A stretch of DNA of 64,000 nucleotides from assembly GCF_900167005.1 (NCBI RefSeq), contig NZ_FUXW01000001.1:744001-808000 (forward strand), given 5' to 3'. The translations under genes and the position numbers were made by a program. The notes under the pieces were generated by a model that searched no databases, had not been told where the DNA came from, and worked only from the letters and a program-made list of their open reading frames with translations. This document shows, in pieces, positions 1 through 64,000 of this stretch. Positions within the stretch are counted from its first letter, which is position 1, and each line of letters starts with the position of its first letter. Origin of the DNA: Butyricicoccus pullicaecorum DSM 23266 (GTDB lineage Bacteria > Bacillota > Clostridia > Oscillospirales > Butyricicoccaceae).

Positions 1-326
1 GACTTCCAGTTGGGATAGAAAACGGAGATGGATTTCTCTACCTGCGTTACCTGCCAATCATCGCTGAAATAGTTGGTATCAAATACAACACCGAGTTCCG
101 CTTTTGCTTTCTGCTCGTCAGCGATATTATCCAGCCCCATGATCTTGATTTCGCCGCCGTTGCGCCCCAGCATATTCAGAATGAGTTTGATGGTGGTTGT
201 CTTGCCGGAGCCGTTTGGCCCGATCAGCCCCATAATATATCCCTTCGGCAAGGTGAAGCTGATATTGTGAAGCTGGAAACTGTCAAAGGATTTCGAGAGG
301 TTTTTCACCTCTAAATAGTTAGTCAT
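1..326 (-). CDS. ABC transporter ATP-binding protein (partial, C-terminus outside window)
   Basis: The first 108 residues of an ABC ATPase are present; the gene runs off the left edge. The Walker A motif GPNGSGKTT lies at about residues 36-44. The N-terminus (MTNYLEVKNLSKSF) is that of a YtrB/bacitracin-type exporter ATPase that pairs with a separate permease. The start is set by an ATG overlapping the stop of the upstream GntR gene (ATGACTAA), so the two are translationally coupled in one operon read leftward. The substrate cannot be told from this fragment. The YtrA/YtrB pairing is known for cell-envelope antibiotic responses. Confidence 0.9.
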   Translation of the reverse strand, partial: MTNYLEVKNLSKSFDSFQLHNISFTLPKGYIMGLIGPNGSGKTTTIKLILNMLGRNGGEIKIMGLDNIADEQKAKAELGVVFDTNYFSDDWQVTQVEKSISVFYPNWK

Positions 327-702
327 CTGTATTCGCCTCCAATAAAATATCTAAAAGACGGTGCAGTTCTTCGCTGGGAAGATTTGCGATTCTTGCCGCC
401 TTGATTGCGTCGGTCAACCCATTTTCCACTTTGCAGATAAGCTGCTCTCTCATCAGTTCAGAGCCACGGTCCATGACAAAGCAGCCGCGTCCCTGAACAT
501 TTTTGACAAATCCCTCTTGCTCTAATTCTGTATAGGCCCTTGTAACGGTTAGGACGCTGATTTTCAAATCTTTTGCCAGCGTTCTGAGGGAAGGTAAGGC
601 TTCGTCCTCTTTCAGTTCTCCAGATAGGATTGCCGCCTTGACCTGCTGCTTAATTTGCTCATAGATGGGTACGCCTGATACATTTGAAATAATTAGTTTC
701 AA
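319..702 (-). CDS. GntR family regulator, YtrA subfamily
   Basis: 127-residue repressor with an N-terminal winged helix of the GntR type (residues about 10-75: IYEQIKQQVKAAILSGEL, LPSLRTLAKDL, VTRAYTELEQEGFV, GRGCFV). A short C-terminal helical tail replaces the usual large effector domain, which defines the YtrA subfamily. Members usually sit first in an operon with an ABC exporter and repress it; here the ABC gene follows with an overlapping start. A promoter and an AT-rich inverted repeat lie just upstream, consistent with autoregulation. The inducer is unknown, though envelope antibiotics are typical. Confidence 0.9.
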   Translation of the reverse strand: MKLIISNVSGVPIYEQIKQQVKAAILSGELKEDEALPSLRTLAKDLKISVLTVTRAYTELEQEGFVKNVQGRGCFVMDRGSELMREQLICKVENGLTDAIKAARIANLPSEELHRLLDILLEANTDD

Positions 703-729
703 TCCATCTCACCTTCTTGCTGTTTTAAC

Positions 730-779
730 TGTTATGCTATTATATATAACACTATAACACGAGATGAGTAAAAAGACAA
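730..779 (-). promoter_or_regulatory. Promoter and putative YtrA operator
   Basis: On the minus strand TTGTCT (774-779) and TATAGT (751-756) are separated by 17 bp and read toward the GntR gene. Directly downstream is an AT-rich inverted repeat with arms GTTAT (731-735) and ATAAC (754-758), overlapping the -10. This is where a YtrA-type autorepressor would bind. The promoter is read from the sequence; operator function is inferred. Confidence 0.6.
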
Positions 780-884
780 TATAGTTTAAGAAAATTTACA
801 AATAGCAAAAACTGGTCGGAATAATTTTGCCATTTCGATTAGCCATTCTCTCAATCATTCTGCGGCAATTCAAAACAATCCATT

Positions 885-2246
885 TTATCTATTTTTAAGG
901 AGTGTTTTCCTTTCCCATTTTCTATTTATAAAATAGAGTAAGCCTACAATAGCTGGTAAGATCGGAGAAAGTGCCTGGCCGTAATAAATTCCTATAAATC
1001 CCATATTGAGTGAAAAGGCCAAGAACCAGCTCATAATCAAACGCACAATAACTGCGTCCAGTAAAGCGTTAATCATAGCGACATTTGCCGCACCGACACC
1101 AATAGCAAAGGAATCCAAAGTATACATAATGGCATAAATCAAACTGTTTATACTGCAACAGACACGCAGATAGTAAACTCCATCGTTTACTGCTTCCGGG
1201 TTGGTACTACCAAAAAGCAAAATCAATGGTTCGGCAAAAAGCTGTACGCTTATTACGACAACGAATGTTACGGCAACATTCATCACCAAACTAATTTTCA
1301 CTACCTTTCGGGCACGGTCGATTTGTCCAGCCCCCATACACTGGCCTACCATTGCCGTTACTGCCTGTCCAATAGCCCAACAGGGCATACCAGCAAAGGT
1401 ATTGATTTGTAAACCTACATTTGATCCAGCGGACACTGCAGTTCCAAATTGATTAAGCATTCCCGTAACAAGCAGATAGGCGGTGTTGACTACGACCATC
1501 TGGATCGCTGTAGGTAGGCCGACTTTTACTATGGCGATTAGCTTATCCCATTGAAGCGTAAACTTTCTGTGATCCTCCATAGATAAAAATATCCTGTGTC
1601 GCTTCAAATAGAATAGGGAAATCACAAAGGAAATTCCCTGTGCGGTAATCGTTGCGTAAGCTGCTCCTGCTGTTCCTATTCCTAACGGACCTACCAAAAC
1701 AATGTCTAAAATGATATTGATAATGGTAGCAACTCCTACAAAGTAGAGGGGGGATTTGGAATCCCCCAACCCTTTCAGTACAGAGCAGACAGCATTATAT
1801 CCAAAGACAAATACCGTTCCACAGCAAAAGATTTTCATATAGTTGCAGGCTTCTGGATATGCGTCTGCTGGAACGTTTACCATTTTGAATAGTGGCTGGT
1901 AGGTTGCCAAACTCACAACCGTCACAAGCAAAGAGGATACCAGAGAGAGTAGAGCCAACATTTGAAAGGATTCTGCCTGCCCTCTTTTATCGTCTGCCCC
2001 TTTATACTGAGCAATTAACACTGCTCCCCCCATCGTCATACCAATACAAATTGAATTGATGATATAACACAGTTTAGAGGCATTGCCAATGGCCGCAAGA
2101 CCTGTATCACCTACAATTTGGCCGACCACAAGCATATCTACTACATTGTAAAACGATTGCAGTAGATTTGCTGAAAGTAATGGGAAAGCGAAAGAGGCCA
2201 GTTTTTTCGGCACACTCCCGGTCAACAAACTATGTTCTTCAGTCAT
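885..2246 (-). CDS. MATE family multidrug efflux transporter
   Basis: 453-residue integral membrane protein with two MatE repeats and about 12 predicted hydrophobic segments. The N-terminal part contains SFYNVVDMLVVGQIVG and IGMTMGGAVLIAQYKGA, which are typical MATE signatures. Such proteins export cationic drugs or metabolites using Na+ or H+ gradients. The start at 2246 is chosen over the longer upstream reading because GGAGG sits 6-7 bases before this ATG; the 30 extra residues upstream would lie in the leader hairpin. It is monocistronic, driven from a promoter 320 bases upstream through a leader with an ORF and hairpins, which suggests drug-induced attenuation. The substrate is unknown. 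Confidence 0.9.
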   Translation of the reverse strand: MTEEHSLLTGSVPKKLASFAFPLLSANLLQSFYNVVDMLVVGQIVGDTGLAAIGNASKLCYIINSICIGMTMGGAVLIAQYKGADDKRGQAESFQMLALLSLVSSLLVTVVSLATYQPLFKMVNVPADAYPEACNYMKIFCCGTVFVFGYNAVCSVLKGLGDSKSPLYFVGVATIINIILDIVLVGPLGIGTAGAAYATITAQGISFVISLFYLKRHRIFLSMEDHRKFTLQWDKLIAIVKVGLPTAIQMVVVNTAYLLVTGMLNQFGTAVSAGSNVGLQINTFAGMPCWAIGQAVTAMVGQCMGAGQIDRARKVVKISLVMNVAVTFVVVISVQLFAEPLILLFGSTNPEAVNDGVYYLRVCCSINSLIYAIMYTLDSFAIGVGAANVAMINALLDAVIVRLIMSWFLAFSLNMGFIGIYYGQALSPILPAIVGLLYFINRKWERKTLLKNR

Positions 2247-2258
2247 ATCTATTCCTCC

Positions 2259-2497
2259 AAAAAGAAAAAGGGACACACTACATCGTGCGCCCTTTGCATA
2301 GTCACTTATATAAGCATAACAAAAGGCCACAAACAAAACATCGTCTGTGGCCTAAACAATCAATTATCTATTGTTGATCTGATAAAAAGGGTATAAAAAC
2401 CAAAGGCAGTCCACTCTGCCTTGACCTTTTCATTTTATAGATCAACTTTCCGAAAAGGCTCCGCACAATGTTTTGTGGTATAAACTTGTGTGGAGCC
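2259..2497 (-). promoter_or_regulatory. Leader with four tandem hairpins (putative attenuator) before MATE gene
   Basis: Between the promoter and the MATE start the minus strand can fold four hairpins. H1 is at 2457-2497 (12-bp stem, arms GGCTCCACACAA / TTGTGCGGAGCC, then TTTT). H2 is at 2403-2422 (AAGGCAG / CTGCCTT, then a T-rich run). H3 is at 2324-2353 (AGGCCACA / TGTGGCCT, then TTTT). H4 is at 2270-2292 (GGGCGCAC / GTGTGTCCC with one bulge, then TTTTTCTTTTT). H4 ends directly before the GGAGG of the gene. H1 lies inside the leader ORF. The arrangement matches ribosome-dependent attenuation of antibiotic resistance genes; function is inferred. Confidence 0.65.
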
Positions 2498-2527
2498 GAA
2501 GTCAATACAAAATTTTCCGAACAACAT
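2435..2527 (-). CDS. 30-residue leader peptide upstream of MATE gene
   Basis: An ATG at 2527 is preceded by an AGAGGTGAG Shine-Dalgarno and opens a 30-codon ORF ending at 2435 (MLFGKFCIDFGSTQVYTTKH and ten more residues). It starts about 35 bases downstream of a strong promoter and completely contains the first terminator-like hairpin. A ribosome moving or stalling on it would therefore decide whether that hairpin forms. I do not recognise the peptide from a named family. A cis-acting leader role is inferred from position; translation itself is only supported by the SD and start. Confidence 0.6.
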   Translation of the reverse strand: MLFGKFCIDFGSTQVYTTKHCAEPFRKVDL

Positions 2528-2562
2528 CGTACTCACCTCTCGTTACATAACGAATCATTTTT

Positions 2563-2591
2563 AGTATAGCTAAATCACTGTTAATTGTCAA
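2563..2591 (-). promoter_or_regulatory. Sigma-A promoter of MATE operon leader
   Basis: Minus-strand TTGACA (2586-2591) and TATACT (2563-2568) with an exact 17-bp spacer, a near-consensus housekeeping promoter. Such strong constitutive initiation in front of a hairpin-rich leader fits control after initiation rather than at initiation. Confidence 0.85.
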
Positions 2592-2688
2592 TCAAACTGT
2601 GGAAAAATTGAATATGCCAAAATAGCAAAAAGAATGGCCGGAACAGAAATTTTCTGTCCCGACCAATTTTCTTCTTGAAAGTCAGTGT

Positions 2689-5106
2689 TTATTCCGCCCT
2701 CAGATTTTCAATCAGACTTGTTTTTTCGATTGAACGACAGATGCAATAGCTGACAAGAATCTGTAACCCAATCAGTACAGCAGCAAACAAGAGAACAGGT
2801 AATGGATCAATGGCGAAGATAACGAATTTCAGAGCCATCACCTTATTTGCCAAATAGCACAGAAGTCCACCAATCGTAATACCAAAAGCCGCTGCCAATA
2901 GTGCCGACTTGATGCTGACACTCATACCCTCCCGGTAGAGCATTTTTCGCAGCTGCCGGTTTGTCATCCCGACAGCTTGTAGCAAAGCAAACTCCCGCTT
3001 GCGGATGATGGCGCTGTTAATCAGCATATTTATCATATTGAGCAATCCAAATATCACGACAAAGGCAGATACAGCATACAGGCTACTCATTGTCACATTG
3101 ATAAACCCTGCAATCATAGAATATTCTTCCGAATATACTTTGAGCCGCAGATTTGGATTTCCGCTGATAAGAGATGCCAGTCTGTCCTTTACAGGCTCCG
3201 TATAGTTTTTATCACAAAAGATAGAGATGTGTGTTGTATTATTATACGGGGAAATCTGCTCGATTGCTTCTTGAGTGCAATAGAATAATCCCGTCGAAGG
3301 AAAATAGGCAATACCTGCAACAGTAAACGTTTCTTCTATGATCTGTCCACCGACTTCAAAACGGAATGTCAAAGAATCTCCAACTTGCAAATCGCCATAG
3401 TTGAGTTCACTTCGATCTGTGCGGTATTTATTGATTACAATTTCATTCGTACCTAAATCATCATAGCTAACAGTTCCACTTGCGATTTCGCTGACATTGG
3501 CAATCAGTTCTGGTGACAAGCTATTCAGCAGTTCCAAGTTATCTTCGGGCGAGGTATAATTTACAGCCGATTCAACCAAACGGCCTATAACACACTCGTC
3601 GAGAACGATTTTCTGGACACCAGGAATATCTGTGATTTGTCCCATCAGTTCACCGGATAATGGATTGTTCTGAATAATTGTCGGGAAGCGTTCGTAGAAA
3701 TTGTCCATTTGGATGCCAATTTGAAAATCTTCATCCATAGGATAGCTTTGCCGTATCATTGCCGGAAGATTGATAGAGGACACAAGAATGGCTAATGCGA
3801 TCATCAATGTTCCACTGATACTTAGCGAAATAATTGACATTCGATTTTTCTTCCGATTTGTGTGCAGATTGCTTTTTGCTAAAGAATCAGGGGTGATTTG
3901 CTTTAGTGCCTTGTGAGAACCAGCGGTTTCCCCATCCCTGAATTTCATAGCTTCAATGGGTGAAGCATTTGCCAAAAGTTTTGCGGGTTTCCTCAGTGCA
4001 AATTTAATAACGACATAAATCAGCAGGATCGCAAATAAAGTAATGAGAGCATCATACAGAAGCCATTGTACTCCAGAGATTAAGACAATGAGCAAAATAG
4101 AAATCAATGCTCCAAGCGGTATAAATCTCACTGCCAACATATTGCCTTGCGTATTTAAGAATCGGCGCAGTTGCTTTTGTGTTGTGCCCAATGAGATCAG
4201 TTGGGCATACATTGGCATGGAATTTACGATGGAAATATAAAAAATGCTGTATATCACAAAGCTGCTGGCAAACATCAGGAATATGGTGAAAAAGATGACA
4301 GCAGCGATCACAGTTCCATCAAAGTAAACTCCATCAATGTAACTCTCATTTATAATAACATCAAAGCTGGGGATGCCCGCAGACTCGCCTTTGCTTTTCA
4401 AAAAGTCTTTTTGGGTATCGGAACCTGTACTGGAATAATCCGAATTGAGTAAAACAAGTACATCAACCGTGGCAGCGGTTTCTGTGCTGAAATCCGAAGT
4501 TATTTGACTGTATTGTTGGGCATATTTCATTCGGAAACTGTTTGATGTTACAACATAAAACTGCTCTCCACGTTCTTGTTCCTTGTTTTGAATCGTACCA
4601 CATACAGTAAATTCTTCTTCTCTTTCTTCATTGGTCAAGCTGTCAACATAAGCAAACCGGAAAGTATCTCCTACCGACAAAGCACGATTCTTTAAGTAGG
4701 TTTCGGACACAAGCACCTCATTTTCACTGTCCGGGATTACGCCATCTACAAGCCGGAACCCCATAAAGGCCAGCGTCTGCTCGTCCATATATGCCAGATC
4801 GGTACGGCCATCACGGTCAACCTGATTTCCAAAAGATTTGTAGATGCCTACGGCTTCAAAATCTTTATCCGATTGAAGTGTGGTTTTGGTATCTTCGTTT
4901 ACTGCCCGATACATAGCATGGTATGGAGCCTGATTCGCTTGATCCAACGCATCATTCACCAAAACCGAAAAAATAGTTGCCATCAGGCAGGTAGCCAGAA
5001 TAATAATGATTGCAGTTAAAAATGTTTTTAATTTGTGTGTTTTCAGATCAGCTTTCGCAAGACCATGTATTATTCTGCGCGTATCATTTTCAAATGGTAA
5101 TGTCAT
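2689..5106 (-). CDS. FtsX-like ABC transporter permease (paralogue 1)
   Basis: 805-residue permease. A transmembrane helix near residues 25-45 is followed by a large extracellular domain, a central cluster of membrane segments, a second extracellular domain (about residues 450-680) and three C-terminal helices around RKREFALLQAVGMTNRQLRKML, the FtsX/MacB permease core. The start at 5106 follows GGAGG at a suitable distance; the longer ORF reading would lack a ribosome site. It shares the N-terminal MTLPFENDT motif with the permease at 5914-8571, so the two are duplicates. It lies 13 bases downstream of the ATPase gene and is probably cotranscribed. These transporters typically move or sense antimicrobial peptides or lipids. 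Confidence 0.88.
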   Translation of the reverse strand: MTLPFENDTRRIIHGLAKADLKTHKLKTFLTAIIIILATCLMATIFSVLVNDALDQANQAPYHAMYRAVNEDTKTTLQSDKDFEAVGIYKSFGNQVDRDGRTDLAYMDEQTLAFMGFRLVDGVIPDSENEVLVSETYLKNRALSVGDTFRFAYVDSLTNEEREEEFTVCGTIQNKEQERGEQFYVVTSNSFRMKYAQQYSQITSDFSTETAATVDVLVLLNSDYSSTGSDTQKDFLKSKGESAGIPSFDVIINESYIDGVYFDGTVIAAVIFFTIFLMFASSFVIYSIFYISIVNSMPMYAQLISLGTTQKQLRRFLNTQGNMLAVRFIPLGALISILLIVLISGVQWLLYDALITLFAILLIYVVIKFALRKPAKLLANASPIEAMKFRDGETAGSHKALKQITPDSLAKSNLHTNRKKNRMSIISLSISGTLMIALAILVSSINLPAMIRQSYPMDEDFQIGIQMDNFYERFPTIIQNNPLSGELMGQITDIPGVQKIVLDECVIGRLVESAVNYTSPEDNLELLNSLSPELIANVSEIASGTVSYDDLGTNEIVINKYRTDRSELNYGDLQVGDSLTFRFEVGGQIIEETFTVAGIAYFPSTGLFYCTQEAIEQISPYNNTTHISIFCDKNYTEPVKDRLASLISGNPNLRLKVYSEEYSMIAGFINVTMSSLYAVSAFVVIFGLLNMINMLINSAIIRKREFALLQAVGMTNRQLRKMLYREGMSVSIKSALLAAAFGITIGGLLCYLANKVMALKFVIFAIDPLPVLLFAAVLIGLQILVSYCICRSIEKTSLIENLRAE

Positions 5107-5119
5107 ATCCGCCACCTCC

Positions 5120-5785
5120 TTACGCCTTGATTTTTCCGTCCTCAATGCGCACAATACGGTCGGCAAGCTGGGCAATCTCGTTGTTATGGGTAATCATCAC
5201 AAGCGTCTGGTTAAACTCCCGGCTGGTGCGCTGGAGCAAGCCCAGCACATCGGCGCTGGTCTTACTGTCCAGGTTGCCAGTGGGTTCATCGGCCAGGACA
5301 ATAGCCGGTTTGGATACCAGGGCGCGGGCAATCGCCACACGCTGCTGCTGGCCGCCGGAAAGGTTGTTGGGCATATTCTGGAGTTTGTCCTGAAGGCCCA
5401 GCATCTTTACGACTTCATCCATGAATTTCTGATCCACGGTGTCGCCATCCAGTTCCACGGGCAGGACGATGTTCTCATACACATTCAGGATCGGCACCAG
5501 ATTGTAGTTCTGGAACACAAAGCCGATGTTGCGGCGGCGGAAGATGGTAAGCTGCTCATCGTTCATCTTCGCCAGTTCTTTATCCCGAACCACCACACTG
5601 CCGGAAGTGGGGGTGTCCAGGCCGCCCATCATGTGCAGCAGGGTGGATTTGCCGGAGCCGGAGGTGCCGACCACCGCCACAAACTCGCCTTCCTCCACGG
5701 AGAAGGTCACGCCGTCCAGGGCGCGGGTAATGTTCGGCTCAGTGCCGTAATATTTTTTCAGATCAGTTGTCTGCAAGATACTCAT
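5120..5785 (-). CDS. ABC transporter ATP-binding protein, MacB/LolD/BceA type
   Basis: 221-residue complete ATPase: Walker A GTSGSGKST (about residues 40-48), Q-loop VFQNYNLVP, signature LSGGQQQR, Walker B IVLADEPTGNLD, and switch histidine in ITHNNE. This is the type that pairs with FtsX-like permeases for peptide or lipoprotein substrates. It lies between two such permease genes and could serve both. Its promoter carries the operator shared with the neighbouring permease, small membrane protein and two-component genes. Confidence 0.92.
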   Translation of the reverse strand: MSILQTTDLKKYYGTEPNITRALDGVTFSVEEGEFVAVVGTSGSGKSTLLHMMGGLDTPTSGSVVVRDKELAKMNDEQLTIFRRRNIGFVFQNYNLVPILNVYENIVLPVELDGDTVDQKFMDEVVKMLGLQDKLQNMPNNLSGGQQQRVAIARALVSKPAIVLADEPTGNLDSKTSADVLGLLQRTSREFNQTLVMITHNNEIAQLADRIVRIEDGKIKA

Positions 5786-5821
5786 AAGAATACCGCCTTT
5801 CTATATTTTCAATATGAATGT

Positions 5822-5855
5822 AGTCTAAAACTGAATTGTTGCAGAAATGTCCTAA
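5822..5855 (-). promoter_or_regulatory. Shared response-regulator-type promoter box A (ATPase gene)
   Basis: Block GAATTGTTGCAGAAATGTCC (5833-5852 and on to 5855) followed on the minus strand by -10 TAGACT (5822-5827). Read on the minus strand it holds an ACA(T/A)TTC direct repeat at 11-bp spacing (ACATTTC-TGCA-ACAATTC) where the -35 should be. That is the usual geometry for OmpR-family activators. The same block occurs at 8606, 8975 and 10821. Confidence 0.7.
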
Positions 5856-5913
5856 ACGCCCTTTGGTTTTGGACTGAATTGCTTCAATTTTGAGATATTT
5901 CCATTTTGGGTAA

Positions 5914-8571
5914 TTACACAGTTTCGTCCTTTAGGACTTCAACCACAATGTCTTTCCGAATCTGTCGGGACGCAAAGGCATAAATCCCACTGATAAGCAG
6001 AAGGGTGAGGACAATAAATGCCAGCAGCCCCCACAGGGAGAAAACTCCCAAAAACTCACCAAAAGTGACATCCTGCATCCACAACACAGCGCCAATGATA
6101 AAGAGCAGAACCGGCAGGCCGAACAAAATTGGCTTAGACGCAAGCAAAAACCCCTCAATGGACAGCAGACGGTGAAGCCCTTTCTTATCCAGGCCCACAG
6201 AGCGCAGCATGGCAAAGTCTTTCCGCCTTTGGTACAAGCTGTTCAGAATCGCTGATGTTGCAGAGGAAATTCCGACGATTCCAAAGAGTGCGGTCAGGCT
6301 ATACACGACAAGCATGGTAGCGTTCGTCAGCTGATCGCGGGTGATTGCCCGTTCTGTTTTGCTTGAAGTATAAAAGTCATCGGAACTTAAATAGGCGCTG
6401 CATATTTGATCCGCGTCCTTTTGGATTTGGGCATCTAATCCATCTTCTATCGCAAGGTTCATGTAAGTGCGGTAGTTGTAGACTGCCCGATCTTCCGAAA
6501 AATTCCCAATAATGCGGTAATACTCATCCATAGGAACGAGGATGGGGAGCGTATAGAACGCCGTGTGCAATCCAATGTCAGGCAATTCTTGGATCGTCGT
6601 ACCCACATTCAGGTCAAATGTGTAATTGCCTTGAATGGAGTCTAAAAACTTCTCTGTGATATTCAAGGACTGCCCCGTTTCCAAATTGAGATAAGAGGTC
6701 ATTTCTTTTTTGGCTTCATAACCTCTGGAATCGGGGTTCTTTACAACAGAATTTACTACGATTGCCGTCCCGTTTTCCAACGGCTCCATGCCTGCTTTTG
6801 CAAGGCAGGCATCATAGGAATCCTGTTCCAGTCCAATCAGCACGCAGGGGATTCTGTATTGCCCGTCACGATTTACGACATACTCGCCAGCCGCCTTTGT
6901 ACCAAATCCACCGGAGGTGACAAACTCGCTGGACAGGTCATCATCCGATACCCAAATCGCGCAGTTTGCCATTGTATAAGTGGCTTCATTTGTGACATGG
7001 GGAAGTGCTTTTAATTCCTGAATCAGCGCCTGATCCACCTGCTGACCCGGTTCCATTGTGATATTCACATCAAAGTGATTATCCTGCTCCGCTTTGGTAT
7101 TGTTCACATCAGAAATTGCAAAAACAGCCAGGAAGCTGAACATCAATACCAGACACAGGCAGAGCGTAGCCGTACAAGTACGGAACAGCTTTCGATTCGC
7201 AGCAATCGAGTTTGCTGATAGTTTTCCAATAAAACCAAACCATTTTTTCAGCAAAGTATGTTTTTTCGATTTTTTGAGTGTCGTGAGATTCCAGCTTTCT
7301 TTCACTGCTTCAATCGGCCGGAACTTCCCCACCTGTTTTGCAGGGCCTGAAGCTGCCAGCAAAACCGTCAGGAACGATAACACCATCGAACCGAGCGCAA
7401 CCCACGGCGAAAAGGACACAGTAATCGGATGCTCCATTGCATCGCCTACCAGCGCAGAATAACCAGAAAGCACACCATAAGAAAACAAGTATCCCAGCCC
7501 CACAGAGAGCAAAATTGGAAGAAAAGCTAATTGCCGGGCTTCATAAAAAACCATCCGTTGAACCTGTTTTGAAGTCATACCAATCGACTTTAATATCCCA
7601 AGTTCTTTCATTTTCCGCTTGGCAGAAATAGAAAAGGCACCACGGATAATATAAGAGAACACCGTCATGGAGGCCAATGCGACCAGGACAACAGCAAGAA
7701 ACAGCTTTGGCAAATCGCTGTTCCAAAAATGTCCCGGCTCATAGATTCCATACAGCCCCAACAGAGCCGTGTGATAGCGATAAGGATAGTCGCCGTATTC
7801 GTCTGCTTTCATTTCAATCGTCTGTGCAATTTGAGGAATGGTATCAAAGATCGCAGAGGGATTTTTGACCTGAAGGTATGCTACAAGGTCGGTATCCCCA
7901 GGCAGCACAGAGGGATCAAGCCAGCCGTATGCCGGATAGCCGTTATATGCAGAAGAAACCGTCATATCAATTTCGCCAACAATAGTGTATTGAGCTTCTG
8001 CTACTTTCTCAAATGTTTCCCCGCTTTGTGTGGGTGACAGAAAATCGACTGGTTCCGAACTGACTTTTCGTTCTCCCAAAACCACGGAAACGGTGTCCCC
8101 AATCTGATAGGATGGATTTTGTTCAAAAAAACTCTTGCCTACCACGATTTCACCGGGCGCCTGCGGCACACGCCCGTGAATCATCAGGTTTTTTTCGTGC
8201 ATGGAATCCCAATATTGGGCATCACAGTTTTGAACCAGTAAAAACGGCAATTCTGTTCCATCAGGCAACTGCGCGGTTTGATTATTTCCTTTCGCCATGA
8301 TTTTCTGAACATTGTCGTTCCCTTGGATTTCCGCCAGTTGTCCTGCCTGAATGTCCAAAAGCTGTGCATCCCAATCACCAGCTTGATAGATTTCCTGCTG
8401 GATGCTTTGATTCCAATAACTTTGAACAAAGGTAAACAAGGCACATAGAAAGGTGGACGCAATGAGAATCGCCACCATAATAGAAATAGAAGTGCGTTTG
8501 TTCGCCTTGATGTCCTGTTTTGCCAGCTTCTTTACTACTCGGCTGGTATCGTTTTCAAAAGGTAACGTCAT
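5914..8571 (-). CDS. FtsX-like ABC transporter permease (paralogue 2)
   Basis: 885-residue permease with the same plan as the 805-residue paralogue: N-terminal helix after MTLPFENDTSRVVKKLAK, extracellular domain (about residues 65-275), membrane cluster with SAKRKMKELGILKSIGMTSK, second extracellular domain, and C-terminal FtsX core with YQRRKDFAMLRSVGLDKKGL. The start at 8571 has GGAG upstream, while an upstream in-frame ATG lacks one. It has its own copy of the shared operator and promoter, so it can be expressed separately from, but in step with, the ATPase gene downstream. The substrate is probably a membrane-active peptide (inference). Confidence 0.88.
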   Translation of the reverse strand: MTLPFENDTSRVVKKLAKQDIKANKRTSISIMVAILIASTFLCALFTFVQSYWNQSIQQEIYQAGDWDAQLLDIQAGQLAEIQGNDNVQKIMAKGNNQTAQLPDGTELPFLLVQNCDAQYWDSMHEKNLMIHGRVPQAPGEIVVGKSFFEQNPSYQIGDTVSVVLGERKVSSEPVDFLSPTQSGETFEKVAEAQYTIVGEIDMTVSSAYNGYPAYGWLDPSVLPGDTDLVAYLQVKNPSAIFDTIPQIAQTIEMKADEYGDYPYRYHTALLGLYGIYEPGHFWNSDLPKLFLAVVLVALASMTVFSYIIRGAFSISAKRKMKELGILKSIGMTSKQVQRMVFYEARQLAFLPILLSVGLGYLFSYGVLSGYSALVGDAMEHPITVSFSPWVALGSMVLSFLTVLLAASGPAKQVGKFRPIEAVKESWNLTTLKKSKKHTLLKKWFGFIGKLSANSIAANRKLFRTCTATLCLCLVLMFSFLAVFAISDVNNTKAEQDNHFDVNITMEPGQQVDQALIQELKALPHVTNEATYTMANCAIWVSDDDLSSEFVTSGGFGTKAAGEYVVNRDGQYRIPCVLIGLEQDSYDACLAKAGMEPLENGTAIVVNSVVKNPDSRGYEAKKEMTSYLNLETGQSLNITEKFLDSIQGNYTFDLNVGTTIQELPDIGLHTAFYTLPILVPMDEYYRIIGNFSEDRAVYNYRTYMNLAIEDGLDAQIQKDADQICSAYLSSDDFYTSSKTERAITRDQLTNATMLVVYSLTALFGIVGISSATSAILNSLYQRRKDFAMLRSVGLDKKGLHRLLSIEGFLLASKPILFGLPVLLFIIGAVLWMQDVTFGEFLGVFSLWGLLAFIVLTLLLISGIYAFASRQIRKDIVVEVLKDETV

Positions 8572-8594
8572 ACCCACCAACTCCTTTCCATCGT

Positions 8595-8628
8595 AGTCTA
8601 AAACGGAATTGTTGCAGAAATGTCCTAA
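8595..8628 (-). promoter_or_regulatory. Shared promoter box B (permease 2)
   Basis: Same block as at 5833 (8606-8628) with -10 TAGACT at 8595-8600, reading into the permease gene. Similarity to box A extends for about 75 bp, including a second conserved stretch GAATTGCTTCAATTTT further upstream (about 8644-8659), so the whole control region was duplicated with the permease. Confidence 0.7.
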
Positions 8629-8672
8629 ACGCCCTCTAATTTAGCGGCGAATTGCTTCAATTTTAGGACAAT

Positions 8673-8933
8673 TCATGTTTGGCCGTATTTTTTGTAAAGC
8701 CAAACGGAAAGCAAGCCGGTAATTGCCAGTTGAATCACCAAAAAGAACAGCACAAGCCAGATGCTCTCATAATAGAATAGCTGTGTCTGAAAGACAGCAG
8801 CATCAATCAATGCCACTATTCCAGCTGCCCATCGGATATGCTGGACAAAGAAGAACTTGAAAACACCCAGAACAATTATAGGCGGCAGGCAGAGCAGAAT
8901 CGCATTGAAAATCAATGTTCTTGTGATAGCCAT
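8673..8933 (-). CDS. Small three-helix membrane protein
   Basis: 86 residues with three hydrophobic segments (about 7-27, 33-50, 57-79) and a short basic C-terminus (YKKYGQT). The start at 8933 is supported by GAGAGGAG 7 bases upstream; a start 18 bases earlier would overlap that site. It has its own promoter with the shared operator box. No family recognised. Position between the permease and the kinase, and shared regulation, suggest an accessory of the transporter or of sensing. Confidence 0.75.
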   Translation of the reverse strand: MAITRTLIFNAILLCLPPIIVLGVFKFFFVQHIRWAAGIVALIDAAVFQTQLFYYESIWLVLFFLVIQLAITGLLSVWLYKKYGQT

Positions 8934-8962
8934 GTGACTTTCTCCTCTCATCGTTTGAGAAA

Positions 8963-8996
8963 AGCCTACCTCCCAAATGTTGCAGAAATGTCCTAA
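8963..8996 (-). promoter_or_regulatory. Shared promoter box C (small membrane protein)
   Basis: AAATGTTGCAGAAATGTCC (8975-8993, continuing TAA) with -10 TAGGCT at 8963-8968 on the minus strand. On that strand the ACATTTC-TGCA-ACATTT repeat is present. Confidence 0.65.
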
Positions 8997-9056
8997 AATC
9001 CAAATAGCATAAAAATTTTTTGAAAAAAGCGGCAGCCTGCACAGGCCGCCGCTTGA

Positions 9057-10088
9057 TTACTCTTGTGGCAGGAACACCGAAAAGGTGGAACCTTTTCCAA
9101 CTTCGGAAGTCACCAGAATATACCCGCCCTGCATGGTGATGATCTCACGGGCCAGATACAAGCCAATGCCGATGCCATCCACCTCATGCACCGCTTCTTC
9201 CCGGTAAAACCGCTTGAAGATCGTGGCCTGTTCCTGTTCCGGGATGCCCCGGCCTGTGTCGGTCACATCAATTTTCCAGTACATTTCCCAATTCTGAACG
9301 GACACATGGATGCTGCCGCCAGCAGGCGTGTACTTCACCGCATTGTCCAGCAGATTGAACAGAGCCTCGGAAGTCCAGCGGCTGTCATGGGAAATGGTCA
9401 GTCCTTCCGGGCAATCTACGGTCAGTTCAATGTTCTTCTTCTCCATCGGAGCCAGAATCCCGTTGATGGCGTTCACCAGCGTTTCCTCAATTAAAGCATC
9501 CTTTTTCTCCAGTGTAATCACACCGGCCTCCAGCCGGGAAGTTTTCACCATTGCCTGAATCAGAAAGTCCAGCTTGTCAAGCTGGCTGCCGGTTGCCTGC
9601 AAAAACTCCCGCCGCTGTTCCTCCGAGATCGGACGGGTCAACATGGTTTCATTGAGCATTTTCAGATTGGCAATGGGGGTCTTGGTCTGGTGGGAAATGT
9701 CCGACAGCAGAGATTGGAGATCGGCCTTTTCCTTTGCGACCGTGTTCCGGTCTTTCTGCATGATGTTGTAGAGCCGTTCCAGGCGGTGGCTGATCCTCGC
9801 CAGCAGCGTTTCCGCTTCATAGTCCATTTCCGGCCGTGCGGCGCTGTCCATCATGTCGTCCAGCGTCCGGCACAGGCTGTCGGTGAACAGGGTCAGTTTC
9901 TTTTGAAAGTAGTGCAGGAAGATCCCGCCCCATACCAGAAACACAGCGGTCAGCAGCCCGCCGTACAAAACCACCCGCAGGTTTTTCGTAACCAGAAACA
10001 AGCCCAGCAGCACCAGGAAAGAGGTGGCCAGCAGGCCAACCGTAATGAGCCGCAGAAACTTTTTGACAGATAAATTTTCCAGCTTCAT
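9057..10088 (-). CDS. Sensor histidine kinase
   Basis: 343 residues. Two membrane helices (about 12-33 and 38-60) enclose almost no extracytoplasmic loop, so it is an intramembrane-sensing kinase that probably reads the state of a partner transporter. The dimerisation helix has SDISHQTKTPI with phospho-acceptor His133. The ATPase domain carries the N box NLLDNAVKYT and the G box DTGRGIPE. The start overlaps the regulator stop (ATGA). Such kinases paired with FtsX-like transporters respond to antimicrobial peptides in Bacillota; that role is inferred here. Confidence 0.9.
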   Translation of the reverse strand: MKLENLSVKKFLRLITVGLLATSFLVLLGLFLVTKNLRVVLYGGLLTAVFLVWGGIFLHYFQKKLTLFTDSLCRTLDDMMDSAARPEMDYEAETLLARISHRLERLYNIMQKDRNTVAKEKADLQSLLSDISHQTKTPIANLKMLNETMLTRPISEEQRREFLQATGSQLDKLDFLIQAMVKTSRLEAGVITLEKKDALIEETLVNAINGILAPMEKKNIELTVDCPEGLTISHDSRWTSEALFNLLDNAVKYTPAGGSIHVSVQNWEMYWKIDVTDTGRGIPEQEQATIFKRFYREEAVHEVDGIGIGLYLAREIITMQGGYILVTSEVGKGSTFSVFLPQE

Positions 10089-10774
10089 GCCTGCTCACCG
10101 CCGATCCACTGATAGCCCATGCCATAGGCTGTCTTGATATACTTATGTTCGTCTGTTTCGATTTTTTTGCGGATACGGCTAATGATGGTGGTCAGGGTAT
10201 GCTCGTCCACAAAATCTCCGTCAATGTCCCACAGCTTCTCTAAAATCTGCCGCTTGGTCAGGATAATCCGGGGGTTCTTCACGAACAGGAACAGGGTGCG
10301 GTATTCCTTTGGAGTGAAGTCCAGCGGCTCTCCGGCAAGGGACGCCCGCTGCTCGGAAAAGTCGATTTTCAGAAAGCCATCGTCAAACAGATCGTGCCGG
10401 GGCGTGCGTAGTTCCAGATTGGCAAAGACCGCCGCCACCTTCCTGCACAGCACTGTCACCGAAAAAGGCTTCGTCACATAGTCCGCGCCGCCTGCTTCAT
10501 AGCCTTTGAGCATATCGCTTTCCTTGTCGTTGGCAGTGATGAAAATAATGTAGGTGTGCTGGCCTCGCTCCCGGATTTCTTCGCAAAGGTCAAGACCGCT
10601 GCCATCCGGCAGATTGATGTCCAGGAGCGCAACATCAAACTCGGTTTCCTTCAAATGGGAAACAGCGTCCTTGTGGTTATAGGCCGCTGTGATTTCATAT
10701 CCATCAGACGCCAGATTGTATCCCAGCGTCCGGTTCAGGAGAATGTCGTCCTCCACGATCAGTATCTTTCTCAT
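10085..10774 (-). CDS. OmpR-family response regulator
   Basis: 229 residues: receiver domain with acidic pocket D9/D10, phosphorylation site D52 (LLDINLPDGSG) and VTKPF, then a C-terminal winged helix (TPKEYRTLFLF to GYQWIGGE). The start at 10774 follows GAGAGGAAG. Its own promoter carries the repeat also found before the kinase-linked transporter genes, so it probably activates itself and the three other units. Translationally coupled to the kinase. Confidence 0.93.
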   Translation of the reverse strand: MRKILIVEDDILLNRTLGYNLASDGYEITAAYNHKDAVSHLKETEFDVALLDINLPDGSGLDLCEEIRERGQHTYIIFITANDKESDMLKGYEAGGADYVTKPFSVTVLCRKVAAVFANLELRTPRHDLFDDGFLKIDFSEQRASLAGEPLDFTPKEYRTLFLFVKNPRIILTKRQILEKLWDIDGDFVDEHTLTTIISRIRKKIETDEHKYIKTAYGMGYQWIGGEQA

Positions 10775-10809
10775 GCGTTCACTTCCTCTCTTTTTCGTCT
10801 GTATCACTT

Positions 10810-10843
10810 ATCTTAAAACTGAAATGTTGCAGAAATGTCCTAA
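10810..10843 (-). promoter_or_regulatory. Shared promoter box D (response regulator, kinase)
   Basis: GAAATGTTGCAGAAATGTCC (10821-10840, continuing TAA) with minus-strand -10 TAAGAT at 10810-10815. The minus strand reads ACATTTC-TGCA-ACATTTC, the cleanest form of the 11-bp-spaced direct repeat. No good -35 is present, as expected for an activator-dependent promoter. Confidence 0.7.
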
Positions 10844-11038
10844 GAATCAAAAAAGTTTTTCATTTTCTCCTCATATTAAGATACTTACCACTTTATCATA
10901 CCTTATTCTTTTGCCTGCAACAAGTATATAAAGCTGTCTCCCTATCAAAAATCGGCATAATCATACCTATTTACCGGCAATATAAGGTTATTCCTTAAAT
11001 GAATCCGGAACGATACAATATTATTGAGGTGAATGATA

Positions 11039-11395
11039 ATGCCGATTGATGAATTAACCATATTGGGGGATATGCTTCGAGCTGCACGAAAAGAAAAAAA
11101 TTTCACACAGCAGCAACTGGCAGATGAATCGCATATTTCAATTAAAGAAATTGCCGATATTGAGAAAGGCAGAAGAAATCCATCCTACCTGATTATGAAA
11201 ACATTAGCGAAGGTTCTGCACTTTTCTCTCGACTCTCTTATCAGGCCGGAGCTGACACCAGATGAAGCTGGGCAAAATGAGATGAAGCTGCTCTATCTGA
11301 ACTGTCCGCCAGAGATGCGGGAAACCTTGTTGAGCCATACTCGTGGATTTGCGGAGGAACTAAAGGAAATTTCTAAGAAACTTGAAAAAGAATAG
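11039..11395 (+). CDS. XRE-family (Cro/CI-type HTH) transcriptional regulator
   Basis: 118-residue protein with an N-terminal HTH_3 domain (about residues 8-62: LRAARKEKNFTQQQLADE, ISIKEIADIEKGRRNPSY) and a helical C-terminal tail with alternating charged residues. The ATG at 11039 is 7 bases after GAGGTG; an ATG six bases earlier is possible. A TACAAT -10 lies at 11014-11019. It is divergent from the two-component operon, faces the ICE relaxase end and has its own terminator. Such regulators often control ICE excision or transfer, but nothing here proves that. Confidence 0.85.
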   Translation: MPIDELTILGDMLRAARKEKNFTQQQLADESHISIKEIADIEKGRRNPSYLIMKTLAKVLHFSLDSLIRPELTPDEAGQNEMKLLYLNCPPEMRETLLSHTRGFAEELKEISKKLEKE

Positions 11396-11438
11396 GCCAG
11401 TGAGTGAAACTTGGAAGTTTCTCTCGCTGGCTGTTTTT
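11396..11438 (+). terminator. Rho-independent terminator of XRE gene
   Basis: Near-perfect hairpin with arms built from GCCAG..GAG..GAAACTT and AAGTTTC..CTC..CTGGC, loop GG, followed by TGTTTTT. Confidence 0.85.
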
Positions 11439-11513
11439 GTATCAGCAAGAAAGTGGCAAGCAATGCCGGTGTTAATACACTCGGCCCGCAGAGGGAAAAA
11501 TCCTGCCGTGATT

Positions 11514-11555
11514 TTCCCCTCCGCTTTGCTTGTTGAGGGCAGCGCCCCCAAACCC
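11514..11555. other. Candidate oriT of ICE A
   Basis: Just past the 3' end of the MOBP relaxase gene lie TTTTCCCCTCC, CTTGTTG (11529-11535), a small inverted repeat GGGC-agc-GCCC and CCCCAAACCC (11546-11555). The same elements in the same order and nearly the same spacing occur at 58015-58056 beside the second MOBP relaxase, including an inverted repeat between CTTGTTG and CCCCAAACCC. Shared non-coding structure next to two related relaxases points to their nick region; the nick position is unknown. Confidence 0.5.
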
Positions 11556-11618
11556 CTTTGAACACAGAAATTCATTCTGTGGCTGCGCGTTCTGCGAACG
11601 CTTTGGACCATGACCGGC

Positions 11619-13034
11619 TCACCGCTGGCCGTGGTCTTTTTCCTGTTCCTTTTTCTGTTCCTCGTCCATTTTCAGCAGCCGGTCCACATTCGCTTTGGCC
11701 GTCAAAAGCTCCCGCATTTCTTCACGGGAACGCCGGTACTCGGCGTAGGTTTTCTTCTTTTCCTCCAGCAGTTTGGCATACTCAGCTTGCAAGTCCTTAA
11801 CCTTGGGCAACTTCTTCACACCCATCTCGTCAAAGGCATTTTTGGCTGCCTGATGGAGCAGGATTTCCTGCTCATGTTCCTCGCGGAATTTCTTGGAGTA
11901 ACCAGCTTTCCGGTAGGCTACATAGGTCTCGCGGGTCTTGGCATAGTTGATGATATGAGTTCGCAGGACGGCGATCTCCGCTATGCGTTTCTCCGCCGCC
12001 TTGATCTGCGCCGACAGTTCGTTGTGGTGGGCGGTAGCTGCCGCCGCTTTTTCTGCCAACTCCGCATAGTCCAGCAGCTGATGTTCGGTAAGAAAATTTA
12101 CAGTCTGCGCCATCTGTTTCAGGTTAAAAACCTTGGCCCAGCGTGCATACCCAGAGCCTTTCCCAGCCTGTAATTTTGCCTGAATGTCCACCAGCAGATT
12201 GACCCTGGGCGGCTCCGGCTGCACGGTGGATTTTTTACGAGGTGTATGCTGTTTTTCTCCGGCCAGCACCGCACGGATTTCTGCTTCACTGTACCCGGCC
12301 CCCAGCTTGTCATCCATGCGGGCTACATTCTTCCAGCCGGGTGCTTTGAGCCGGATCGCTTTCCCGCGCCGGGATACTTCACAGCCCATTTCCGAAAGCA
12401 GCTTCAGCAGCGCATCAAAGTCCGCCGGTTTCTGCTCCAGCGCACGGTCAATCATCACCCGCAGCTGCTCCCGATGGGAGGGCTTGGCCTGATCGCCCAG
12501 CCATTTGTTGTAGCTTTTTCCGTGGGGTTTCGGGTCCTCCACAATGGACAATCCGTTCTCGATACAGATGGTATCGCTCAAGCGTCGGACGGCTCTGGTG
12601 CTGCCCCAAAAGTTGCGGAATTTTCGGTCACAATCCGTATTGACCGCCGACCAGATGATGTGATTATGGATGTGCGATTTGTCTATGTGAGTGCAGACCA
12701 CAAAGGCGTGATTGCCCTTGGTGAACCGCTTGGCAAATTCCACGCCCAGGCGGTTGGCTTCCTCCGGGGTAATCTCACCGGGTTTGAACGATTGGCGCAC
12801 ATGGTAAGCGATCACATCGTCCGCACCGCGCACCCGCCCGGTGGCGGCGATGTACTGCCGCTTTGCCAGCAGAAACTCTGCATCGGCGGTCCGGCTGTCA
12901 CAGCCATAGCCGGTAATTAGTTTTCCGTTGTCGGTCTTTTGCGGATTTGCCACATAATCAATAATGTCGCTGATTGCCTGACTTTCGGTGCGGCCCTTGC
13001 CGATATGCAGCGGCATGATGCGTGTGGTTGCCAC
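11619..13034 (-). CDS. MOBP-type relaxase
   Basis: 471 residues. The N-terminal relaxase domain contains the metal-binding motif HIDKSHIHNH at about residues 115-125 and an upstream DDVIAYHVRQSF motif. The C-terminal half is a long coiled coil rich in Ala/Glu/Lys. It nicks oriT and covalently carries the strand into the recipient. The start is GTG with AGGAGG upstream; a terminator hairpin stands directly before that site. The segment GSGYARWAKVFNLKQMAQT is closely matched in the relaxase of element D, showing common descent. Confidence 0.92.
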   Translation of the reverse strand: MATTRIMPLHIGKGRTESQAISDIIDYVANPQKTDNGKLITGYGCDSRTADAEFLLAKRQYIAATGRVRGADDVIAYHVRQSFKPGEITPEEANRLGVEFAKRFTKGNHAFVVCTHIDKSHIHNHIIWSAVNTDCDRKFRNFWGSTRAVRRLSDTICIENGLSIVEDPKPHGKSYNKWLGDQAKPSHREQLRVMIDRALEQKPADFDALLKLLSEMGCEVSRRGKAIRLKAPGWKNVARMDDKLGAGYSEAEIRAVLAGEKQHTPRKKSTVQPEPPRVNLLVDIQAKLQAGKGSGYARWAKVFNLKQMAQTVNFLTEHQLLDYAELAEKAAAATAHHNELSAQIKAAEKRIAEIAVLRTHIINYAKTRETYVAYRKAGYSKKFREEHEQEILLHQAAKNAFDEMGVKKLPKVKDLQAEYAKLLEEKKKTYAEYRRSREEMRELLTAKANVDRLLKMDEEQKKEQEKDHGQR

Positions 13035-13051
13035 AGAGGGAACCTCCTTTC

Positions 13052-13085
13052 CAAAAGAAAAGGACAGCTGTGTGAGCTGTCCTTT
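13052..13085 (-). terminator. Terminator hairpin just upstream of relaxase ribosome site
   Basis: Perfect 11-bp stem AAAGGACAGCT / AGCTGTCCTTT with a 5-base loop, followed on the minus strand by TTTTCTTTT and then the relaxase AGGAGG. It could terminate the DUF1016 transcript or attenuate the relaxase. Confidence 0.8.
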
Positions 13086-13092
13086 GGTTAAT

Positions 13093-13512
13093 CTAAATTT
13101 TTGGCTGCTGTGCTTTTAAGACTGCAATCCGTTTGGTATCCACAAAATGAGTTGCATACCATTTCTCAATTTCCAGATTTCCGCTTTTGCTGAACCGCAG
13201 CGGAATCACCGGCTTATGTCCCTGCCCATTTTTCTTTTTTACACCCCACTGCTTGTAGTAACAGAAGGAGGGTTTTAAGCCAGTTTTCTGTGCGTACACC
13301 CGCATCTGGTGCATGATGAATGAGAGTTTGCGCAGATTGACAGTACATACCCGTTCCAGATAATCAACCCGCCCAAACCGCCAGTCCTCATATTTCTGTT
13401 TTGGTAAGACACCGACCTCCATCAGTACATCTACCGGAGTCGCATAACCACGGCGCTGGCATTGATGATAGACCGCTGAATGTACTTTTCCAATCAGTTC
13501 TTTTTCAGTCAT
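13093..13512 (-). CDS. Hypothetical protein paired with DUF1016 nuclease
   Basis: 139 residues, basic, with an N-terminal helical region (ELIGKVHSAVYHQCQRRGYATPVDVLMEVGVL) and a C-terminal basic region containing FCYYKQWGVKKKNGQGHKPVIPLRF. I recognise no family. The gene overlaps the DUF1016 gene by 8 bases and is transcribed from the same promoter, so the two probably act together. It is not part of the usual conjugation backbone order. Confidence 0.75.
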   Translation of the reverse strand: MTEKELIGKVHSAVYHQCQRRGYATPVDVLMEVGVLPKQKYEDWRFGRVDYLERVCTVNLRKLSFIMHQMRVYAQKTGLKPSFCYYKQWGVKKKNGQGHKPVIPLRFSKSGNLEIEKWYATHFVDTKRIAVLKAQQPKI

Positions 13513-14545
13513 GGCAGTTATCTTTCTTTTCGTGCCAGTTTTTCAAGACAGCCTCTACCTGAGCAATCAGCTGTTCCTTGTCCGGCATATAGAGAACATA
13601 CCGGGATGCGAAGATATTGTTGGACAGACCGCCCAAGGCATATTCCGCCGCGATGCTGTCTTTTTCCGTACAGAGGATAATACCGATAGGCGGGTTATCG
13701 TCAGGGTCGTTGACTTCTGCCGCATAGTAGTTTAAGTACATATTGAGCTGACCGGCAGCCTCTGGTGTCAGTTTTTTCGTTTTCAGTTCAATCAGTACAT
13801 AAGCACGGAGAATTTTGTTGTAAAATACCATGTCCACATAGTAGTGGGTATTGTTCAGGGTCACGCGCTGCTGGGTTCCAACAAACATGAAGCCCCGTCC
13901 AAGTTCCAAAAGAAACTTTTCAATCTGTACGACAAGAGCTTTTTCCAAATCGCTTTCCAATATGGGTTTGTTCTCCGGCACACCCAAAAACTCAAACACA
14001 TAGGGATCACGGATGATGTCAGCTGGCTGATTGATTTCAATCCCTTTCTGCGCCAGAGAGAGAACCTTTTCTTTATTCACATCTCCGCTGGAAAGTAGCA
14101 GCCGTTCATACAGCGAGCTGTCAATCTGCCGTTTCAGCTCCCGAACTGACCAGCCCGAATTGATAGATTCTTTCTCGTAAAAGCTGCGTTTGTTCTCATC
14201 CGTAATACTCAAAAGTTCACAGTAATGAGACCAGGACAATTTGCCAGACACTGTCTGGCATTTTTCATAAGCAAGATAAAATGCCCGCATATTTTGCAAA
14301 TTAGAACGAGAAAAACCTTTTCCAAATTCCCGTGTCAGCTCTTTGGAAAGTTCCCTTAATGTTTGTTTTCCATAATCTGCGCGAATCTGATTTTGCTGTT
14401 CATACTCCACGATAATCCGGCCAATGTTCCAATAGGTTGTCAAAAGCTGCGTATTAACCTGTTGTGCAACATTTTTTCTGGCATTCTCCAGCAGCTCTCG
14501 GATTTCCAAAATCATGGAGTTGTTTGGCGTTAATTGATTTTCCAT
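13505..14545 (-). CDS. DUF1016 (YhcG-like) PD-(D/E)XK nuclease
   Basis: 346 residues. The N-terminal DUF1016_N helical domain (residues about 10-170, with TTYWNIGRIIVEYEQ and GKGFSRSNLQNMRAFYLAY) is followed by a C-terminal nuclease fold. In it, D238, E253 and K255 (VDMVFY...IELK) form the catalytic triad of the PD-(D/E)XK superfamily, and the downstream QLNMYLNYY motif is typical. Family members are putative nucleases found in mobile elements and linked with restriction and defence loci. The gene has its own promoter and lies between the backbone and the relaxase, so it is cargo. A defence or competitor-exclusion role is inferred. Confidence 0.88.
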   Translation of the reverse strand: MENQLTPNNSMILEIRELLENARKNVAQQVNTQLLTTYWNIGRIIVEYEQQNQIRADYGKQTLRELSKELTREFGKGFSRSNLQNMRAFYLAYEKCQTVSGKLSWSHYCELLSITDENKRSFYEKESINSGWSVRELKRQIDSSLYERLLLSSGDVNKEKVLSLAQKGIEINQPADIIRDPYVFEFLGVPENKPILESDLEKALVVQIEKFLLELGRGFMFVGTQQRVTLNNTHYYVDMVFYNKILRAYVLIELKTKKLTPEAAGQLNMYLNYYAAEVNDPDDNPPIGIILCTEKDSIAAEYALGGLSNNIFASRYVLYMPDKEQLIAQVEAVLKNWHEKKDNCHD

Positions 14546-14603
14546 ACACGCCCTCCTTTATCTAAAACTATCCGCACTCGGCGGCAGAATATATTCTTAT
14601 ATA

Positions 14604-14632
14604 GTATATCCTATTTTTTAGGGAAAGTAAAA
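14604..14632 (-). promoter_or_regulatory. Promoter of DUF1016 gene pair
   Basis: Minus-strand TTTACT (14627-14632) and TATACT (14604-14609) with a 17-bp spacer, about 60 bases before the DUF1016 start, which has an AGGAGGG site. It makes the cassette independent of the transfer operon. Confidence 0.7.
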
Positions 14633-14650
14633 TAACATCAGTGGCATATT

Positions 14651-14962
14651 TTATCCATAAACCAAATCCTGAATGGCAAACTTCAAGTCCTGTACCTTGC
14701 CCAGCAGCCAGATAGCAGCCATTGGCAGACCAAACGGACTGATAAGAAATGCCATCACCAGCAGGATAATGCCGTTTTGCAGGGAACAGGTCAGCAGAAC
14801 CGCCACGCCCAGCAGGGCGATTACCATGCTGATAAGCCCCAGCACCAGACCGGAGACATAGACGATCCCTACACAAATCCAAACGAACAGGGTCAGCGCC
14901 AGAATCACCGGAGCCGCTAAAATTTTCAACAGCAGTTTCAGAATGAACCAGATCGCCCTCAT
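14651..14962 (-). CDS. CD1845-like membrane protein
   Basis: 103 residues, almost wholly hydrophobic, with three or four membrane segments and a short soluble tail (LLGKVQDLKFAIQDLVYG). Proteins like this accompany the relaxase region of Tn1549-like elements and are of unknown function. The start at 14962 follows GGAGGAAG, and the start codon overlaps the stop of the upstream gene. Confidence 0.8.
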   Translation of the reverse strand: MRAIWFILKLLLKILAAPVILALTLFVWICVGIVYVSGLVLGLISMVIALLGVAVLLTCSLQNGIILLVMAFLISPFGLPMAAIWLLGKVQDLKFAIQDLVYG

Positions 14963-15264
14963 GTTTCTTCCTCCTCCCATTGTTTCCGAAAGCTCTGGCA
15001 AAGAAGTTCCGCCTGCCTTTCATCTTCTTCCGTTACTTCCCGGCGGCCTTTGGTCCGCTTCATCACCTCGTAGCCGCTATAATCGGAAAGCAGCACTTCA
15101 AACAGCTCATCCGGTGTCCGGCTGAGAAGTCCGTCCACACAATAGCGGGAATCCCCATTCCATGTTACGCGGAGATACCCATTCCTGCAAGGGAGGACTT
15201 CTTCTTCCAGATCACAGTCCAGATAATCCCGAAATATCTCCAACACTTTTTCAAAGGTTTTCAT
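14959..15264 (-). CDS. Hypothetical acidic protein of ICE transfer region
   Basis: 101 residues, acidic, with N-terminal MKTFEKVLEIFRDYLDCDLEEEV and a central segment YLRVTWNGDSRYCVDGLLSRTPDELFEVLL. No named domain recognised. It overlaps the CD1845-like gene by an ATGA junction and so belongs to the mobC-to-relaxase operon. Confidence 0.75.
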   Translation of the reverse strand: MKTFEKVLEIFRDYLDCDLEEEVLPCRNGYLRVTWNGDSRYCVDGLLSRTPDELFEVLLSDYSGYEVMKRTKGRREVTEEDERQAELLCQSFRKQWEEEET

Positions 15265-15343
15265 CTATTCTCAACTCCTTTGCGGCAATCTGTTTTCTAT
15301 CCATATTATCCTGCCGGTACAGCCAAAAGGCAAGGATACGGGC

Positions 15344-15390
15344 AAAAGAAAAAACGGAGGAAGGCGCGGCGAAAAGAACGCCGTTCCTCC
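15344..15390 (-). terminator. Terminator downstream of mobC
   Basis: Minus-strand arms GGAGGAACGGCG and CGCCTTCCTCC pair with one bulge and are followed by TTTTTTCTTTT. It separates mobC from the next genes. Confidence 0.75.
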
Positions 15391-15416
15391 CTCCGCAGAT
15401 GGGGTATTTGTCCCGG

Positions 15417-15761
15417 TTACGAAAGTTTGGAGAGCCGGGTCAGTATCTCCTTAACGCCGTCCCATAACTGTTCCTGCCGCTGGGATATATCCTCCAGGTC
15501 GGCATCATAAATCCGCCCAGTCTCATGTACCTTGCGTGTCAGCTGGTTTAAGTTGTTGCTGCTCCGGCTCAACAGGGATACCAGTTCTTTCAGTTCCGGC
15601 AAATCCAGCTGCACCACATAGCCGTCCACAGCCATTTTCCGCAGATAGGCGCTCAGGTTTTTTGTCCCAAACTGCGCCATTTTCTGTTGAATCAACTCCA
15701 TTTCATCAGCGGATACCCAAAACAGAACCGGCACATCCCGCTTGCGCTTTTGGCTGCTCAT
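15417..15761 (-). CDS. MobC-like relaxosome protein
   Basis: 114 residues with a ribbon-helix-helix type N-terminus (DVPVLFWVSADEMELIQQKM, LSAYLRKMAVDGYVV) and the MobC signature LSRSSNNLNQLTRKVHETG. MobC proteins bind oriT and help the relaxase open the strands. It overlaps the DUF3848/3849 gene by four bases. Confidence 0.88.
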   Translation of the reverse strand: MSSQKRKRDVPVLFWVSADEMELIQQKMAQFGTKNLSAYLRKMAVDGYVVQLDLPELKELVSLLSRSSNNLNQLTRKVHETGRIYDADLEDISQRQEQLWDGVKEILTRLSKLS

Positions 15762-16564
15762 CGCTCCGGCTCCCGTTTCTTCGGGGCGGCAGGCTTGCGG
15801 ACAGGCGGTTCCTGTCTGAGTTTTTGCAGGACAGAGCTTTTCTGCTGTTCCTGCATAGTTTTTCTGGCCTGCCTGATAAACAGATCGGTCAGACCGGGAT
15901 TGACCCCATCCACAACCAGATAGGCACAGTGGCGGGAAGCGCCGCTGTCCTCCGGCATGGGAATGGTTTTTGCCCAGGCTTTATTGTCCTGAGAGATACG
16001 CCCATCGTGGTTTTTATGCTGGATGGTGCTGGCAAGAATAAACTGTACCCGTTCCGTCCCGAACTTTTCCAGCACATCTTTGACCGCCGCCTCCGTATCC
16101 AGCCGGTTCTCTGCATAGTGAGCGCTGATGGCCTGTTCAATGGCTTCTTTGCAGGCGCTGTTTGCCTGATAAGAACGGTTATATTGTGCCATCTCTCCAT
16201 GCTCGGACGCATAGGCGGCAGAATGGGGGTAGAGAGGGGCAGTCCGTAATTCTTCCTGCGCCCTGCACACATCATCCGCCCGGTTTTCAATGCTGTCCCG
16301 GATCACATCCATGTAGCCGGTCTCCAGCTTTTCAAAATAGCGGTACACATCTGCCAGCGGCGAGGGAGAATCCAAAAGCGCCTGGGCCTGTGCGTCGGTC
16401 AGTTCCAGCTGCTCCATCGCCATCACGATGTCCTCCCGGACCGTGTACTCATAGGTATGGTGCAGGATTTCCTCCGGGGGCTGGCTTTTCAGCCAGTCCC
16501 GGTAGTTGTCCTGTTCAGCGGTCATCTTTTCATAGAGAGCCGTATTCAGATCGTTGGTATTCAT
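15758..16564 (-). CDS. DUF3848/DUF3849 domain protein
   Basis: 268 residues. The N-terminal part (ALYEKMTAEQDNYRDWL...YEYTVREDIVMAM) resembles DUF3848 and the middle (PLYPHSAAYASEHGEMAQYNRSYQANSACKEAIE) resembles DUF3849; the C-terminus is basic and disordered. These domains occur in polyvalent proteins of conjugative elements delivered with DNA and have no proven function. It lies one base after the giant helicase gene, probably in the same transcript. Confidence 0.82.
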   Translation of the reverse strand: MNTNDLNTALYEKMTAEQDNYRDWLKSQPPEEILHHTYEYTVREDIVMAMEQLELTDAQAQALLDSPSPLADVYRYFEKLETGYMDVIRDSIENRADDVCRAQEELRTAPLYPHSAAYASEHGEMAQYNRSYQANSACKEAIEQAISAHYAENRLDTEAAVKDVLEKFGTERVQFILASTIQHKNHDGRISQDNKAWAKTIPMPEDSGASRHCAYLVVDGVNPGLTDLFIRQARKTMQEQQKSSVLQKLRQEPPVRKPAAPKKREPER

Positions 16565-16565
16565 G

Positions 16566-19500
16566 TTATCGTACCTCCTCGTGTTGTTTCGGTTTCTTTT
16601 CAGGGCTGCGGGGCGGCACCGGGCGCTTCAAGCTGTCCAGCACCGAAGGCCGCGTGCTTTTGGCAACTACGGTTTCCGGCGTAGATTGTCCTTTGCCGTC
16701 AATGTTCAGCAGCGTGTCCAGTTCCACCAGACGGGCGGACTTGACCCGCAGATCGTCCTCAAAGGGGAAAGGCTTTCCTACTTCCTCCTTGGCTGCGGCC
16801 TGCTGCTGGTAAAGGTTCTCCAGCTGGTTTTTGACCGCTTCCAGACGCTGGGGCATTTGCGCCAGTGCATTGTCGATACGGGTTAGGTTGCCGCGTGGGT
16901 CTGTACCCAGGGTTGCCCGATGGGTCATTTGCCCTTTCAGCAGGAGCGTATATTCCTGTTTCCACGCTTGAAATTCCACCGACATAGTGAATCCCCGGTA
17001 ACTGCCGATCTGCACCGGATCGGAGGTTTTGACCTCCTTACAGGCATCCAGCAGGGCTGCACCGGCATTTTCTTTGTCGGTCAGCACATCGCCCCGGATC
17101 TCCATACCGGCAAAGCTGTCCTCTGGGTGTGGGTGGGCAGCCAGTGTTTCCAAATCGGCTTCAAAGCCCTGGATATACCCCTTGTTGGTTTCAATTTCCT
17201 GCGGGAAGTATTTGAGCAGCTGGTCCTCCAGACGGTACTGCTTGCTCTGGTGGTCGGCTTTCATCAGCTTCAGCTTGGCAACCTCCACATCCAAATCCAT
17301 GCGCTCCTTGATACGGGGGTCTCCGGCACACAGGGCCTTAATCTCGGCAAAGGAAAGCGCCGTTTCGTCCACATCATCGCAGGAACGAACCGGGCTTTTG
17401 CTGGTCATAATCTGGCTGATGAATTTCTGTTTGTTCTCCACCGTCTGCCAGAGATAAGCGTCAAAAGTTCCCTCCGTGACATAGCGGTACACATGGACCA
17501 AGGGGTTTTTGTTGCCCTGTCGCTCAATGCGTCCTTTTCGCTGGGCAAGGTCTCCGGGCCGCCACGGGCAGTCCAAATCATGGAGCGCCACAAGGCGGTC
17601 CTGCACATTGGTTCCAGCGCCCATTTTGGCAGTGCTTCCTAATAGGACACGCACCTGCCCGGTGCGGACCTTGGAGAACAGTTCCTTTTTCCGTACCTCT
17701 GTATTGGCTTCGTGGATAAAGGCGATCTGCTCGGCAGGCATCCCCTGGGCGATGAGCTTCTGGCGGATGTCCTCATAGATGGTAAAAGCAGGCTCCGGCT
17801 CATCCAGTGGGATTGCTTCTTCCAACCCGTGAAGCAGCGGATTGTCCAGCTGTTTGGCTGCCTTTTTGGATGGGGCTGCCTGGGGCGTGGAAATGTCGCA
17901 GAACACCAGCTGGGTCAATTTATCCGCGTCCCCATCCTGCCAGATCTTCATGATGTTGTCCACGCACTGATTGACCTTGGTTCCCGGTTCATCGGGGAGC
18001 AGTTGGTTGATGATACGCTGGTCCAGTCCCAGCTTGCGACCATCCGAGGTGATTTTGAGCATATTATCTACCGACGGGTCCACACTGCCTCTGTGTACTT
18101 CGGAAGCGCGCTCGGAGAGTGCTTTCACCATCTCTTTCTGGTGTTCGGTAGGCTGGGCCACAATGTTGTGATATTCTACCTCCGGGGTGGGCAGGTTCAG
18201 CTGGTCGGCGGTTTTGATGTCCGCCACCTCTTTGAACAGGTTCATCAGCTCCGGCAGGTTAAAGAACTTGGAAAACCGTGTCCTTGCCCGGTAGCCTGTT
18301 CCTTCCGGAGCCAGTTCTAGCGCCGTGACGGTTTCTCCGAAACGGCTGGCCCAGCAATCGAAATGGGTCATGTTCAGTTCTTGCAGGCGGTCATACTGGA
18401 GATACCGCTGCATGGTGTAAAGCTCAGTCATGGAGTTGCTGACCGGAGTGCCGGTGGCAAAGATAACCCCTCGGTTGCCGGTGATCTCGTCCATATAGCG
18501 ACACTTCGCAAACATATCGCTGGACTTTTGGGCATCGCTGGTGGAGAGACCTGCCACATTCCGCATTTTGGTGTATAAAAACAAGTTTTTGTAGTTGTGT
18601 GCCTCATCCACGAACAGCCGATCAACGCCCAGCTGCTCGAATGTCACCACATCGTCCTTGCGGCTCTCGGCCTGCAATTTCTCCAGCCGGGCTTCCAGGG
18701 ACTTCTTGGTGCGTTCCAACTGCTTGACCGTGAAACGCTCACCGCCGCTGTACTTCACCTCGGCAATGCCCTCGGTGATCTCGTCGATCTGCTCCTGAAG
18801 GAGCCGTTCCTGACGCTCTCGGCTGATGGGGATTTTCTCGAACTGGGAATGGCCCATGATGATAGCGTCATAGTCACCGGTGGCAATCCGGGCACAGAAC
18901 TTCTTGCGGTTGTGGGTCTCAAAGTCCTTTTTGGTGGTGACAAGGATATTGGCGGAGGGATAGAGCCGCAGAAACTCCGAAGCCCACTGCTCGGTCAGGT
19001 GATTCGGCACAACAAAGAGGGATTTCTGGCACAGCCCCAGACGCTTACTCTCCATAGCGGCAGCCACCATTTCAAATGTTTTGCCCGCGCCTACCTCGTG
19101 TGCCAGCAGCGTATTGCCGCCGTACATCACATGGGCGATAGCGTTCAGCTGATGTTCCCGCAGGGTAATGGACGGGTTCATGCCGCCAAAAACAATATGG
19201 CTGCCGTCATACTCACGGGGGCGGGTGGAGTTCATTTCCTCGTTGTACTGGCGTACCAGAGCTTGACGGCGTTCCGGGTCTTTCCAAATCCAGTCTTTGA
19301 AAGCGTCCCGGATGGTCTGCTGTTTTTGGGCTGCCAGGGTGGTCTCCTTGGCGTTCAGCACCCGGCGCTCTTTGCCGTCCGCGTCCTCCACAGTGTCATA
19401 GATACGGACATCCCGCAGGTTTAAGGAATCCTCCAAAATCTTGTAGGCATTGGCGCGGCTGGTTCCGTAGGTGGTATAGGCTGCCACATTGTTCTGGCTT

Positions 19501-22500
19501 ACAGAGCTTTTGCCGGTAATCTGCCACTCTGCTGTAAACGGGGTGTAGTTGACCTGGATATTCCGCTGCATATAAAACGGGGTATCAAAGGTCTCGTACA
19601 TAAACTGCTGGATGTACTCTTTGTCGATCCAGGTTGCGCCCAGACGCACCTCAATTTCCGAAGCGTCCAGGTCTTTGGGCTGGGCAGCGGTAAGGGCTTC
19701 CACATTGGCGGCAAAGGACGGGTCCTGCTGTGCTGCCCGCTGTGCCTGACGCAGCTTACGGCGTACATTGCCGGACAGGTATTCGTCGGCAGTCACATAA
19801 TGTGGTGTGCCGTCTTTCTCCAACTGTCCCGGCACACGGAAGATCACGCCTTGCAGCTCGGCGGCCAGTTCGTCGCTGGTCTTGCCAGTCAGCTCCGACA
19901 TATACGCCATATCCACACAGGCTTTCTCCGCGATGGAGACGGCAAGGGCTTCACTGGCGGTATCCACGGTTTCCACCGCCTTGTGTGGCTTGATGGTACA
20001 CTTGGTGAACATATCCGCCTTGCGCTCCAGCTTTCCGTCCTCGTCAATGACTTCCAGCGCGCAGAGCAGATAGTAGCTGGAATCATCGGCAAAGGCCAGT
20101 CGGTTCGCCCGGTCATTGATAAGACCATATTTTGCGGAAAAGCTGTCATAGAGCCGGTTCAGTTCAGCCTGTTTATCCCGGATGGCGCTGTCCGGTGTGG
20201 CAGCGTCCATTTGCAGGTCAATGAGCTGCTGGACACATTCCCGCAGACCCACCAGCCCTTTCACACGGACTTCGGCGGTGGCATTCAGGTCAGGCCGTAC
20301 CATGCGGCTGTTTTCACGGAAATATACAGCGCCGTCCACCACGGTGTAGGAGTAGTTTTTCACATTGGGGTCGGCGGGGATAGAGGTGTCGATGGCTTCG
20401 CCCTCGCCCAGCTCTGGCAGCTCGGCCTCCTGGTAAGTGCCGTGAATGTACTTCACGGCATCATGCAGCTGATCGGCAAGCTCCAGCCCCTCGATGGGAT
20501 TCACGGTGTAGTCCATGCCATGAGCGGTGCTTTCCGGTTCCTGTCGGCCCAGCACCATTTCCGGGTGGTCCAGGAAGTAGCGGTTAATGGCAAATCCATC
20601 CTGCGTCTGTCCGGTCTGCGTCCATTCCGGTACGATGTCCAGTGGATGGTCACGCTTTTGCAGGAAAATGATGTCTGAAACCACCTCGGCACCAGCGTTT
20701 TTCTTGAAAGCGTCATTGGGCAGACGGATGGCTCCCAGCAGCTCGGCGCGCTGGGCAAGATACCGGCGCACAGTGGAATCCTTGGCATCCATCGTGTAGC
20801 GGCTGGTGACAAAGGCCACCACGCCGCCCGGACGCACCTGGTCCAGCGCCTTGGCAAAAAAGTAGTTGTGGATGTTAAAATTCAGCTTATCATAGGCTTT
20901 GTCCCGAACCTGATACTGACCAAACGGAACATTACCCACCGCCAGATCGTAGAAATCCCGCCTGTCGGTGGTTTCAAACCCGGCCACGGTGATGTCGGCC
21001 TTGGGATAGAGCTGTTTTGCAATACGCCCGCTGATGGAATCCAGCTCCACGCCGTACAGACGGCTGTTTCGCATTTTCTCCGGCAGCATACCGAAGAAAT
21101 TGCCCACACCGCAGGACGGCTCCAGAATGTTGCCGGTCTCAAATCCCATGCGTCCTACGGCTTCATAAATTGCTTTGATGACCGTAGGGCTGGTGTAATG
21201 GGCATTGAGAGTGGAACCTCTGGCGGCAGCGTATTCCGACCGGGTCAGCAGCTCCTTCAGCTGAGCATATTCCGCAGCCCATGCGGGTTTCTCCGGGTCA
21301 AAGGCATCGGCAAGACCGCCCCAGCCTACATACCGGGATAGGATTTTCTGCTGTTCCGGTGTTGCCTGCCCGGTGGTTTCCTCCAAATATTTCAGCAGCT
21401 TGATTGCCGTGATGTTGGCCTGAAACTTGGCTTTCGGACCGCCTTCGCCCAGGTGATCGTCGGTAATAAGGAAATTCTCAGTGGTGCGGCGCAGGTTGGC
21501 CTTGTATTCCTCATAAGAGGCTTCCTCGGCAGCTTTGACATTGGGGAAGGTCTGCCACTCGCCGTTTACCTGAATGGAAACGGGGTGTTCGTCCAGCACT
21601 TCATCCAGAGTTTTTTCTGGCTCTGTGGTAGGCGTGGGCGGCTCTGGTTCCTGCTCCAAATGCTGACGGATTACTGAAATCGGTTCCACCCGGAAGATGG
21701 GGAATCCCACCGCATTTGCAAAGGTCACATCTTGAAGTTCCACCCGGCCAACATCCGGCTCCAGCTTGCTGACCCGGAAAGTGCGCCCATCCAATGCAAA
21801 GGTGGTCTCGCCGGGAATTAGGTTGTGACGGGCATACTCAGCATCGGAAAGCGGTTGGTTCGACTGCTCCTGTTCTTCAGCGGCAATCTGCTCCACATCC
21901 GCCATCACGCGCTGAATGAATGGGTCATTGTCCAGCTTTTCTTCGTCCACCAGCTCGCCATTCACAATGCCGCGCTCGGCCAGCGCCTCCCGGATGGCGA
22001 TGGGGTCGATGTTGTCAAACCGGTCCTGTTCCGCTTCGGTGTAGAACCGATCCTCCTTGATGAGCTGGGCAATCCTGCGCTGCACCTTGGGCCAGGGCAG
22101 CTCAATTCCCTCCGGACTTCCGGCGCGGATCACAAACAGGCTCTTGCTGTCACTGCCGCTGTATTCCTGAGCCAGCCATGCGGCGGTATCTTTTTCCCGT
22201 CCATGCTTTTCCATGTAGCGGACAACAGCGTGTTTGCTCTGAATATCACCATTCCATGCACGGATGGCATCATCAATATCATCCTGTGAGAGAGGACGCA
22301 GCATTTCATGGAGCCGTGGATAGGTCTCGTCAATAATTTCCCGGTGCAGGCGCTGACGGAACACCAGCACATCGGAATAGAGCCGAATCAGCTCCAAATC
22401 ACTGGAGCCAAGGATGGCACGACGAATCGCGGCATTGCCCTCAATCACAGCATTTTCGCGGTCGCTGTGACCGCAGGCGTTGCGGTATGGTACATCCTCC

Positions 22501-25193
22501 ATAACGGCGGCAAGTACAATGGGCTTGTATTTCTCATGCAACTCCCGGATCGTAGGGGCTGCTGCTTCGGTCTCCTGGAACACTCTGATTCCGTCTGCGC
22601 CAAACTCCGCTTCCTGAGCGTCGATGGCCTGTTCCGCCTCATGGTCGATGGAGGGCATGGAATATTCCTGACGCTCCCTACCGCCCTCCGGGACAGCGGA
22701 AATGGTCACATCATGCCGATCCCGCAGCTGTTCCACAACCTGTTCCAGCCGGTTTGCCGGAAAGCCGCACATTTCCACACGGCCACCGCCGGGGATAGCG
22801 CGGGTTGTAAGGTTGAATCCCAGCTCCGCAGCGGCGGTTTTGGCATCCTCGCCGTACAGCTCAAAGAAATCGCCCATTTGATACAAAACCATATCATCCG
22901 GGTGACGCTCCTTGACCCCGTTGTATTCCCATATCTCCGGGGGCGGCTGCTGGGCTTGCAGGGCATCTTCTTCCGCCAGGGCCTTTTCTTCCTGGATTTT
23001 GTCGTACTCCGCCTGTTCCTGTTCGGTGAGATAGCGGCCCTTTTGAATCAGATCGGTAATCCGCTTGGCGACTTTCTCCCATGTGAAATGCACATCCGGG
23101 CAGCCATCCTTTTTGTAGTGCAGACCTTTTCCATCGTGATCTTCCCAGCTGCCCCCAGCGCCGGACAGGGCGTGAGAGTGGCCGCCAGTGCCGTACTCAT
23201 TCTTGAGAAAATCCACCTTTTCTTTGTCCGTATGGGGGTTCTGGAAAAAGGTGAAAATCCGGCCTTTACCACTTTCAAATCCGCTGCCTCTGGTCATGGC
23301 TGCGTCGATCTCGTCCTCTGTGATGAACTGCTTGACCGCAGGTACTTCCATCAGCTGAGAGGTAAAGGCAGTGCGGGGCAGGGACAGGTCTTTCAGGTTT
23401 TCCCAAATCTCTCTCGGTTTGTGGTAGTGGAAGCGCAGCAACTCCCGGTCCTGCTGGTAGGCCGTCCAGAAGGCGGCGTATTCTTCCGCAAGGGTCTGGC
23501 GAAACTCCGGGCGGTTCAGCTGTTCGGCAAGCCATGCGGATTCCTCCGGGAAACCACGACCCGGATTACCTGCGAGGCTGGGCAGATACCCGGCTTCTCT
23601 GGCTTCCTCGCTGAAATCGTGGTACAGATTCCAGAACTTTTCCGCAAGGAGGGAGCGTTCATAGCCTGCCGCCTCGGTCAGCTCCACCTTGGCGGCAAAC
23701 TGGCCATCCTGCAAAAGCTGGCCGATACGCTCGGCGGCGCTCTCCCAGGAAATGACCTGGGCGGACTTGTCGTAACGGGCTGTTTTGCCGTGGGAAAGAT
23801 GGATGCCGTCCTCGGCATACCATGCGGTGACGCTGCCGATCCCGTTGCCGCCGTGATACAGATTTTTCAGAATGTCTGCGATTTCGGCGGTGGTTTTCTG
23901 CTTTTCAAAGGCTGCAACCACACGCTCCCTCTGGCGGTCCGTGTTGCCGCCCAGCCGCAGCACATGGTCAATATCCGCCTGGGCAAAAGAAAAAGCAGAG
24001 GATGTTTTCACATTCTCTGCTTCGTCTATGATTCGGATTTGTTCGTTTTCGGAGAGGAAGAAACTCAGCTGTGAATAAGCTCCGCCATCAGAATCTCCTC
24101 GGCCTGTGCCTTGCAGGTGTTCATCAGGCCCACCCACTTCATGGGGTCGCTGGCTTTCAGCTGCTCCGTCGCGCCCGCGTCTTTCGCCAGCTGGGGCATC
24201 ATCTGCTCCAGACGGCTCTGTGCGGTCTCGTCGATCTCGATGAGGTGCGGGTACAGCTTCTCGCTCATCAGCAGCTGGTTGTAGAGGATGGGACGGTGTT
24301 CCTTCAGGTATGCTTTCCGCATCCTGCCGTACTTGCCCAGGGGCTTCGTCGGCTGTTCGCTCAGCTTCAGGTCGGGAATCAGGTAATCGCCGTTCTGGAT
24401 GTAGTTCATGGGATTCTTCATGGTGATTGCTCCTTTCCGCGAGTTGTTCGCGCTCATAATTTCGGATGGTAACGCCGATCTGCCGCAGCACCTGTTGATT
24501 GATCTGGCTGACCGCCGTTCCCAGCGCACCGATGGTGGCCGGGGTGTTGAAGTCGAAAATCGCCATAAAGTCCTCGTGGGTAAAATAGCGTTCCGGCTTC
24601 AATCCGCAGCGGGACATCAGGGCGTAGGAAATGCTGACGGTAGCGGCTGCCTTAAACTGTACTTCGATGTTAAATTCATCATATTCCTCTAAAAAGGAAT
24701 CGTCAACGATATAGAGCAAGTCCTGACGATGCTCGTTCCAGTATTCGCCCGCCAGCTTGTGAGCCACTGCCTCCAGCTGCTGGGCAAGATTATCGCCGCT
24801 GACCTCGTAGTTACGCTCCAGCATGGCAGACACAGGCTCCTGATACGCTTCCTTCATCTTCCACAGCCAGGGAGTGCGGGAATGTTCGCGGGTCCCGGTG
24901 TCAGAAACGTCAAACACATAGCGCAGCCGGGGCCTGTCACCGGAATCGTCCACCAGGGCGATACCCTTGGAGCCACGGCGCACATAGCGGCCCATTTTTT
25001 CATTCCATAAATCATACTCCGCACAGGCGGTAGCGTCGGGGCGTTGGGCATAGATCAGCAGCTGTTCATGGAATGGATACTTGTAAAGGCGGGCAGCGGT
25101 GGTCAGAAACCCCGCCCACTCCTGCCAGCTGCCGGTGAGCTGGGTTGCCACATGGTCGGCCATCTGCCGGTAAAATTCTGTTTTGGATGGCAT
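16566..25193 (-). CDS. Giant polyvalent protein: MutS-I-like, N6-adenine methylase and SNF2 helicase domains
   Basis: 2875 residues. An N-terminal LPD-type domain (1-250) is followed by a low-complexity charged linker (about 258-376, overlapping tnpV in another frame) and repeated alpha/beta modules. A MutS domain I-like segment lies near 750-840 (HPDDMVLYQMGDFFELYGED...VEMCGFPANRL). The methylase has motif I LEPSCGVGNFFG near 1354 and motif IV NVPFG near 1421. The SNF2 helicase has Walker A AHEVGAGKT near 2029, DEAH near 2193, ATGTPVSNS, and motif VI QRKGRIERQGN near 2551. Start supported by AGGGAGGA. Such proteins are thought to protect incoming ICE DNA by modification and remodelling (established for the family as a hypothesis). 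Confidence 0.93.
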   Translation of the reverse strand: MPSKTEFYRQMADHVATQLTGSWQEWAGFLTTAARLYKYPFHEQLLIYAQRPDATACAEYDLWNEKMGRYVRRGSKGIALVDDSGDRPRLRYVFDVSDTGTREHSRTPWLWKMKEAYQEPVSAMLERNYEVSGDNLAQQLEAVAHKLAGEYWNEHRQDLLYIVDDSFLEEYDEFNIEVQFKAAATVSISYALMSRCGLKPERYFTHEDFMAIFDFNTPATIGALGTAVSQINQQVLRQIGVTIRNYEREQLAERSNHHEESHELHPERRLPDSRPEAERTADEAPGQVRQDAESIPEGTPSHPLQPAADEREAVPAPHRDRRDRTEPSGADDAPAGERRGRDGAAESQRPHEVGGPDEHLQGTGRGDSDGGAYSQLSFFLSENEQIRIIDEAENVKTSSAFSFAQADIDHVLRLGGNTDRQRERVVAAFEKQKTTAEIADILKNLYHGGNGIGSVTAWYAEDGIHLSHGKTARYDKSAQVISWESAAERIGQLLQDGQFAAKVELTEAAGYERSLLAEKFWNLYHDFSEEAREAGYLPSLAGNPGRGFPEESAWLAEQLNRPEFRQTLAEEYAAFWTAYQQDRELLRFHYHKPREIWENLKDLSLPRTAFTSQLMEVPAVKQFITEDEIDAAMTRGSGFESGKGRIFTFFQNPHTDKEKVDFLKNEYGTGGHSHALSGAGGSWEDHDGKGLHYKKDGCPDVHFTWEKVAKRITDLIQKGRYLTEQEQAEYDKIQEEKALAEEDALQAQQPPPEIWEYNGVKERHPDDMVLYQMGDFFELYGEDAKTAAAELGFNLTTRAIPGGGRVEMCGFPANRLEQVVEQLRDRHDVTISAVPEGGRERQEYSMPSIDHEAEQAIDAQEAEFGADGIRVFQETEAAAPTIRELHEKYKPIVLAAVMEDVPYRNACGHSDRENAVIEGNAAIRRAILGSSDLELIRLYSDVLVFRQRLHREIIDETYPRLHEMLRPLSQDDIDDAIRAWNGDIQSKHAVVRYMEKHGREKDTAAWLAQEYSGSDSKSLFVIRAGSPEGIELPWPKVQRRIAQLIKEDRFYTEAEQDRFDNIDPIAIREALAERGIVNGELVDEEKLDNDPFIQRVMADVEQIAAEEQEQSNQPLSDAEYARHNLIPGETTFALDGRTFRVSKLEPDVGRVELQDVTFANAVGFPIFRVEPISVIRQHLEQEPEPPTPTTEPEKTLDEVLDEHPVSIQVNGEWQTFPNVKAAEEASYEEYKANLRRTTENFLITDDHLGEGGPKAKFQANITAIKLLKYLEETTGQATPEQQKILSRYVGWGGLADAFDPEKPAWAAEYAQLKELLTRSEYAAARGSTLNAHYTSPTVIKAIYEAVGRMGFETGNILEPSCGVGNFFGMLPEKMRNSRLYGVELDSISGRIAKQLYPKADITVAGFETTDRRDFYDLAVGNVPFGQYQVRDKAYDKLNFNIHNYFFAKALDQVRPGGVVAFVTSRYTMDAKDSTVRRYLAQRAELLGAIRLPNDAFKKNAGAEVVSDIIFLQKRDHPLDIVPEWTQTGQTQDGFAINRYFLDHPEMVLGRQEPESTAHGMDYTVNPIEGLELADQLHDAVKYIHGTYQEAELPELGEGEAIDTSIPADPNVKNYSYTVVDGAVYFRENSRMVRPDLNATAEVRVKGLVGLRECVQQLIDLQMDAATPDSAIRDKQAELNRLYDSFSAKYGLINDRANRLAFADDSSYYLLCALEVIDEDGKLERKADMFTKCTIKPHKAVETVDTASEALAVSIAEKACVDMAYMSELTGKTSDELAAELQGVIFRVPGQLEKDGTPHYVTADEYLSGNVRRKLRQAQRAAQQDPSFAANVEALTAAQPKDLDASEIEVRLGATWIDKEYIQQFMYETFDTPFYMQRNIQVNYTPFTAEWQITGKSSVSQNNVAAYTTYGTSRANAYKILEDSLNLRDVRIYDTVEDADGKERRVLNAKETTLAAQKQQTIRDAFKDWIWKDPERRQALVRQYNEEMNSTRPREYDGSHIVFGGMNPSITLREHQLNAIAHVMYGGNTLLAHEVGAGKTFEMVAAAMESKRLGLCQKSLFVVPNHLTEQWASEFLRLYPSANILVTTKKDFETHNRKKFCARIATGDYDAIIMGHSQFEKIPISRERQERLLQEQIDEITEGIAEVKYSGGERFTVKQLERTKKSLEARLEKLQAESRKDDVVTFEQLGVDRLFVDEAHNYKNLFLYTKMRNVAGLSTSDAQKSSDMFAKCRYMDEITGNRGVIFATGTPVSNSMTELYTMQRYLQYDRLQELNMTHFDCWASRFGETVTALELAPEGTGYRARTRFSKFFNLPELMNLFKEVADIKTADQLNLPTPEVEYHNIVAQPTEHQKEMVKALSERASEVHRGSVDPSVDNMLKITSDGRKLGLDQRIINQLLPDEPGTKVNQCVDNIMKIWQDGDADKLTQLVFCDISTPQAAPSKKAAKQLDNPLLHGLEEAIPLDEPEPAFTIYEDIRQKLIAQGMPAEQIAFIHEANTEVRKKELFSKVRTGQVRVLLGSTAKMGAGTNVQDRLVALHDLDCPWRPGDLAQRKGRIERQGNKNPLVHVYRYVTEGTFDAYLWQTVENKQKFISQIMTSKSPVRSCDDVDETALSFAEIKALCAGDPRIKERMDLDVEVAKLKLMKADHQSKQYRLEDQLLKYFPQEIETNKGYIQGFEADLETLAAHPHPEDSFAGMEIRGDVLTDKENAGAALLDACKEVKTSDPVQIGSYRGFTMSVEFQAWKQEYTLLLKGQMTHRATLGTDPRGNLTRIDNALAQMPQRLEAVKNQLENLYQQQAAAKEEVGKPFPFEDDLRVKSARLVELDTLLNIDGKGQSTPETVVAKSTRPSVLDSLKRPVPPRSPEKKPKQHEEVR
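24065..24421 (-). CDS. tnpV: TnpV family protein nested in the giant helicase gene (+1 frame)
   Basis: 118-residue protein read from the same strand as the giant gene but shifted one base, wholly inside its codons 258-376. The start is preceded by CGGAAAGGAG seven bases upstream. Its sequence aligns along its whole length with the free-standing TnpV at 46628-46972 (shared QNGDYLIP, YGR.RKAYL..HRPIL, GVTEQLKA-like, CKAQAEE..AEL). It is therefore a genuine TnpV, while the overlapping helicase segment is a low-complexity charged linker. TnpV is a small transposon-encoded protein of unknown role. Dual coding over about 357 bases is unusual. Confidence 0.85.
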   Translation of the reverse strand: MKNPMNYIQNGDYLIPDLKLSEQPTKPLGKYGRMRKAYLKEHRPILYNQLLMSEKLYPHLIEIDETAQSRLEQMMPQLAKDAGATEQLKASDPMKWVGLMNTCKAQAEEILMAELIHS

Positions 25194-25269
25194 GGTTGTT
25201 GTCCTCCCTTCGTGTTAAATGGAAATGGGGCGGCATTTTGCGCCGCCCCGTTGGGTGTTTATGAAATGC

Positions 25270-25485
25270 TTATTCATCAAAATCCGGGTACAGTTCCAGC
25301 TGGGCAAACTCGGCATCGCTCATAGCCTGGAGCTTCATCAGGGCGCTGTCCGTCAATTCTCGCAGTTCCGTTTCCTCCGGCGAAAGTTCGCCGCGCATCT
25401 CGGTCAGAGCCTCCATCAGTCCGGTGCGGCTGTCGGTGTTGTAAATGCACATCAGGTTCATTTCTTCAAAAGTAAAGTTTCCCAT
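25270..25485 (-). CDS. Transposon-transfer assisting protein (TTRAP-like)
   Basis: 71 acidic residues (MGNFTFEEMNLMCIYNTDSR, then RGELSPEETELRELTDSALMKL), matching the small TTRAP family found beside the large helicase in Tn1549-like elements. Biochemical role unknown. It starts one base after the upstream gene ends and leads into the giant gene. Confidence 0.82.
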   Translation of the reverse strand: MGNFTFEEMNLMCIYNTDSRTGLMEALTEMRGELSPEETELRELTDSALMKLQAMSDAEFAQLELYPDFDE

Positions 25486-25486
25486 A

Positions 25487-28400
25487 TCAAAGCTCCCTTT
25501 CCGCGCTCTTTTTAGGCGCTGTCTTTTTGTGTTCCGTCCGGGGCTGGCTTTTCAGCTGCTCCATGACGGACTTTTTCTTGTCCCGTTCCTCCCGGTGGAC
25601 AGCTTCCGCTAAATCCATGAGGGAAATAGGCTGGCCGCTGCGGGCCTGCTGTTCCAGCTGCGCCACGGTCGGCTCTTTTGGGCCGTTGTTGATGATGCCG
25701 TCGATCATGCCGTAGTCATCCTCCAGCATCATTTCCGCATTTTTCAGCGGATTGTCCGGCAGGAATCCGGGAATCTCGGTGAAACCAACGCTGTCGCAGT
25801 AATGACAGGATACCTTACCGTCCTGCTTGATGGCAACAATGTCACTGACGCTCAGGGACGGGCTGTGAAAATCCACCGGCTTTTGCAGGTTGAACTGTTC
25901 ATACAGCGTTTCCAACTGCTCCATAGTGCTGCCGGAACCGTTCAGCGGGGCAGTGTAGATTAAGTCATAATTGTTTCGATCCACGGCCAGATTGTGCGAT
26001 TGCAGCCAGTCCAGATTCATAAACCGCACATTCTGCGGATCATCCCGGCTCACCTGATAAATGGCAAAGCAGCTGCCCTCATGGGAGAGAAACGCCTGCT
26101 CCCGTTCCAGCTGCCGGTCCTGCCGTTCCAGCACCTTTTCATGGAACGCCGGACTTTGCTCCCATTCCTCGTGTTCCACGCCGAAAAGTCCGCCATGCTC
26201 CATGATTTCCTCGGTGTCAAACACCATGCTTTCCGTGTTATCTTCATGGAGGATATAGACGGTCAACCCGGCAGCGTCCAGTTCCAGCGCCCGTTCTCTG
26301 GTGACAGGCAGCATCCCATCGTAAAAGTAGCCGTATCCCTGCATATCCGAAACAGATACTTCGCTGTCGGGCATGGGGTACTCATCCAAAGACTGTTCCT
26401 GAGCATCCGGCAGCTGGGTGTCGGCAGTTTCTGCGGTCTGCTGGCTGACCTGTTCCTGCATCTGCTGACAGGCTGCATCCTGCAAGGTCTCAATCATAGA
26501 CAGCGGGGCATCCTGAACAGACGGATTTTCCAGTTCCAGCCCCTCACAAATCTGCCGGACAGCGGCGGAACGGGACAGTTCCGGGGTATCCAGCTGGCCG
26601 CCGTCCAGTTCTTTCATGGTTTCTTTGTCATAGAGGGTATAGTCCCAGCCGGTATCGCACGGCTGAATGTGCAGATAGGTGGCATCGTTCAGAAGAAACA
26701 GAGCCTCGGCGGGTTCTGACAGTTCCTGCGGGGAATGTTCCGCATTGGCGGAAATCTCCTGATACTCTGTGCGATAGAGAGACGCAAGCTGTGCGGAAAG
26801 ATGTTCCGGGTCCACAAAATTGCTGTTATCGGCATCCGGGGCAGCGCCATTGTCCAGAGCCATCTCCATTTCTTCGTCCCGTTCCCATTTTGCCTGTTTC
26901 TGTTCCTCCAAAAAGAGAACCATATCCGCGATGTCATGGTGCAGGATTTTATCCGTGTATTGGGTAATTTGCGCCTGAATCTCTGTTTCTGAAAGGGTTT
27001 CGACACGAATTGCCTGTGCATACAAGACATATTCGCGGGCAAAGGACTCTGCCTGTTCTCTTGCTGGCGGCAGAACCACCGGAACAGTTTCTTTTTTCTG
27101 GGCGTTCAGGTCAATGCCGCGCTCCTTGCAGATTTCCTTGTAGTTGCGCTCGATGTCGTTAATCAGCTCGCAGGAAGTCTTGTTGATGGTCTCCAGACTG
27201 GCCCGTAATTCTTTCAGGTCCTTGTCCTTGCTCCAGGAAGCGATATAACCGAAACTGTTCTCGCCGGTCTGGATGCCAAAATACTGGCAGACTGCATAGG
27301 AAATACTTTCTGCTTCAACTTCTTCTGTGTTGCGGTCTTTGGGTTTTGGCTGGTCAGAAGCATTGTCTCCGGCAGCGGAAGTTTCCTGTATCTTTTGCCG
27401 GTCATGGAGCTTGCTGTGTGCAACCTCGTGAACAGTAGCAGAAACGGTCTGCACCTCGCTCATGCCTTCCCGGATGGCGATGCGCTGGCGGTCGGGTGAA
27501 AAATAGCCGTCCGTGTTGGCGGCCATCGCCTCAAACTCGATGGGAACCGAGGCAGAGCGCCGCACTGCCTCCAGAAACGCTTCATAGTGCGGAACCGTCC
27601 CGGACAGGGAAGAAGCCAGTTCCGGCAGGGGCTTGCCGTCCGTCTGGCTCACATCAAACACCTTGACCGGGCGAAACATGGGGATTTCGATTTCCTTTTC
27701 CTCCATAACTGCCTTGCCGTCTGCATCCAGAATGAGGGCATGGGTGTCCGGGTCTCGCTTCATTTCCTCGATTTTCTTTTTGTAGGGCGTGGGGGCGATG
27801 ATGGTGATGCCATGCTCACCCTTTTTCACATGGCGCTCAAACTGGTTTTTCCACTTGTTGAACCCGGCCACCAGCGTAGCTTCCGGCTTCTGCATATAGA
27901 TGAGCATGGTGTTGTTGACCGAATAACGGTGGAACTTGGACATAACGGACAGATAGCGTATATACTTTTCGCTCTCGAACAGCTCCTTGATGCCCTGTTC
28001 GATACCCGCCGTGATTTCCTGCAACCGTTCCCGGTTGGTGGGCTTATCAGCCATGATGTTCACTCTCCTCTCTAAATTAGCGATTGTTGATTGATGTTCA
28101 GCGATCCACAGCTTTTGTTCCTCTGGGCTGTCCTCCAGAAAAGAATCCAGCAGATAGCCGATATAATCCTTTTGCTGCACCGCCTCTAAAAAACGGGGGT
28201 GCATGGGTTCCACCGGTGTTTTGGGTGTGTAGCCCGTTTCCCACTTACGGAGCAGATGGAAATAGTCCGCCAAAACCCGAAAGGCATGGTCCCGGCTCTC
28301 CTGAAACTTCTGCGCCTCGGTTTTCTGCCGGACATAGTTCCGCCGGGGAGGGGCCTGACTGTCATAGATAAGGCCAAAATCCTGCGCCAGCTTCTCGGCG

Positions 28401-28630
28401 GCTTCCTTTGGGGACAGGTTGTAGATCCGGGCGGTCAGGTCTATCACATCGCCGGTGGCTCCGCAGCCGAAACAGTAGAAATATTCCTCGTTCAGCTTCA
28501 TGCTGGGATTTTTGTCATCGTGAAAGGGGCAGCAGGCCATGCTGTTCCGTCTGACCTCAATCCCATATCGTTCTGCGGCTTCCCGAATGGTGACAGACTG
28601 CTTGACCGTCTCAAATACATTTGCGCCCAT
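25487..28630 (-). CDS. CHC2 zinc finger - ArdC-like - YodL/LPD polyvalent protein (fusion)
   Basis: 1047 residues. The N-terminal CHC2 primase-type zinc finger has CPFHDD...YFYCFGCGATGD (about residues 33-62). After residue 193 begins an ArdC-like ssDNA-binding region (YIRYLSVMSKFHRYSVNNTMLI, FNKWKNQFERHVKKGEHGI), then a zincin motif HEVAHSKLHD near residue 400, then a long C-terminal part with YodL/LPD-type modules. An internal ATG at 28054 has a strong AGAGAGGAG site in frame, so a separate 855-residue product starting MADKPTNRERLQ is likely too. ArdC proteins counter restriction or protect entering ssDNA. ATG at 28630 is preferred over TTG at 28636. Confidence 0.85.
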   Translation of the reverse strand: MGANVFETVKQSVTIREAAERYGIEVRRNSMACCPFHDDKNPSMKLNEEYFYCFGCGATGDVIDLTARIYNLSPKEAAEKLAQDFGLIYDSQAPPRRNYVRQKTEAQKFQESRDHAFRVLADYFHLLRKWETGYTPKTPVEPMHPRFLEAVQQKDYIGYLLDSFLEDSPEEQKLWIAEHQSTIANLERRVNIMADKPTNRERLQEITAGIEQGIKELFESEKYIRYLSVMSKFHRYSVNNTMLIYMQKPEATLVAGFNKWKNQFERHVKKGEHGITIIAPTPYKKKIEEMKRDPDTHALILDADGKAVMEEKEIEIPMFRPVKVFDVSQTDGKPLPELASSLSGTVPHYEAFLEAVRRSASVPIEFEAMAANTDGYFSPDRQRIAIREGMSEVQTVSATVHEVAHSKLHDRQKIQETSAAGDNASDQPKPKDRNTEEVEAESISYAVCQYFGIQTGENSFGYIASWSKDKDLKELRASLETINKTSCELINDIERNYKEICKERGIDLNAQKKETVPVVLPPAREQAESFAREYVLYAQAIRVETLSETEIQAQITQYTDKILHHDIADMVLFLEEQKQAKWERDEEMEMALDNGAAPDADNSNFVDPEHLSAQLASLYRTEYQEISANAEHSPQELSEPAEALFLLNDATYLHIQPCDTGWDYTLYDKETMKELDGGQLDTPELSRSAAVRQICEGLELENPSVQDAPLSMIETLQDAACQQMQEQVSQQTAETADTQLPDAQEQSLDEYPMPDSEVSVSDMQGYGYFYDGMLPVTRERALELDAAGLTVYILHEDNTESMVFDTEEIMEHGGLFGVEHEEWEQSPAFHEKVLERQDRQLEREQAFLSHEGSCFAIYQVSRDDPQNVRFMNLDWLQSHNLAVDRNNYDLIYTAPLNGSGSTMEQLETLYEQFNLQKPVDFHSPSLSVSDIVAIKQDGKVSCHYCDSVGFTEIPGFLPDNPLKNAEMMLEDDYGMIDGIINNGPKEPTVAQLEQQARSGQPISLMDLAEAVHREERDKKKSVMEQLKSQPRTEHKKTAPKKSAEREL

Positions 28631-28632
28631 CG

Positions 28633-28914
28633 TCAATCAGATTTCGATTTGGGGATGGGCGGCCTGTACCCGGCAGCCTTGGCCCGTTCACTGGCAGCCT
28701 TGCGGCGCTCGGCGCTGTATGGCTCCCGGACGGACACACAGCGTTTGGGAACTGTAAAATTGTGCTTATCCTTTTTACAAACCTGTTCCGGGTGCTTTTG
28801 GGAAAGGCGGGTCAGCTTCACCATCAGTTTCCGGTCATGGGTATAAACTTCGGCGGTGTCCTCGGCCTGGTTGTAGAGGAGAATGGTTTCCTGTTCATAA
28901 AGGGAGAGCTTCAT
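28633..28914 (-). CDS. Hypothetical basic protein of ICE backbone
   Basis: 93 residues, strongly basic at the C-terminus (SVREPYSAERRKAASERAKAAGYRPP). The N-terminus SLYEQETILLYNQAEDTAEVYTHD resembles small conserved proteins between topoisomerase and primase genes of Tn1549-like elements. Function unknown. It overlaps the topoisomerase stop by an ATGA junction and stops just before the next start. Confidence 0.8.
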   Translation of the reverse strand: MKLSLYEQETILLYNQAEDTAEVYTHDRKLMVKLTRLSQKHPEQVCKKDKHNFTVPKRCVSVREPYSAERRKAASERAKAAGYRPPIPKSKSD

Positions 28915-31028
28915 TTTGCACCGCCTTTCTGCCGGTCAAATTCCAGCTTGAAGTTGGCGTACCGCCCATCGTCCTCCAGAACCACTGTGGCATCATAGGT
29001 CTTGCCGGTCTTTTCGGAATAGCAGCCGGTGATCCTTGTACGGCCATCCTTGAGCAGTGCTGTCACCAGTGCCTTGGTAGGCTGCTTTTTCTTGGCTGCC
29101 CACCATTTGTTGTTTTTCCAGATGGCAAATTTGCAGGATTCTGTCTGGCAGAAGAACCCTTTTTGCAGTTCCGCCACATCACCGCCGCAGCGGGGGCATT
29201 TGCCCACCACTTCGCGGGGCGGCGTGAACAGGTACTCAGTCCCCTTGATGACCTGATAGGTTCTCACCAACTCCCGGAGCATGGCACAGATCCCGCCCAT
29301 GAAGTCCTCCGGGGACAGCTCGCCGCGCTCGATCTCGCTTAAACGGTGTTCCCATTCAGCGGTCAGCAGGGGCGATTGCAGCTGTTCCGGCAGAACGGTA
29401 ATCAGGGACACCGCATCTTTGGATGGCATGAGCTGCACAGCTTTCTTACTCTTTTTTCGCTCCAAAAAGCCGGTGGACACCAGCTTTTCCAGAATCCCGG
29501 CGCGGGTGGCCGGGGTTCCTAAACCCTGACGCTCCGCATCCTCCGGCATATCGTCTTTCCCGGCAGTTTCCATCGCGGAAAGCAGCGTATCCTCGGTGAA
29601 GTGTTTGGGCGGGCTGGTTTTGCCCTCCTTGACGGTAGCGCCGGAAAGGTGCAGCGTCTGACCCTCGGACAGTTCTGGCAGACGGCCTCCGTCCGGCAGG
29701 GCCTTGTCCTCGGTTTCCTTGTCCGGCTCCGCATTTTTCAGCGCAGCACGGTAGGCAGCGTCCAGCGCCCGCCAGCCGGGGCGCTTCACCGTTTTGCCCT
29801 TGGTGGTAAACTCCGCACCGGCACACTCCACGGTGACAGCAGTTTCTGAGTAAGTATGCGGTTCCGCCACCGCGCACAGCAGGCGCAAGGCTACAAGTTC
29901 CAAAATCATCCGTTCACCCACCGGCAGACTGGACAGGTCGGCGTTTTGGAGATTGCGGGTGGGGATCACTGCATGGTGGTCGGTCACTTTTTTGTCGTTG
30001 ATGACCGCACCGGCATCACAGGAAATGGCGATCCCTTTGCGAAACGGCATGGCGTTGGCAACCAGATTGACCAGCACCGGCAATCCCTCTGCCATATCCG
30101 AAGTCAGATAGCGGCTGTCTGTGCGGGGATAGGTGCAGAGCTTCTTTTCATACAGGTTTTGCAGATAATCAAGCGTTTGCTGGGCCGTATATCCCAACAA
30201 TCGGTTGGCATCCCGTTGGAGGGTAGTCAGGTCATAGAGGGCGGGCGGCTTCTCGGATTTGTCCTTGCGCTCCACCTTTTTGACCGTCACATCCGCACCC
30301 TGACAGGCAGTTTTCAGCTGCTCGGCGGCAGCCTTATCCGCCATGCGTTCCCCGGAAACGGAAAACTCAGGTAGCTCCAGGACTATCGTGTAAAACGGAA
30401 CCGGCTTGAAGGTGTCGATCTCGGCTTCCCGCTGAACGATGAGGGCCAGCGTCGGGGACATGACGCGCCCAATATTCAAAGTGCGGTGGTACAGCACCGA
30501 AAACAGTCTTGTGGCGTTGATACCAACCAGCCAGTCTGCCTTGGCGCGGCAGAGGGCCGCCTGATGCAGACCGTCATAGTCCGCACCGGGGCGCAGGTTC
30601 GCAAAGCCCTCCCGGATGGCGGAGTCCTCCATTGAGGAAATCCAGAGCCGCTTCATGGGTTTTTGGCATCCCGCCAGCTCATAGACGCTGCGGAAAATTA
30701 ACTCACCCTCGCGTCCGGCATCGCAGGCGTTTACCACCTCGGTCACGTCCGGGGCGTTCATCAGCTGTTTCAGGACAGCAAACTGTTTCTTTTTGTCTTT
30801 GCCCACCACCATCTGCCAATGCTCCGGTAGGATGGGCAGATCGTCATAGCGCCACTTGGCATAGTCCGGGTTATATACATCGGCATCGGCCAACCCAGCC
30901 AGATGCCCCACGCACCAGCTGACCCGCCAGCCGTTTCCTTCCAGATAGCCGTCCTTGCGGACAGTCGCGCCGATCACGGTGGCCAGACTTTGGGCAACAG
31001 ACGGTTTTTCAGCGATTACCAGCTTCAT
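28911..31028 (-). CDS. topB: DNA topoisomerase III (type IA)
   Basis: 705 residues. The TOPRIM domain begins KLVIAEKPSVAQ and contains NACDAGREGELIFR. The catalytic tyrosine lies in LCTYPRTDSRYLT near residue 298, and GRVMSPTLALIV is the type IA active-site region. A C-terminal zinc ribbon (CPRCGGDVAELQKGFFCQTESC) follows. The start at 31028 has AAGGAGG upstream. ICE-encoded topoisomerases resolve or relax transfer intermediates. The gene overlaps its small upstream neighbour by 20 bases. Confidence 0.93.
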   Translation of the reverse strand: MKLVIAEKPSVAQSLATVIGATVRKDGYLEGNGWRVSWCVGHLAGLADADVYNPDYAKWRYDDLPILPEHWQMVVGKDKKKQFAVLKQLMNAPDVTEVVNACDAGREGELIFRSVYELAGCQKPMKRLWISSMEDSAIREGFANLRPGADYDGLHQAALCRAKADWLVGINATRLFSVLYHRTLNIGRVMSPTLALIVQREAEIDTFKPVPFYTIVLELPEFSVSGERMADKAAAEQLKTACQGADVTVKKVERKDKSEKPPALYDLTTLQRDANRLLGYTAQQTLDYLQNLYEKKLCTYPRTDSRYLTSDMAEGLPVLVNLVANAMPFRKGIAISCDAGAVINDKKVTDHHAVIPTRNLQNADLSSLPVGERMILELVALRLLCAVAEPHTYSETAVTVECAGAEFTTKGKTVKRPGWRALDAAYRAALKNAEPDKETEDKALPDGGRLPELSEGQTLHLSGATVKEGKTSPPKHFTEDTLLSAMETAGKDDMPEDAERQGLGTPATRAGILEKLVSTGFLERKKSKKAVQLMPSKDAVSLITVLPEQLQSPLLTAEWEHRLSEIERGELSPEDFMGGICAMLRELVRTYQVIKGTEYLFTPPREVVGKCPRCGGDVAELQKGFFCQTESCKFAIWKNNKWWAAKKKQPTKALVTALLKDGRTRITGCYSEKTGKTYDATVVLEDDGRYANFKLEFDRQKGGAK

Positions 31029-31221
31029 GGTTTGTTTTCCTCCTTTTCTTGAGCCATCGTTCCATCTCACGATGGCAGACTCCCACGCAGGGCTGCCCAT
31101 AATTCCCACAGCCATAACAGGGGTGGCTTTTGGGTAAAGAGAGAGGACGGGAAGTGTCCTTCCCGCCCTCCGGCCTGCGTGTCATCATGCGTTCATAGGG
31201 GCTGTCGGTAAACCGGGTCAT
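31009..31221 (-). CDS. Small cysteine-rich ICE protein
   Basis: 70 residues with a Cys/His cluster (HPCYGCGNYGQPCVGVCHRE) that could bind zinc, flanked by basic regions. The start overlaps the DUF4366 stop (ATGA) and GTGAGGATGAG precedes it, and the end overlaps the topoisomerase start, so it is a coupled operon member. No named family recognised. Confidence 0.7.
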   Translation of the reverse strand: MTRFTDSPYERMMTRRPEGGKDTSRPLSLPKSHPCYGCGNYGQPCVGVCHREMERWLKKRRKTNHEAGNR

Positions 31222-31985
31222 GGGGTCTCATCCTCACTTTCTTCACCGCCGCCCCTGTCAGAGTCCAGCTCGTCCGATTCCTCGTCCTCCAGTTCGATGT
31301 CTTCCTCGTCCGGCAGTTCCTCGCCGTCCTCATAGTCATAATCGTCTGGATTGCTGCTGTTTTTGTGGTTGGCTTTACCCTTAATAAATTTGAAGTAGGC
31401 AAAGGCAGCGCCGCCCATCACAGCCAGCACCAGCAGCAGGACAGCCGGGTTTAGTCCTGCGGATTCTTTTTTCTCAGGCTTCGCAGGTTCCTCCGGTGTT
31501 TCCGGCTCCGGTTCCTTGCCGGTACAGCCGGTCATGTCCGTACTGCACACCTCGCATTTGGTGTTGACTGCACCGGCTTCACATTTTTCCGTGCAGTTGC
31601 AGACAGCGGGCGGTTTCTCGGCGGATTGCCCGTCCTCCATCAGCGCCATCAGGTCGGCCTCGTCCACCTGATTTAAGAAATGGACGGCGGTTTCCTTGTC
31701 CTCGTTGGCCCGGTCAATGAGGATATAAAAATAGTTGCCCGCCTTGGTGGTGACGGTAATGAGCTGCTTGTTGCCGCCGAAATCGTCCACCAGGGCAACG
31801 TTGCCCTCCGGGGTCAGGGCAGGGCTGTCCTCGGTTTCCTCCACCACCACATCTTCATCGTTGGTGGCATCCTCTGCCGGGGGCTGCTCCGTTCCCTGGG
31901 CAAAAGCGGTGACAGAAAAACCGCCCATCAGCACCAGTGCGGCGCAGAGGGCGGAAAGGGTCTTAAAAATTCTCTTATTCTTCAT
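31218..31985 (-). CDS. DUF4366 secreted/membrane protein
   Basis: 255 residues: signal peptide (KNKRIFKTLSALCAALVLMGGFSVTAFA), an extracellular domain with VDDFGGNKQLITVTTKAGNYFYILIDR, a cysteine cluster (CNCTEKCEAG...CEVC...CTG), a single membrane helix (AVLLLVLAVMGGAAFAYF) and an acidic cytoplasmic tail. DUF4366 proteins are constant partners of Tn1549-like secretion genes. The start at 31985 follows GGGAGGA. Confidence 0.88.
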   Translation of the reverse strand: MKNKRIFKTLSALCAALVLMGGFSVTAFAQGTEQPPAEDATNDEDVVVEETEDSPALTPEGNVALVDDFGGNKQLITVTTKAGNYFYILIDRANEDKETAVHFLNQVDEADLMALMEDGQSAEKPPAVCNCTEKCEAGAVNTKCEVCSTDMTGCTGKEPEPETPEEPAKPEKKESAGLNPAVLLLVLAVMGGAAFAYFKFIKGKANHKNSSNPDDYDYEDGEELPDEEDIELEDEESDELDSDRGGGEESEDETP

Positions 31986-32217
31986 GGGCGGTGTCCTCCC
32001 GTTCGTCATGGACAGCCATACCGGGGTGCGTGCCGCCGGACAGCATGGCGCTTAACTGCTCAGGGGTCATACGCATAGCGCGCACCATCTGGACGATCTC
32101 CAGATTTTCCGCTTCAGTTTTCTGCGCTTCCAGCGTTTTCAGCTTTTCCTGATACTCTGCGATCTTCTCACGGGTTTTCGCAATTTCCCGGTCAATGCGT
32201 TCAATTTTCGTAGCCAT
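31975..32217 (-). CDS. DUF4315 family protein
   Basis: 80 residues forming an N-terminal coiled coil (KIERIDREIAKTREKIAEYQ, LKTLEAQKTEAENLEIVQ) followed by MRMTPEQLSAMLSGG, characteristic of DUF4315. The ATG at 32217 has AGGAG upstream. It overlaps DUF4366 by 11 bases. Probable secretion-complex accessory. Confidence 0.85.
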   Translation of the reverse strand: MATKIERIDREIAKTREKIAEYQEKLKTLEAQKTEAENLEIVQMVRAMRMTPEQLSAMLSGGTHPGMAVHDEREDTAHEE

Positions 32218-32244
32218 AATCAATCACTCCTATCAAAAGATTTG

Positions 32245-33978
32245 TCACCAGTTCATCAGGCCGTAGCCCTTGATGCACTCGTAGTTCACATCGTAACTTC
32301 TGATTTTGCAGGCATCGCCGCTGTTTCCCTCTACGGTATAGACCCGGCTGCCGTCTGTGCCGATGACGATGCCCACATGGTCGGCGCTGCCGTCCAGGTC
32401 CCAATCGAAGAAGATGGCATCGCCGGGGGCCAGATTGTCATAGCCCCGCGCGCCCCATTGTCCATGAGATTGGAACCAGGGAACCCCTTGGGACTGGCAG
32501 CCTGCAAAGCGCGGTTCAGACAGACCCATCTGGCCGTAGCACCAGGACACGAAGCAGGCGCACCATTCCACACGGGAATTGAAGCCGTACCAGCTCCAGT
32601 AGGGCTGCCCGCCCACATTGCCCACCTGACGTTTGGCCAGTTCCACCAGCTCCGGGTTGCCGGGGCGTGTACCGTTGATAAACTCCACACCCTCCAAACT
32701 CTCGGAATCGCTGGTATTTGTGGAACCGCCGCCGAAGATCAGCGGCTTGTTGCCCAGGGTGGTCCGGTACACCTGATACATTTCCAGCTGGTCCGGGGTC
32801 AAAAGCTCCGTGGCAACGGAGGAAATGGGTTTGCTGGTAAGCGTTACATTCAAAATGTAGTAGTTATAGGGAACCTCAACGGTATAGCTGTTGCCCTCGC
32901 TGTCCGTCCGGGTTTCCGTCCGGTAGCGCACCTCGACTTCCTCGGTAAGCGTCAGCTGATACTGTGCGTTGAATACGCGCTCCAGCTCCGCCTGTGCGCT
33001 CTGTCGGGTGTAGCCCTGCAACACGGCAGACAGGTATGCCGCAAGCTCATGGGGGTCATGTCCGATCATATCCAGGTCATAACGGTATTCGTCATATCCC
33101 AGATAGCTGCTCTCAATGTTGTCGATCTCGGCTTGCAGCGCCGCTTCCTTGGCGGCGTAATCGGCCTCCACCGCAACAAGTTCCGGGTCATCCGACGGAT
33201 AGGTAGAACCGGAAATGGCAGAACCAATGCTCTGCGCCATCATGGAGCAGGAGGACATGGTATTGAGCAGCAGGCAGATGAGCAGAAAAATCGCGCCCAC
33301 AAGCAAGAAGCCTTTTTTGTGACGCATAACAAATGCTCCGGCCTGCTGTGCCTTTTCCTTGACCGTCTTGGCGGCTTTGCCGGTCTTTTTTGCGGTGTTG
33401 GCGGTGTTTCCGGCAGCTTGACCGGCGCGCTTGGCGGCGGCGTATTCCTTTTTAATGGCCTGTTTCTGCTGCCAGCGTGAAAACGGATTGCTGGTAAGCT
33501 GGGGATTTTCCCGCAAAGACTTCTGGTACAGGGCGTTCACATTGGCCTTTTCCAGCTTTTGTTCCGCCTGTGCCGCCTTGCGGTATGGCTTCAGCTTGTG
33601 ACTGCGGTAGCCTTCCTGGACCAGCCGCGCACCGGTTTCAACAGCTTCCTCAGACTTGTGGGCGCTCTCCACGCCCACATTGTCCTGTTCCGTTTTACGG
33701 ATTTCCTTGTGAAGTTTCCCCAGCGCCGCATCTCCCGGAGCATCCCGGACCGCCTGGGACAGCTTGGAGGGCGGCTTTTTCTTATCCTCCAGCACCAGTT
33801 TGGTGGTCACTTTGCCGGTCTTAGGGTCCACCGTTTTTTGCCGCACCTGCTTTTTGGGGATTTTCGCCTGCGCTCTGTCTGCTTTGGCGGCGGCCCGGTC
33901 TGCTTTACGGATGGGCTTTTCCAGCGCCGGGTCAGCGCGTTCCTCGTCTGTAAAGTGCAGGCGCGGTTCCTTACGCAT
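32245..33978 (-). CDS. CHAP-domain cell wall hydrolase (CD1108-like, VirB1 role)
   Basis: 577 residues. A long basic, Ala/Lys-rich cytoplasmic part (1-225) precedes one membrane helix (FLLVGAIFLLICLLLN). A VirB8-like extracellular stretch follows, then a C-terminal CHAP amidase/peptidase with nucleophile region EWCACFVSWCYGQMG and DHVGIVIG containing the catalytic His. It would open the cell wall for the transfer channel. It overlaps the upstream gene; ATG at 33978 chosen over an in-frame GTG. Confidence 0.88.
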   Translation of the reverse strand: MRKEPRLHFTDEERADPALEKPIRKADRAAAKADRAQAKIPKKQVRQKTVDPKTGKVTTKLVLEDKKKPPSKLSQAVRDAPGDAALGKLHKEIRKTEQDNVGVESAHKSEEAVETGARLVQEGYRSHKLKPYRKAAQAEQKLEKANVNALYQKSLRENPQLTSNPFSRWQQKQAIKKEYAAAKRAGQAAGNTANTAKKTGKAAKTVKEKAQQAGAFVMRHKKGFLLVGAIFLLICLLLNTMSSCSMMAQSIGSAISGSTYPSDDPELVAVEADYAAKEAALQAEIDNIESSYLGYDEYRYDLDMIGHDPHELAAYLSAVLQGYTRQSAQAELERVFNAQYQLTLTEEVEVRYRTETRTDSEGNSYTVEVPYNYYILNVTLTSKPISSVATELLTPDQLEMYQVYRTTLGNKPLIFGGGSTNTSDSESLEGVEFINGTRPGNPELVELAKRQVGNVGGQPYWSWYGFNSRVEWCACFVSWCYGQMGLSEPRFAGCQSQGVPWFQSHGQWGARGYDNLAPGDAIFFDWDLDGSADHVGIVIGTDGSRVYTVEGNSGDACKIRSYDVNYECIKGYGLMNW

Positions 33979-34339
33979 ACCAGCCACCCGCCATCAGGTC
34001 ATCCAGCAGCACACAGGTTTCCGCATATACTGGAATCTGAATGGTTTCTGCCGGAAAAACCGTTGTGGACAGGAAAAGCGCCATCAGGGTTCCTCTTGCC
34101 ATGTCCCGATCCTGAATTGGGCTGCCAATAAACAGCTTGGGAACATCCGGTATGCCCTCTGTCCAGATATGGTGAATCCGGGTAAATCCGGCATAGCCCT
34201 TGGGCGTGAGATTTTTTGCTGTCTTTTCCTGCTCATAGCAGTAATGGACGGCGGCGCGAAGCAGTTCCACCATCTGCTCACAGCCGCTGACAGCGGCCAG
34301 AAGCAGACCTGCGCCTTTTTCAATTTCTTTCTTTGTCAT
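33971..34339 (-). CDS. Hypothetical ICE protein between VirB4 and CHAP hydrolase
   Basis: 122 residues, no membrane segment. It includes AAVSGCEQMVELLRAAVHYCYEQ and IPVYAETCVLLDDLMAGGWYA. No named domain recognised. ATG at 34339 used because an earlier ATG abuts the GGAGG with no spacing. It overlaps both neighbours, so it is a fixed part of the secretion operon. Confidence 0.78.
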   Translation of the reverse strand: MTKKEIEKGAGLLLAAVSGCEQMVELLRAAVHYCYEQEKTAKNLTPKGYAGFTRIHHIWTEGIPDVPKLFIGSPIQDRDMARGTLMALFLSTTVFPAETIQIPVYAETCVLLDDLMAGGWYA

Positions 34340-36800
34340 GCTGTTCATCCTCCTTTTTTAAGTCCAACGGTTTGGTGGTCATGATACGGTACAGTTCCGT
34401 ATTCTTGGGGAAGTGGTCCACAAACGGCAGGATCGTGGAACCGTAGAACAAAAGCCCTTCGCCCTCACCGGAGTGGGTCACATAAGATAGCTGGTGTGTA
34501 GAAATACCCAGCTGCTTGGCGAGAATCTGCCGGTCTCCGCCCGCCTGGTTGAGCATATACACGAAGTCGGAGTTTTCAAAGATGTTCTCAACCTCGCGGC
34601 TGCTCAAAAGGTCTTTGACGTTCTGCGTGATACCGGTCGGGATGCCGCCCCATTTACGGAATCGCTTCCAAATCTCCACCGTATAGGCGGCGGTCTGTTC
34701 CTCTTTCAGCAGCAGGTGCATCTCGTCGATGTAGTAACGGGTGGACTTGTGGGCGGCGCGGTTGATGGTGACGCGGTTCCACACCTGGTCCTGCACCACC
34801 AGCATCCCGATTTTCTTCAGCTGCTTGCCCAGTTCCTTAATGTCATAACAGACAATGCGGTTGTTGATGTCTACATTGGTCCGGTGATTGAACACATTGA
34901 GGGAGCCGGTCACATAGATTTCCAGCGCCGTGGCGATGTACTGTGCCTCTTTTTCCTCCTGCGCCCGCAAGAGATTATACAAATCCTCCAGAATGGGCAT
35001 ATTCTCTGGGCGCGGGTCGTTGAGATAGTCCTGATAGACCAGCCGCACACAACGGTCGATGATGGTTTTCTGCACCGGCTGCAAGCCCTCCTTGCCGCCC
35101 ACGATCAGCTCGCACAAGCTGAGAATGAAGTCAGATTTGAGTGACAGCGGGCTTTCATCGTCCGAGTAGTCCAGGTTCAAGTCCATTGGGTTAAGATAGT
35201 TGGTGGAGGTGGGCGAAATTTTGATAACCTGCCCATGCAGACGCACCACCAGAGGGGCATATTCCGCTTCCGGGTCCAGGATTTCCACCTCGTCGGAAGT
35301 CAGCAGGAAGCAGTTGGCGATCTCACGCTTGGCGCTGAAAGATTTACCGGAACCCGGTGTGCCGAGAATCAGCCCATTAGGGTTTTTCAGCAGCTTGCGG
35401 TCCACCATGATAAGGTTGTTGGACAGGGCGTTGATGCCATAGTACAGAGCTTCTTTGCCGTTCTGGAATAATTCCTGGGTGGTAAACGGCACAAAGATTG
35501 CCGTGGAACTGGTGGTCAGTCCGCGCTGAATCTCAATCTGGTTGATGCCCAGGGGCAGGCAGCTCATCAGCCCTTCCTCCTGCTGGAAGTCCAGCCTTGT
35601 CAGCTGGCAGTTGTATTTCTGTGCAATGGAACTGGCCTGGAACACATTGTTGTCCAGCTGGCGGGGGTTATCCGCCGTGTTCAGCACCAGAAATGTCACA
35701 AGGAACATTCGCTCGTTGCGGCTCTGCAAATCCTGCAAGAGCTTTTTGGCCTCAACACCATAAGTGGCAAGGTCGGAAGGAATGATGTCCATGTCATATC
35801 CGGCACGGACAGCCTTTTTCTGTTCCTCAATTTTGCTGCGGTCCAGATCGGTGATTTTTCGCTTGACCGTCTTGATGGCCTTGATCTGATCCACCGACTG
35901 GATATGCAGGCTGACAATCAGGTTGGATTCCATATCCAGAAAATCAGCCAGCATCCGGTCATTCAGTTCCGGGGCGAGAATCTGCACGAAAGAAACCGCC
36001 CCGTACTTTTTACCCATGCGGAACTGCTTGCCGGTGCGGAACTCAAAGGAGCTGGGTGCGATAAAGTCCTTGGTGGACAGGCCGCTGATGGGGAGCCAGT
36101 CCCACTCAAACCGGAACGGCAGCTGCTCGTCCATGTGGAAGATACCATGCAGCTGGGCAAGCCGCGCCTTTCCGTCCAGCGTTTCCGCCACCACGCCCAG
36201 CCGCTTGAAGTTGTTGAGAATGTCGGTCTCAATGCGCTCCAGACGGGGCTTGGCCGCCTTGATGCTGTCTGCGTCAATACCAAAGGTGAGATACTTGGTT
36301 TTAATCAGGCCGTTGTTGCCCTTTGCCAGCTGGTTTTGCAGCATGGTCATGTACTCGATACGGATGCTGTCAAAATCGTCCCCCTGGAGAGGGATGTTGA
36401 TGGCGCGGGCAAAGGTTTCCTCCGATGCTGCAAGGTTCAAAAAAGACAGCTCAAACTGAATCGAGCTGTCGAAGTAGTTGAGGAAATCGCACCAGCCCTC
36501 GAAAATCGCGGTTTTATCCTCGTTCTGTGAAAGCTGATAGTTGATGTCCTGAAATTGAATGGTTTTTGTGTAGTGACCGTCTGATACCCGGCAGATACCG
36601 TCCGGCCACATTCGTTCATAAGGGATACTGTCCTGCGCCGATTTTTCCTTTTTGTCCGTGCGGTTGGCACGGGCAATCGCAGCTTCAATCTGCTTTCTGT
36701 CGGCGCGGGACAGCTTTTTCTTTGTTTTGACCGGCTGCACAGCTTTTTCCTCGTTTTTTCCGAACAGCCGGTGCAGCCAGTTTTTGATTGCCGTAAACAA
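34320..36800 (-). CDS. virB4: VirB4-like conjugation ATPase
   Basis: 826 residues. The N-terminal CagE/TrbE/VirB4 domain is followed by an ATPase domain with Walker A LGTPGSGKSFSAKRE near residue 478, Walker B RYYIDEMHLLL, and RKWGGIPTGITQNV. It powers assembly or transfer through the type IV channel. The most likely start is TTG at 36800, seven bases after GAGGAGGTG; no better ATG is near. The gene begins 116 bases inside the PrgI gene. Confidence 0.93.
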   Translation of the reverse strand: MFTAIKNWLHRLFGKNEEKAVQPVKTKKKLSRADRKQIEAAIARANRTDKKEKSAQDSIPYERMWPDGICRVSDGHYTKTIQFQDINYQLSQNEDKTAIFEGWCDFLNYFDSSIQFELSFLNLAASEETFARAINIPLQGDDFDSIRIEYMTMLQNQLAKGNNGLIKTKYLTFGIDADSIKAAKPRLERIETDILNNFKRLGVVAETLDGKARLAQLHGIFHMDEQLPFRFEWDWLPISGLSTKDFIAPSSFEFRTGKQFRMGKKYGAVSFVQILAPELNDRMLADFLDMESNLIVSLHIQSVDQIKAIKTVKRKITDLDRSKIEEQKKAVRAGYDMDIIPSDLATYGVEAKKLLQDLQSRNERMFLVTFLVLNTADNPRQLDNNVFQASSIAQKYNCQLTRLDFQQEEGLMSCLPLGINQIEIQRGLTTSSTAIFVPFTTQELFQNGKEALYYGINALSNNLIMVDRKLLKNPNGLILGTPGSGKSFSAKREIANCFLLTSDEVEILDPEAEYAPLVVRLHGQVIKISPTSTNYLNPMDLNLDYSDDESPLSLKSDFILSLCELIVGGKEGLQPVQKTIIDRCVRLVYQDYLNDPRPENMPILEDLYNLLRAQEEKEAQYIATALEIYVTGSLNVFNHRTNVDINNRIVCYDIKELGKQLKKIGMLVVQDQVWNRVTINRAAHKSTRYYIDEMHLLLKEEQTAAYTVEIWKRFRKWGGIPTGITQNVKDLLSSREVENIFENSDFVYMLNQAGGDRQILAKQLGISTHQLSYVTHSGEGEGLLFYGSTILPFVDHFPKNTELYRIMTTKPLDLKKEDEQHDKERN

Positions 36801-37152
36801 TGTGTGACACCTCCTCGTCGAGATTTGCCTGCCGCTGCAACACGGCATAGAAGTTATTGGTGCGGTAGGGGCGCTGCCTGGGGCGGATCACCGTGACGCG
36901 GATGATATTGCCCACAATCTTTTCCAACGGCTGACCATGCTTTTCATACATCGCCAGCAGGAAGAAGGGCAGCATCACGAACATCATGCACAGGGCTGCC
37001 GTACTGTTTCCGGCAGAGCCACGGAGCAGAAAGAACAGCGGTACGCCCAAAAGCGCCCCTCCGCCGAAGCAGACTAACTGCCGCTTGGTTAAGTTGAAAG
37101 CAACCTTGGTTTTGACTTTCGTCAGGTCTTTGGGTACAGGTACATAGGCCAT
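36685..37152 (-). CDS. PrgI family membrane protein (VirB3-like)
   Basis: 155 residues: MAYVPVPKDLTKVKTKVAFNL, two adjacent membrane helices (LVCFGGGALLGVPLFFLL and ALCMMFVMLPFFLLAM), then a basic tail. PrgI proteins occupy the VirB3 position next to VirB4. AAGGAGGGAG precedes the start. The last 116 bases overlap the VirB4 start in another frame. Confidence 0.87.
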   Translation of the reverse strand: MAYVPVPKDLTKVKTKVAFNLTKRQLVCFGGGALLGVPLFFLLRGSAGNSTAALCMMFVMLPFFLLAMYEKHGQPLEKIVGNIIRVTVIRPRQRPYRTNNFYAVLQRQANLDEEVSHIVYGNQKLAAPAVRKKRGKSCAAGQNKEKAVPRRQKAD

Positions 37153-37168
37153 AGAAACTCCCTCCTTC

Positions 37169-38038
37169 TTAATGAGCCTGGAATACAGCTTTTGCAAGGC
37201 TTCCGGTCTTAAAGAGGGTAAAACACAGTAAAACCGTATAGCCCACACAGCTCCAAATCGCCATAATCACATCTTCCTCGGTAGCGATGTCCTGTACCAG
37301 TACAGCATAAATCGCCACACAGACAATGATGAGAAATGCCTGGAATCCCAGCGCCAACAGGGAGCGCAGATAGTTCTGGCCCATGCCGCCCCATTCCTTG
37401 CCCATCATGGCAGCCATAGGGATGGGCGCAACGGATGTCACAAGGTAAATTTCAATCATACGGCCATAAATCACGATGAAGATGCAGATATACAGCGCCC
37501 ACATGGTAACGCCGATAAACATACTCTGGAACCAAAGCCCGAACAACGGACCCAAATCCATTTCCATCAGCCGAGGTTCCATGTCCGTAAGGACAGAGGA
37601 AATATCAATGGCTGCATCCGAAGAAATGATCCCGGATGCCTGTGCCACCACACTCTGCGCCATATCAAACACGCCCATGACGATATTCCATGTATTCGTG
37701 ACAAGGAGTATGGCTGCGGCTGACTTGAACACCCATTTGAAAATCATCCAGGTGTCCACATCATGCAGGTTGTTTTTGTCGGTAATCATCTGGATCAGTT
37801 CCAGCGTCATTACAATCGCCAGAATCACACCGGCGATGGGAACCATGATGGAGTTGGAGAGGCTCTGGATCATGCTGAAAATGCCGCCGTTCCAGCCCTG
37901 CGGCGTTTGCCCAACCTGCACGGATATATCTCCGACCTGCTGGTTTACAGAATCGAACATCCCGGACAGGTTGCCCATAATGCCGCCTACAAGCATTTCC
38001 TTGAGCCACTCAGTAAGCGCGTCCAGCAGAAAATCCAT
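37169..38038 (-). CDS. VirB6/TrbL-like channel protein (CD1112-like)
   Basis: 289 residues with an amphipathic N-terminus (LLDALTEWLKEMLVGGIMGNL), five to six membrane helices and the conserved cytoplasmic loop APIPMAAMMGKEWGGMGQNYLRSLLALGFQ. It forms the inner-membrane pore of the secretion system. AAAGGAGGTC precedes the start. Confidence 0.9.
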   Translation of the reverse strand: MDFLLDALTEWLKEMLVGGIMGNLSGMFDSVNQQVGDISVQVGQTPQGWNGGIFSMIQSLSNSIMVPIAGVILAIVMTLELIQMITDKNNLHDVDTWMIFKWVFKSAAAILLVTNTWNIVMGVFDMAQSVVAQASGIISSDAAIDISSVLTDMEPRLMEMDLGPLFGLWFQSMFIGVTMWALYICIFIVIYGRMIEIYLVTSVAPIPMAAMMGKEWGGMGQNYLRSLLALGFQAFLIIVCVAIYAVLVQDIATEEDVIMAIWSCVGYTVLLCFTLFKTGSLAKAVFQAH

Positions 38039-38058
38039 ACAGTGTGACCTCCTTTCAG

Positions 38059-38083
38059 CCCCTCCCGATTATTACGGGAGGGG
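38059..38083 (-). other. Stable hairpin between maff2 and virB6
   Basis: Perfect 9-bp GC-rich stem CCCCTCCCG / CGGGAGGGG with a 7-base loop, ending just before the AAAGGAGG of virB6 and with no T run. It may stabilise the short maff2 message or tune virB6 translation rather than terminate. Confidence 0.55.
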
Positions 38084-38104
38084 CAAGGATTTTTCAGGGA
38101 CAGT

Positions 38105-38323
38105 TTAGACGGCAAACAGGCCGGAAAGCAGAGGTACGAGGATCAGGCCGACCACAGCCACACCAGCGCCCGCCATGAGCTGCTTCATACCCTGGCTCTT
38201 TGCACCAGGGTTGTCGTTTCCGTAACCTTCCAGCAGGTTGATAACGCCCCATACGCCAAGACCAGCACCAAGGGCAATCACGAGGGTCTGCAACACATTG
38301 ATCGCTTCATTGAAAAATTCCAT
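38105..38323 (-). CDS. Maff2 family membrane protein
   Basis: 72 residues with two hydrophobic helices (VLQTLVIALGAGLGVWGVINLL and LMAGAGVAVVGLILVPLLSGLF) around GYGNDNPGAKSQGMKQ, the Maff2 signature. It resembles VirB2-type pilin subunits in size and topology. Preceded by a long leader with a hairpin. A truncated homologue lies at 53283-53423. Confidence 0.9.
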   Translation of the reverse strand: MEFFNEAINVLQTLVIALGAGLGVWGVINLLEGYGNDNPGAKSQGMKQLMAGAGVAVVGLILVPLLSGLFAV

Positions 38324-39350
38324 AAATCATTGTTAGCCGGAATCGTTTTGATAAAGTTTCAGTCGTTCATAGGCATACAAAAGCCGGACAATCCGCCGCC
38401 CGGTTTCCGGGGGGTGATTCCGGCTGTCCTCCTTTTTTCATTGTTTTTTGGTGATTGTCCGCCTTGTACGCCAATGGCCCCAAAAGGGCAGTTGCGGCGA
38501 ATAGATAAGACCACTCCTTTCATAGCGGAACAGATTTAAGCGCCCTGAGTATCTACTTCGTACACGTCGCAGACCTCATTGGGCTTGAGTTTCAGCCGGG
38601 TGGACAGGAACGCTTCAATGTCAAAAGTGTTCTTGTCGCTTGCGTCGGCTGTGTATTTGAAATTGGGGTGCTTGGTGATGTCGTACTTATCCGAAAGGAA
38701 AGGACGCACACCGCGCAGCTGGAGGATGCACTTGCCGCCGTCCATAACGGCAAGTTCGTCCTGGCTCATCAGCTCTTTCCCCAATTTTTGATAGTTGAAC
38801 GAGTGGGAAGTTTCCCGCCCACGGCTCTCTCCGGTGTTGTAGGTGTCAATGGTTTCCTTGCCCAGCACGGCGGCCAACTCCTTGAGGGTAGTCGGCTCCT
38901 TGCCGCCCAGGAAAATGGAGGTATCCATATTGCCGATGATGGTATCGGCGTTGTCCTTGTAGATGGCTTTCAGCTGGCTTTGCGCCTGCAAGACCAGACA
39001 GGCGGAGATCTCACGGCTTCGGATGGTGGCCACCAGCTTTTCCAGTTTGGGAATCTGGCCGATGTTGGCGCACTCGTCGATAAGGCAGCGCACATGGACC
39101 GGCAGCCGCCCGCCGTACACATCGTCGGCTTTTTCGCAGAGCAGATTGAACAGCTGGGTGTAGCACATAGAAATCAGAAAGTTAAAGGAATCGTCCGTAT
39201 CGCTCATAATGAGGAACAGGGCAGTTTTCCGATCTCCCAGAGTGTCCAGCTCCAGCTCATCGTAGGAAGTGACCTCCCGAAGCTCGGCAATATCGAACAC
39301 GGCAAGGCGCGCACCGCAGGAAATCAGGATTGATTTTGCAGTTTTGCCAG
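38198..39350 (-). repeat. ICE A copy of block duplicated at 52251-53409
   Basis: The 3' part of virD4, the approximately 210-bp spacer and the first about 42 codons of maff2 recur in opposite orientation at 52251-53409 with few substitutions. The copy here is intact. Confidence 0.8.
38377..38425 (-). terminator. Nested hairpin between virD4 and maff2
   Basis: Outer arms AGCCGGA / TCCGGCT enclose an inner CCCGG-aaa-CCGGG stem, then CTTTTG on the minus strand. The structure is kept in the duplicated copy near 53180-53230. It is the only structure I see in this 210-base gap and may reduce or time maff2 transcription. Confidence 0.6.
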
Positions 39351-40413
39351 CCGCCAGCTTGTATTTTTTATATTGGCGGACGGCAAAATGATTGGGCTTT
39401 TCCGCTTCCAGTGCGTCAAACATCAGGTCCACCGGATTCTTGAACTCCTCGTCGTCCTCCCGGACTTCCATCGCGTTGATGAACTCGATGAGAGTGGCAA
39501 AGTTTTGTTCTTCCACCGGGGCCTCGTAGTGGATATATCCGATGAGGGCGCAGTACAAAAGCGTTTCTGCCTTGACCCAGAAATCGTCCCCGGCTTTGCC
39601 TTCTCCCTTGGTGTTCGCTATTAAAGTCGTGACCAGCTTCAAAATATCTTTTTCGCTGTGCAGATAGGCAAAAGGATTATAGTGCATGGACTTCTTGAAG
39701 TTGATGGTATTGAGAACCTTAATTCGATACGGCTCATAGACCACTTTGCCGTTTTTGTCCTTTACGGTCTCATAAACCGGATTGCCATGCCGGTCCCTTA
39801 TTGGCTGATGGTCCTTGCCCAGCTTGGGACGCATTTTCGGCGTACCGCGCTGGAGCATCTTGCCGCACTCCACCAAAATCGTACCTTTGGGGTCTGTCAC
39901 CACATAGGAGCTGTGCATCTGCATCAGGTTGGGTTTCAGCCAAAACCGTGTTTTACCGGAACCGGAGCCGCCGATCACCAGCACATTTTTATTTCGCGCC
40001 GTCTTGGGGTCCTTGGGGCGGCTGTTCATGGTCAGGCTCTCGGTTTTCGTCAGAATCACATTGTTCTGGAAAACCGGGTCCACATAAGGGGCGATGTCCT
40101 CGTGTGTTCCCCAGCGGGCGGAACCATACTCCATGCCGTGGCGGTATTTCTTCGCATTTTTGCTTTTCAGATATACCGCCAGCCGCAGACCACCACCGCA
40201 GCAGATTCCCACCAACAGGTCCAACGGGTGCAGGCTGGGCCACCAGCTTGCCAGCGCCACCGGCAAGACAGAAATCAGGGAGAGCGCCTTTTGAGAAGCG
40301 TCCGCGCCCTGCGCCATCCGCCATGCTTCCCCGAAGTTGGTGGCAAACAAGCCCATCAGGATATAGGGCAGGTTCAAAATCAGGAGCTTTTTGATGTCAA
40401 GCTGCTTTTTCAT
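38536..40413 (-). CDS. virD4: VirD4/TraG-like type IV coupling protein
   Basis: 625 residues. Two N-terminal membrane helices (about 12-28 and 48-75) precede the ATPase with Walker A VIGGSGSGKTRFW near residue 146 and Walker B region RCLIDECANIGQIP. It docks relaxase-DNA complexes to the channel. Overlaps PcfB by an ATGA junction. A 3' fragment of a second copy is at 52251. Confidence 0.94.
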   Translation of the reverse strand: MKKQLDIKKLLILNLPYILMGLFATNFGEAWRMAQGADASQKALSLISVLPVALASWWPSLHPLDLLVGICCGGGLRLAVYLKSKNAKKYRHGMEYGSARWGTHEDIAPYVDPVFQNNVILTKTESLTMNSRPKDPKTARNKNVLVIGGSGSGKTRFWLKPNLMQMHSSYVVTDPKGTILVECGKMLQRGTPKMRPKLGKDHQPIRDRHGNPVYETVKDKNGKVVYEPYRIKVLNTINFKKSMHYNPFAYLHSEKDILKLVTTLIANTKGEGKAGDDFWVKAETLLYCALIGYIHYEAPVEEQNFATLIEFINAMEVREDDEEFKNPVDLMFDALEAEKPNHFAVRQYKKYKLAAGKTAKSILISCGARLAVFDIAELREVTSYDELELDTLGDRKTALFLIMSDTDDSFNFLISMCYTQLFNLLCEKADDVYGGRLPVHVRCLIDECANIGQIPKLEKLVATIRSREISACLVLQAQSQLKAIYKDNADTIIGNMDTSIFLGGKEPTTLKELAAVLGKETIDTYNTGESRGRETSHSFNYQKLGKELMSQDELAVMDGGKCILQLRGVRPFLSDKYDITKHPNFKYTADASDKNTFDIEAFLSTRLKLKPNEVCDVYEVDTQGA

Positions 40414-40910
40414 CGTTCCAGCTCCTTTCGCCTGGTGCGGTCCACCACGGCATTTTTGACCAGCTCTTTGAACTGATTCAGCTTTGCCAGCACAGACGGA
40501 CGTTCTGTTTTCTCTGCTTTTTTCACTTTTTTGCCGGTGTACTCGGTAAAAGCGGCGGTCAGCGCATCCGCATCCCGTGCCTTGAAAAAGATCAGGTACT
40601 TGGGCGGGGAGGTACTGCGGTCTTTTTTTACCGCATAATCCACACCGTATTTCCGGGCAATCTTTTCAAATTCCTTGATGGAAGGATCGGTGATTTCGAT
40701 ATTGGAAACGCCTTGGTTCTGACCAATGAGCTGCTTGACCGTCTGCTTACCCTGGGGCTTCACAGGCGCGTCCCGGCTTCTCTGCTTTTGCAGCTTCTTT
40801 TCCTTGCAGTGGGCAAGGTATTTACAAATGGCGGCCTTAAACAGCCGCCCGGTGAACTTTGTGCCGTTGACTACCAGCGTCAAAGTCCTGTTTTCCACTT
40901 CTTCCTGCAT
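40410..40910 (-). CDS. PcfB family protein (DUF3801)
   Basis: 166 residues, basic; TLVVNGTKFTGRLFKAAICKYLAHCKEKK at the start and ITDPSIKEFEKIARKYGVDYAVKKD...YLIFFKARDADALTAAF match PcfB/DUF3801. PcfB helps recruit the relaxosome to the VirD4 (PcfC) protein, consistent with the overlapping virD4 gene. Confidence 0.88.
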   Translation of the reverse strand: MQEEVENRTLTLVVNGTKFTGRLFKAAICKYLAHCKEKKLQKQRSRDAPVKPQGKQTVKQLIGQNQGVSNIEITDPSIKEFEKIARKYGVDYAVKKDRSTSPPKYLIFFKARDADALTAAFTEYTGKKVKKAEKTERPSVLAKLNQFKELVKNAVVDRTRRKELER

Positions 40911-40999
40911 GGGGTAACGCCTCCTTCCTGTGAAAATTTGCAGGGGTGGTGCATTTTACTAAGGCGGGACCACCAGCCGCCGCAAAAGATACCGGGTAA

Positions 41000-41746
41000 T
41001 CATATCATCAGCAGGATGCTGTCCCGCAGCTGGGCAAAATACAGCTTGCCCTGGGGCGTTACCAGCGTATAGGAGCCGGTATGCCCGTGGTTGCAGTAGT
41101 CCTTGACGGTGAACAGGCCATCATTGGCGGGCTTTGCATAAGGCAGTACATTCCCGGACGGGGCGCGGTACACAAACCGCTGTTCCAGCAGGAAGCGGAC
41201 AAACCGGCGCTCCGGCACAACCAGTTCCTTGGCGGTGGTACGGAGATTGGTGCTGTGCTTGAGGTCAATGAACAGGTCATAAAAGGCTGCCTTGCCCTCC
41301 AGCATGGCGTTTTCCTCCCGCAGCGCCGCATTTTCCTCCCGTTCTGCCAGCAGGTCGGAACAGAGTTTCATCATGGCTTCCGGGGAAGTGGCAACCTCCC
41401 ACAGCTTTTCTCTGGTGATGTAGGCCCCGTGCTTGCGGATAGAGGGCAGCACCTCATCAAACACCCAGCGTTCAAATCGTTCCGCAGAGGGCAGTTTGCT
41501 GTGAACGATCAAGCGGTATAGATTTCCTTCCGAAATAAACCGGGTTTGCTGGGTTCTGCCCACGTTGTCGATGAGTGGGTAAAACGCCCACCCATCGGAA
41601 GTACAGTGCGCTTTCAGTGCTTTAGCCGAATCTTTGTAACCGAGTGCGGCAGTAACATCCAAACCGCAGAACAGGTATTTGCCATTTTCTTCGATGACCC
41701 GAACAGAACCAAACTCCGGGTTTTTGAAAATTTCCATCTGGTTCAT
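41000..41746 (-). CDS. Phage-type antirepressor (BRO-N plus KilA-C-like)
   Basis: 248 residues: BRO-N domain (SVRVIEENGKYLFCGLDVTAALGY, residues about 10-110, with EGNLYRLIVHSKLPSAERFERWVFDEVLPSIRKHGAY), coiled coil, then an antirepressor C-terminal domain (TAKELVVPERRFVRFLLEQRFVYR). Such proteins inactivate repressors in phages; in ICEs they may release transfer genes. AACCTCC-type ribosome site precedes the start. It is read before pcfB. Confidence 0.87.
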   Translation of the reverse strand: MNQMEIFKNPEFGSVRVIEENGKYLFCGLDVTAALGYKDSAKALKAHCTSDGWAFYPLIDNVGRTQQTRFISEGNLYRLIVHSKLPSAERFERWVFDEVLPSIRKHGAYITREKLWEVATSPEAMMKLCSDLLAEREENAALREENAMLEGKAAFYDLFIDLKHSTNLRTTAKELVVPERRFVRFLLEQRFVYRAPSGNVLPYAKPANDGLFTVKDYCNHGHTGSYTLVTPQGKLYFAQLRDSILLMI

Positions 41747-41782
41747 AGCGTAACCTCCTGTAAAAGTCGTTGTTGTGGGATG

Positions 41783-41807
41783 AAAAAAGACGGCCTTACC
41801 AGCCGCC
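41783..41807 (-). terminator. Terminator at the end of DUF6017 gene
   Basis: Minus-strand GGCGGCT-ggtaa-GGCCGTC (two G-U pairs) followed by TTTTTT. It overlaps the last codons of the gene. Confidence 0.65.
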
Positions 41808-42674
41808 TGCGTTCATATCATGATTAACCTGTGAAGTGTAGTGGTTGCTGATGGTGGTGGGTGCGTTAAACAGCACCGTCAGCAGGTACTGCTTCATGTT
41901 GCGGACCTCGGTGGTGTTTTTCTGCAAGCTGTCCATGACAAACCGGATATGTTCGCTGTCCAGCTTCAAAAAACGGGAGCGCACCACCTCATGGGGGAAG
42001 TCGCTGCCTGCAATCCGGGTGGTTTTGCGTCTGGCACAGACGGTTTCCACCATCAGCTCCACGATCTCGTCCAAATCCTCCCGATAGGTGGCAAACTCCC
42101 TGCACAGGTAGTCATACTCGATGTTCTCTAAAATCAAATCCCGATAACTTTCTATCTCGGAGACAGACATCGCATCCCTTCCTTTCCGTTCCGGCGGTCT
42201 TGCCGCCGTTTTCTCCCGGAAGGGAATGGAATCGGTACTTGATCCATGAGTAATTGATTTTTGAGTATTTGATTTCTCTATATTTAATTCTGCGGGCTTT
42301 TCCGTATCCGGTTTGTCCATATCCGGTTTTCCCGTATCTGGTGAAGCCGTATCCGGCTGTGGCGTATCCGGGTTCTTCGGCTGTGGCTGTTCGTAGATGA
42401 CATACTCGGTATCACTGATCCGACCCTGCCTATCTCGTAGCTGATGACGGACAATGTACCCGGCAGTTTCCAGCTCCCGCAGCGCGCCGCCGATAGCGTC
42501 CACGCCCTCTTTGCAGATGGCGGCAAGCCCTCTGGTGGTATAGTTCCAGTCCTCCGGTAAGGACAGCATCATGGAAAGCAGCCCCTTGGCTTTCAGGGAC
42601 AGTTTCCCGTTGCGTAAATGGTGATTGCTCATTACGGTATAATCTCTGGTTCGTTCAATGCGAAATACGGCCAT
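41796..42674 (-). CDS. DUF6017 / winged-helix replication-type protein
   Basis: 292 residues. The N-terminal winged helix (MAVFRIERTRDYTVMSNHHL, KAKGLLSMMLSLPEDWNYTTRGLAAIC) resembles RepA/DnaD-like initiators. A linker of about five six-residue Pro-Asp repeats (PDTPQ, PDTAS, PDTGK, PDMDK, PDTEK) follows, then a C-terminal DUF6017 domain (YDYLCREFATYREDLDEIVELMVETV). Start at 42674 has AAGGAG. It may initiate ICE replication. Preceded by a terminator hairpin. Confidence 0.85.
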   Translation of the reverse strand: MAVFRIERTRDYTVMSNHHLRNGKLSLKAKGLLSMMLSLPEDWNYTTRGLAAICKEGVDAIGGALRELETAGYIVRHQLRDRQGRISDTEYVIYEQPQPKNPDTPQPDTASPDTGKPDMDKPDTEKPAELNIEKSNTQKSITHGSSTDSIPFREKTAARPPERKGRDAMSVSEIESYRDLILENIEYDYLCREFATYREDLDEIVELMVETVCARRKTTRIAGSDFPHEVVRSRFLKLDSEHIRFVMDSLQKNTTEVRNMKQYLLTVLFNAPTTISNHYTSQVNHDMNAGGW

Positions 42675-42706
42675 TGACCTCACTCCTTCCAAATTTCTCA
42701 GGATAT

Positions 42707-42741
42707 GAAAAAAGCCACAATCCTGTAAAAAGAATTGTGGC
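42707..42741 (-). terminator. Strong terminator upstream of DUF6017 gene
   Basis: Perfect 8-bp stem GCCACAAT / ATTGTGGC, then TTTTTT on the minus strand, less than 35 bases before the DUF6017 start. It would stop transcription arriving from the par genes unless antitermination occurs. Confidence 0.85.
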
Positions 42742-42743
42742 AG

Positions 42744-42929
42744 TCAGCTGTTTTGTTCACTTTTTCTGCGCCGGTAGGGGCGTTTGGGAATGGGCGGTTT
42801 ATCCAACAGGTCATTTCCCTGAGAGAATGGCAGAGTTTGCAGAACACGGTCAATCTCCATAGATTCCATATCATGCTGGGAATGGCAATCCTCCCGGATT
42901 GCTTCCCGGATTTCCTTTACAGTACACAT
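42744..42929 (-). CDS. Hypothetical small basic protein
   Basis: 61 residues, MCTVKEIREAIREDCHSQHD and a very basic C-terminus (PKRPYRRRKSEQNS). GAAAGGAAAGG precedes the start. It lies between the par operon and the terminator. No family recognised. Confidence 0.6.
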   Translation of the reverse strand: MCTVKEIREAIREDCHSQHDMESMEIDRVLQTLPFSQGNDLLDKPPIPKRPYRRRKSEQNS

Positions 42930-42961
42930 TTCAATCCTTTCCTTTCGCAGTAATGATTTGT

Positions 42962-43237
42962 TTATGAGTGGCGGCGGCGCTTGTCCGGCTTAAAATCGAG
43001 GATATGTCCCTCAATCACACGGGCATACCGCTTGATTTTGATTTCCCGATGCTGCTGGCTCAGGAGGGCAGCCTGATAGCCGTCCTCCGTAAGAAACAGC
43101 CGCGTTTCATCACCGGGACTGCCGTAGGCACAGGAACGCAGGACAGAAAACTCGATCATTCGGCGGGTGTTGTCCTGAAAACGCTCCACGGCAAGAATGT
43201 TGTGTCCTTTCAACTCACGGGCTGAAATATCCCTCAT
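42962..43237 (-). CDS. Hypothetical protein downstream of parB
   Basis: 91 residues (MRDISARELKGHNILAVERF, EFSVLRSCAYGSPGDETRLFL), basic tail. Start at 43237 has GAAAGGAG upstream. It follows parB by 13 bases and is probably in the par operon. Small proteins of this kind recur next to parB in such elements; function unknown. Confidence 0.72.
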   Translation of the reverse strand: MRDISARELKGHNILAVERFQDNTRRMIEFSVLRSCAYGSPGDETRLFLTEDGYQAALLSQQHREIKIKRYARVIEGHILDFKPDKRRRHS

Positions 43238-43250
43238 AGGCGCTCCTTTC

Positions 43251-44177
43251 TCAGCGTTCATGTTGCTGTTGGCGTTTTTTCTGCCACTGTTCCAACAGCT
43301 TGATAATGGTTTCCTGCATCCTTGCCGGAGTATAGCTCTTGGGAAAATACTTCCGCAGGGTGTCTGAGGTGAATGTCACCTTGTCCAGATCGCTTTTCTT
43401 TTCCTCGCCCATAATGGCCCGCATCACATCAATGGATAAATGCCCCTCTTGGCTGAATTTCTTGAGCCGCTGAGCCTGGGAGAGAGAAGGTGTGGCCTGT
43501 TCGCTGTCCATCGCGTCCAAAAGCTGCACCTGTTCCTCTTTTTTCAGGAACGACAGCTCATAGGCCGGATTAAAGGCGATTTTCTTTTCATCTACCATAT
43601 CCAGCAGTTTGGGAATCAGCTCCGTTAGACGGATATATCGCTTAATCTGCGACTTGCTATCCGGGCTGTTCTCTGCGATTTTTTCTGCCGCAGTCAACTT
43701 CGGCCCAACTTGGGCCGAAGTTAAATCTGTTCTGGCTCCTTGGTGTTTTACAGCCTCCAGTTTCATCTTGTAGGCAAAAGCTCTTTCGCTGGGTAGCAGG
43801 CTTTCACGCTGCAAGTTGCTGTCCACCATGATGATGGTGGCAGCGTCATCGTCCAAATCCCGGACAATGACCGGCATGGTTTCTTTCTCAGCCAGTTCAC
43901 TGGCTCTGTGCCGCCTGTGTCCGGCTACCAGTTCATAGCCGCCCTCCGGGTCAGGTCTTGCAATCGCCGGAACCAGCACACCATACTGTCGGATACTGTC
44001 CGCAGTTTCCATCATGGATTCATCATCCTTGACTTTGAACGGATGGTTCTTAAAAGGGTGCAGCTCAGACAGCGGGATTTCCAGCACCCGTTCCCGCTGT
44101 GCGTCGGCACGGCTTTCCTCGGTGGAAAACAGGTCATCTACCGATGCCAGCTCTACTTTTTTCGCGCTGCTTTTCAA
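43251..44177 (-). CDS. parB: ParB/RepB/Spo0J family partition protein
   Basis: 308 residues: N-terminal ParB nuclease-like domain (LSELHPFKNHPFKV, DSIRQYGVLVPAIARP, VAGHRRHRASELAE), central HTH (SKSQIKRYIRLTELIPKLLDMV) and basic C-terminus. The start overlaps the parA end by 44 bases. The coding sequence contains a 27-bp perfect palindrome within codons for LTSAQVGPKLT, possibly its own binding site. Confidence 0.92.
   Translation of the reverse strand: MKSSAKKVELASVDDLFSTEESRADAQRERVLEIPLSELHPFKNHPFKVKDDESMMETADSIRQYGVLVPAIARPDPEGGYELVAGHRRHRASELAEKETMPVIVRDLDDDAATIIMVDSNLQRESLLPSERAFAYKMKLEAVKHQGARTDLTSAQVGPKLTAAEKIAENSPDSKSQIKRYIRLTELIPKLLDMVDEKKIAFNPAYELSFLKKEEQVQLLDAMDSEQATPSLSQAQRLKKFSQEGHLSIDVMRAIMGEEKKSDLDKVTFTSDTLRKYFPKSYTPARMQETIIKLLEQWQKKRQQQHER
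43696..43722. promoter_or_regulatory. Perfect 27-bp palindrome within parB (candidate parS)
   Basis: Two 13-base arms AACTTCGGCCCAA and TTGGGCCGAAGTT around a single C. The chance of a 13-bp perfect inverted repeat in a coding region is small. Known chromosomal parS sites are 16-bp palindromes inside or near par genes; the sequence here differs, so this would be an element-specific site. An mRNA hairpin is the alternative. Confidence 0.5.
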
Positions 44178-44955
44178 GTTTCGTCACCTCCTGCGTCAGA
44201 TTTTTGTACCCCTCGGCCACCTTGCCATTGGGGTCATGGGCAAAAATGCTCTTGCCCTCGGCGCTGATTTCCTTTGCCCGGACCGAATGGGGAATCTCGG
44301 TGGCGAACACCTTGATTTTGCTGCCGTAGGTCTCCCGCAGTAAGGCGGCGATCTCCTTGGCGAAGTTGGTGCGGTTGTCCACCATCGTCAGCAGGATGCC
44401 GTCAATCTGGAGCTTGGGGTTAATCTGCCTCTTTACCTTATTTACTGTTTGGAGCAGCTGTTCCAAACCCTTGGCGGGCAGATATTCCGCCTGGACGGGG
44501 ATTATGACTCTGTTGGCGGCTGCCAGGGCATTGACCGTAAGCATCCCCAGGGAGGGCTGGCAATCAATCAGGATATGGGAATACTGTCCCTTTACGGTGT
44601 CCAGATACTGCCGCAGGATGGTCTCACGGCTCATGGCATTTACCAGGGAAACCTCCATGCCGGAAAGCTGGATGTCCGCAGGCATCAGGTCAACGCCTTC
44701 CGGGTGGTGCAGGATGCCCTCGCCGGGTTTGAGTGGTTCATCCATCAGAATACGGCCCATAGCGTCAGACAGGGTAAAGGGCAGCTTGTCCGGTTGGGGA
44801 TGACCCAGGCTGATGGTCAGGCTGCCTTGCGGGTCCCCATCAATCAGCAGCACTTTCTTTCCAGCCTGTGCCAATCCAATCCCCAGGTTGGCACAGGTCG
44901 TTGTCTTACCAACGCCGCCTTTCTGGTTGGCGATGGTGATAATTTGTGTGTTCAC
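44134..44955 (-). CDS. parA: ParA family ATPase
   Basis: 273 residues with deviant Walker A KGGVGKTT (residues 12-19), LLIDGDPQGSLT and HILIDCQPSLGMLT. It partitions or positions the element DNA with ParB. The start is GTG at 44955, after GAGGTGATT; the longer ORF upstream passes through the terminator hairpin and lacks a ribosome site. First gene of the backbone operon. Confidence 0.92.
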   Translation of the reverse strand: MNTQIITIANQKGGVGKTTTCANLGIGLAQAGKKVLLIDGDPQGSLTISLGHPQPDKLPFTLSDAMGRILMDEPLKPGEGILHHPEGVDLMPADIQLSGMEVSLVNAMSRETILRQYLDTVKGQYSHILIDCQPSLGMLTVNALAAANRVIIPVQAEYLPAKGLEQLLQTVNKVKRQINPKLQIDGILLTMVDNRTNFAKEIAALLRETYGSKIKVFATEIPHSVRAKEISAEGKSIFAHDPNGKVAEGYKNLTQEVTKLEKQREKSRAGIGR

Positions 44956-44980
44956 TTTGCAATCACCTCGTTTCTGGAAT

Positions 44981-45019
44981 AAAAAAAGGGAGAATGTGAC
45001 ATAAATCAACATTCTCCCT
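44981..45019 (-). terminator. Terminator/attenuator hairpin in front of parA
   Basis: Minus-strand perfect 11-bp stem AGGGAGAATGT / ACATTCTCCCT followed by seven T, then the parA ribosome site 20 bases on. It either shields parA from upstream transcription or attenuates the whole backbone operon. Confidence 0.85.
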
Positions 45020-45143
45020 GAGAAACGATATGCGATTGTATTGCTGCTTGTCTTATTTGTGTTCAGCTTTTGGGGAGCCATCCCGCCGCAAACCCGCATG
45101 AATACTGGATTTCTGCTTGTTTGTCTTTCCCTTTCCCGAATAA

Positions 45144-46631
45144 CCTCTGTTCAACGAGTATTACGCCAGAGACACCAGCCGTAAAATCCGTTCCACTTTC
45201 CAGTCCAAAGGCAAGTCCGGCAAGCACCTCACAGGCACGGTTATTTACGGCTATCTCTGGAACGAAGCAAGAGACCAATGGTTGGTTGACCCCGAAGCCG
45301 CAGAGGTGGTCAAGCGCATCTTTGCCATGACGATTGAGGGCTACGGTCCGTATCAGATCGCCAGCAAACTGAAATCGGAAAAGGTGCTTATTCCGTCTGC
45401 TTACCTTGCCCAACACGGCGAGGGCGTGAACAAAAACAAGACTTTCAAAGATGTGTACGGCTGGGGTTCTTCCACCATCTGCAACATTCTTGAAAAGCGT
45501 GAATATCTGGGACACACCATCAATTTCAAGACCCGAAAGCACTTCAAGGACAAGAAAAGCCATTATGTCCCGGAGGACGAATGGACAATTTTCGAGAATA
45601 CCCATGAGCCTATCATTGACCAGCAGACCTTTGACCTTGTGCAGAAAATCCGTGGGAATGTCAGACGCTACCCGGACGGCTGGGGCGAAGCAGCTCCCCT
45701 CACAGGCTTGCTTTATTGTGCCGATTGCGGCGGCAAGATGTATGTCCACCGTACCAACAACGGCAAGCGTATTTCTCAATATACCTGTTCCCAATACAGC
45801 AAAGTCCCAGTTGGAAAGCTCTGCACGACACAGCACCGTATCAATGAAGATGTGGTACTGTCCCTTGTCTCTGAAATGCTCAAAGCCATTGCCGAGTATG
45901 CGAAGCATGACCGAGCCGAGTTTGTCCGTGTGGTGCAGGAAGCGCAGTCCAGCCAGCAGACAGCAGAGGTTAAGAAACAGCGGATACGCCTTGCCACCGC
46001 AAAGCAGAGAGTGTCCGAGCTGGAAGTCCTGCTCTGTAAAATCTATGAGGACAACATTTTAGGAAAGCTGTCCGACAGCAGATACGCCACTCTGGACGCT
46101 CAATACGAAAAGGAACAGTCCGAGCTTACCGCCGAAATCTCTGCTCTGGAAAAGGCTGTCAAGAGCTATGAGAAGCACGAAAAGGACGCTGATCGTTTTA
46201 TCGCTCTGATTGACAAGTACGAGAACTTCGACAAGCTGACCATTGCCATGCTCAACGAGTTTATCGAGAAAATCCTTGTGCATGAGCGTGACCGCAAAGG
46301 CAGTATACAGACCACACAGGAGGTCGAGATTTACTTCAATTTTGTTGGGCGATTCGTTCCCCCGGCGTTTGGAGAAGTGGAGCTGACCCCGGAAGAATTA
46401 GAGGAAATCCGCAAGCGTGAGGAACGCAAGGACAGGCTTCATCAGAACTACTTGAAGCGGAAAGCCAGCGGAGCGCAGAAGCGATACGAGGACAAAATCA
46501 AGGGGAGAAAAAAAGCAGAAATCGAAGCCAAGAAAGCCGCCATTCGTGCAGAGGACATTGCAAAGGGCGTGTTCGTCCCTGTCAGCAGTTTACCGCAGAG
46601 AGAGCCGCAGAAAGGAGCGCAGATAGCATGA
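45144..46631 (+). pseudogene. 5'-truncated large serine recombinase (TnpX-like)
   Basis: The frame is open from 45144 after an in-frame stop at 45141 and begins LFNEYYARDTSRKIRSTF, which in intact enzymes follows the catalytic domain. The N-terminal resolvase domain with its catalytic serine is missing. Present are the recombinase domain, a zinc ribbon (GLLYCADCGGKMYV...YTCSQY) and a coiled coil with a C-terminal EVEIYFNFVGRFVPP. The first internal ATG is 45282 (449 codons). It cannot act as a recombinase alone. Stop overlaps the tnpV start. Confidence 0.85.
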
Positions 46632-46972
46632 ATATCACTTACAGGCAGAACGGCGATTATCTTATCCCGAACATCATTATCCGCAAGACCAAGCCCATCG
46701 GACACTACGGCAGACTTCGCAAGGCGTATTTAGAAATGCACCGCCCGATACTGTTCAATGAACTGGTGCTATCCGACAAGCTCTTTGAACATTGCGCCGA
46801 GATTGAAGAAGCGGCACGAAACCGCATGGAGCTGATCGTGCGGTCACTGGCAGAGCAAAACGGCGTGACCGAGCAACTGAAAGCTGAAAACCAAATGGAA
46901 TGGGTGCGGCAGATGAACGCTTGCAAGGCGCAGGCAGAGGAAGTTGTGAAAGCAGAGTTGATTTATAATTGA
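46628..46972 (+). CDS. tnpV: TnpV family protein
   Basis: 114 residues (MNITYRQNGDYLIPNIIIRK, YGRLRKAYLEMHRPILFNEL, CKAQAEEVVKAELIYN). Start overlaps the recombinase stop (ATGA), so it was cotranscribed with it. It is homologous throughout to the TnpV nested in the giant helicase gene. Function unknown. Confidence 0.85.
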   Translation: MNITYRQNGDYLIPNIIIRKTKPIGHYGRLRKAYLEMHRPILFNELVLSDKLFEHCAEIEEAARNRMELIVRSLAEQNGVTEQLKAENQMEWVRQMNACKAQAEEVVKAELIYN

Positions 46973-47051
46973 GCGAGGAAGTCCGGGCAGAAAACTGTTC
47001 GGACTTTTCTCATATAGTCCAAAGTTGCGGTAGAATTGTTCACAAGTTTTA

Positions 47052-47060
47052 TGGTATAAT
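47052..47060 (+). promoter_or_regulatory. Extended -10 promoter upstream of lnu(C)-like operon
   Basis: TGGTATAAT, an extended -10 (TGnTATAAT). I see no good -35 at normal spacing. It would drive the small membrane protein and the nucleotidyltransferase gene. Confidence 0.55.
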
Positions 47061-47108
47061 TTGAATACGAAATTGAGCAACAAATCGGAATTTGAAAGGA
47101 GAAAACTC

Positions 47109-47300
47109 ATGTATCCGTTAATATCTGTTTTTATTATAGTAGTTGGTGCGCTACTATTGGTTTTTGCAAATAAAATTATAAAAAATAACAAGGTTAATCG
47201 AATTGGCATTAAAGTGGTTGGCGGTATTCTAATTATAGTTGGTTTACTTCTGCTGTATTTTTTATTATCAGGAAAATTGACATTGCCATTATCTAAGTAA
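47109..47300 (+). CDS. Small two-helix membrane protein
   Basis: 63 residues with hydrophobic segments YPLISVFIIVVGALLLVFA and GGILIIVGLLLLYFLLSG separated by a basic loop. TGAAAGGAG precedes the start. AT-rich like the following resistance gene and unlike the flanking mobilization genes, so probably acquired with it. Function unknown. Confidence 0.72.
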   Translation: MYPLISVFIIVVGALLLVFANKIIKNNKVNRIGIKVVGGILIIVGLLLLYFLLSGKLTLPLSK

Positions 47301-47365
47301 GTGAAATTCAAGTTTATTGGGAAGTCGCAGAGAACGAAAAATCGGAATTTTGCGGAGATGATAAG

Positions 47366-47860
47366 ATGGTCAATATAACAGATGTAAAACAGATTCTTCA
47401 ATTTGCAATAGATGCGGAGATTAAAGTCTTTCTTGATGGCGGCTGGGGTGTAGATGCTCTTCTTGGATATCAGTCAAGAGCCCATAACGATATTGATATT
47501 TTTGTAGAAAAGAAAGATTATCAGAACTTTATAGAGATGATGAAAGCTAATGACTTTTATGAGATTAAGATGGAATATACAACATTGAACCATACTGTAT
47601 GGGAAGATGCGAAAAACAGAATTGTTGATTTGCATTGTTTTGAATATACGGGCGAAGGTGAAATTCTTTATGAGGGGGATTGTTTTCCGATAGAAACTTT
47701 TTCGGGCAAAGGAAAAATTGAGGAGATAGAGGTTTCCTGTATTGAACCATATAGTCAAGTAATGTTCCATCTGGGATACGAATTTGATGAGAATGATGTG
47801 CATGATGTGAAGTTATTGTGTGAGACATTTCATATCGAAATTCCAAATGAGTATAGATAA
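47366..47860 (+). CDS. lnu(C): Lincosamide nucleotidyltransferase, Lnu(C)-like
   Basis: 164 residues, the length of Lnu(C), with start MVNITDVKQILQFAIDAEIK and end CETFHIEIPNEYR as in that protein from memory; a few internal residues appear to differ. The nucleotidyltransferase active-site region is GGWGVDALLGYQSRAHNDIDIFV. It adenylylates lincomycin and clindamycin. AT-rich relative to the mobilization genes around it. Lnu(C) is known from the mobilizable element MTnSag1; here it is in a different surrounding, upstream of an oriT and MOBQ relaxase. The exact allele needs alignment. Confidence 0.85.
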   Translation: MVNITDVKQILQFAIDAEIKVFLDGGWGVDALLGYQSRAHNDIDIFVEKKDYQNFIEMMKANDFYEIKMEYTTLNHTVWEDAKNRIVDLHCFEYTGEGEILYEGDCFPIETFSGKGKIEEIEVSCIEPYSQVMFHLGYEFDENDVHDVKLLCETFHIEIPNEYR

Positions 47861-47892
47861 CTACAAATTTCAGTTTGTCGCACTGATAAAAT

Positions 47893-47940
47893 CCCTTTAG
47901 GAACTAAAGGGCGCACTTCTATACTCTCCTATCGGGAGTA
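47893..47940 (-). other. oriT of MOBQ type (RSF1010-like nick region)
   Basis: The minus strand reads TACTCCCGATAGGAGAGTA (inverted repeat) followed by TAGAAGTGCGCCCTTTAG. The core AAGTGCGCCCT (47908-47918) matches the nick region of RSF1010 (TAAGTG/CGCCCT, established), and the inverted repeat stands at the same side as in RSF1010-type origins. A second hairpin CCCTTTAG-gaa-CTAAAGGG lies at 47893-47911. The MOBQ relaxase begins 600 bases downstream. Confidence 0.75.
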
Positions 47941-48139
47941 TCGTGCGTCCTGCGGAGCTTCATTCTCCGTCAGCAGAAGAAAACTGCTTGACCGAGAATG
48001 TTGCGTCACTTCGTTCCGTCAAGGTGGCTACACCCCCTTGCGCCGCTAAAGCGGCTATCCCTTGTGGACTTGCCGTCCGCAAACAGCATAAAATGCTGTT
48101 CGTCGCCAGCAAGTTTGAAAAACTGAATACCGAAAAACT

Positions 48140-48187
48140 GACCGTTGACTGGTCGCACTATGCGAAAAGTTGACGGTCTTTTTTTAT
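48140..48187 (+). terminator. Terminator hairpin upstream of DUF3847 gene
   Basis: Arms GACCGT and ACGGTC with inner pairing GACTGGTCGC region, then a run of T. It stands 17 bases before the AAAGGAGG of the next gene. The remaining 47941-48139 stretch holds no gene that I can support. Confidence 0.7.
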
Positions 48188-48217
48188 CCCCAAAATCAAA
48201 AAAGGAGGTCAAGCACA

Positions 48218-48577
48218 ATGACAAAACCGAAAACCCTTGAACAGCTCCGAGCCGAAAAGGAACGAGCTGAGACGCAGCTTGCACAGGAGAAGCACAAGCT
48301 CAACCGTCTTGAGAACAGAAAGAAATATCTGGAGAAAGGCGAAAGGCAGAAACGCACCCATCGTCTTTGCAATCTGGGCGGCACGATTGAGAGCCTTGCC
48401 CCGGAGGTCAAAGATCTCACACGCACCGAAATGACAGAGCTGATGGAGTACATCTTTTCTCTGTCCGAAGTCCAGCGAGCCGTCCGTCACATGGCGATTA
48501 CCCACATCAAGCAAGCAAACAGAGAAAAGGAGTTGAAAGCCAATGGCGCTATTTCATCTGAGTGTCACACAGACTAA
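48218..48577 (+). CDS. DUF3847 family mobilization accessory protein
   Basis: 119 residues: coiled coil (LEQLRAEKERAETQLAQEKHKLNRLENRKKYL shortened here) then HRLCNLGGTIESLAPEVKDL typical of DUF3847. These proteins precede MobA/MobL relaxases and are likely MobC analogues. AAAGGAGG precedes the start; the end overlaps the relaxase gene by 35 bases. Confidence 0.83.
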   Translation: MTKPKTLEQLRAEKERAETQLAQEKHKLNRLENRKKYLEKGERQKRTHRLCNLGGTIESLAPEVKDLTRTEMTELMEYIFSLSEVQRAVRHMAITHIKQANREKELKANGAISSECHTD

Positions 48578-50039
48578 GCGAAGCGCAGGACAGTCCGCTA
48601 TTGCTTCTGCCGCCTACCGTGCCGGGGAGCGATTGTATAGCGAGTATTACGGAGAGTACAGCGACTACACCCGAAAGGGCGGCGTGATCTGCTCTGACAT
48701 TCTCCTGCCGTCCCATGCACCGCCCGAATACGCAGACCGCCAGACGCTATGGAACGCCGTGGAAAAAGCCGAGCGTGGAAAGAACGCCCAGCTTGCATAC
48801 AGCTTTGACATTGCCTTGCAGAATGAATTTTCCCTTGAGGAAAACATCGCTCTTGCAAGGCAATTTTTGTTGGAGAACTTTGTGAGCCGTGGCATGGTGG
48901 TTGACTTCGCCGTACACCAGCCAGACCGTGAGGACGGCGGCATACCAAACCCGCATTTTCATGTGCTTTGCCCTATCCGCCCCATCGAGCAGGACGGCAA
49001 ATGGGGGCTAAAGCAACGCCGGGTGTATGAGCTGGACGAGGACGGCAACCGTATCCGAGACCAGAACGGCGAGTTTGTTTTCAACGCCGTTCCCACTACC
49101 GACTGGGGCAGTCCCGAAACGCTGGAATACTGGCGGCAGACATGGGCGGAGCTATGCAATGCCAAGTTTGCGGAAAAGGAGCTTGACGTTCGTATCGACC
49201 ACCGAAGCTATGAGCGTCAGGGCGTGGAGCTTCTTCCCACCGTTCATGAGGGCGCAACCGTCCGGGCAATGGAGAAGAAAGGCATACGCACCGAGAAGGG
49301 CGAGTTCAACCGCTGGATCAGAGCAACCAATGCCGTTATCCGTGACATCAAGAAGAAAATCACTCTCCTGTTTGATTGGATTGCCGAAGCAAAAGCGGAG
49401 CTTGCCAAGCCGCAGGCACCCGACCTTGTTTCTCTGCTGAACGCCTATTACACCAGCCGCAGAGCCGGGGCATATTCGCAGAAAGGCAAGGTCAGCAACC
49501 TAAAGGAGATGAACGAGACTTTCAATTATCTCCGGGCAAACGGCATTTACTCTCTTGAGGATTTGGAACGCCGTGTCAGCGAACACAGTGCTGCCACAGA
49601 GAGCTTGAAGAAAACGCTGGACGAACAGACCGCTCGAATGAAAGCGATTAAGCGGCTCTATGACAGCTCTGCTGCTTTCCAGAGCTTGAAGCCTGTCTAT
49701 GACGGCTTGCAGAAAATCAAGTTTGAGAAGCCCAGAGCCAAGTACAAGGCAGAGCATGAAACGGAACTGAAACAGTTCTACGCCGCCAGACGAAAGCTGA
49801 TCGGGGAGTTCCCGGACGGCAAGGTGGATATGAAAAAACTGTCCGACGAGTATGACGAGCTGGAACAGGCGCACGAAACCACCTATGGCGAGTTTAAGGC
49901 TGTCAGAGACGATTTACACCGCCTTTGGAAGGTCAAGTCATGTGTAGATACTGCCGCCCGATTTAACGAGCGCACAGAGGAACAAAAGCTCCAAAATCGA
50001 CCCCAAACACGACACAAAAAGGAGGAACTATCACGATGA
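48543..50039 (+). CDS. mobA: MobA/MobL relaxase (MOBQ)
   Basis: 498 residues. Motif I region MALFHLSVTQTKRSAGQSAIASAAYRAGE contains the early residues typical of MobA/MobL, and the metal-binding motif HQPDREDGGIPNPHFHVL lies at about residues 125-142. The C-terminus is a coiled coil. It should cut the RSF1010-like oriT upstream. Overlaps both neighbours by a few codons, so the mobilization genes are one operon. Confidence 0.92.
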   Translation: MALFHLSVTQTKRSAGQSAIASAAYRAGERLYSEYYGEYSDYTRKGGVICSDILLPSHAPPEYADRQTLWNAVEKAERGKNAQLAYSFDIALQNEFSLEENIALARQFLLENFVSRGMVVDFAVHQPDREDGGIPNPHFHVLCPIRPIEQDGKWGLKQRRVYELDEDGNRIRDQNGEFVFNAVPTTDWGSPETLEYWRQTWAELCNAKFAEKELDVRIDHRSYERQGVELLPTVHEGATVRAMEKKGIRTEKGEFNRWIRATNAVIRDIKKKITLLFDWIAEAKAELAKPQAPDLVSLLNAYYTSRRAGAYSQKGKVSNLKEMNETFNYLRANGIYSLEDLERRVSEHSAATESLKKTLDEQTARMKAIKRLYDSSAAFQSLKPVYDGLQKIKFEKPRAKYKAEHETELKQFYAARRKLIGEFPDGKVDMKKLSDEYDELEQAHETTYGEFKAVRDDLHRLWKVKSCVDTAARFNERTEEQKLQNRPQTRHKKEELSR

Positions 50040-51907
50040 ATTACACCCAAGCGCAGATTGACCGGGCAAACACCGTCAGTTTGGAAGAATTTCTCCGCAC
50101 ACAGGGAGAGACGCTTATCAAAAGCGGACGGGAATACCGCTGGAAAGAACATGACAGCCTGACCGTCCGGGGAAACAAGTGGTTTCGCCATAGCCAGAGC
50201 AAGGGCGGCTATCCCATTGATTTTGTCATGGAGTTTTACGGCAAGTCCTTTCCCGAAGCCGTCCAGATGTTGACAGGCGAAAACGGCGAGGGACAGACCG
50301 AAGCCACCACAGCACCGCACACAGCGTTCCACTTGCCCTTGCACAACCGAACAGCCGACAGAGCAATTCAATATCTTTGCGAAAGCCGAGGTCTCAACAA
50401 AACGCTTGTTGAGGCTTTTCTTCTTTCCGGGGATATTTACGAGGACGCAAAGCGGCACAATGTTGTGTTTGTCGGCAGAGACCGAAACGGCACACCGAGA
50501 TACGCCCATGTGCGAGGAACGGCAGACACATTCAGACAGGATATTACCGGGTCTGACAAGTCCTATCCGTTCCGCTATGAGGGAAACGGCAACCAGCTTT
50601 TTGTTTTTGAAGCGCCGATTGACCTTTTGTCCTTTATCTGCCTTTATCCGCAGGATTGGCAGACAAGAAATTATCTTGCCCTGGGCGGCGTTTCGGGCAA
50701 AGCCCTTGACCGTTTTCTTTCTGAACGCAAGGACACCCGAAAAGTGTTCCTCTGCCTTGACAGCGACACCGCAGGAAGTGAAGCCTGCACCCGGCTGGCA
50801 CAGGACATTCCCGGCGAGATCGCCGTCATTCGCCTTGTCCCGGCAAGAAAAGACTGGAACGATGTTCTCCGTCAGCAAGGGGACATTCCCAGCCGCAAAT
50901 TCATAGCCGAGACAATCACGCTGCGAGAGCTGCCCACCGCCCAGCCTGTCCCCATGCTCCGTATGGCAGATGTGGAGCTGACGAGCGTGGATTGGCTATG
51001 GTTTCCGTATATCCCCTTTGGAAAGCTGACGATCATACAGGGCAATCCCGGCGAGGGCAAGACCTACTTTGCCATGCGTCTTGCGGCGGCTTGCACCAAC
51101 CGAAAGCCCTTGCCCGGTATGGAAACCCTTGAGCCGTTCAACATCATCTATCAAACCGCCGAGGACGGTCTGGGCGATACCGTCAAGCCCAGACTGATGG
51201 AAGCGAACGCAGACCTTGAACGAGTGCTTGTCATTGATGACAGGGACGCACCTCTGACCCTTGCCGATGAGCGCATAGCAAGGGCAATCCGTGAGAACAA
51301 CGCAAGGCTTGTTATCATTGACCCGGTACAGGCGTTTCTGGGCGCAGATGTGGACATGAACAGAGCAAACGAGGTGCGCCCGATATTCCGCAGTCTGGGA
51401 GACATTGCACAGGCTACCGGGTGCGCTATCGTGCTGATCGGACACCTCAACAAAGCCGCAGGAACGCAAATCACCTACCGGGGATTAGGGTCTATCGACA
51501 TTACGGCGGCAGTCCGCAGTCTGCTCTTTATCGGCAAGCTGAAGGACAGCCCCACAACGAGGGTGCTGATCCATGAGAAAAGCTCCCTTGCGCCGCCCGG
51601 ACAGTCCCTTGCCTTTTCTCTGGGAGATGAGAAAGGTTTTGAGTGGATAGGGGCTTATGACATTACCGCTGACGAGCTTCTTGCCGGGACAGACACCGCC
51701 AAGACCGAGAGCAAGACCGCACAGGCGCAAATGCTCATTCTGGAACTGCTTGCGGACGGAAAGCGTATGCCGAGCGCAGAGTTGGAAAAGGCAGTCAATG
51801 AGCGTGGGATTTCTTCACGCACCATGAGAACGGCGAAGAGCCGTATCGGGGACAGACTTGTGACCGAGAAAGATGGCACAGCATGGGTCTGCTATCTCCG
51901 AGACTGA
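50036..51907 (+). CDS. Primase (DUF3991/Toprim) fused to RepA-like AAA ATPase
   Basis: 623 residues. The N-terminal DUF3991-type domain (SLEEFLRTQGETLIKSGREYRW, GYPIDFVMEFY) and a Toprim-like region (FVFEAPIDLLSFI, KVFLCLDSDTAG) occupy about 1-260. A RecA/RepA-type ATPase with Walker A GNPGEGKT near 336 and Walker B RLVIIDPVQAFL near 425 follows, then a C-terminal winged helix. It probably primes and unwinds the element during replication or transfer. Start overlaps the relaxase stop. Confidence 0.9.
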   Translation: MNYTQAQIDRANTVSLEEFLRTQGETLIKSGREYRWKEHDSLTVRGNKWFRHSQSKGGYPIDFVMEFYGKSFPEAVQMLTGENGEGQTEATTAPHTAFHLPLHNRTADRAIQYLCESRGLNKTLVEAFLLSGDIYEDAKRHNVVFVGRDRNGTPRYAHVRGTADTFRQDITGSDKSYPFRYEGNGNQLFVFEAPIDLLSFICLYPQDWQTRNYLALGGVSGKALDRFLSERKDTRKVFLCLDSDTAGSEACTRLAQDIPGEIAVIRLVPARKDWNDVLRQQGDIPSRKFIAETITLRELPTAQPVPMLRMADVELTSVDWLWFPYIPFGKLTIIQGNPGEGKTYFAMRLAAACTNRKPLPGMETLEPFNIIYQTAEDGLGDTVKPRLMEANADLERVLVIDDRDAPLTLADERIARAIRENNARLVIIDPVQAFLGADVDMNRANEVRPIFRSLGDIAQATGCAIVLIGHLNKAAGTQITYRGLGSIDITAAVRSLLFIGKLKDSPTTRVLIHEKSSLAPPGQSLAFSLGDEKGFEWIGAYDITADELLAGTDTAKTESKTAQAQMLILELLADGKRMPSAELEKAVNERGISSRTMRTAKSRIGDRLVTEKDGTAWVCYLRD

Positions 51908-52049
51908 CAACAGGAACACGGCAAGCGTGGCAAAGACGGCAAGGGTTTTATAGATACCTTAATGTTGCCGCCTTGCCTTGTTCCCTCATACTGACACCGC
52001 TCGATGATGAACAGTCACCGGGCATTTTTCATTTACAGGAGGATTTTGA

Positions 52050-52208
52050 ATGAACAATACCGCAACCAACACCGCCCCTTGCCCGACTGTCAGAAAGCAG
52101 ATCGGAAAGACAACCTATATCGTCCGTGTGCATTTCAGCCAGACCGCAAAAGAGACGATGGAGGACAAAATCAAGCGTCTGCTTCGTGAGGAAGTCCGCA
52201 AAATGTAA
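52050..52208 (+). CDS. tnpW: TnpW-like transposon protein
   Basis: 52 residues (RKQIGKTTYIVRVHFSQTAK, RLLREEVRKM), with ACAGGAGG before the start. Similar in plan to the TnpW at 62218-62403: a short beta-rich part followed by a helix. Unknown function; a usual companion of Tn4451-like recombinases. Confidence 0.75.
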   Translation: MNNTATNTAPCPTVRKQIGKTTYIVRVHFSQTAKETMEDKIKRLLREEVRKM

Positions 52209-52250
52209 CTTCTTTTTGAATTTGATGAAAAAGTCCTTGACTTTTCGTCT

Positions 52251-53065
52251 CTGGCAAAACGGCAAAATCCATCCTGATTTCCTGTGGTGCGCGCCTTGCC
52301 GTATTCGACATTGCGGAGCTGCGGGAGGTCACTTCCTACGATGAGTTGGAACTGGATACCCTGGGAGATCGCCGGACTGCATTGTTCCTCATTATGAGCG
52401 ATACGGATGATAGCTTTAACTTCCTAATCTCCATGTGCTACACCCAGCTTTTCAATTTGCTCTGCGAAAAGGCTGACGATGTGTATGGCGGTCGGCTGCC
52501 GGTCCATGTGCGCTGCCTTATTGACGAGTGTGCCAACATCGGTCAGATACCCCGGTTGGAAAAGCTGGTTGCCACCATCCGAAGCCGTGAGATCTCCGCC
52601 TGTTTGGTCTTGCAGGCACAGTCCCAGCTGAAAGCCATCTACAAGGACAACGCCGATACCATCATCGGCAACATGGATACCTCTATCTTCCTGGGCGGCA
52701 AGGAGCCGACCACCCTCAAGGAGTTGGCCGCCGTACTGGGCAAGGAGACCATCGACACCTACAACACCGGTGAGAGCCGTGGGCGGGAAACTTCCCACTC
52801 GCTCAACTATCAAAAATTGGGGAAAGAGCTGATGAGTCAGGACGAGCTGGCTGTTATGGACGGCGGCAAGTGCATCCTCCAGCTGCGCGGTGTGCGGCCT
52901 TTCCTTTCGGATAAGTACGACATCACCAAGCACCCCAATTTCAAATACACAGCCGACGCAGACGAAAAGAACGCTTTTGACATTGAAGCGTTCCTGTCCA
53001 CCCGGCTGAAACTCAAGCCCAATGAGGTCTACGATGTGTACGAAGTAGACGCAGAGGGCGCTTAA
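52251..53065 (+). pseudogene. 3' fragment of a second virD4 gene
   Basis: From GGCAAAACGGCAAAATCC onward the frame encodes GKTAKSILISCGARLAVFDI and the remaining about 270 residues of VirD4 to its natural stop, nearly identical to the ICE A protein. The Walker A half and N-terminus are absent, so it is inactive. It starts directly after the tnpW-like gene of module B, marking a recombination joint. Confidence 0.88.
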
Positions 53066-53282
53066 ATCTGTTCCGCTGTGAAAGGAGTGATCGTATCTAT
53101 TCGCCGCAACTGCCCCGGATGGGGCCATTGGCGTACAAAGCGGACAATCACCAAAAAATAATGAAAAAAGGAGGACAGCCGGAATCGGCCCCCGGAAACC
53201 GGGCGGCAGATTGCTCCGGCTTTTGTATGCCTATGAATGACTAAATCAACCTTTTTCAAATGATTCCGGCTAACTATAATTT
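53066..53282 (+). repeat. Copy of the virD4-maff2 spacer
   Basis: Non-coding sequence matching 38324-38535 in reverse orientation, including the nested hairpin AGCCGGA...CTCCGGCT and the ribosome-site region of maff2. No gene. Confidence 0.8.
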
Positions 53283-53423
53283 ATGGAATTTTTTACTCAG
53301 GCTATCACTGTTCTGAAAACTCTCGTTATCGCTCTGGGCGCTGGTCTCGGCATCTGGGGTGTCATCAACCTGCTGGAAGGTTACGGCAATGACAACCCCG
53401 GCGCGAATGCTCATGTACGGTAA
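53283..53423 (+). pseudogene. Truncated maff2
   Basis: 46 codons: Maff2 N-terminus MEFFTQAITVLKTLVIALGA through GYGNDNPGAN, then an unrelated AHVR and stop. The second helix is missing. The break at about 53409 marks the join between the ICE remnant and the tet(W) region. Confidence 0.85.
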
Positions 53424-53495
53424 GGAAGCAAGCAACCGAAAACAAGAGATAGACCGCCAGCACTACACTATTCCGAACCAAAGACCAAAAGATAA

Positions 53496-53651
53496 GCATT
53501 GTGGGAAAATCTAAACTTTTGGATTTTCCTACAATGCCAACTACGGCGGAATCCCTCCCACTCCTTATATCTTTCTGTATACATTGAATTTGTATTTAGT
53601 AAAATGCAGACAACACCACGGATCGGCTTTTGGTTGGACAATTCCAACCAA
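53496..53651. repeat. Two inverted repeats upstream of tet(W)
   Basis: GCATTGT(g)GGAAAATC (53496-53511) pairs with GATTTTCC(t)ACAATGC (53522-53537), a stem of about 15 bp with one mismatch. TTGGTTGGA (53630-53638) pairs with TCCAACCAA (53643-53651). The rest of the 53424-53741 gap shows no gene. They could be the edge of the tet(W) cassette or terminators; no T run follows. Confidence 0.55.
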
Positions 53652-53741
53652 ACACCACAGCAGACAGCAGAAAACATTCTGAACGCTAGGAAGCCGGTAT
53701 GATTGTTACATATAAGGGGAAGAAAAATTTCTTTTAGGTAC

Positions 53742-53770
53742 TTGCTTTCCTAAAACTGATGTGATACAAT
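53742..53770 (+). promoter_or_regulatory. tet(W) promoter
   Basis: TTGCTT (53742-53747) and TACAAT (53765-53770) with a 17-bp spacer, about 290 bases before the tet(W) start and just before the leader peptide. Confidence 0.8.
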
Positions 53771-53798
53771 GATTTAATCCAGAAAAGGAGTAAAAAAT

Positions 53799-53822
53799 AT
53801 GCGGCAAGGTATTCTTAAATAA
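53799..53822 (+). CDS. tet(W) leader peptide MRQGILK
   Basis: Seven-codon ORF after AAAAGGAG, 28 bases past the promoter. Leader ORFs of this kind precede ribosomal protection genes and couple ribosome behaviour under tetracycline to readthrough of a downstream terminator (established for tet(M)-type control). Confidence 0.75.
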   Translation: MRQGILK

Positions 53823-53990
53823 AACTATAATCAAATAGTGGGAACAAAGGATTATGATAGCTCCTTTTGTAGGGGCTTAGTTTTTTGTACCCAATTTAAG
53901 AATACTTTTGCCTTATCAATTTTGACATATCCCCAAAAACAGCAATCACAAACAGGTGTATGCTGTATATGTGTATGTCCGCAACTTATA

Positions 53991-54030
53991 ATCCCCAGTG
54001 GTAAAAGTATTTTACTGCTGGGGATTTTTA
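53991..54030 (+). terminator. tet(W) transcription attenuator
   Basis: Hairpin with arms ATCCCCAG and CTGGGGAT plus inner GTAAAA/TTTTAC pairing, then TTTTT. It ends about 35 bases before the tet(W) start, which has AGGGAGGA. The 53823-53990 leader contains no gene. Confidence 0.85.
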
Positions 54031-54063
54031 TGCCCTTTGGGGCTGTAAAGGGAGGACAATCAC

Positions 54064-55983
54064 ATGAAAATAATCAATATTGGAATTCTTGCCCATGTAG
54101 ACGCTGGAAAGACGACCTTGACGGAGAGCCTGCTATATGCCAGCGGAGCCATTTCAGAACCGGGGAGCGTCGAAAAAGGGACAACGAGGACGGACACCAT
54201 GTTTTTGGAGCGGCAGCGTGGGATTACCATTCAAGCGGCAGTCACTTCCTTCCAGTGGCACAGATGTAAAGTTAACATTGTGGATACGCCCGGCCACATG
54301 GATTTTTTGGCGGAGGTGTACCGCTCTTTGGCTGTTTTAGATGGGGCCATCTTGGTGATCTCCGCTAAAGATGGCGTGCAGGCCCAGACCCGTATTCTGT
54401 TCCATGCCCTGCGGAAAATGAACATTCCCACCGTTATCTTTATCAACAAGATCGACCAGGCTGGCGTTGATTTGCAGAGCGTGGTTCAGTCTGTTCGGGA
54501 TAAGCTCTCCGCCGATATTATCATCAAGCAGACGGTGTCGCTGTCCCCGGAAATAGTCCTGGAGGAAAATACCGACATAGAAGCATGGGATGCGGTCATC
54601 GAAAATAACGATGAATTATTGGAAAAGTATATCGCAGGAGAACCAATCAGCCGGGAAAAACTTGCGCGGGAGGAACAGCAGCGGGTTCAAGACGCCTCCC
54701 TGTTCCCAGTCTATCATGGCAGCGCCAAAAATGGCCTTGGCATTCAACCGTTGATGGATGCGGTGACAGGGCTGTTCCAACCGATTGGGGAACAGGGGGG
54801 CGCCGCCCTATGCGGCAGCGTTTTCAAGGTTGAGTACACCGATTGCGGCCAGCGGCGTGTCTATCTACGGTTATACAGCGGAACGCTGCGCCTGCGGGAT
54901 ACGGTGGCCCTGGCCGGGAGAGAAAAGCTGAAAATCACAGAGATGCGTATTCCATCCAAAGGGGAAATTGTTCGGACAGACACCGCTTATCAGGGTGAAA
55001 TTGTTATCCTTCCCAGCGACAGCGTGAGGTTAAACGATGTATTAGGGGACCAAACCCGGCTCCCTCGTAAAAGGTGGCGCGAGGACCCCCTCCCCATGCT
55101 GCGGACGACGATTGCGCCGAAAACGGCAGCGCAAAGAGAACGGCTGCTGGACGCTCTTACGCAACTTGCGGATACTGACCCGCTTTTGCGTTGCGAAGTG
55201 GATTCCATCACCCATGAGATCATTCTTTCTTTTTTGGGCCGGGTGCAGTTGGAGGTTGTTTCCGCTTTGCTGTCGGAAAAATACAAGCTTGAAACAGTGG
55301 TAAAGGAACCCTCCGTCATTTATATGGAGCGGCCGCTCAAAGCAGCCAGCCACACCATCCATATCGAGGTGCCGCCCAACCCGTTTTGGGCATCCATAGG
55401 ACTGTCTGTTACACCACTCTCGCTTGGCTCCGGTGTACAATACGAGAGCCGGGTTTCGCTGGGATACTTGAACCAGAGTTTTCAAAACGCTGTCAGGGAT
55501 GGTATCCGTTACGGGCTGGAGCAGGGCTTGTTCGGCTGGAACGTAACGGACTGTAAGATTTGCTTTGAATACGGGCTTTATTACAGTCCGGTCAGCACGC
55601 CGGCGGACTTCCGCTCATTGGCCCCGATTGTATTGGAACAGGCATTGAAGGAATCGGGGACGCAGCTGCTGGAACCTTATCTCTCCTTCATCCTCTATGC
55701 GCCCCAGGAATACCTTTCCAGGGCTTATCATGATGCACCGAAATACTGTGCCACCATCGAAACGGCCCAGGTAAAAAAGGATGAAGTTGTCTTTACTGGC
55801 GAGATTCCCGCCCGCTGTATACAGGCATACCGTACTGATCTGGCCTTTTACACCAACGGGCGGAGCGTATGCCTTACAGAGCTGAAAGGATATCAGGCCG
55901 CTGTCGGTCAGCCGGTCATCCAGCCCCGCCGTCCAAACAGCCGCCTGGACAAGGTGCGCCATATGTTTCAGAAGGTAATGTAA
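54064..55983 (+). CDS. tet(W): Tetracycline resistance ribosomal protection protein Tet(W)
   Basis: 639 residues, the Tet(W) length, and the sequence agrees with Tet(W) as I recall it. EF-G-like GTPase: G1 AHVDAGKTT (residues 10-18), G3 DTPGH, G4 NKIDQAG. Domains II to V follow, with the C-terminal loop region that displaces tetracycline from the ribosome. Complete and intact. Control by the leader peptide and attenuator upstream. Exact allele or mosaic status needs alignment. Confidence 0.95.
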
Positions 55984-56033
55984 AGATACATAATCGTCAA
56001 GACGGCAACAATCAGAAGTTATGGAGGGTAACA

Positions 56034-56801
56034 ATGGAATATAGTAAGGAAGATTTAATGGAAGCAAAAAAGCAAATTTGGGGAGTGGGAGAGAACATGG
56101 GAACAGAGGAAAGTAAAAAAATCTGGGAGGAGAACGCACAATTTTGGGATAATGCAATGGGTGACGAATCTAATGAATTTCACAGAGAGGTAGTGCGTCC
56201 CAAAGTAACGGAACTTCTATCTCCTAATCCTGCGGATTACATTTTGGATATTGCGTGTGGCAATGGAAATTATTCTTCGTATCTTGCACAAAGAGGCGCT
56301 TCGGTTGTCGCTTTTGATTACAGCAAAAAAATGATAGAATTGGCTAAAAGACGGCAATCACAATATGCAAAACAAATTGAATTTTGTGTGGCGGATGCGA
56401 CCGATAGAAAAAGTATATTAGAATTAAAAAGAAATCGAGCCTTTACGAAAGCAGTTTCTAATATGGCAATTATGGATATTACGGATATTGAACCACTTCT
56501 TATGGCTGTTTATGAACTGTTGCAGGAAAGCGGAATTTTTGTCTTTGCAACGCAACACCCTTGTTTTGTCACGTTGACTGAAAAATATATGACACCGCAC
56601 AGTTACTATGATATAGCGATTGAAGGGCAACCGAAAGAGCAGATTTATTATCATCGTTCCATACAAGATATTTTTAACCTTTGTTTTAGAGCTGGATTTG
56701 TCATTGATGGATTTTATGAAGAATGTTTTAAAACCAACAAAGAAATTCCTATGGTAATGATAGTAAGGCTTAAGAAGGTAAAACGTGATAGCTTAAAATA
56801 A
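56034..56801 (+). CDS. Class I SAM-dependent methyltransferase
   Basis: 255 residues with motif I ILDIACGNGNYSSYL (about residues 66-80), VVAFDYSKKMIELAKRR and FVFATQHPCFVTL. GGAGGG precedes the start. It is the next gene after tet(W), 50 bases on, AT-richer than tet(W), so joined from another source. The substrate is not evident; small-molecule or tRNA-type methylation is possible. A role in resistance is not shown. Confidence 0.85.
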   Translation: MEYSKEDLMEAKKQIWGVGENMGTEESKKIWEENAQFWDNAMGDESNEFHREVVRPKVTELLSPNPADYILDIACGNGNYSSYLAQRGASVVAFDYSKKMIELAKRRQSQYAKQIEFCVADATDRKSILELKRNRAFTKAVSNMAIMDITDIEPLLMAVYELLQESGIFVFATQHPCFVTLTEKYMTPHSYYDIAIEGQPKEQIYYHRSIQDIFNLCFRAGFVIDGFYEECFKTNKEIPMVMIVRLKKVKRDSLK

Positions 56802-56841
56802 ATTCAAGTTTGTCGGGTAAATAGCAAACCCAGCCGAGCCA

Positions 56842-56883
56842 GTCAACGGTCAAGATGAACGGCGCATATGCGCAGCCGTTGAC
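56842..56883. repeat. Nested palindrome between methyltransferase and sigma-like gene
   Basis: Outer arms GTCAACGG (56842-56849) and CCGTTGAC (56876-56883) flank a perfect 12-bp palindrome GCGCATATGCGC (56862-56873). Could be an operator or a cassette joint. The rest of the 56802-56972 gap shows no gene. Confidence 0.55.
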
Positions 56884-56972
56884 AGCCCCGCCCGCCTTTG
56901 CTGGTAGGCAATCAAGGGGCGACAGCAAGAAGTGCCACCGCCCCGCACTATTATTCAGAAAGGGGAATTTCC

Positions 56973-57395
56973 ATGACCGACCAGATAGCCTATCAAGAAT
57001 ATATCCAGCGCAGGTACAACGCCTTTTGCAAGACTGTTATCCGCTGTGCCGCCTTGGACAAGATTTTGAAGCTTAAACGGCAATGGGAACGGCAAGTTTC
57101 CCTTGACTATCTGATGAACGAGAAGTTTGTCCAGTTTGCCGCGTCGGAGCCGGACGAGGAATACCCATTTACCGTCTGCGGTCAGACCGTCCTGCTCTGC
57201 AACGCCGCCCTTGCCGACGCGATCTCTGTTTTGCCGGAGCAGACGCGGGAAGAAATCCTGCGCTATTACTTTCTGCGCCAGCCGCAGCGCGTGATCGGCG
57301 CGTGTATTGGCCGGTCACGCAGCACAGCGGGGCGGCATATCCAGCTTGCCTTGCAGCGGCTACGCGAAGAAATGGGGGTGAGCCGGTATGAGTAG
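56973..57395 (+). CDS. Sigma-70-like region 4 regulator
   Basis: 140 residues; C-terminal HTH (LPEQTREEILRYYFLRQPQR, GACIGRSRSTAGRHIQLALQRL) like sigma region 4, while the N-terminal part lacks a clear region 2. Comparable small sigma-like proteins occur in Tn916-type elements. AGAAAGGGG precedes the start. Overlaps the next gene by 8 bases. It probably controls transfer or excision genes. Confidence 0.83.
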   Translation: MTDQIAYQEYIQRRYNAFCKTVIRCAALDKILKLKRQWERQVSLDYLMNEKFVQFAASEPDEEYPFTVCGQTVLLCNAALADAISVLPEQTREEILRYYFLRQPQRVIGACIGRSRSTAGRHIQLALQRLREEMGVSRYE

Positions 57396-57600
57396 ACTTC
57401 TCCCCTATGAAACAATCCTCAAAGCCCGTGAGGGCGACCCAGAAGCCGTGAACGCTGTCCTGCTCCACTACGCCGGATATATCCGCTATTTCTCAAAAGT
57501 GAACGGGCAGGTCAACGCCGAGGTGGAGGACTATGTAAAGCAGCGGTTAATTGACTGTCAATTCAAGTTCCGGCTTGACGAACCACCGGACAAGTCATAA
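57388..57600 (+). CDS. Helix-turn-helix protein (HTH_16, Tn916 Orf8-like)
   Basis: 70 residues: LPYETILKAREGDPEAVNAVLLHYAGYI and YVKQRLIDCQFKFRLD match the conjugative-transposon HTH_16 family. Pairs with the sigma-like protein as in Tn916-like elements. Confidence 0.85.
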   Translation: MSRLLPYETILKAREGDPEAVNAVLLHYAGYIRYFSKVNGQVNAEVEDYVKQRLIDCQFKFRLDEPPDKS

Positions 57601-57636
57601 AAACTGAATACCAGCCGCCACCGACGCGGCCAGCGA

Positions 57637-57674
57637 AAGCAGTAAGTCTTGAAAAAGATTTACTGCTTTTTTTG
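57637..57674 (+). terminator. Terminator after the sigma-like/HTH pair
   Basis: Arms AAGCAGTAA and TTACTGCTT with inner TCTT/AAGA pairing, followed by TTTTTTT. Ends the regulatory operon before the oriT-like region. Confidence 0.88.
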
Positions 57675-58014
57675 TTGTCCGGCTCCGCTCCCGGCCATTT
57701 TGCCCCCTGCCGGTTGTAGTAGTAAGCGAGGAGGGAATTTTTCTGCCCTGGTGTTTGGCATTTGGAGCATTTACCCGTAGTAGAGGGCAAAGAGAAAGGA
57801 TTTCTCCAACACCGGGTAGAAACCACTGCGTCCGGTGTCATTTTAGCGAAAGCGGGCAGGAATGCCCTTTACAGGATTAGTAGTAGCAGAAAAAGAGAAA
57901 CAAACTTTTGTGGTTGCAGTTTTCCAAAAAAGTGGCGGACGGAAGTGAGAGAAAGTTTGCAGTCACGGAGAGCAAGTATCGACCAGTGTACCAAATTTCG
58001 CTTTTCGCTCATTT

Positions 58015-58056
58015 GTCCCCCGGTCAGATACTTGTTGGGGTTGCCACCCCAAACCC
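58015..58056. other. Candidate oriT of element D
   Basis: TCCCCCGG, CTTGTTG (58031-58037), inverted repeat TTGGGG-ttgcca-CCCCAA and CCCCAAACCC (58047-58056), in the same order as at 11514-11555 near the ICE A relaxase. It lies 140 bases before mobC. The rest of 57675-58193 shows no supported gene. Confidence 0.55.
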
Positions 58057-58193
58057 GCCTTTTGCGGCTTACGCCGCCGAAAAATCCCCCGCAAATATTT
58101 TTTGGATTTTTCAAAAACAGTTCCGATTTACACCCTGTTTTTCTCCTATCAGTGAGAGGACAAACCGCAGCAAACGAAAGGAGATGAGCCACC

Positions 58194-58595
58194 ATGACAC
58201 GCAAGACCTACAACACCCCCAAGCGGAAATGTGTTGTCAAAACCCGGCTTACCGAGGACGAGCGTAGAGCCTTTGAGGACAAATGCGCCGCCCTCTCCAT
58301 GAGCCAGTCCGAGTATATCCGGCAAGCCGTTTTTTACAGCCGGATTTCCCCTGTTATCCGGGTGACTGCTCACAGCGAGGAAATGCTCACCGCCGTATCT
58401 TCCCTTGTGGCGCAGTACGGGAAAATCGGAAGCAACCTAAACCAGATCGCCCGGTATCTGAACGAATACGGCGCACCTTACAATGCCCTGTCCGGCGAAG
58501 TGAGAACCGCCGTTTCCGACCTTGCCGCCCTCAAATTCGAGGTGCTGAAAGTGATAGGTGAAGCCTATGGCAACGATCAAGCATATCAGCTCTAA
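58194..58595 (+). CDS. mobC: MobC relaxosome protein
   Basis: 133 residues with a ribbon-helix-helix N-terminus (KCVVKTRLTEDERRAFEDKC, MSQSEYIRQAVF) and the MobC motif GKIGSNLNQIARYLNEYG. AAAGGAG precedes the start. Overlaps the relaxase gene by about 29 bases. It should bind the oriT region just upstream. Confidence 0.9.
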   Translation: MTRKTYNTPKRKCVVKTRLTEDERRAFEDKCAALSMSQSEYIRQAVFYSRISPVIRVTAHSEEMLTAVSSLVAQYGKIGSNLNQIARYLNEYGAPYNALSGEVRTAVSDLAALKFEVLKVIGEAYGNDQAYQL

Positions 58596-60180
58596 AAATG
58601 CCGACTACGCAGCCGCCGAAGCCTATCTGACCTTTGAGCATGACGAGTTTACCATGAAGCCCACCCTTGACGAAGCCGGGCGGCTCATTCCCCGGCAGGA
58701 CTACCGGCTGGACACATTGAACTGCGGGGACGAAGATTTTGCCCTGTCATGTATCCGGGCAAATCTGCGGTACGGCAAGAACAGCAAACGGGAGGACATC
58801 AAGAGCCACCACTATATCATCAGCTTTGACCCACGGGACGCAGCCGACAATGTCCTGACCGTAGACCAGGCGCAGGCGTTGGGGCTGGCCTACTGCAAAG
58901 AGCATTTTCCCGGACACCAAGCCCTTGTCTGCACCCACCCGGACGGACACAACCACAGCAGCAATATCCATGTGCATATTGTCATCAACAGTCTGCGGAT
59001 TGCCGAGGTGGAGCGCAAGCCCTACATGGACAGGGCCAGCGACACCAGAGCCGGGGACAAACACCGCTGCACCGCCGCAGCCATGCGGTATTTCCGCAGC
59101 GAAGTCATGGAGATGTGCCACCGGGAGGGGCTTTACCAGATCGACCTCTTGAACGGCAGCAAGAACAAAGTGACCGAGCGTGAATACTGGGCGAAGCGCA
59201 AAGGGCAAGCCAAGTTGGACAAGGAGAACGCTGCCCTGCTTGCCGAGGGTATCACACCCCGACAGACCAAGTTTGAAACTGACAAAGACCATCTGCGGCA
59301 GACCATACGCAAAGCCCTTTCCACCGCCGTCAGCTTTGACGAGTTTGCCACGCTCCTGCTGCGGGAGGGCGTGACCGTCAAGGAGAGCCGGGGGCGGCTG
59401 TCCTATCTCACACCGGACAGAACGAAACCCATCACCGCTCGGAAGCTGGGGACGGACTTCGACAAAGCCGCTGTCCTTGCTGTTTTCCAGCAGAACGCCC
59501 TACACAGGCCGGAAAAGGGTGTCGTGAAGCACAACCCCCATGCCCCGACACAGGGCGCAGGGTACGGACGAAAACCCGTCCAAATCACCCCCAATCCCGA
59601 CAGCCCGCAGCGGCTTGTGGATATAGCAGCCAAACGAGCCGAGGGAAAAGGCATCGGCTACGAGCGTTGGGCGAAAACCTTTAACCTCAAGCAGATGGCA
59701 AAGACCATGAATTTTCTTTCCGAGCATGGCTTTACCAGCCCCGAAGAAGTGGACGCAGCCCTTGAAGCCGCTATTTCCGGGCAGCACGCCGCCGGGGAAA
59801 AGCTGAAAGAACTGGAATCCAGAATTACCGCCAACAAGGAACTCATGCACCAGATCGGCGTTTACCGCAGAACCAAGCCCACCCATGACGGGCTGAAAAC
59901 CGCCAAGAAGCCAGAACGATACCGGGAAGCGTTTCATGCAGACCTGACGCTGTATGAAGCGGCGGTTCGGTATTTTCGAGAACGGGGCTTGAAGAAGCTG
60001 CCCGCCACTTCCAGACTGCAAGCGGAAAATGAAGCCCTGATTTCCGAGAAAAACGGGCGTTACACCGAATACCGGGAGCAGAAAGCCAGAGCCGCCGAGC
60101 TGCAAAAGGTCAAATCCAACCTTGCCGCCATGCTCCGGCAGGAACGGACAAAAGAGATGCGCCGGGATTGGGAGCGGTAA
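58567..60180 (+). CDS. MOBP-type relaxase
   Basis: 537 residues: N-terminal MATIKHISSKNADYAAAEAY, KSHHYIISFDP, and the metal motif HPDGHNHSSNIHVHIVIN near residues 124-141. The C-terminal coiled coil resembles that of the ICE A relaxase, with GIGYERWAKTFNLKQMAKTM in common. ATG at 58567 preferred to one nine bases earlier because related proteins begin MATIK. It starts transfer of element D. Confidence 0.92.
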   Translation: MATIKHISSKNADYAAAEAYLTFEHDEFTMKPTLDEAGRLIPRQDYRLDTLNCGDEDFALSCIRANLRYGKNSKREDIKSHHYIISFDPRDAADNVLTVDQAQALGLAYCKEHFPGHQALVCTHPDGHNHSSNIHVHIVINSLRIAEVERKPYMDRASDTRAGDKHRCTAAAMRYFRSEVMEMCHREGLYQIDLLNGSKNKVTEREYWAKRKGQAKLDKENAALLAEGITPRQTKFETDKDHLRQTIRKALSTAVSFDEFATLLLREGVTVKESRGRLSYLTPDRTKPITARKLGTDFDKAAVLAVFQQNALHRPEKGVVKHNPHAPTQGAGYGRKPVQITPNPDSPQRLVDIAAKRAEGKGIGYERWAKTFNLKQMAKTMNFLSEHGFTSPEEVDAALEAAISGQHAAGEKLKELESRITANKELMHQIGVYRRTKPTHDGLKTAKKPERYREAFHADLTLYEAAVRYFRERGLKKLPATSRLQAENEALISEKNGRYTEYREQKARAAELQKVKSNLAAMLRQERTKEMRRDWER

Positions 60181-60239
60181 GGGGGTTCCGTTTTGTTCCA
60201 CCCCCTACCGGGAAAGGGGTTTCCATTTTGGACACCCCC
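60181..60239 (+). repeat. Two imperfect tandem GGGGTT...CCCCC repeats
   Basis: Two units of about 24 bases (GGGGTTCCGTTTTGTTCC then CACCCCC; GGGGTTTCCATTTTGGAC then ACCCCC) directly after the relaxase stop, each able to fold on itself. No T run. The following 60240-60446 stretch shows no supported gene. Confidence 0.5.
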
Positions 60240-60446
60240 TTGCTATGGGAAATTGACCGCTGAAACCCGCCCCGAAATGATACCGAACTTTGACAAACTC
60301 GCCCCTTGTATCTACCCCTATCCGCAATATCACCCGCCTTTTTCAAGGGGCATACAGAGGGGAAAATCCCCGAAAATGACACCGAAACGCTACACCAAAT
60401 ACCGCCTATCCCGTTACACCGACAGGACAGGCAGAAAGGAGCCGCC

Positions 60447-60617
60447 ATGCCGAGAATGAGCAAGAAGCGCAAGGAAGAATGGGCGTTCTTTCTCAACGAG
60501 CGCAACCGTATCACCTACAACCCCCTTTGCCGCAAGTGCCGCCGCACCTGCAAGCAGAGTTTCCGGGCTATCATCATCGAGTGCCCGCCGTTTCGCTCCA
60601 AGCGGGCGAAGCCATGA
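60447..60617 (+). CDS. Small basic cysteine-containing protein
   Basis: 56 residues, very basic, with CRKCRRTCKQSFRAIIIEC that could bind zinc or nucleic acid. AGAAAGGAG precedes the start, and the stop overlaps the rep start (ATGA), which supports real coupling. Family not recognised. Confidence 0.72.
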   Translation: MPRMSKKRKEEWAFFLNERNRITYNPLCRKCRRTCKQSFRAIIIECPPFRSKRAKP

Positions 60618-61375
60618 AGCCGGACAACACGCAGGAAACCATTTATGTAGGGCTGGACACCGGCTTGCCGCCCTACCTGCCATATCCCCGGTTCCTGCTG
60701 AAAATGGACATTTCCCAGACCGCCAAGCTGCTCTATGCGCTGCTGTTAGACCGCACCACCCTGTCACAGCGGAACGGCTGGCAGGACGATCAGGGCAGCA
60801 CATTCATTGTCTATCCCATAGCGGAGATTGCCGAAATGCTGGATAAGGGGCAGACCGCCATTAAAGCCGCCTTGAACGAACTGGACGCAGCCGGACTTCT
60901 GGAACGGAAACGGGCGGGATTTTCCGCAGCCAACCGCTTGTATGTGAAGCTGCCGCCATTAGTACGGATTTCCGACCCTATGACAGTCGGAAAAGCGACC
61001 CTCATAAGTGCGGAAAACCGACCTACTGATGGTCGGAAAAGCGACCTTATGACGGTCGGAAAACCGACCCCTAACAACCTTACTATAAACAACCTGATAG
61101 AAAACCAAACAATGGGAGTGAGTGGAGAGCCGCACAAACCGTTTGGCAGATATGAGAATGTTTTTCTGACCGAAGCCGAGTATGACCAGTTGCAGGCAGA
61201 ATACCCGGACAGACTGGAACGGTTCATCGAGGAAATGAGCCGCTACCTTGCCGCCAACGGGAGAACCTACCAGAACTATGCCGCCGCCCTGCGGATCTGG
61301 GCGGAGAACGACAAAAAGGACGCCCCGAAACAGGGCGTCCCGGACTACACCTGCAAGGAGGGAGAAAGTTTATGA
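60614..61375 (+). CDS. Replication initiator (RepA_N/DnaD-like winged helix)
   Basis: 253 residues. The N-terminal winged helix (YPRFLLKMDISQTAKLLYALLLDR, VYPIAEIAEMLDKGQTAIKAALNELDAAGLLERKR) resembles RepA_N-type initiators. A middle segment with repeated MTVGK is encoded by the iterons, and the C-terminal domain has YDQLQAEYPDRLERFIEEMSRYLA. It likely initiates replication at repeats inside its own gene. Coupled to the DnaC-like gene by an overlap. Confidence 0.82.
   Translation: MKPDNTQETIYVGLDTGLPPYLPYPRFLLKMDISQTAKLLYALLLDRTTLSQRNGWQDDQGSTFIVYPIAEIAEMLDKGQTAIKAALNELDAAGLLERKRAGFSAANRLYVKLPPLVRISDPMTVGKATLISAENRPTDGRKSDLMTVGKPTPNNLTINNLIENQTMGVSGEPHKPFGRYENVFLTEAEYDQLQAEYPDRLERFIEEMSRYLAANGRTYQNYAAALRIWAENDKKDAPKQGVPDYTCKEGESL
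60962..61076 (+). repeat. Five 23-bp iterons within rep (putative origin)
   Basis: Units begin at 60962, 60985, 61008, 61031 and 61054, exactly 23 bp apart. The core is GGTCGGAAAA(G/C)CGACC, itself an inverted repeat. Since 23 is not a multiple of three, the units fall in all reading frames, so DNA binding rather than protein sequence keeps them. This matches origins located inside initiator genes. Confidence 0.75.
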
Positions 61376-62205
61376 ACAAAATCGAGAATATCAATCTGCT
61401 GCCGGATACCGAGCCGGACAGCGGTGACTACACAGGCGAGGACGGTTTGCTGTACTGCGGAAAATGCCGCAAGCCCAAAGAAGCCTATTTCCCGGAGGGC
61501 AAGACGCTTTTCGGACTTGACCGCCACCCGGCAGAGTGCGACTGCCAGAGGGCGCAGCGGATTGAGCGTGAAGCCGCCGAACAGCAGCGCAGACACCTTG
61601 ACACCGTAGAGAACTTGAAACGCCGGGGATTTTCCGATACCGCCATGCGGGACTGGACATTTGAAAACGACAACGGCAGGAACCCGCAGACTGCTGTTGC
61701 CCGGTTCTATGCGGAGCATTGGGACACCATGCAGGCCGAGAACATCGGCTATCTCTTTTGGGGCGGTGTGGGAACTGGAAAAAGCTACCTTGCGGGCTGT
61801 ATCGCAAACGCCCTGATGGAGAACGAAATCCCCGTCCGCATGACGAATTTTGCCGCAATCCTCAATGACTTTGCCGCCAGCTTCGAGGGCAGGAACGAGT
61901 ACATCTCCCGGCTCTGCCGCTATCCGCTGCTGATTTTGGACGATTTCGGCATGGAGCGTGGAACAGAATACGGGCTGGAACAGGTTTACAGCGTCATTGA
62001 CAGCCGATACCGCAGCCGCAGGCCGCTGATCGTTACCACCAACCTGACCTTGCAGCAAATCCAGAACCCGCCGGACACCGCCCATGCCCGTATCTATGAC
62101 CGGCTGCTGGAAATGTGCGCCCCCGTCCGTTTTACGGGCGGCAATTTCCGCAGAGAAACCGCACAGGCCAAGCTGGAACGGCTGAAAAATCTGATGAATG
62201 AGTGA
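61372..62205 (+). CDS. DnaC/IstB-like helicase loader ATPase
   Basis: 277 residues. The N-terminal cysteine cluster (YCGKCRKPK, ECDCQRAQ) is followed by an AAA+ ATPase with Walker A GGVGTGKS near residue 130 and Walker B LLILDDF near 188, then VTTNLTLQQIQN (sensor I). It would load the host replicative helicase at the rep origin. Follows rep with a four-base overlap. Confidence 0.9.
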   Translation: MNKIENINLLPDTEPDSGDYTGEDGLLYCGKCRKPKEAYFPEGKTLFGLDRHPAECDCQRAQRIEREAAEQQRRHLDTVENLKRRGFSDTAMRDWTFENDNGRNPQTAVARFYAEHWDTMQAENIGYLFWGGVGTGKSYLAGCIANALMENEIPVRMTNFAAILNDFAASFEGRNEYISRLCRYPLLILDDFGMERGTEYGLEQVYSVIDSRYRSRRPLIVTTNLTLQQIQNPPDTAHARIYDRLLEMCAPVRFTGGNFRRETAQAKLERLKNLMNE

Positions 62206-62217
62206 AAGGAGTAGCCT

Positions 62218-62403
62218 ATGGCAGATAACAAGCAGATCACCCGAACCAATTCCCGCCGCCCCGACTGCGTAACGGAAATCCGCATGGGCAACTCTGTCCT
62301 TGTGGTGTCCGGCTTTTTCAAGCAGGGCAGCAACGAAACCGCCGCCGACAAAATGGCAAAGGTATTGCAGGCCGAAGCTGCTACACAAAAACCGGCGATA
62401 TGA
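62218..62403 (+). CDS. tnpW: TnpW family protein
   Basis: 61 residues (TEIRMGNSVLVVSGFFKQGS, ETAADKMAKVLQAEA), the TnpW family. GAAAGGAG precedes the start. Last gene of the rep operon. Function unknown. Confidence 0.85.
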   Translation: MADNKQITRTNSRRPDCVTEIRMGNSVLVVSGFFKQGSNETAADKMAKVLQAEAATQKPAI

Positions 62404-62413
62404 CGGGACATAG

Positions 62414-62450
62414 AAAAGCGGTCACGCCGGGGAATGTGGCCGCTTTTTAT
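62414..62450 (+). terminator. Terminator of the rep-dnaC-tnpW operon
   Basis: Arms AAAGCGG.CAC and GTG.CCGCTTT with a 10-base loop and TTTTT. It also separates the convergent gene at 62456. Confidence 0.82.
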
Positions 62451-62455
62451 ACCTT

Positions 62456-62761
62456 TCAGAAATTAAACATAGGGCAATCTTTGTATCGCTCTGGTATTGG
62501 TAATTCATCAATCCCTATTGGACCAAGATTTTCAATAAATACCGATTGCTCTTTGGGAAATATGAATCTATTGAGATACTCAATGAAATCCCGTTCATTG
62601 TAACATAGGCCACCGTTAAACCTATACTTTTTTGCGTGGGGACTTGTTTTAAGCCATTTGTCACAAAATTCAATGCAGTATTCAGTTAGATTGTCAGCTA
62701 CAATGTTCGGAACAGAATAAACTATCCTATCGCCATCGGCGCTAATGATTACATTTTTCAT
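62456..62761 (-). CDS. Hypothetical orphan gene, opposite strand
   Basis: 101 residues (MKNVIISADGDRIVYSVPNI, YCIEFCDKWLKTSPHAKKYRF, PIPERYKDCPMFNF), AT-rich and opposed to its neighbours. GGTGGAG precedes the start. No family recognised. It interrupts the usual tnpW-recombinase order, so it is probably an accessory insertion. Confidence 0.65.
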   Translation of the reverse strand: MKNVIISADGDRIVYSVPNIVADNLTEYCIEFCDKWLKTSPHAKKYRFNGGLCYNERDFIEYLNRFIFPKEQSVFIENLGPIGIDELPIPERYKDCPMFNF

Positions 62762-62907
62762 TTCTCCACCCCGTAAATTTGTTTTTTATATCATATCACG
62801 GATTTGTAAATATTTGCATAATAAAATGAAAACAATAAATTGCTACAAGAAAAATGACAATTTGACAAATTATAAAGAAGCAGATTTGACGCTTTCACCG
62901 CTATACA

Positions 62908-64000
<1,093 letters not shown>

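Follow-up and report, generated by a model that had tools for sequence, protein, structure and literature searches.

Based on repeat finding, protein-preserving shuffles and comparison with relatives, we found that the rep gene of an integrated mobile element (element D) carries an array of five dyads at 23-bp spacing, and that this array is probably a theta-type iteron origin of the RepA_N kind, located within the gene of its own initiator. The array lies in the window, by which we mean the whole stretch of 64,000 nucleotides from Butyricicoccus pullicaecorum DSM 23266 that was analysed. It is constrained at the DNA level, it is built on a dyad around an A-tract, an A+T-rich stretch is adjacent to it, its architecture is shared by most relatives, and the encoded protein is homologous to RepA_N domains of solved structure. 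A first-pass annotation of the same DNA had placed an origin inside rep, and this claim is well supported by the comparative evidence and by the precedent of pSK41 (PMC5703833, available text).

Layout of the array within rep

The following features of rep were identified.

60614 to 61375, + strand: rep, RepA_N initiator of 253 aa, intact (PF06970; structure-sequence matches)
60962 to 61076, + strand: array of five 23-bp units (iterons), from repeat finding, dyad inspection and protein-preserving shuffles
60962 to 60977, + strand: dyad 1, degenerate, GTACGGATTTCCGACC (also given as CGGATTTCCG), one unit upstream of the four aligned copies
60985 to 61000, + strand: dyad 2, AGTCGGAAAAGCGACC
61008 to 61023, + strand: dyad 3, GTGCGGAAAACCGACC
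61031 to 61046, + strand: dyad 4, GGTCGGAAAAGCGACC
61054 to 61069, + strand: dyad 5, perfect, GGTCGGAAAACCGACC
61072 to 61112, + strand: A+T-rich stretch, candidate DNA-unwinding element, containing the 40-mer of highest A+T in the ORF, with a codon conservation of 0.89 (residues 155-170)

TRF reported a 23-bp array at 60972-61070 with 4.3 copies and a score of 108, the highest of its 18 rows in the window. Four copies aligned at spacings of 23, 23 and 23 bp, and the other three share 69, 79 and 90% identity with the reference copy. Because a degenerate dyad lies one unit upstream, the first-pass annotation is right in its count of five units and in its span of 60962-61076 (5 x 23). The five dyad centres run from 60969.5 to 61061.5 within rep (60614-61375) and are exactly 23 bp apart; the exact periodicity noted earlier is therefore right for the spacing, but the copies themselves are not identical. 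The best unit is GGTCGG-AAAA-CCGACC, and between the units lies a spacer such as TTATGAC. Since 23 cannot be divided by three, the reading frame shifts from each unit to the next (0, 2, 1, 0, 2), so that the array indeed passes through all frames of the gene. The peptide MTVGK had been said to recur every 69 bases; the distance of 69 bp is correct, but there are just two occurrences, at residues 123 and 146.

The array covers Rep residues about 116-154 of 253 and is thus central in the coding region, as in the pSK41 type. Its units are direct repeats, and the inverted sub-repeats within them converge on an A-tract, which is how repeats of RepA_N systems have been defined (PMC7145576, available text). 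A copy number locked to multiples of three (reading-frame quantisation) was also considered and rejected; counts of 4, 5 and 7 occur, without a clear rule.

To judge the repeat against chance, synonymous codons were permuted with the protein and the codon supply kept. The period-23 score of the window rep was 26.5, and none of 1000 such shuffles reached it (maximum 17.5, mean 9.0). The window has 29 ORFs with 200 codons or more, and a score of 14.5 was reached by just two of them, rep itself and one ORF with a 15-bp repeat. The core GTCGGAAAANCGACC, with one mismatch allowed, was found three times in the window, all inside the array, against 0.04 expected. GGTCGGAAAANCGACC occurs three times in the 3.27-Mb genome, twice within the array and once elsewhere, and close direct repeats were not found in the 3-kb stretch around the occurrence outside the array.

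The ORF with the 15-bp repeat (41796-42692, - strand) is a second replication-type gene with HTH_36 and DUF6017. Its repeat is in frame and is thus possibly just a peptide repeat (PDTxx).

Constraint on the DNA in close relatives

We aligned the codons of 17 reps of about 60-100% identity, with the window included, L001 and L021 left out and the partial L084 kept. As the 17 aligned reps are related, the pairwise means to the window are descriptive: amino-acid identity was 0.79 in the N-terminal part, lowest in the array (0.61), 0.70 in the stretch after the array and 0.65 in the C-terminal part, and synonymous-codon identity was 0.71, 0.90 (the highest), 0.89 and 0.66, respectively. Between the window and L003, identical residues used the same codon at 24 of 25 positions in the array and at 112 of 152 outside it (Fisher p 0.008), and four other pairs tested in this way gave p values of 0.002 to 0.010. 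The DNA-level constraint proposed in the first-pass annotation is thus well supported, by the shuffles, by array amino acids that are the least and codons that are the most conserved, by the relatives and by the staphylococcal reps described below. Since the array-encoded part of Rep is only a linker, its amino acids can change along with the DNA.

Selection on the peptide MTVGK as the source of the DNA repeat could draw on the two copies 23 residues apart. It is already contradicted, because the units stand in three frames, protein-preserving shuffles destroy the periodicity and the amino acids of the array are the least conserved, and we give it practically no weight.

A rep stretch of 738 bases was identical in 18 loci (L003-L020) from many species and bins, and Bifidobacterium boum (L021) matches it as far as the contig end. 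Such identity across species points to a very recent spread of the element.

The A+T-rich edge and the form under selection

Theta origins are usually built as iterons beside an A+T-rich stretch. The 40-mer of highest A+T in the rep ORF (70% vs 44% for the ORF) starts one base before the scripted end of the array. Of the 17 arrays examined, 14 have the A+T maximum of the ORF at most 15 bp from their 3' edge, the exceptions being L078, L083 and L116. These 17, several of them close relatives, were used out of 45 arrays for both the A+T and the mismatch tests; dyad centres were set by hand, some first units were added by hand, and close duplicates and arrays without an A-tract-centred best centre (such as L069, L082 and L103) were left out.

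The arms of the dyads pair at 247 of 336 positions in 56 distinct units. Among the 41 mismatches of the G-T or A-C kind, 12 were G-T, which RNA tolerates, and 29 were of the mirror class A-C (p 0.012, with units that are not independent). It is very unlikely that the repeats act as hairpins in the rep mRNA, for termination, attenuation or stability. GGUCGG-AAAA-CCGACC could fold as a hairpin, and the joint change of both arms is compatible with RNA as well, but RNA selection predicts the opposite of the rarity of G-T, which speaks against a hairpin as the selected form; the strict 23-bp spacing across lineages better fits an array bound by a protein on DNA, and no Rfam family reached its gathering threshold within the window.

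Arrays in the wider rep family

We collected 79 distinct ORFs, of which 44, the window included, were full-length, i.e. aligned from Rep residue 35 or earlier to residue 225 or later; the 35 partial ones (residues 35 to 225 not covered) were given no shuffle test. A significant internal array was found in 37 of the 44 full-length reps, with period 23 in 36 and period 22 in one (0/100 protein-preserving shuffles each). Many of the 44 are close relatives. Counted by clusters, reps with an array were present in 13 of 19 at 80% protein identity and in 10 of 15 at 70%. A significant array of period 22 or 23 was not found in the remaining seven full-length reps (L027, L087, L088, L089, L090, L091 and L104). 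By eye, L087-L089 have two dyads at a distance of 46 bp, which are both full in L087, whereas in L088 and L089 one of the two is degenerate, and L027 has degenerate A-tract units; these four were counted as misses despite the remnants.

The letters of the dyad vary by lineage, with both arms changing together and the period kept (GGTCGG/CCGACC, GGACAG/CTGTCC, TAAAG/CTTTA, GAAGTC/GACTTC). Examples are TAAAG-AAAA-CTTTA in L067 and L083, GGACAG-AAAA-CTGTCC in L096 and L086, and GAAGTC-CA-GACTTC in L116. In the genome of the window a further partial match outside the 44 (L025) has the dyad ACAATTC-TT-GAATTGT.

Six plasmid loci were fetched in addition for comparison. The four from staphylococci, all RepA_N reps and one annotated as a short protein (~162 residues), contained 23-bp arrays that 0/100 shuffles reached. 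The Enterococcus faecium locus L128 gave a weak period of 24, without shuffles, and in L129, a short protein of ~131 residues, an array was not detected. In a further 20 regions, for which no shuffles were run, a period-23 array with a score of at least 13 was present in ten (L156, L159-L161, L165, L169, L171-L173 and L175) and not in the other ten.

L024 and L041 encode RepA_N-like proteins of ~130 residues in which neither an array nor a C-terminal domain was detected. They resemble the short RepA_N proteins of streptococcal IMEs, for which another role has been proposed (PMC5357655).

The Rep protein and its possibly exchangeable N-terminal domain

Rep is composed of an N-terminal domain (residues ~31-119), the array-encoded linker (116-154) and a C-terminal domain (~171-253). 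Residues 32-90 match PF06970 (RepA_N) with 55.2 bits at a cut-off of 30, and the N-terminal domain matches the solved RepA_N domains 4pta (E 5.4e-13), 5kbj, a Rep-DNA complex (E 2.4e-9), 4pql and 4pt7. The predicted structure of Rep was poor (mean pLDDT 48), and its fold matches to 4pt7, 4pql, 5kbj and 4pta, with E values above 0.001, merely agree with the sequence result.

Nine loci (L029, L032, L042-L047 and L049) match the C-terminal domain of Rep alone, with 45-56% identity and without a RepA_N match. In L032, the only one of these scanned, the N-terminal domain is Phage_rep_org_N (Pfam). The 23-bp array was not found in five examined reps without a RepA_N match (period-23 scores of 5 to 6). 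At the position of the array these five have GGACAAATGTCC or GGACATTTGTCC dyads, with a purine-rich tract (AGAGATAGAG type) after them. Their best short-period repeat was reached by 0/100 shuffles in four of the five, and as repeats of other periods thus also beat shuffles, exceeding the shuffles is by itself no proof of iterons. The N-terminal domain and the origin look as if they were swapped together as a cassette. The reps with swapped dyads recall pPR9, in which a ~500-bp stretch with the N-terminal domain and origin of pSK41 was replaced (PMC5703833, available text).

In the region of the recognition helix, window-type reps have K-G-x-T together with CGG arms, and AAG or CAG arms go with [K/R]-S-x-M. 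L093, about 41% identical to the window Rep (tblastn), has R-G-x-T and the same CGG arms. This possible recognition-helix code, which comes from few lineages and was seen after the fact, is a lead; the extra loci fetched in this connection were mostly duplicates or fragments.

Comparison with known systems

In pSK41 the origin is situated centrally within rep, four Rep boxes are bound by the N-terminal domain and the encoded linker is dispensable; when the A+T-rich tract of the Rep box was made G+C-rich, binding became ten-fold weaker (PMC5703833, available text). Staphylococcal RepA_N theta plasmids of the pSK41 and pTZ2162 type share with the window a RepA_N N-terminal domain, a variable linker and a separate C-terminal domain, as well as an origin of direct repeats whose inverted sub-repeats flank an A-tract, with a 23-bp period in four reps. 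Unlike in these plasmids, the replicon of the window belongs to an integrated element that itself encodes a serine recombinase, a relaxase and a DnaC-like ATPase, and the staphylococcal matches listed align with the N-terminal part and the linker of the window Rep, not with its C-terminal domain.

RepA_N genes on integrated elements are also known from ICEs of the TnGBS, Tn5252 and Tn1549 families, and theta replication has been reported for TnGBS (as quoted in PMC4701971 and PMC5704250, available text). Unlike element D these ICEs are conjugative with their own T4SS, and iterons are unmentioned there in the available text. The PLE satellite of Vibrio cholerae is, like element D, integrated, with a large serine recombinase, a RepA_N initiator and iterons with inverted sub-repeats, and one repeat binds RepA and is needed for replication (PMC7145576, available text). 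However, PLE is an unrelated element, its iterons are non-coding and its replication needs a helper phage. Within the literature covered, where subscription papers were mostly absent, iterons in IME rep genes were not recognised in any title or abstract.

Element D

The array-bearing gene belongs to element D, for which we identified the following features.

about 53405 to 64681 (beyond the window end), no strand: mobile element ('element D') of 11.3 kb, inserted in maff2
53283 to 53404, + strand: 5' part of maff2, the gene of the host ICE that is interrupted, with the 3' part at ~64682-64773, outside the window
54064 to 55983, + strand: Tet(M/W/O/S)-family ribosomal protection protein (NF033148)
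58194 to 58595, + strand: NikA/MobC-like relaxosome protein
58567 to 60180, + strand: relaxase (PF03432)
61372 to 62205, + strand: DnaC/IstB-like ATPase, probable helicase loader, whose first 4 bp are shared with rep
62218 to 62403, + strand: TnpW-like small protein (PF14202)
62965 to 64000, ending at 64593 beyond the window, + strand: large serine recombinase of 542 aa

In a blast search against regions of four other genomes and tblastn of pAPRE01 genes, residues 1-44 of maff2 matched at 53283-53414 and residues 38-71 at 64672-64773, which indicates that element D interrupts the maff2 gene of a larger Tn1549-like ICE. It contains the Tet(M/W/O/S)-family gene, a methyltransferase, sigma-like and HTH proteins, the NikA/MobC-like protein, relaxase, Rep, DnaC-like ATPase, TnpW and serine recombinase. 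The tetracycline ribosomal protection gene, the relaxase and the serine recombinase occur together in one orientation, as is characteristic of IME_Rho_tet, and the insertion in maff2 and the distances of the boundaries agree as well: element D begins ~659 bp before the tet gene and ends ~88 bp after the recombinase stop, and the reported values are ~656 bp before tet for 80% of tet(W) elements and 81-90 bp after the recombinase (PMC12904643, available text). The definition in that text includes 21-bp terminal inverted repeats, and the ends of element D are inverted and similar to each other. Element D fits an IME_Rho_tet-like element, with the shared tet gene, methyltransferase, two putative regulators, mobC, relaxase, serine recombinase and maff2 insertion.

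The paper on IME_Rho_tet mentions 'four proteins of unclear function' (PMC12904643, available text), and a word search of its main text gave no occurrence of replicat-, iteron or RepA. The rep and DnaC-like genes are probably two of these four. What is added here is a probable replicon of the RepA_N kind in this family of tetracycline-resistance IMEs; the RepA_N replicon kind itself was already known.

Proposed mechanism and its alternatives

We infer Rep binding, opening, loader recruitment, excision, the copy number and the use of the origin after excision. Through its winged-helix N-terminal domain, the RepA_N protein would bind each dyad, presumably as a dimer, and once the iterons are filled the A+T-rich stretch that adjoins the array on its 3' side would open. 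The C-terminal domain of Rep and the neighbouring DnaC-like loader might then recruit the replicative helicase of the host, leading to theta replication. In the integrated state the element would be copied along with the chromosome, and after excision by the serine recombinase the origin could prevent loss of the circle before transfer or re-integration. Autonomous replication of element D after excision, as had been suggested from the sequence at first reading, is a plausible and reasonable inference.

We searched for extrachromosomal forms. The pattern of the excised-circle junction, used without other end variants, had no match in 375 assemblies or in viral contigs, a weak null because most of the 375 assemblies are probably without the element: a strong Rep match (E 1e-25) was present in 25 of 394 assemblies of the order searched. 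The mob-rep-dnaC block was not found at 80% coverage in 72,556 plasmid records, where the best match covers 10%, and close relatives of Rep were not found in viral contigs. The 115-kb circular plasmid pAPRE01 (L031, L122-L124) has Tn1549-like transfer genes and a RepA_N rep (L031) beside VirD4, and the 23-bp array of this rep closely resembles those of the L108-L115 reps; as the plasmid also carries a second candidate initiator (Phage_rep_org_N), it is no proof of array-driven replication.

These searches bear on the reading that the array is bound by Rep and acts mainly as an operator or handcuffing site, which limits the expression of rep or silences a second chromosomal origin, and is no active origin. 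Iteron arrays often serve as both origin and operator or handcuffing site, an active origin could disturb the chromosome so that repression is plausible for an integrated element, and extrachromosomal forms were not found in the plasmid records, assemblies and viral contigs. Nevertheless, we consider a mainly regulatory array rather unlikely: it stands in the middle of the gene, ~350 bp from the start of rep, an A+T-rich stretch with codon conservation of its own would be superfluous for an operator, and the same place is the origin in pSK41.

It is unlikely, too, that the rep module is a relic of an inherited plasmid replicon and that element D is maintained through its relaxase (rolling circle in transfer) or by integration alone. 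The other role proposed for the short RepA_N proteins of streptococcal IMEs (PMC5357655) could be taken in favour of this, but Rep, loader, array and A+T-rich stretch are all intact here. Moreover, a relic is expected to lose its dyads, and the array is kept over ~60-100% protein identity with codon conservation raised at the would-be origin.

The survival of excised IMEs through cell division has been called an unexplored world in a review (PMC5704250, available text), and the role of chromosomal RepA_N genes is debated (PMC7145576, available text); a precise candidate origin of 115 bp makes both directly testable. IME_Rho_tet reportedly play a key part in spreading tet(W) and tet(32) among gut bacteria, with 71% of the tet(W) detected there located on such elements (PMC12904643, available text), and our results suggest that an element with tetracycline resistance can perhaps copy itself after leaving the chromosome. 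The DNA signature of 23-bp dyads with an A+T-rich edge inside rep might distinguish replication-competent RepA_N elements from the rest on sequence alone.

It is possible, though doubtful when taken as a whole, that IME_Rho_tet are conditional plasmids, with a complete RepA_N replicon in one gene that fires only after excision. Across RepA_N elements this idea would include a 23-bp rule, a DNA-binding domain and dyad array that move as one cassette, and a recognition helix whose start reads the inner dyad arm, [K/R]-G-x-T going with CGG arms and [K/R]-S-x-M with CAG or AAG arms.

The host ICE

The ICE that carries element D looks broken. Just the C-terminal part of VirD4 was matched at 52244-53038, before the element, and its VirB6-like gene (64872-65504) stops matching relatives shortly after 65457. 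A second, apparently intact maff2 is situated at 38123-38323 (- strand), beside VirD4 and VirB6 genes, and is a candidate for an unoccupied target of the same recombinase.
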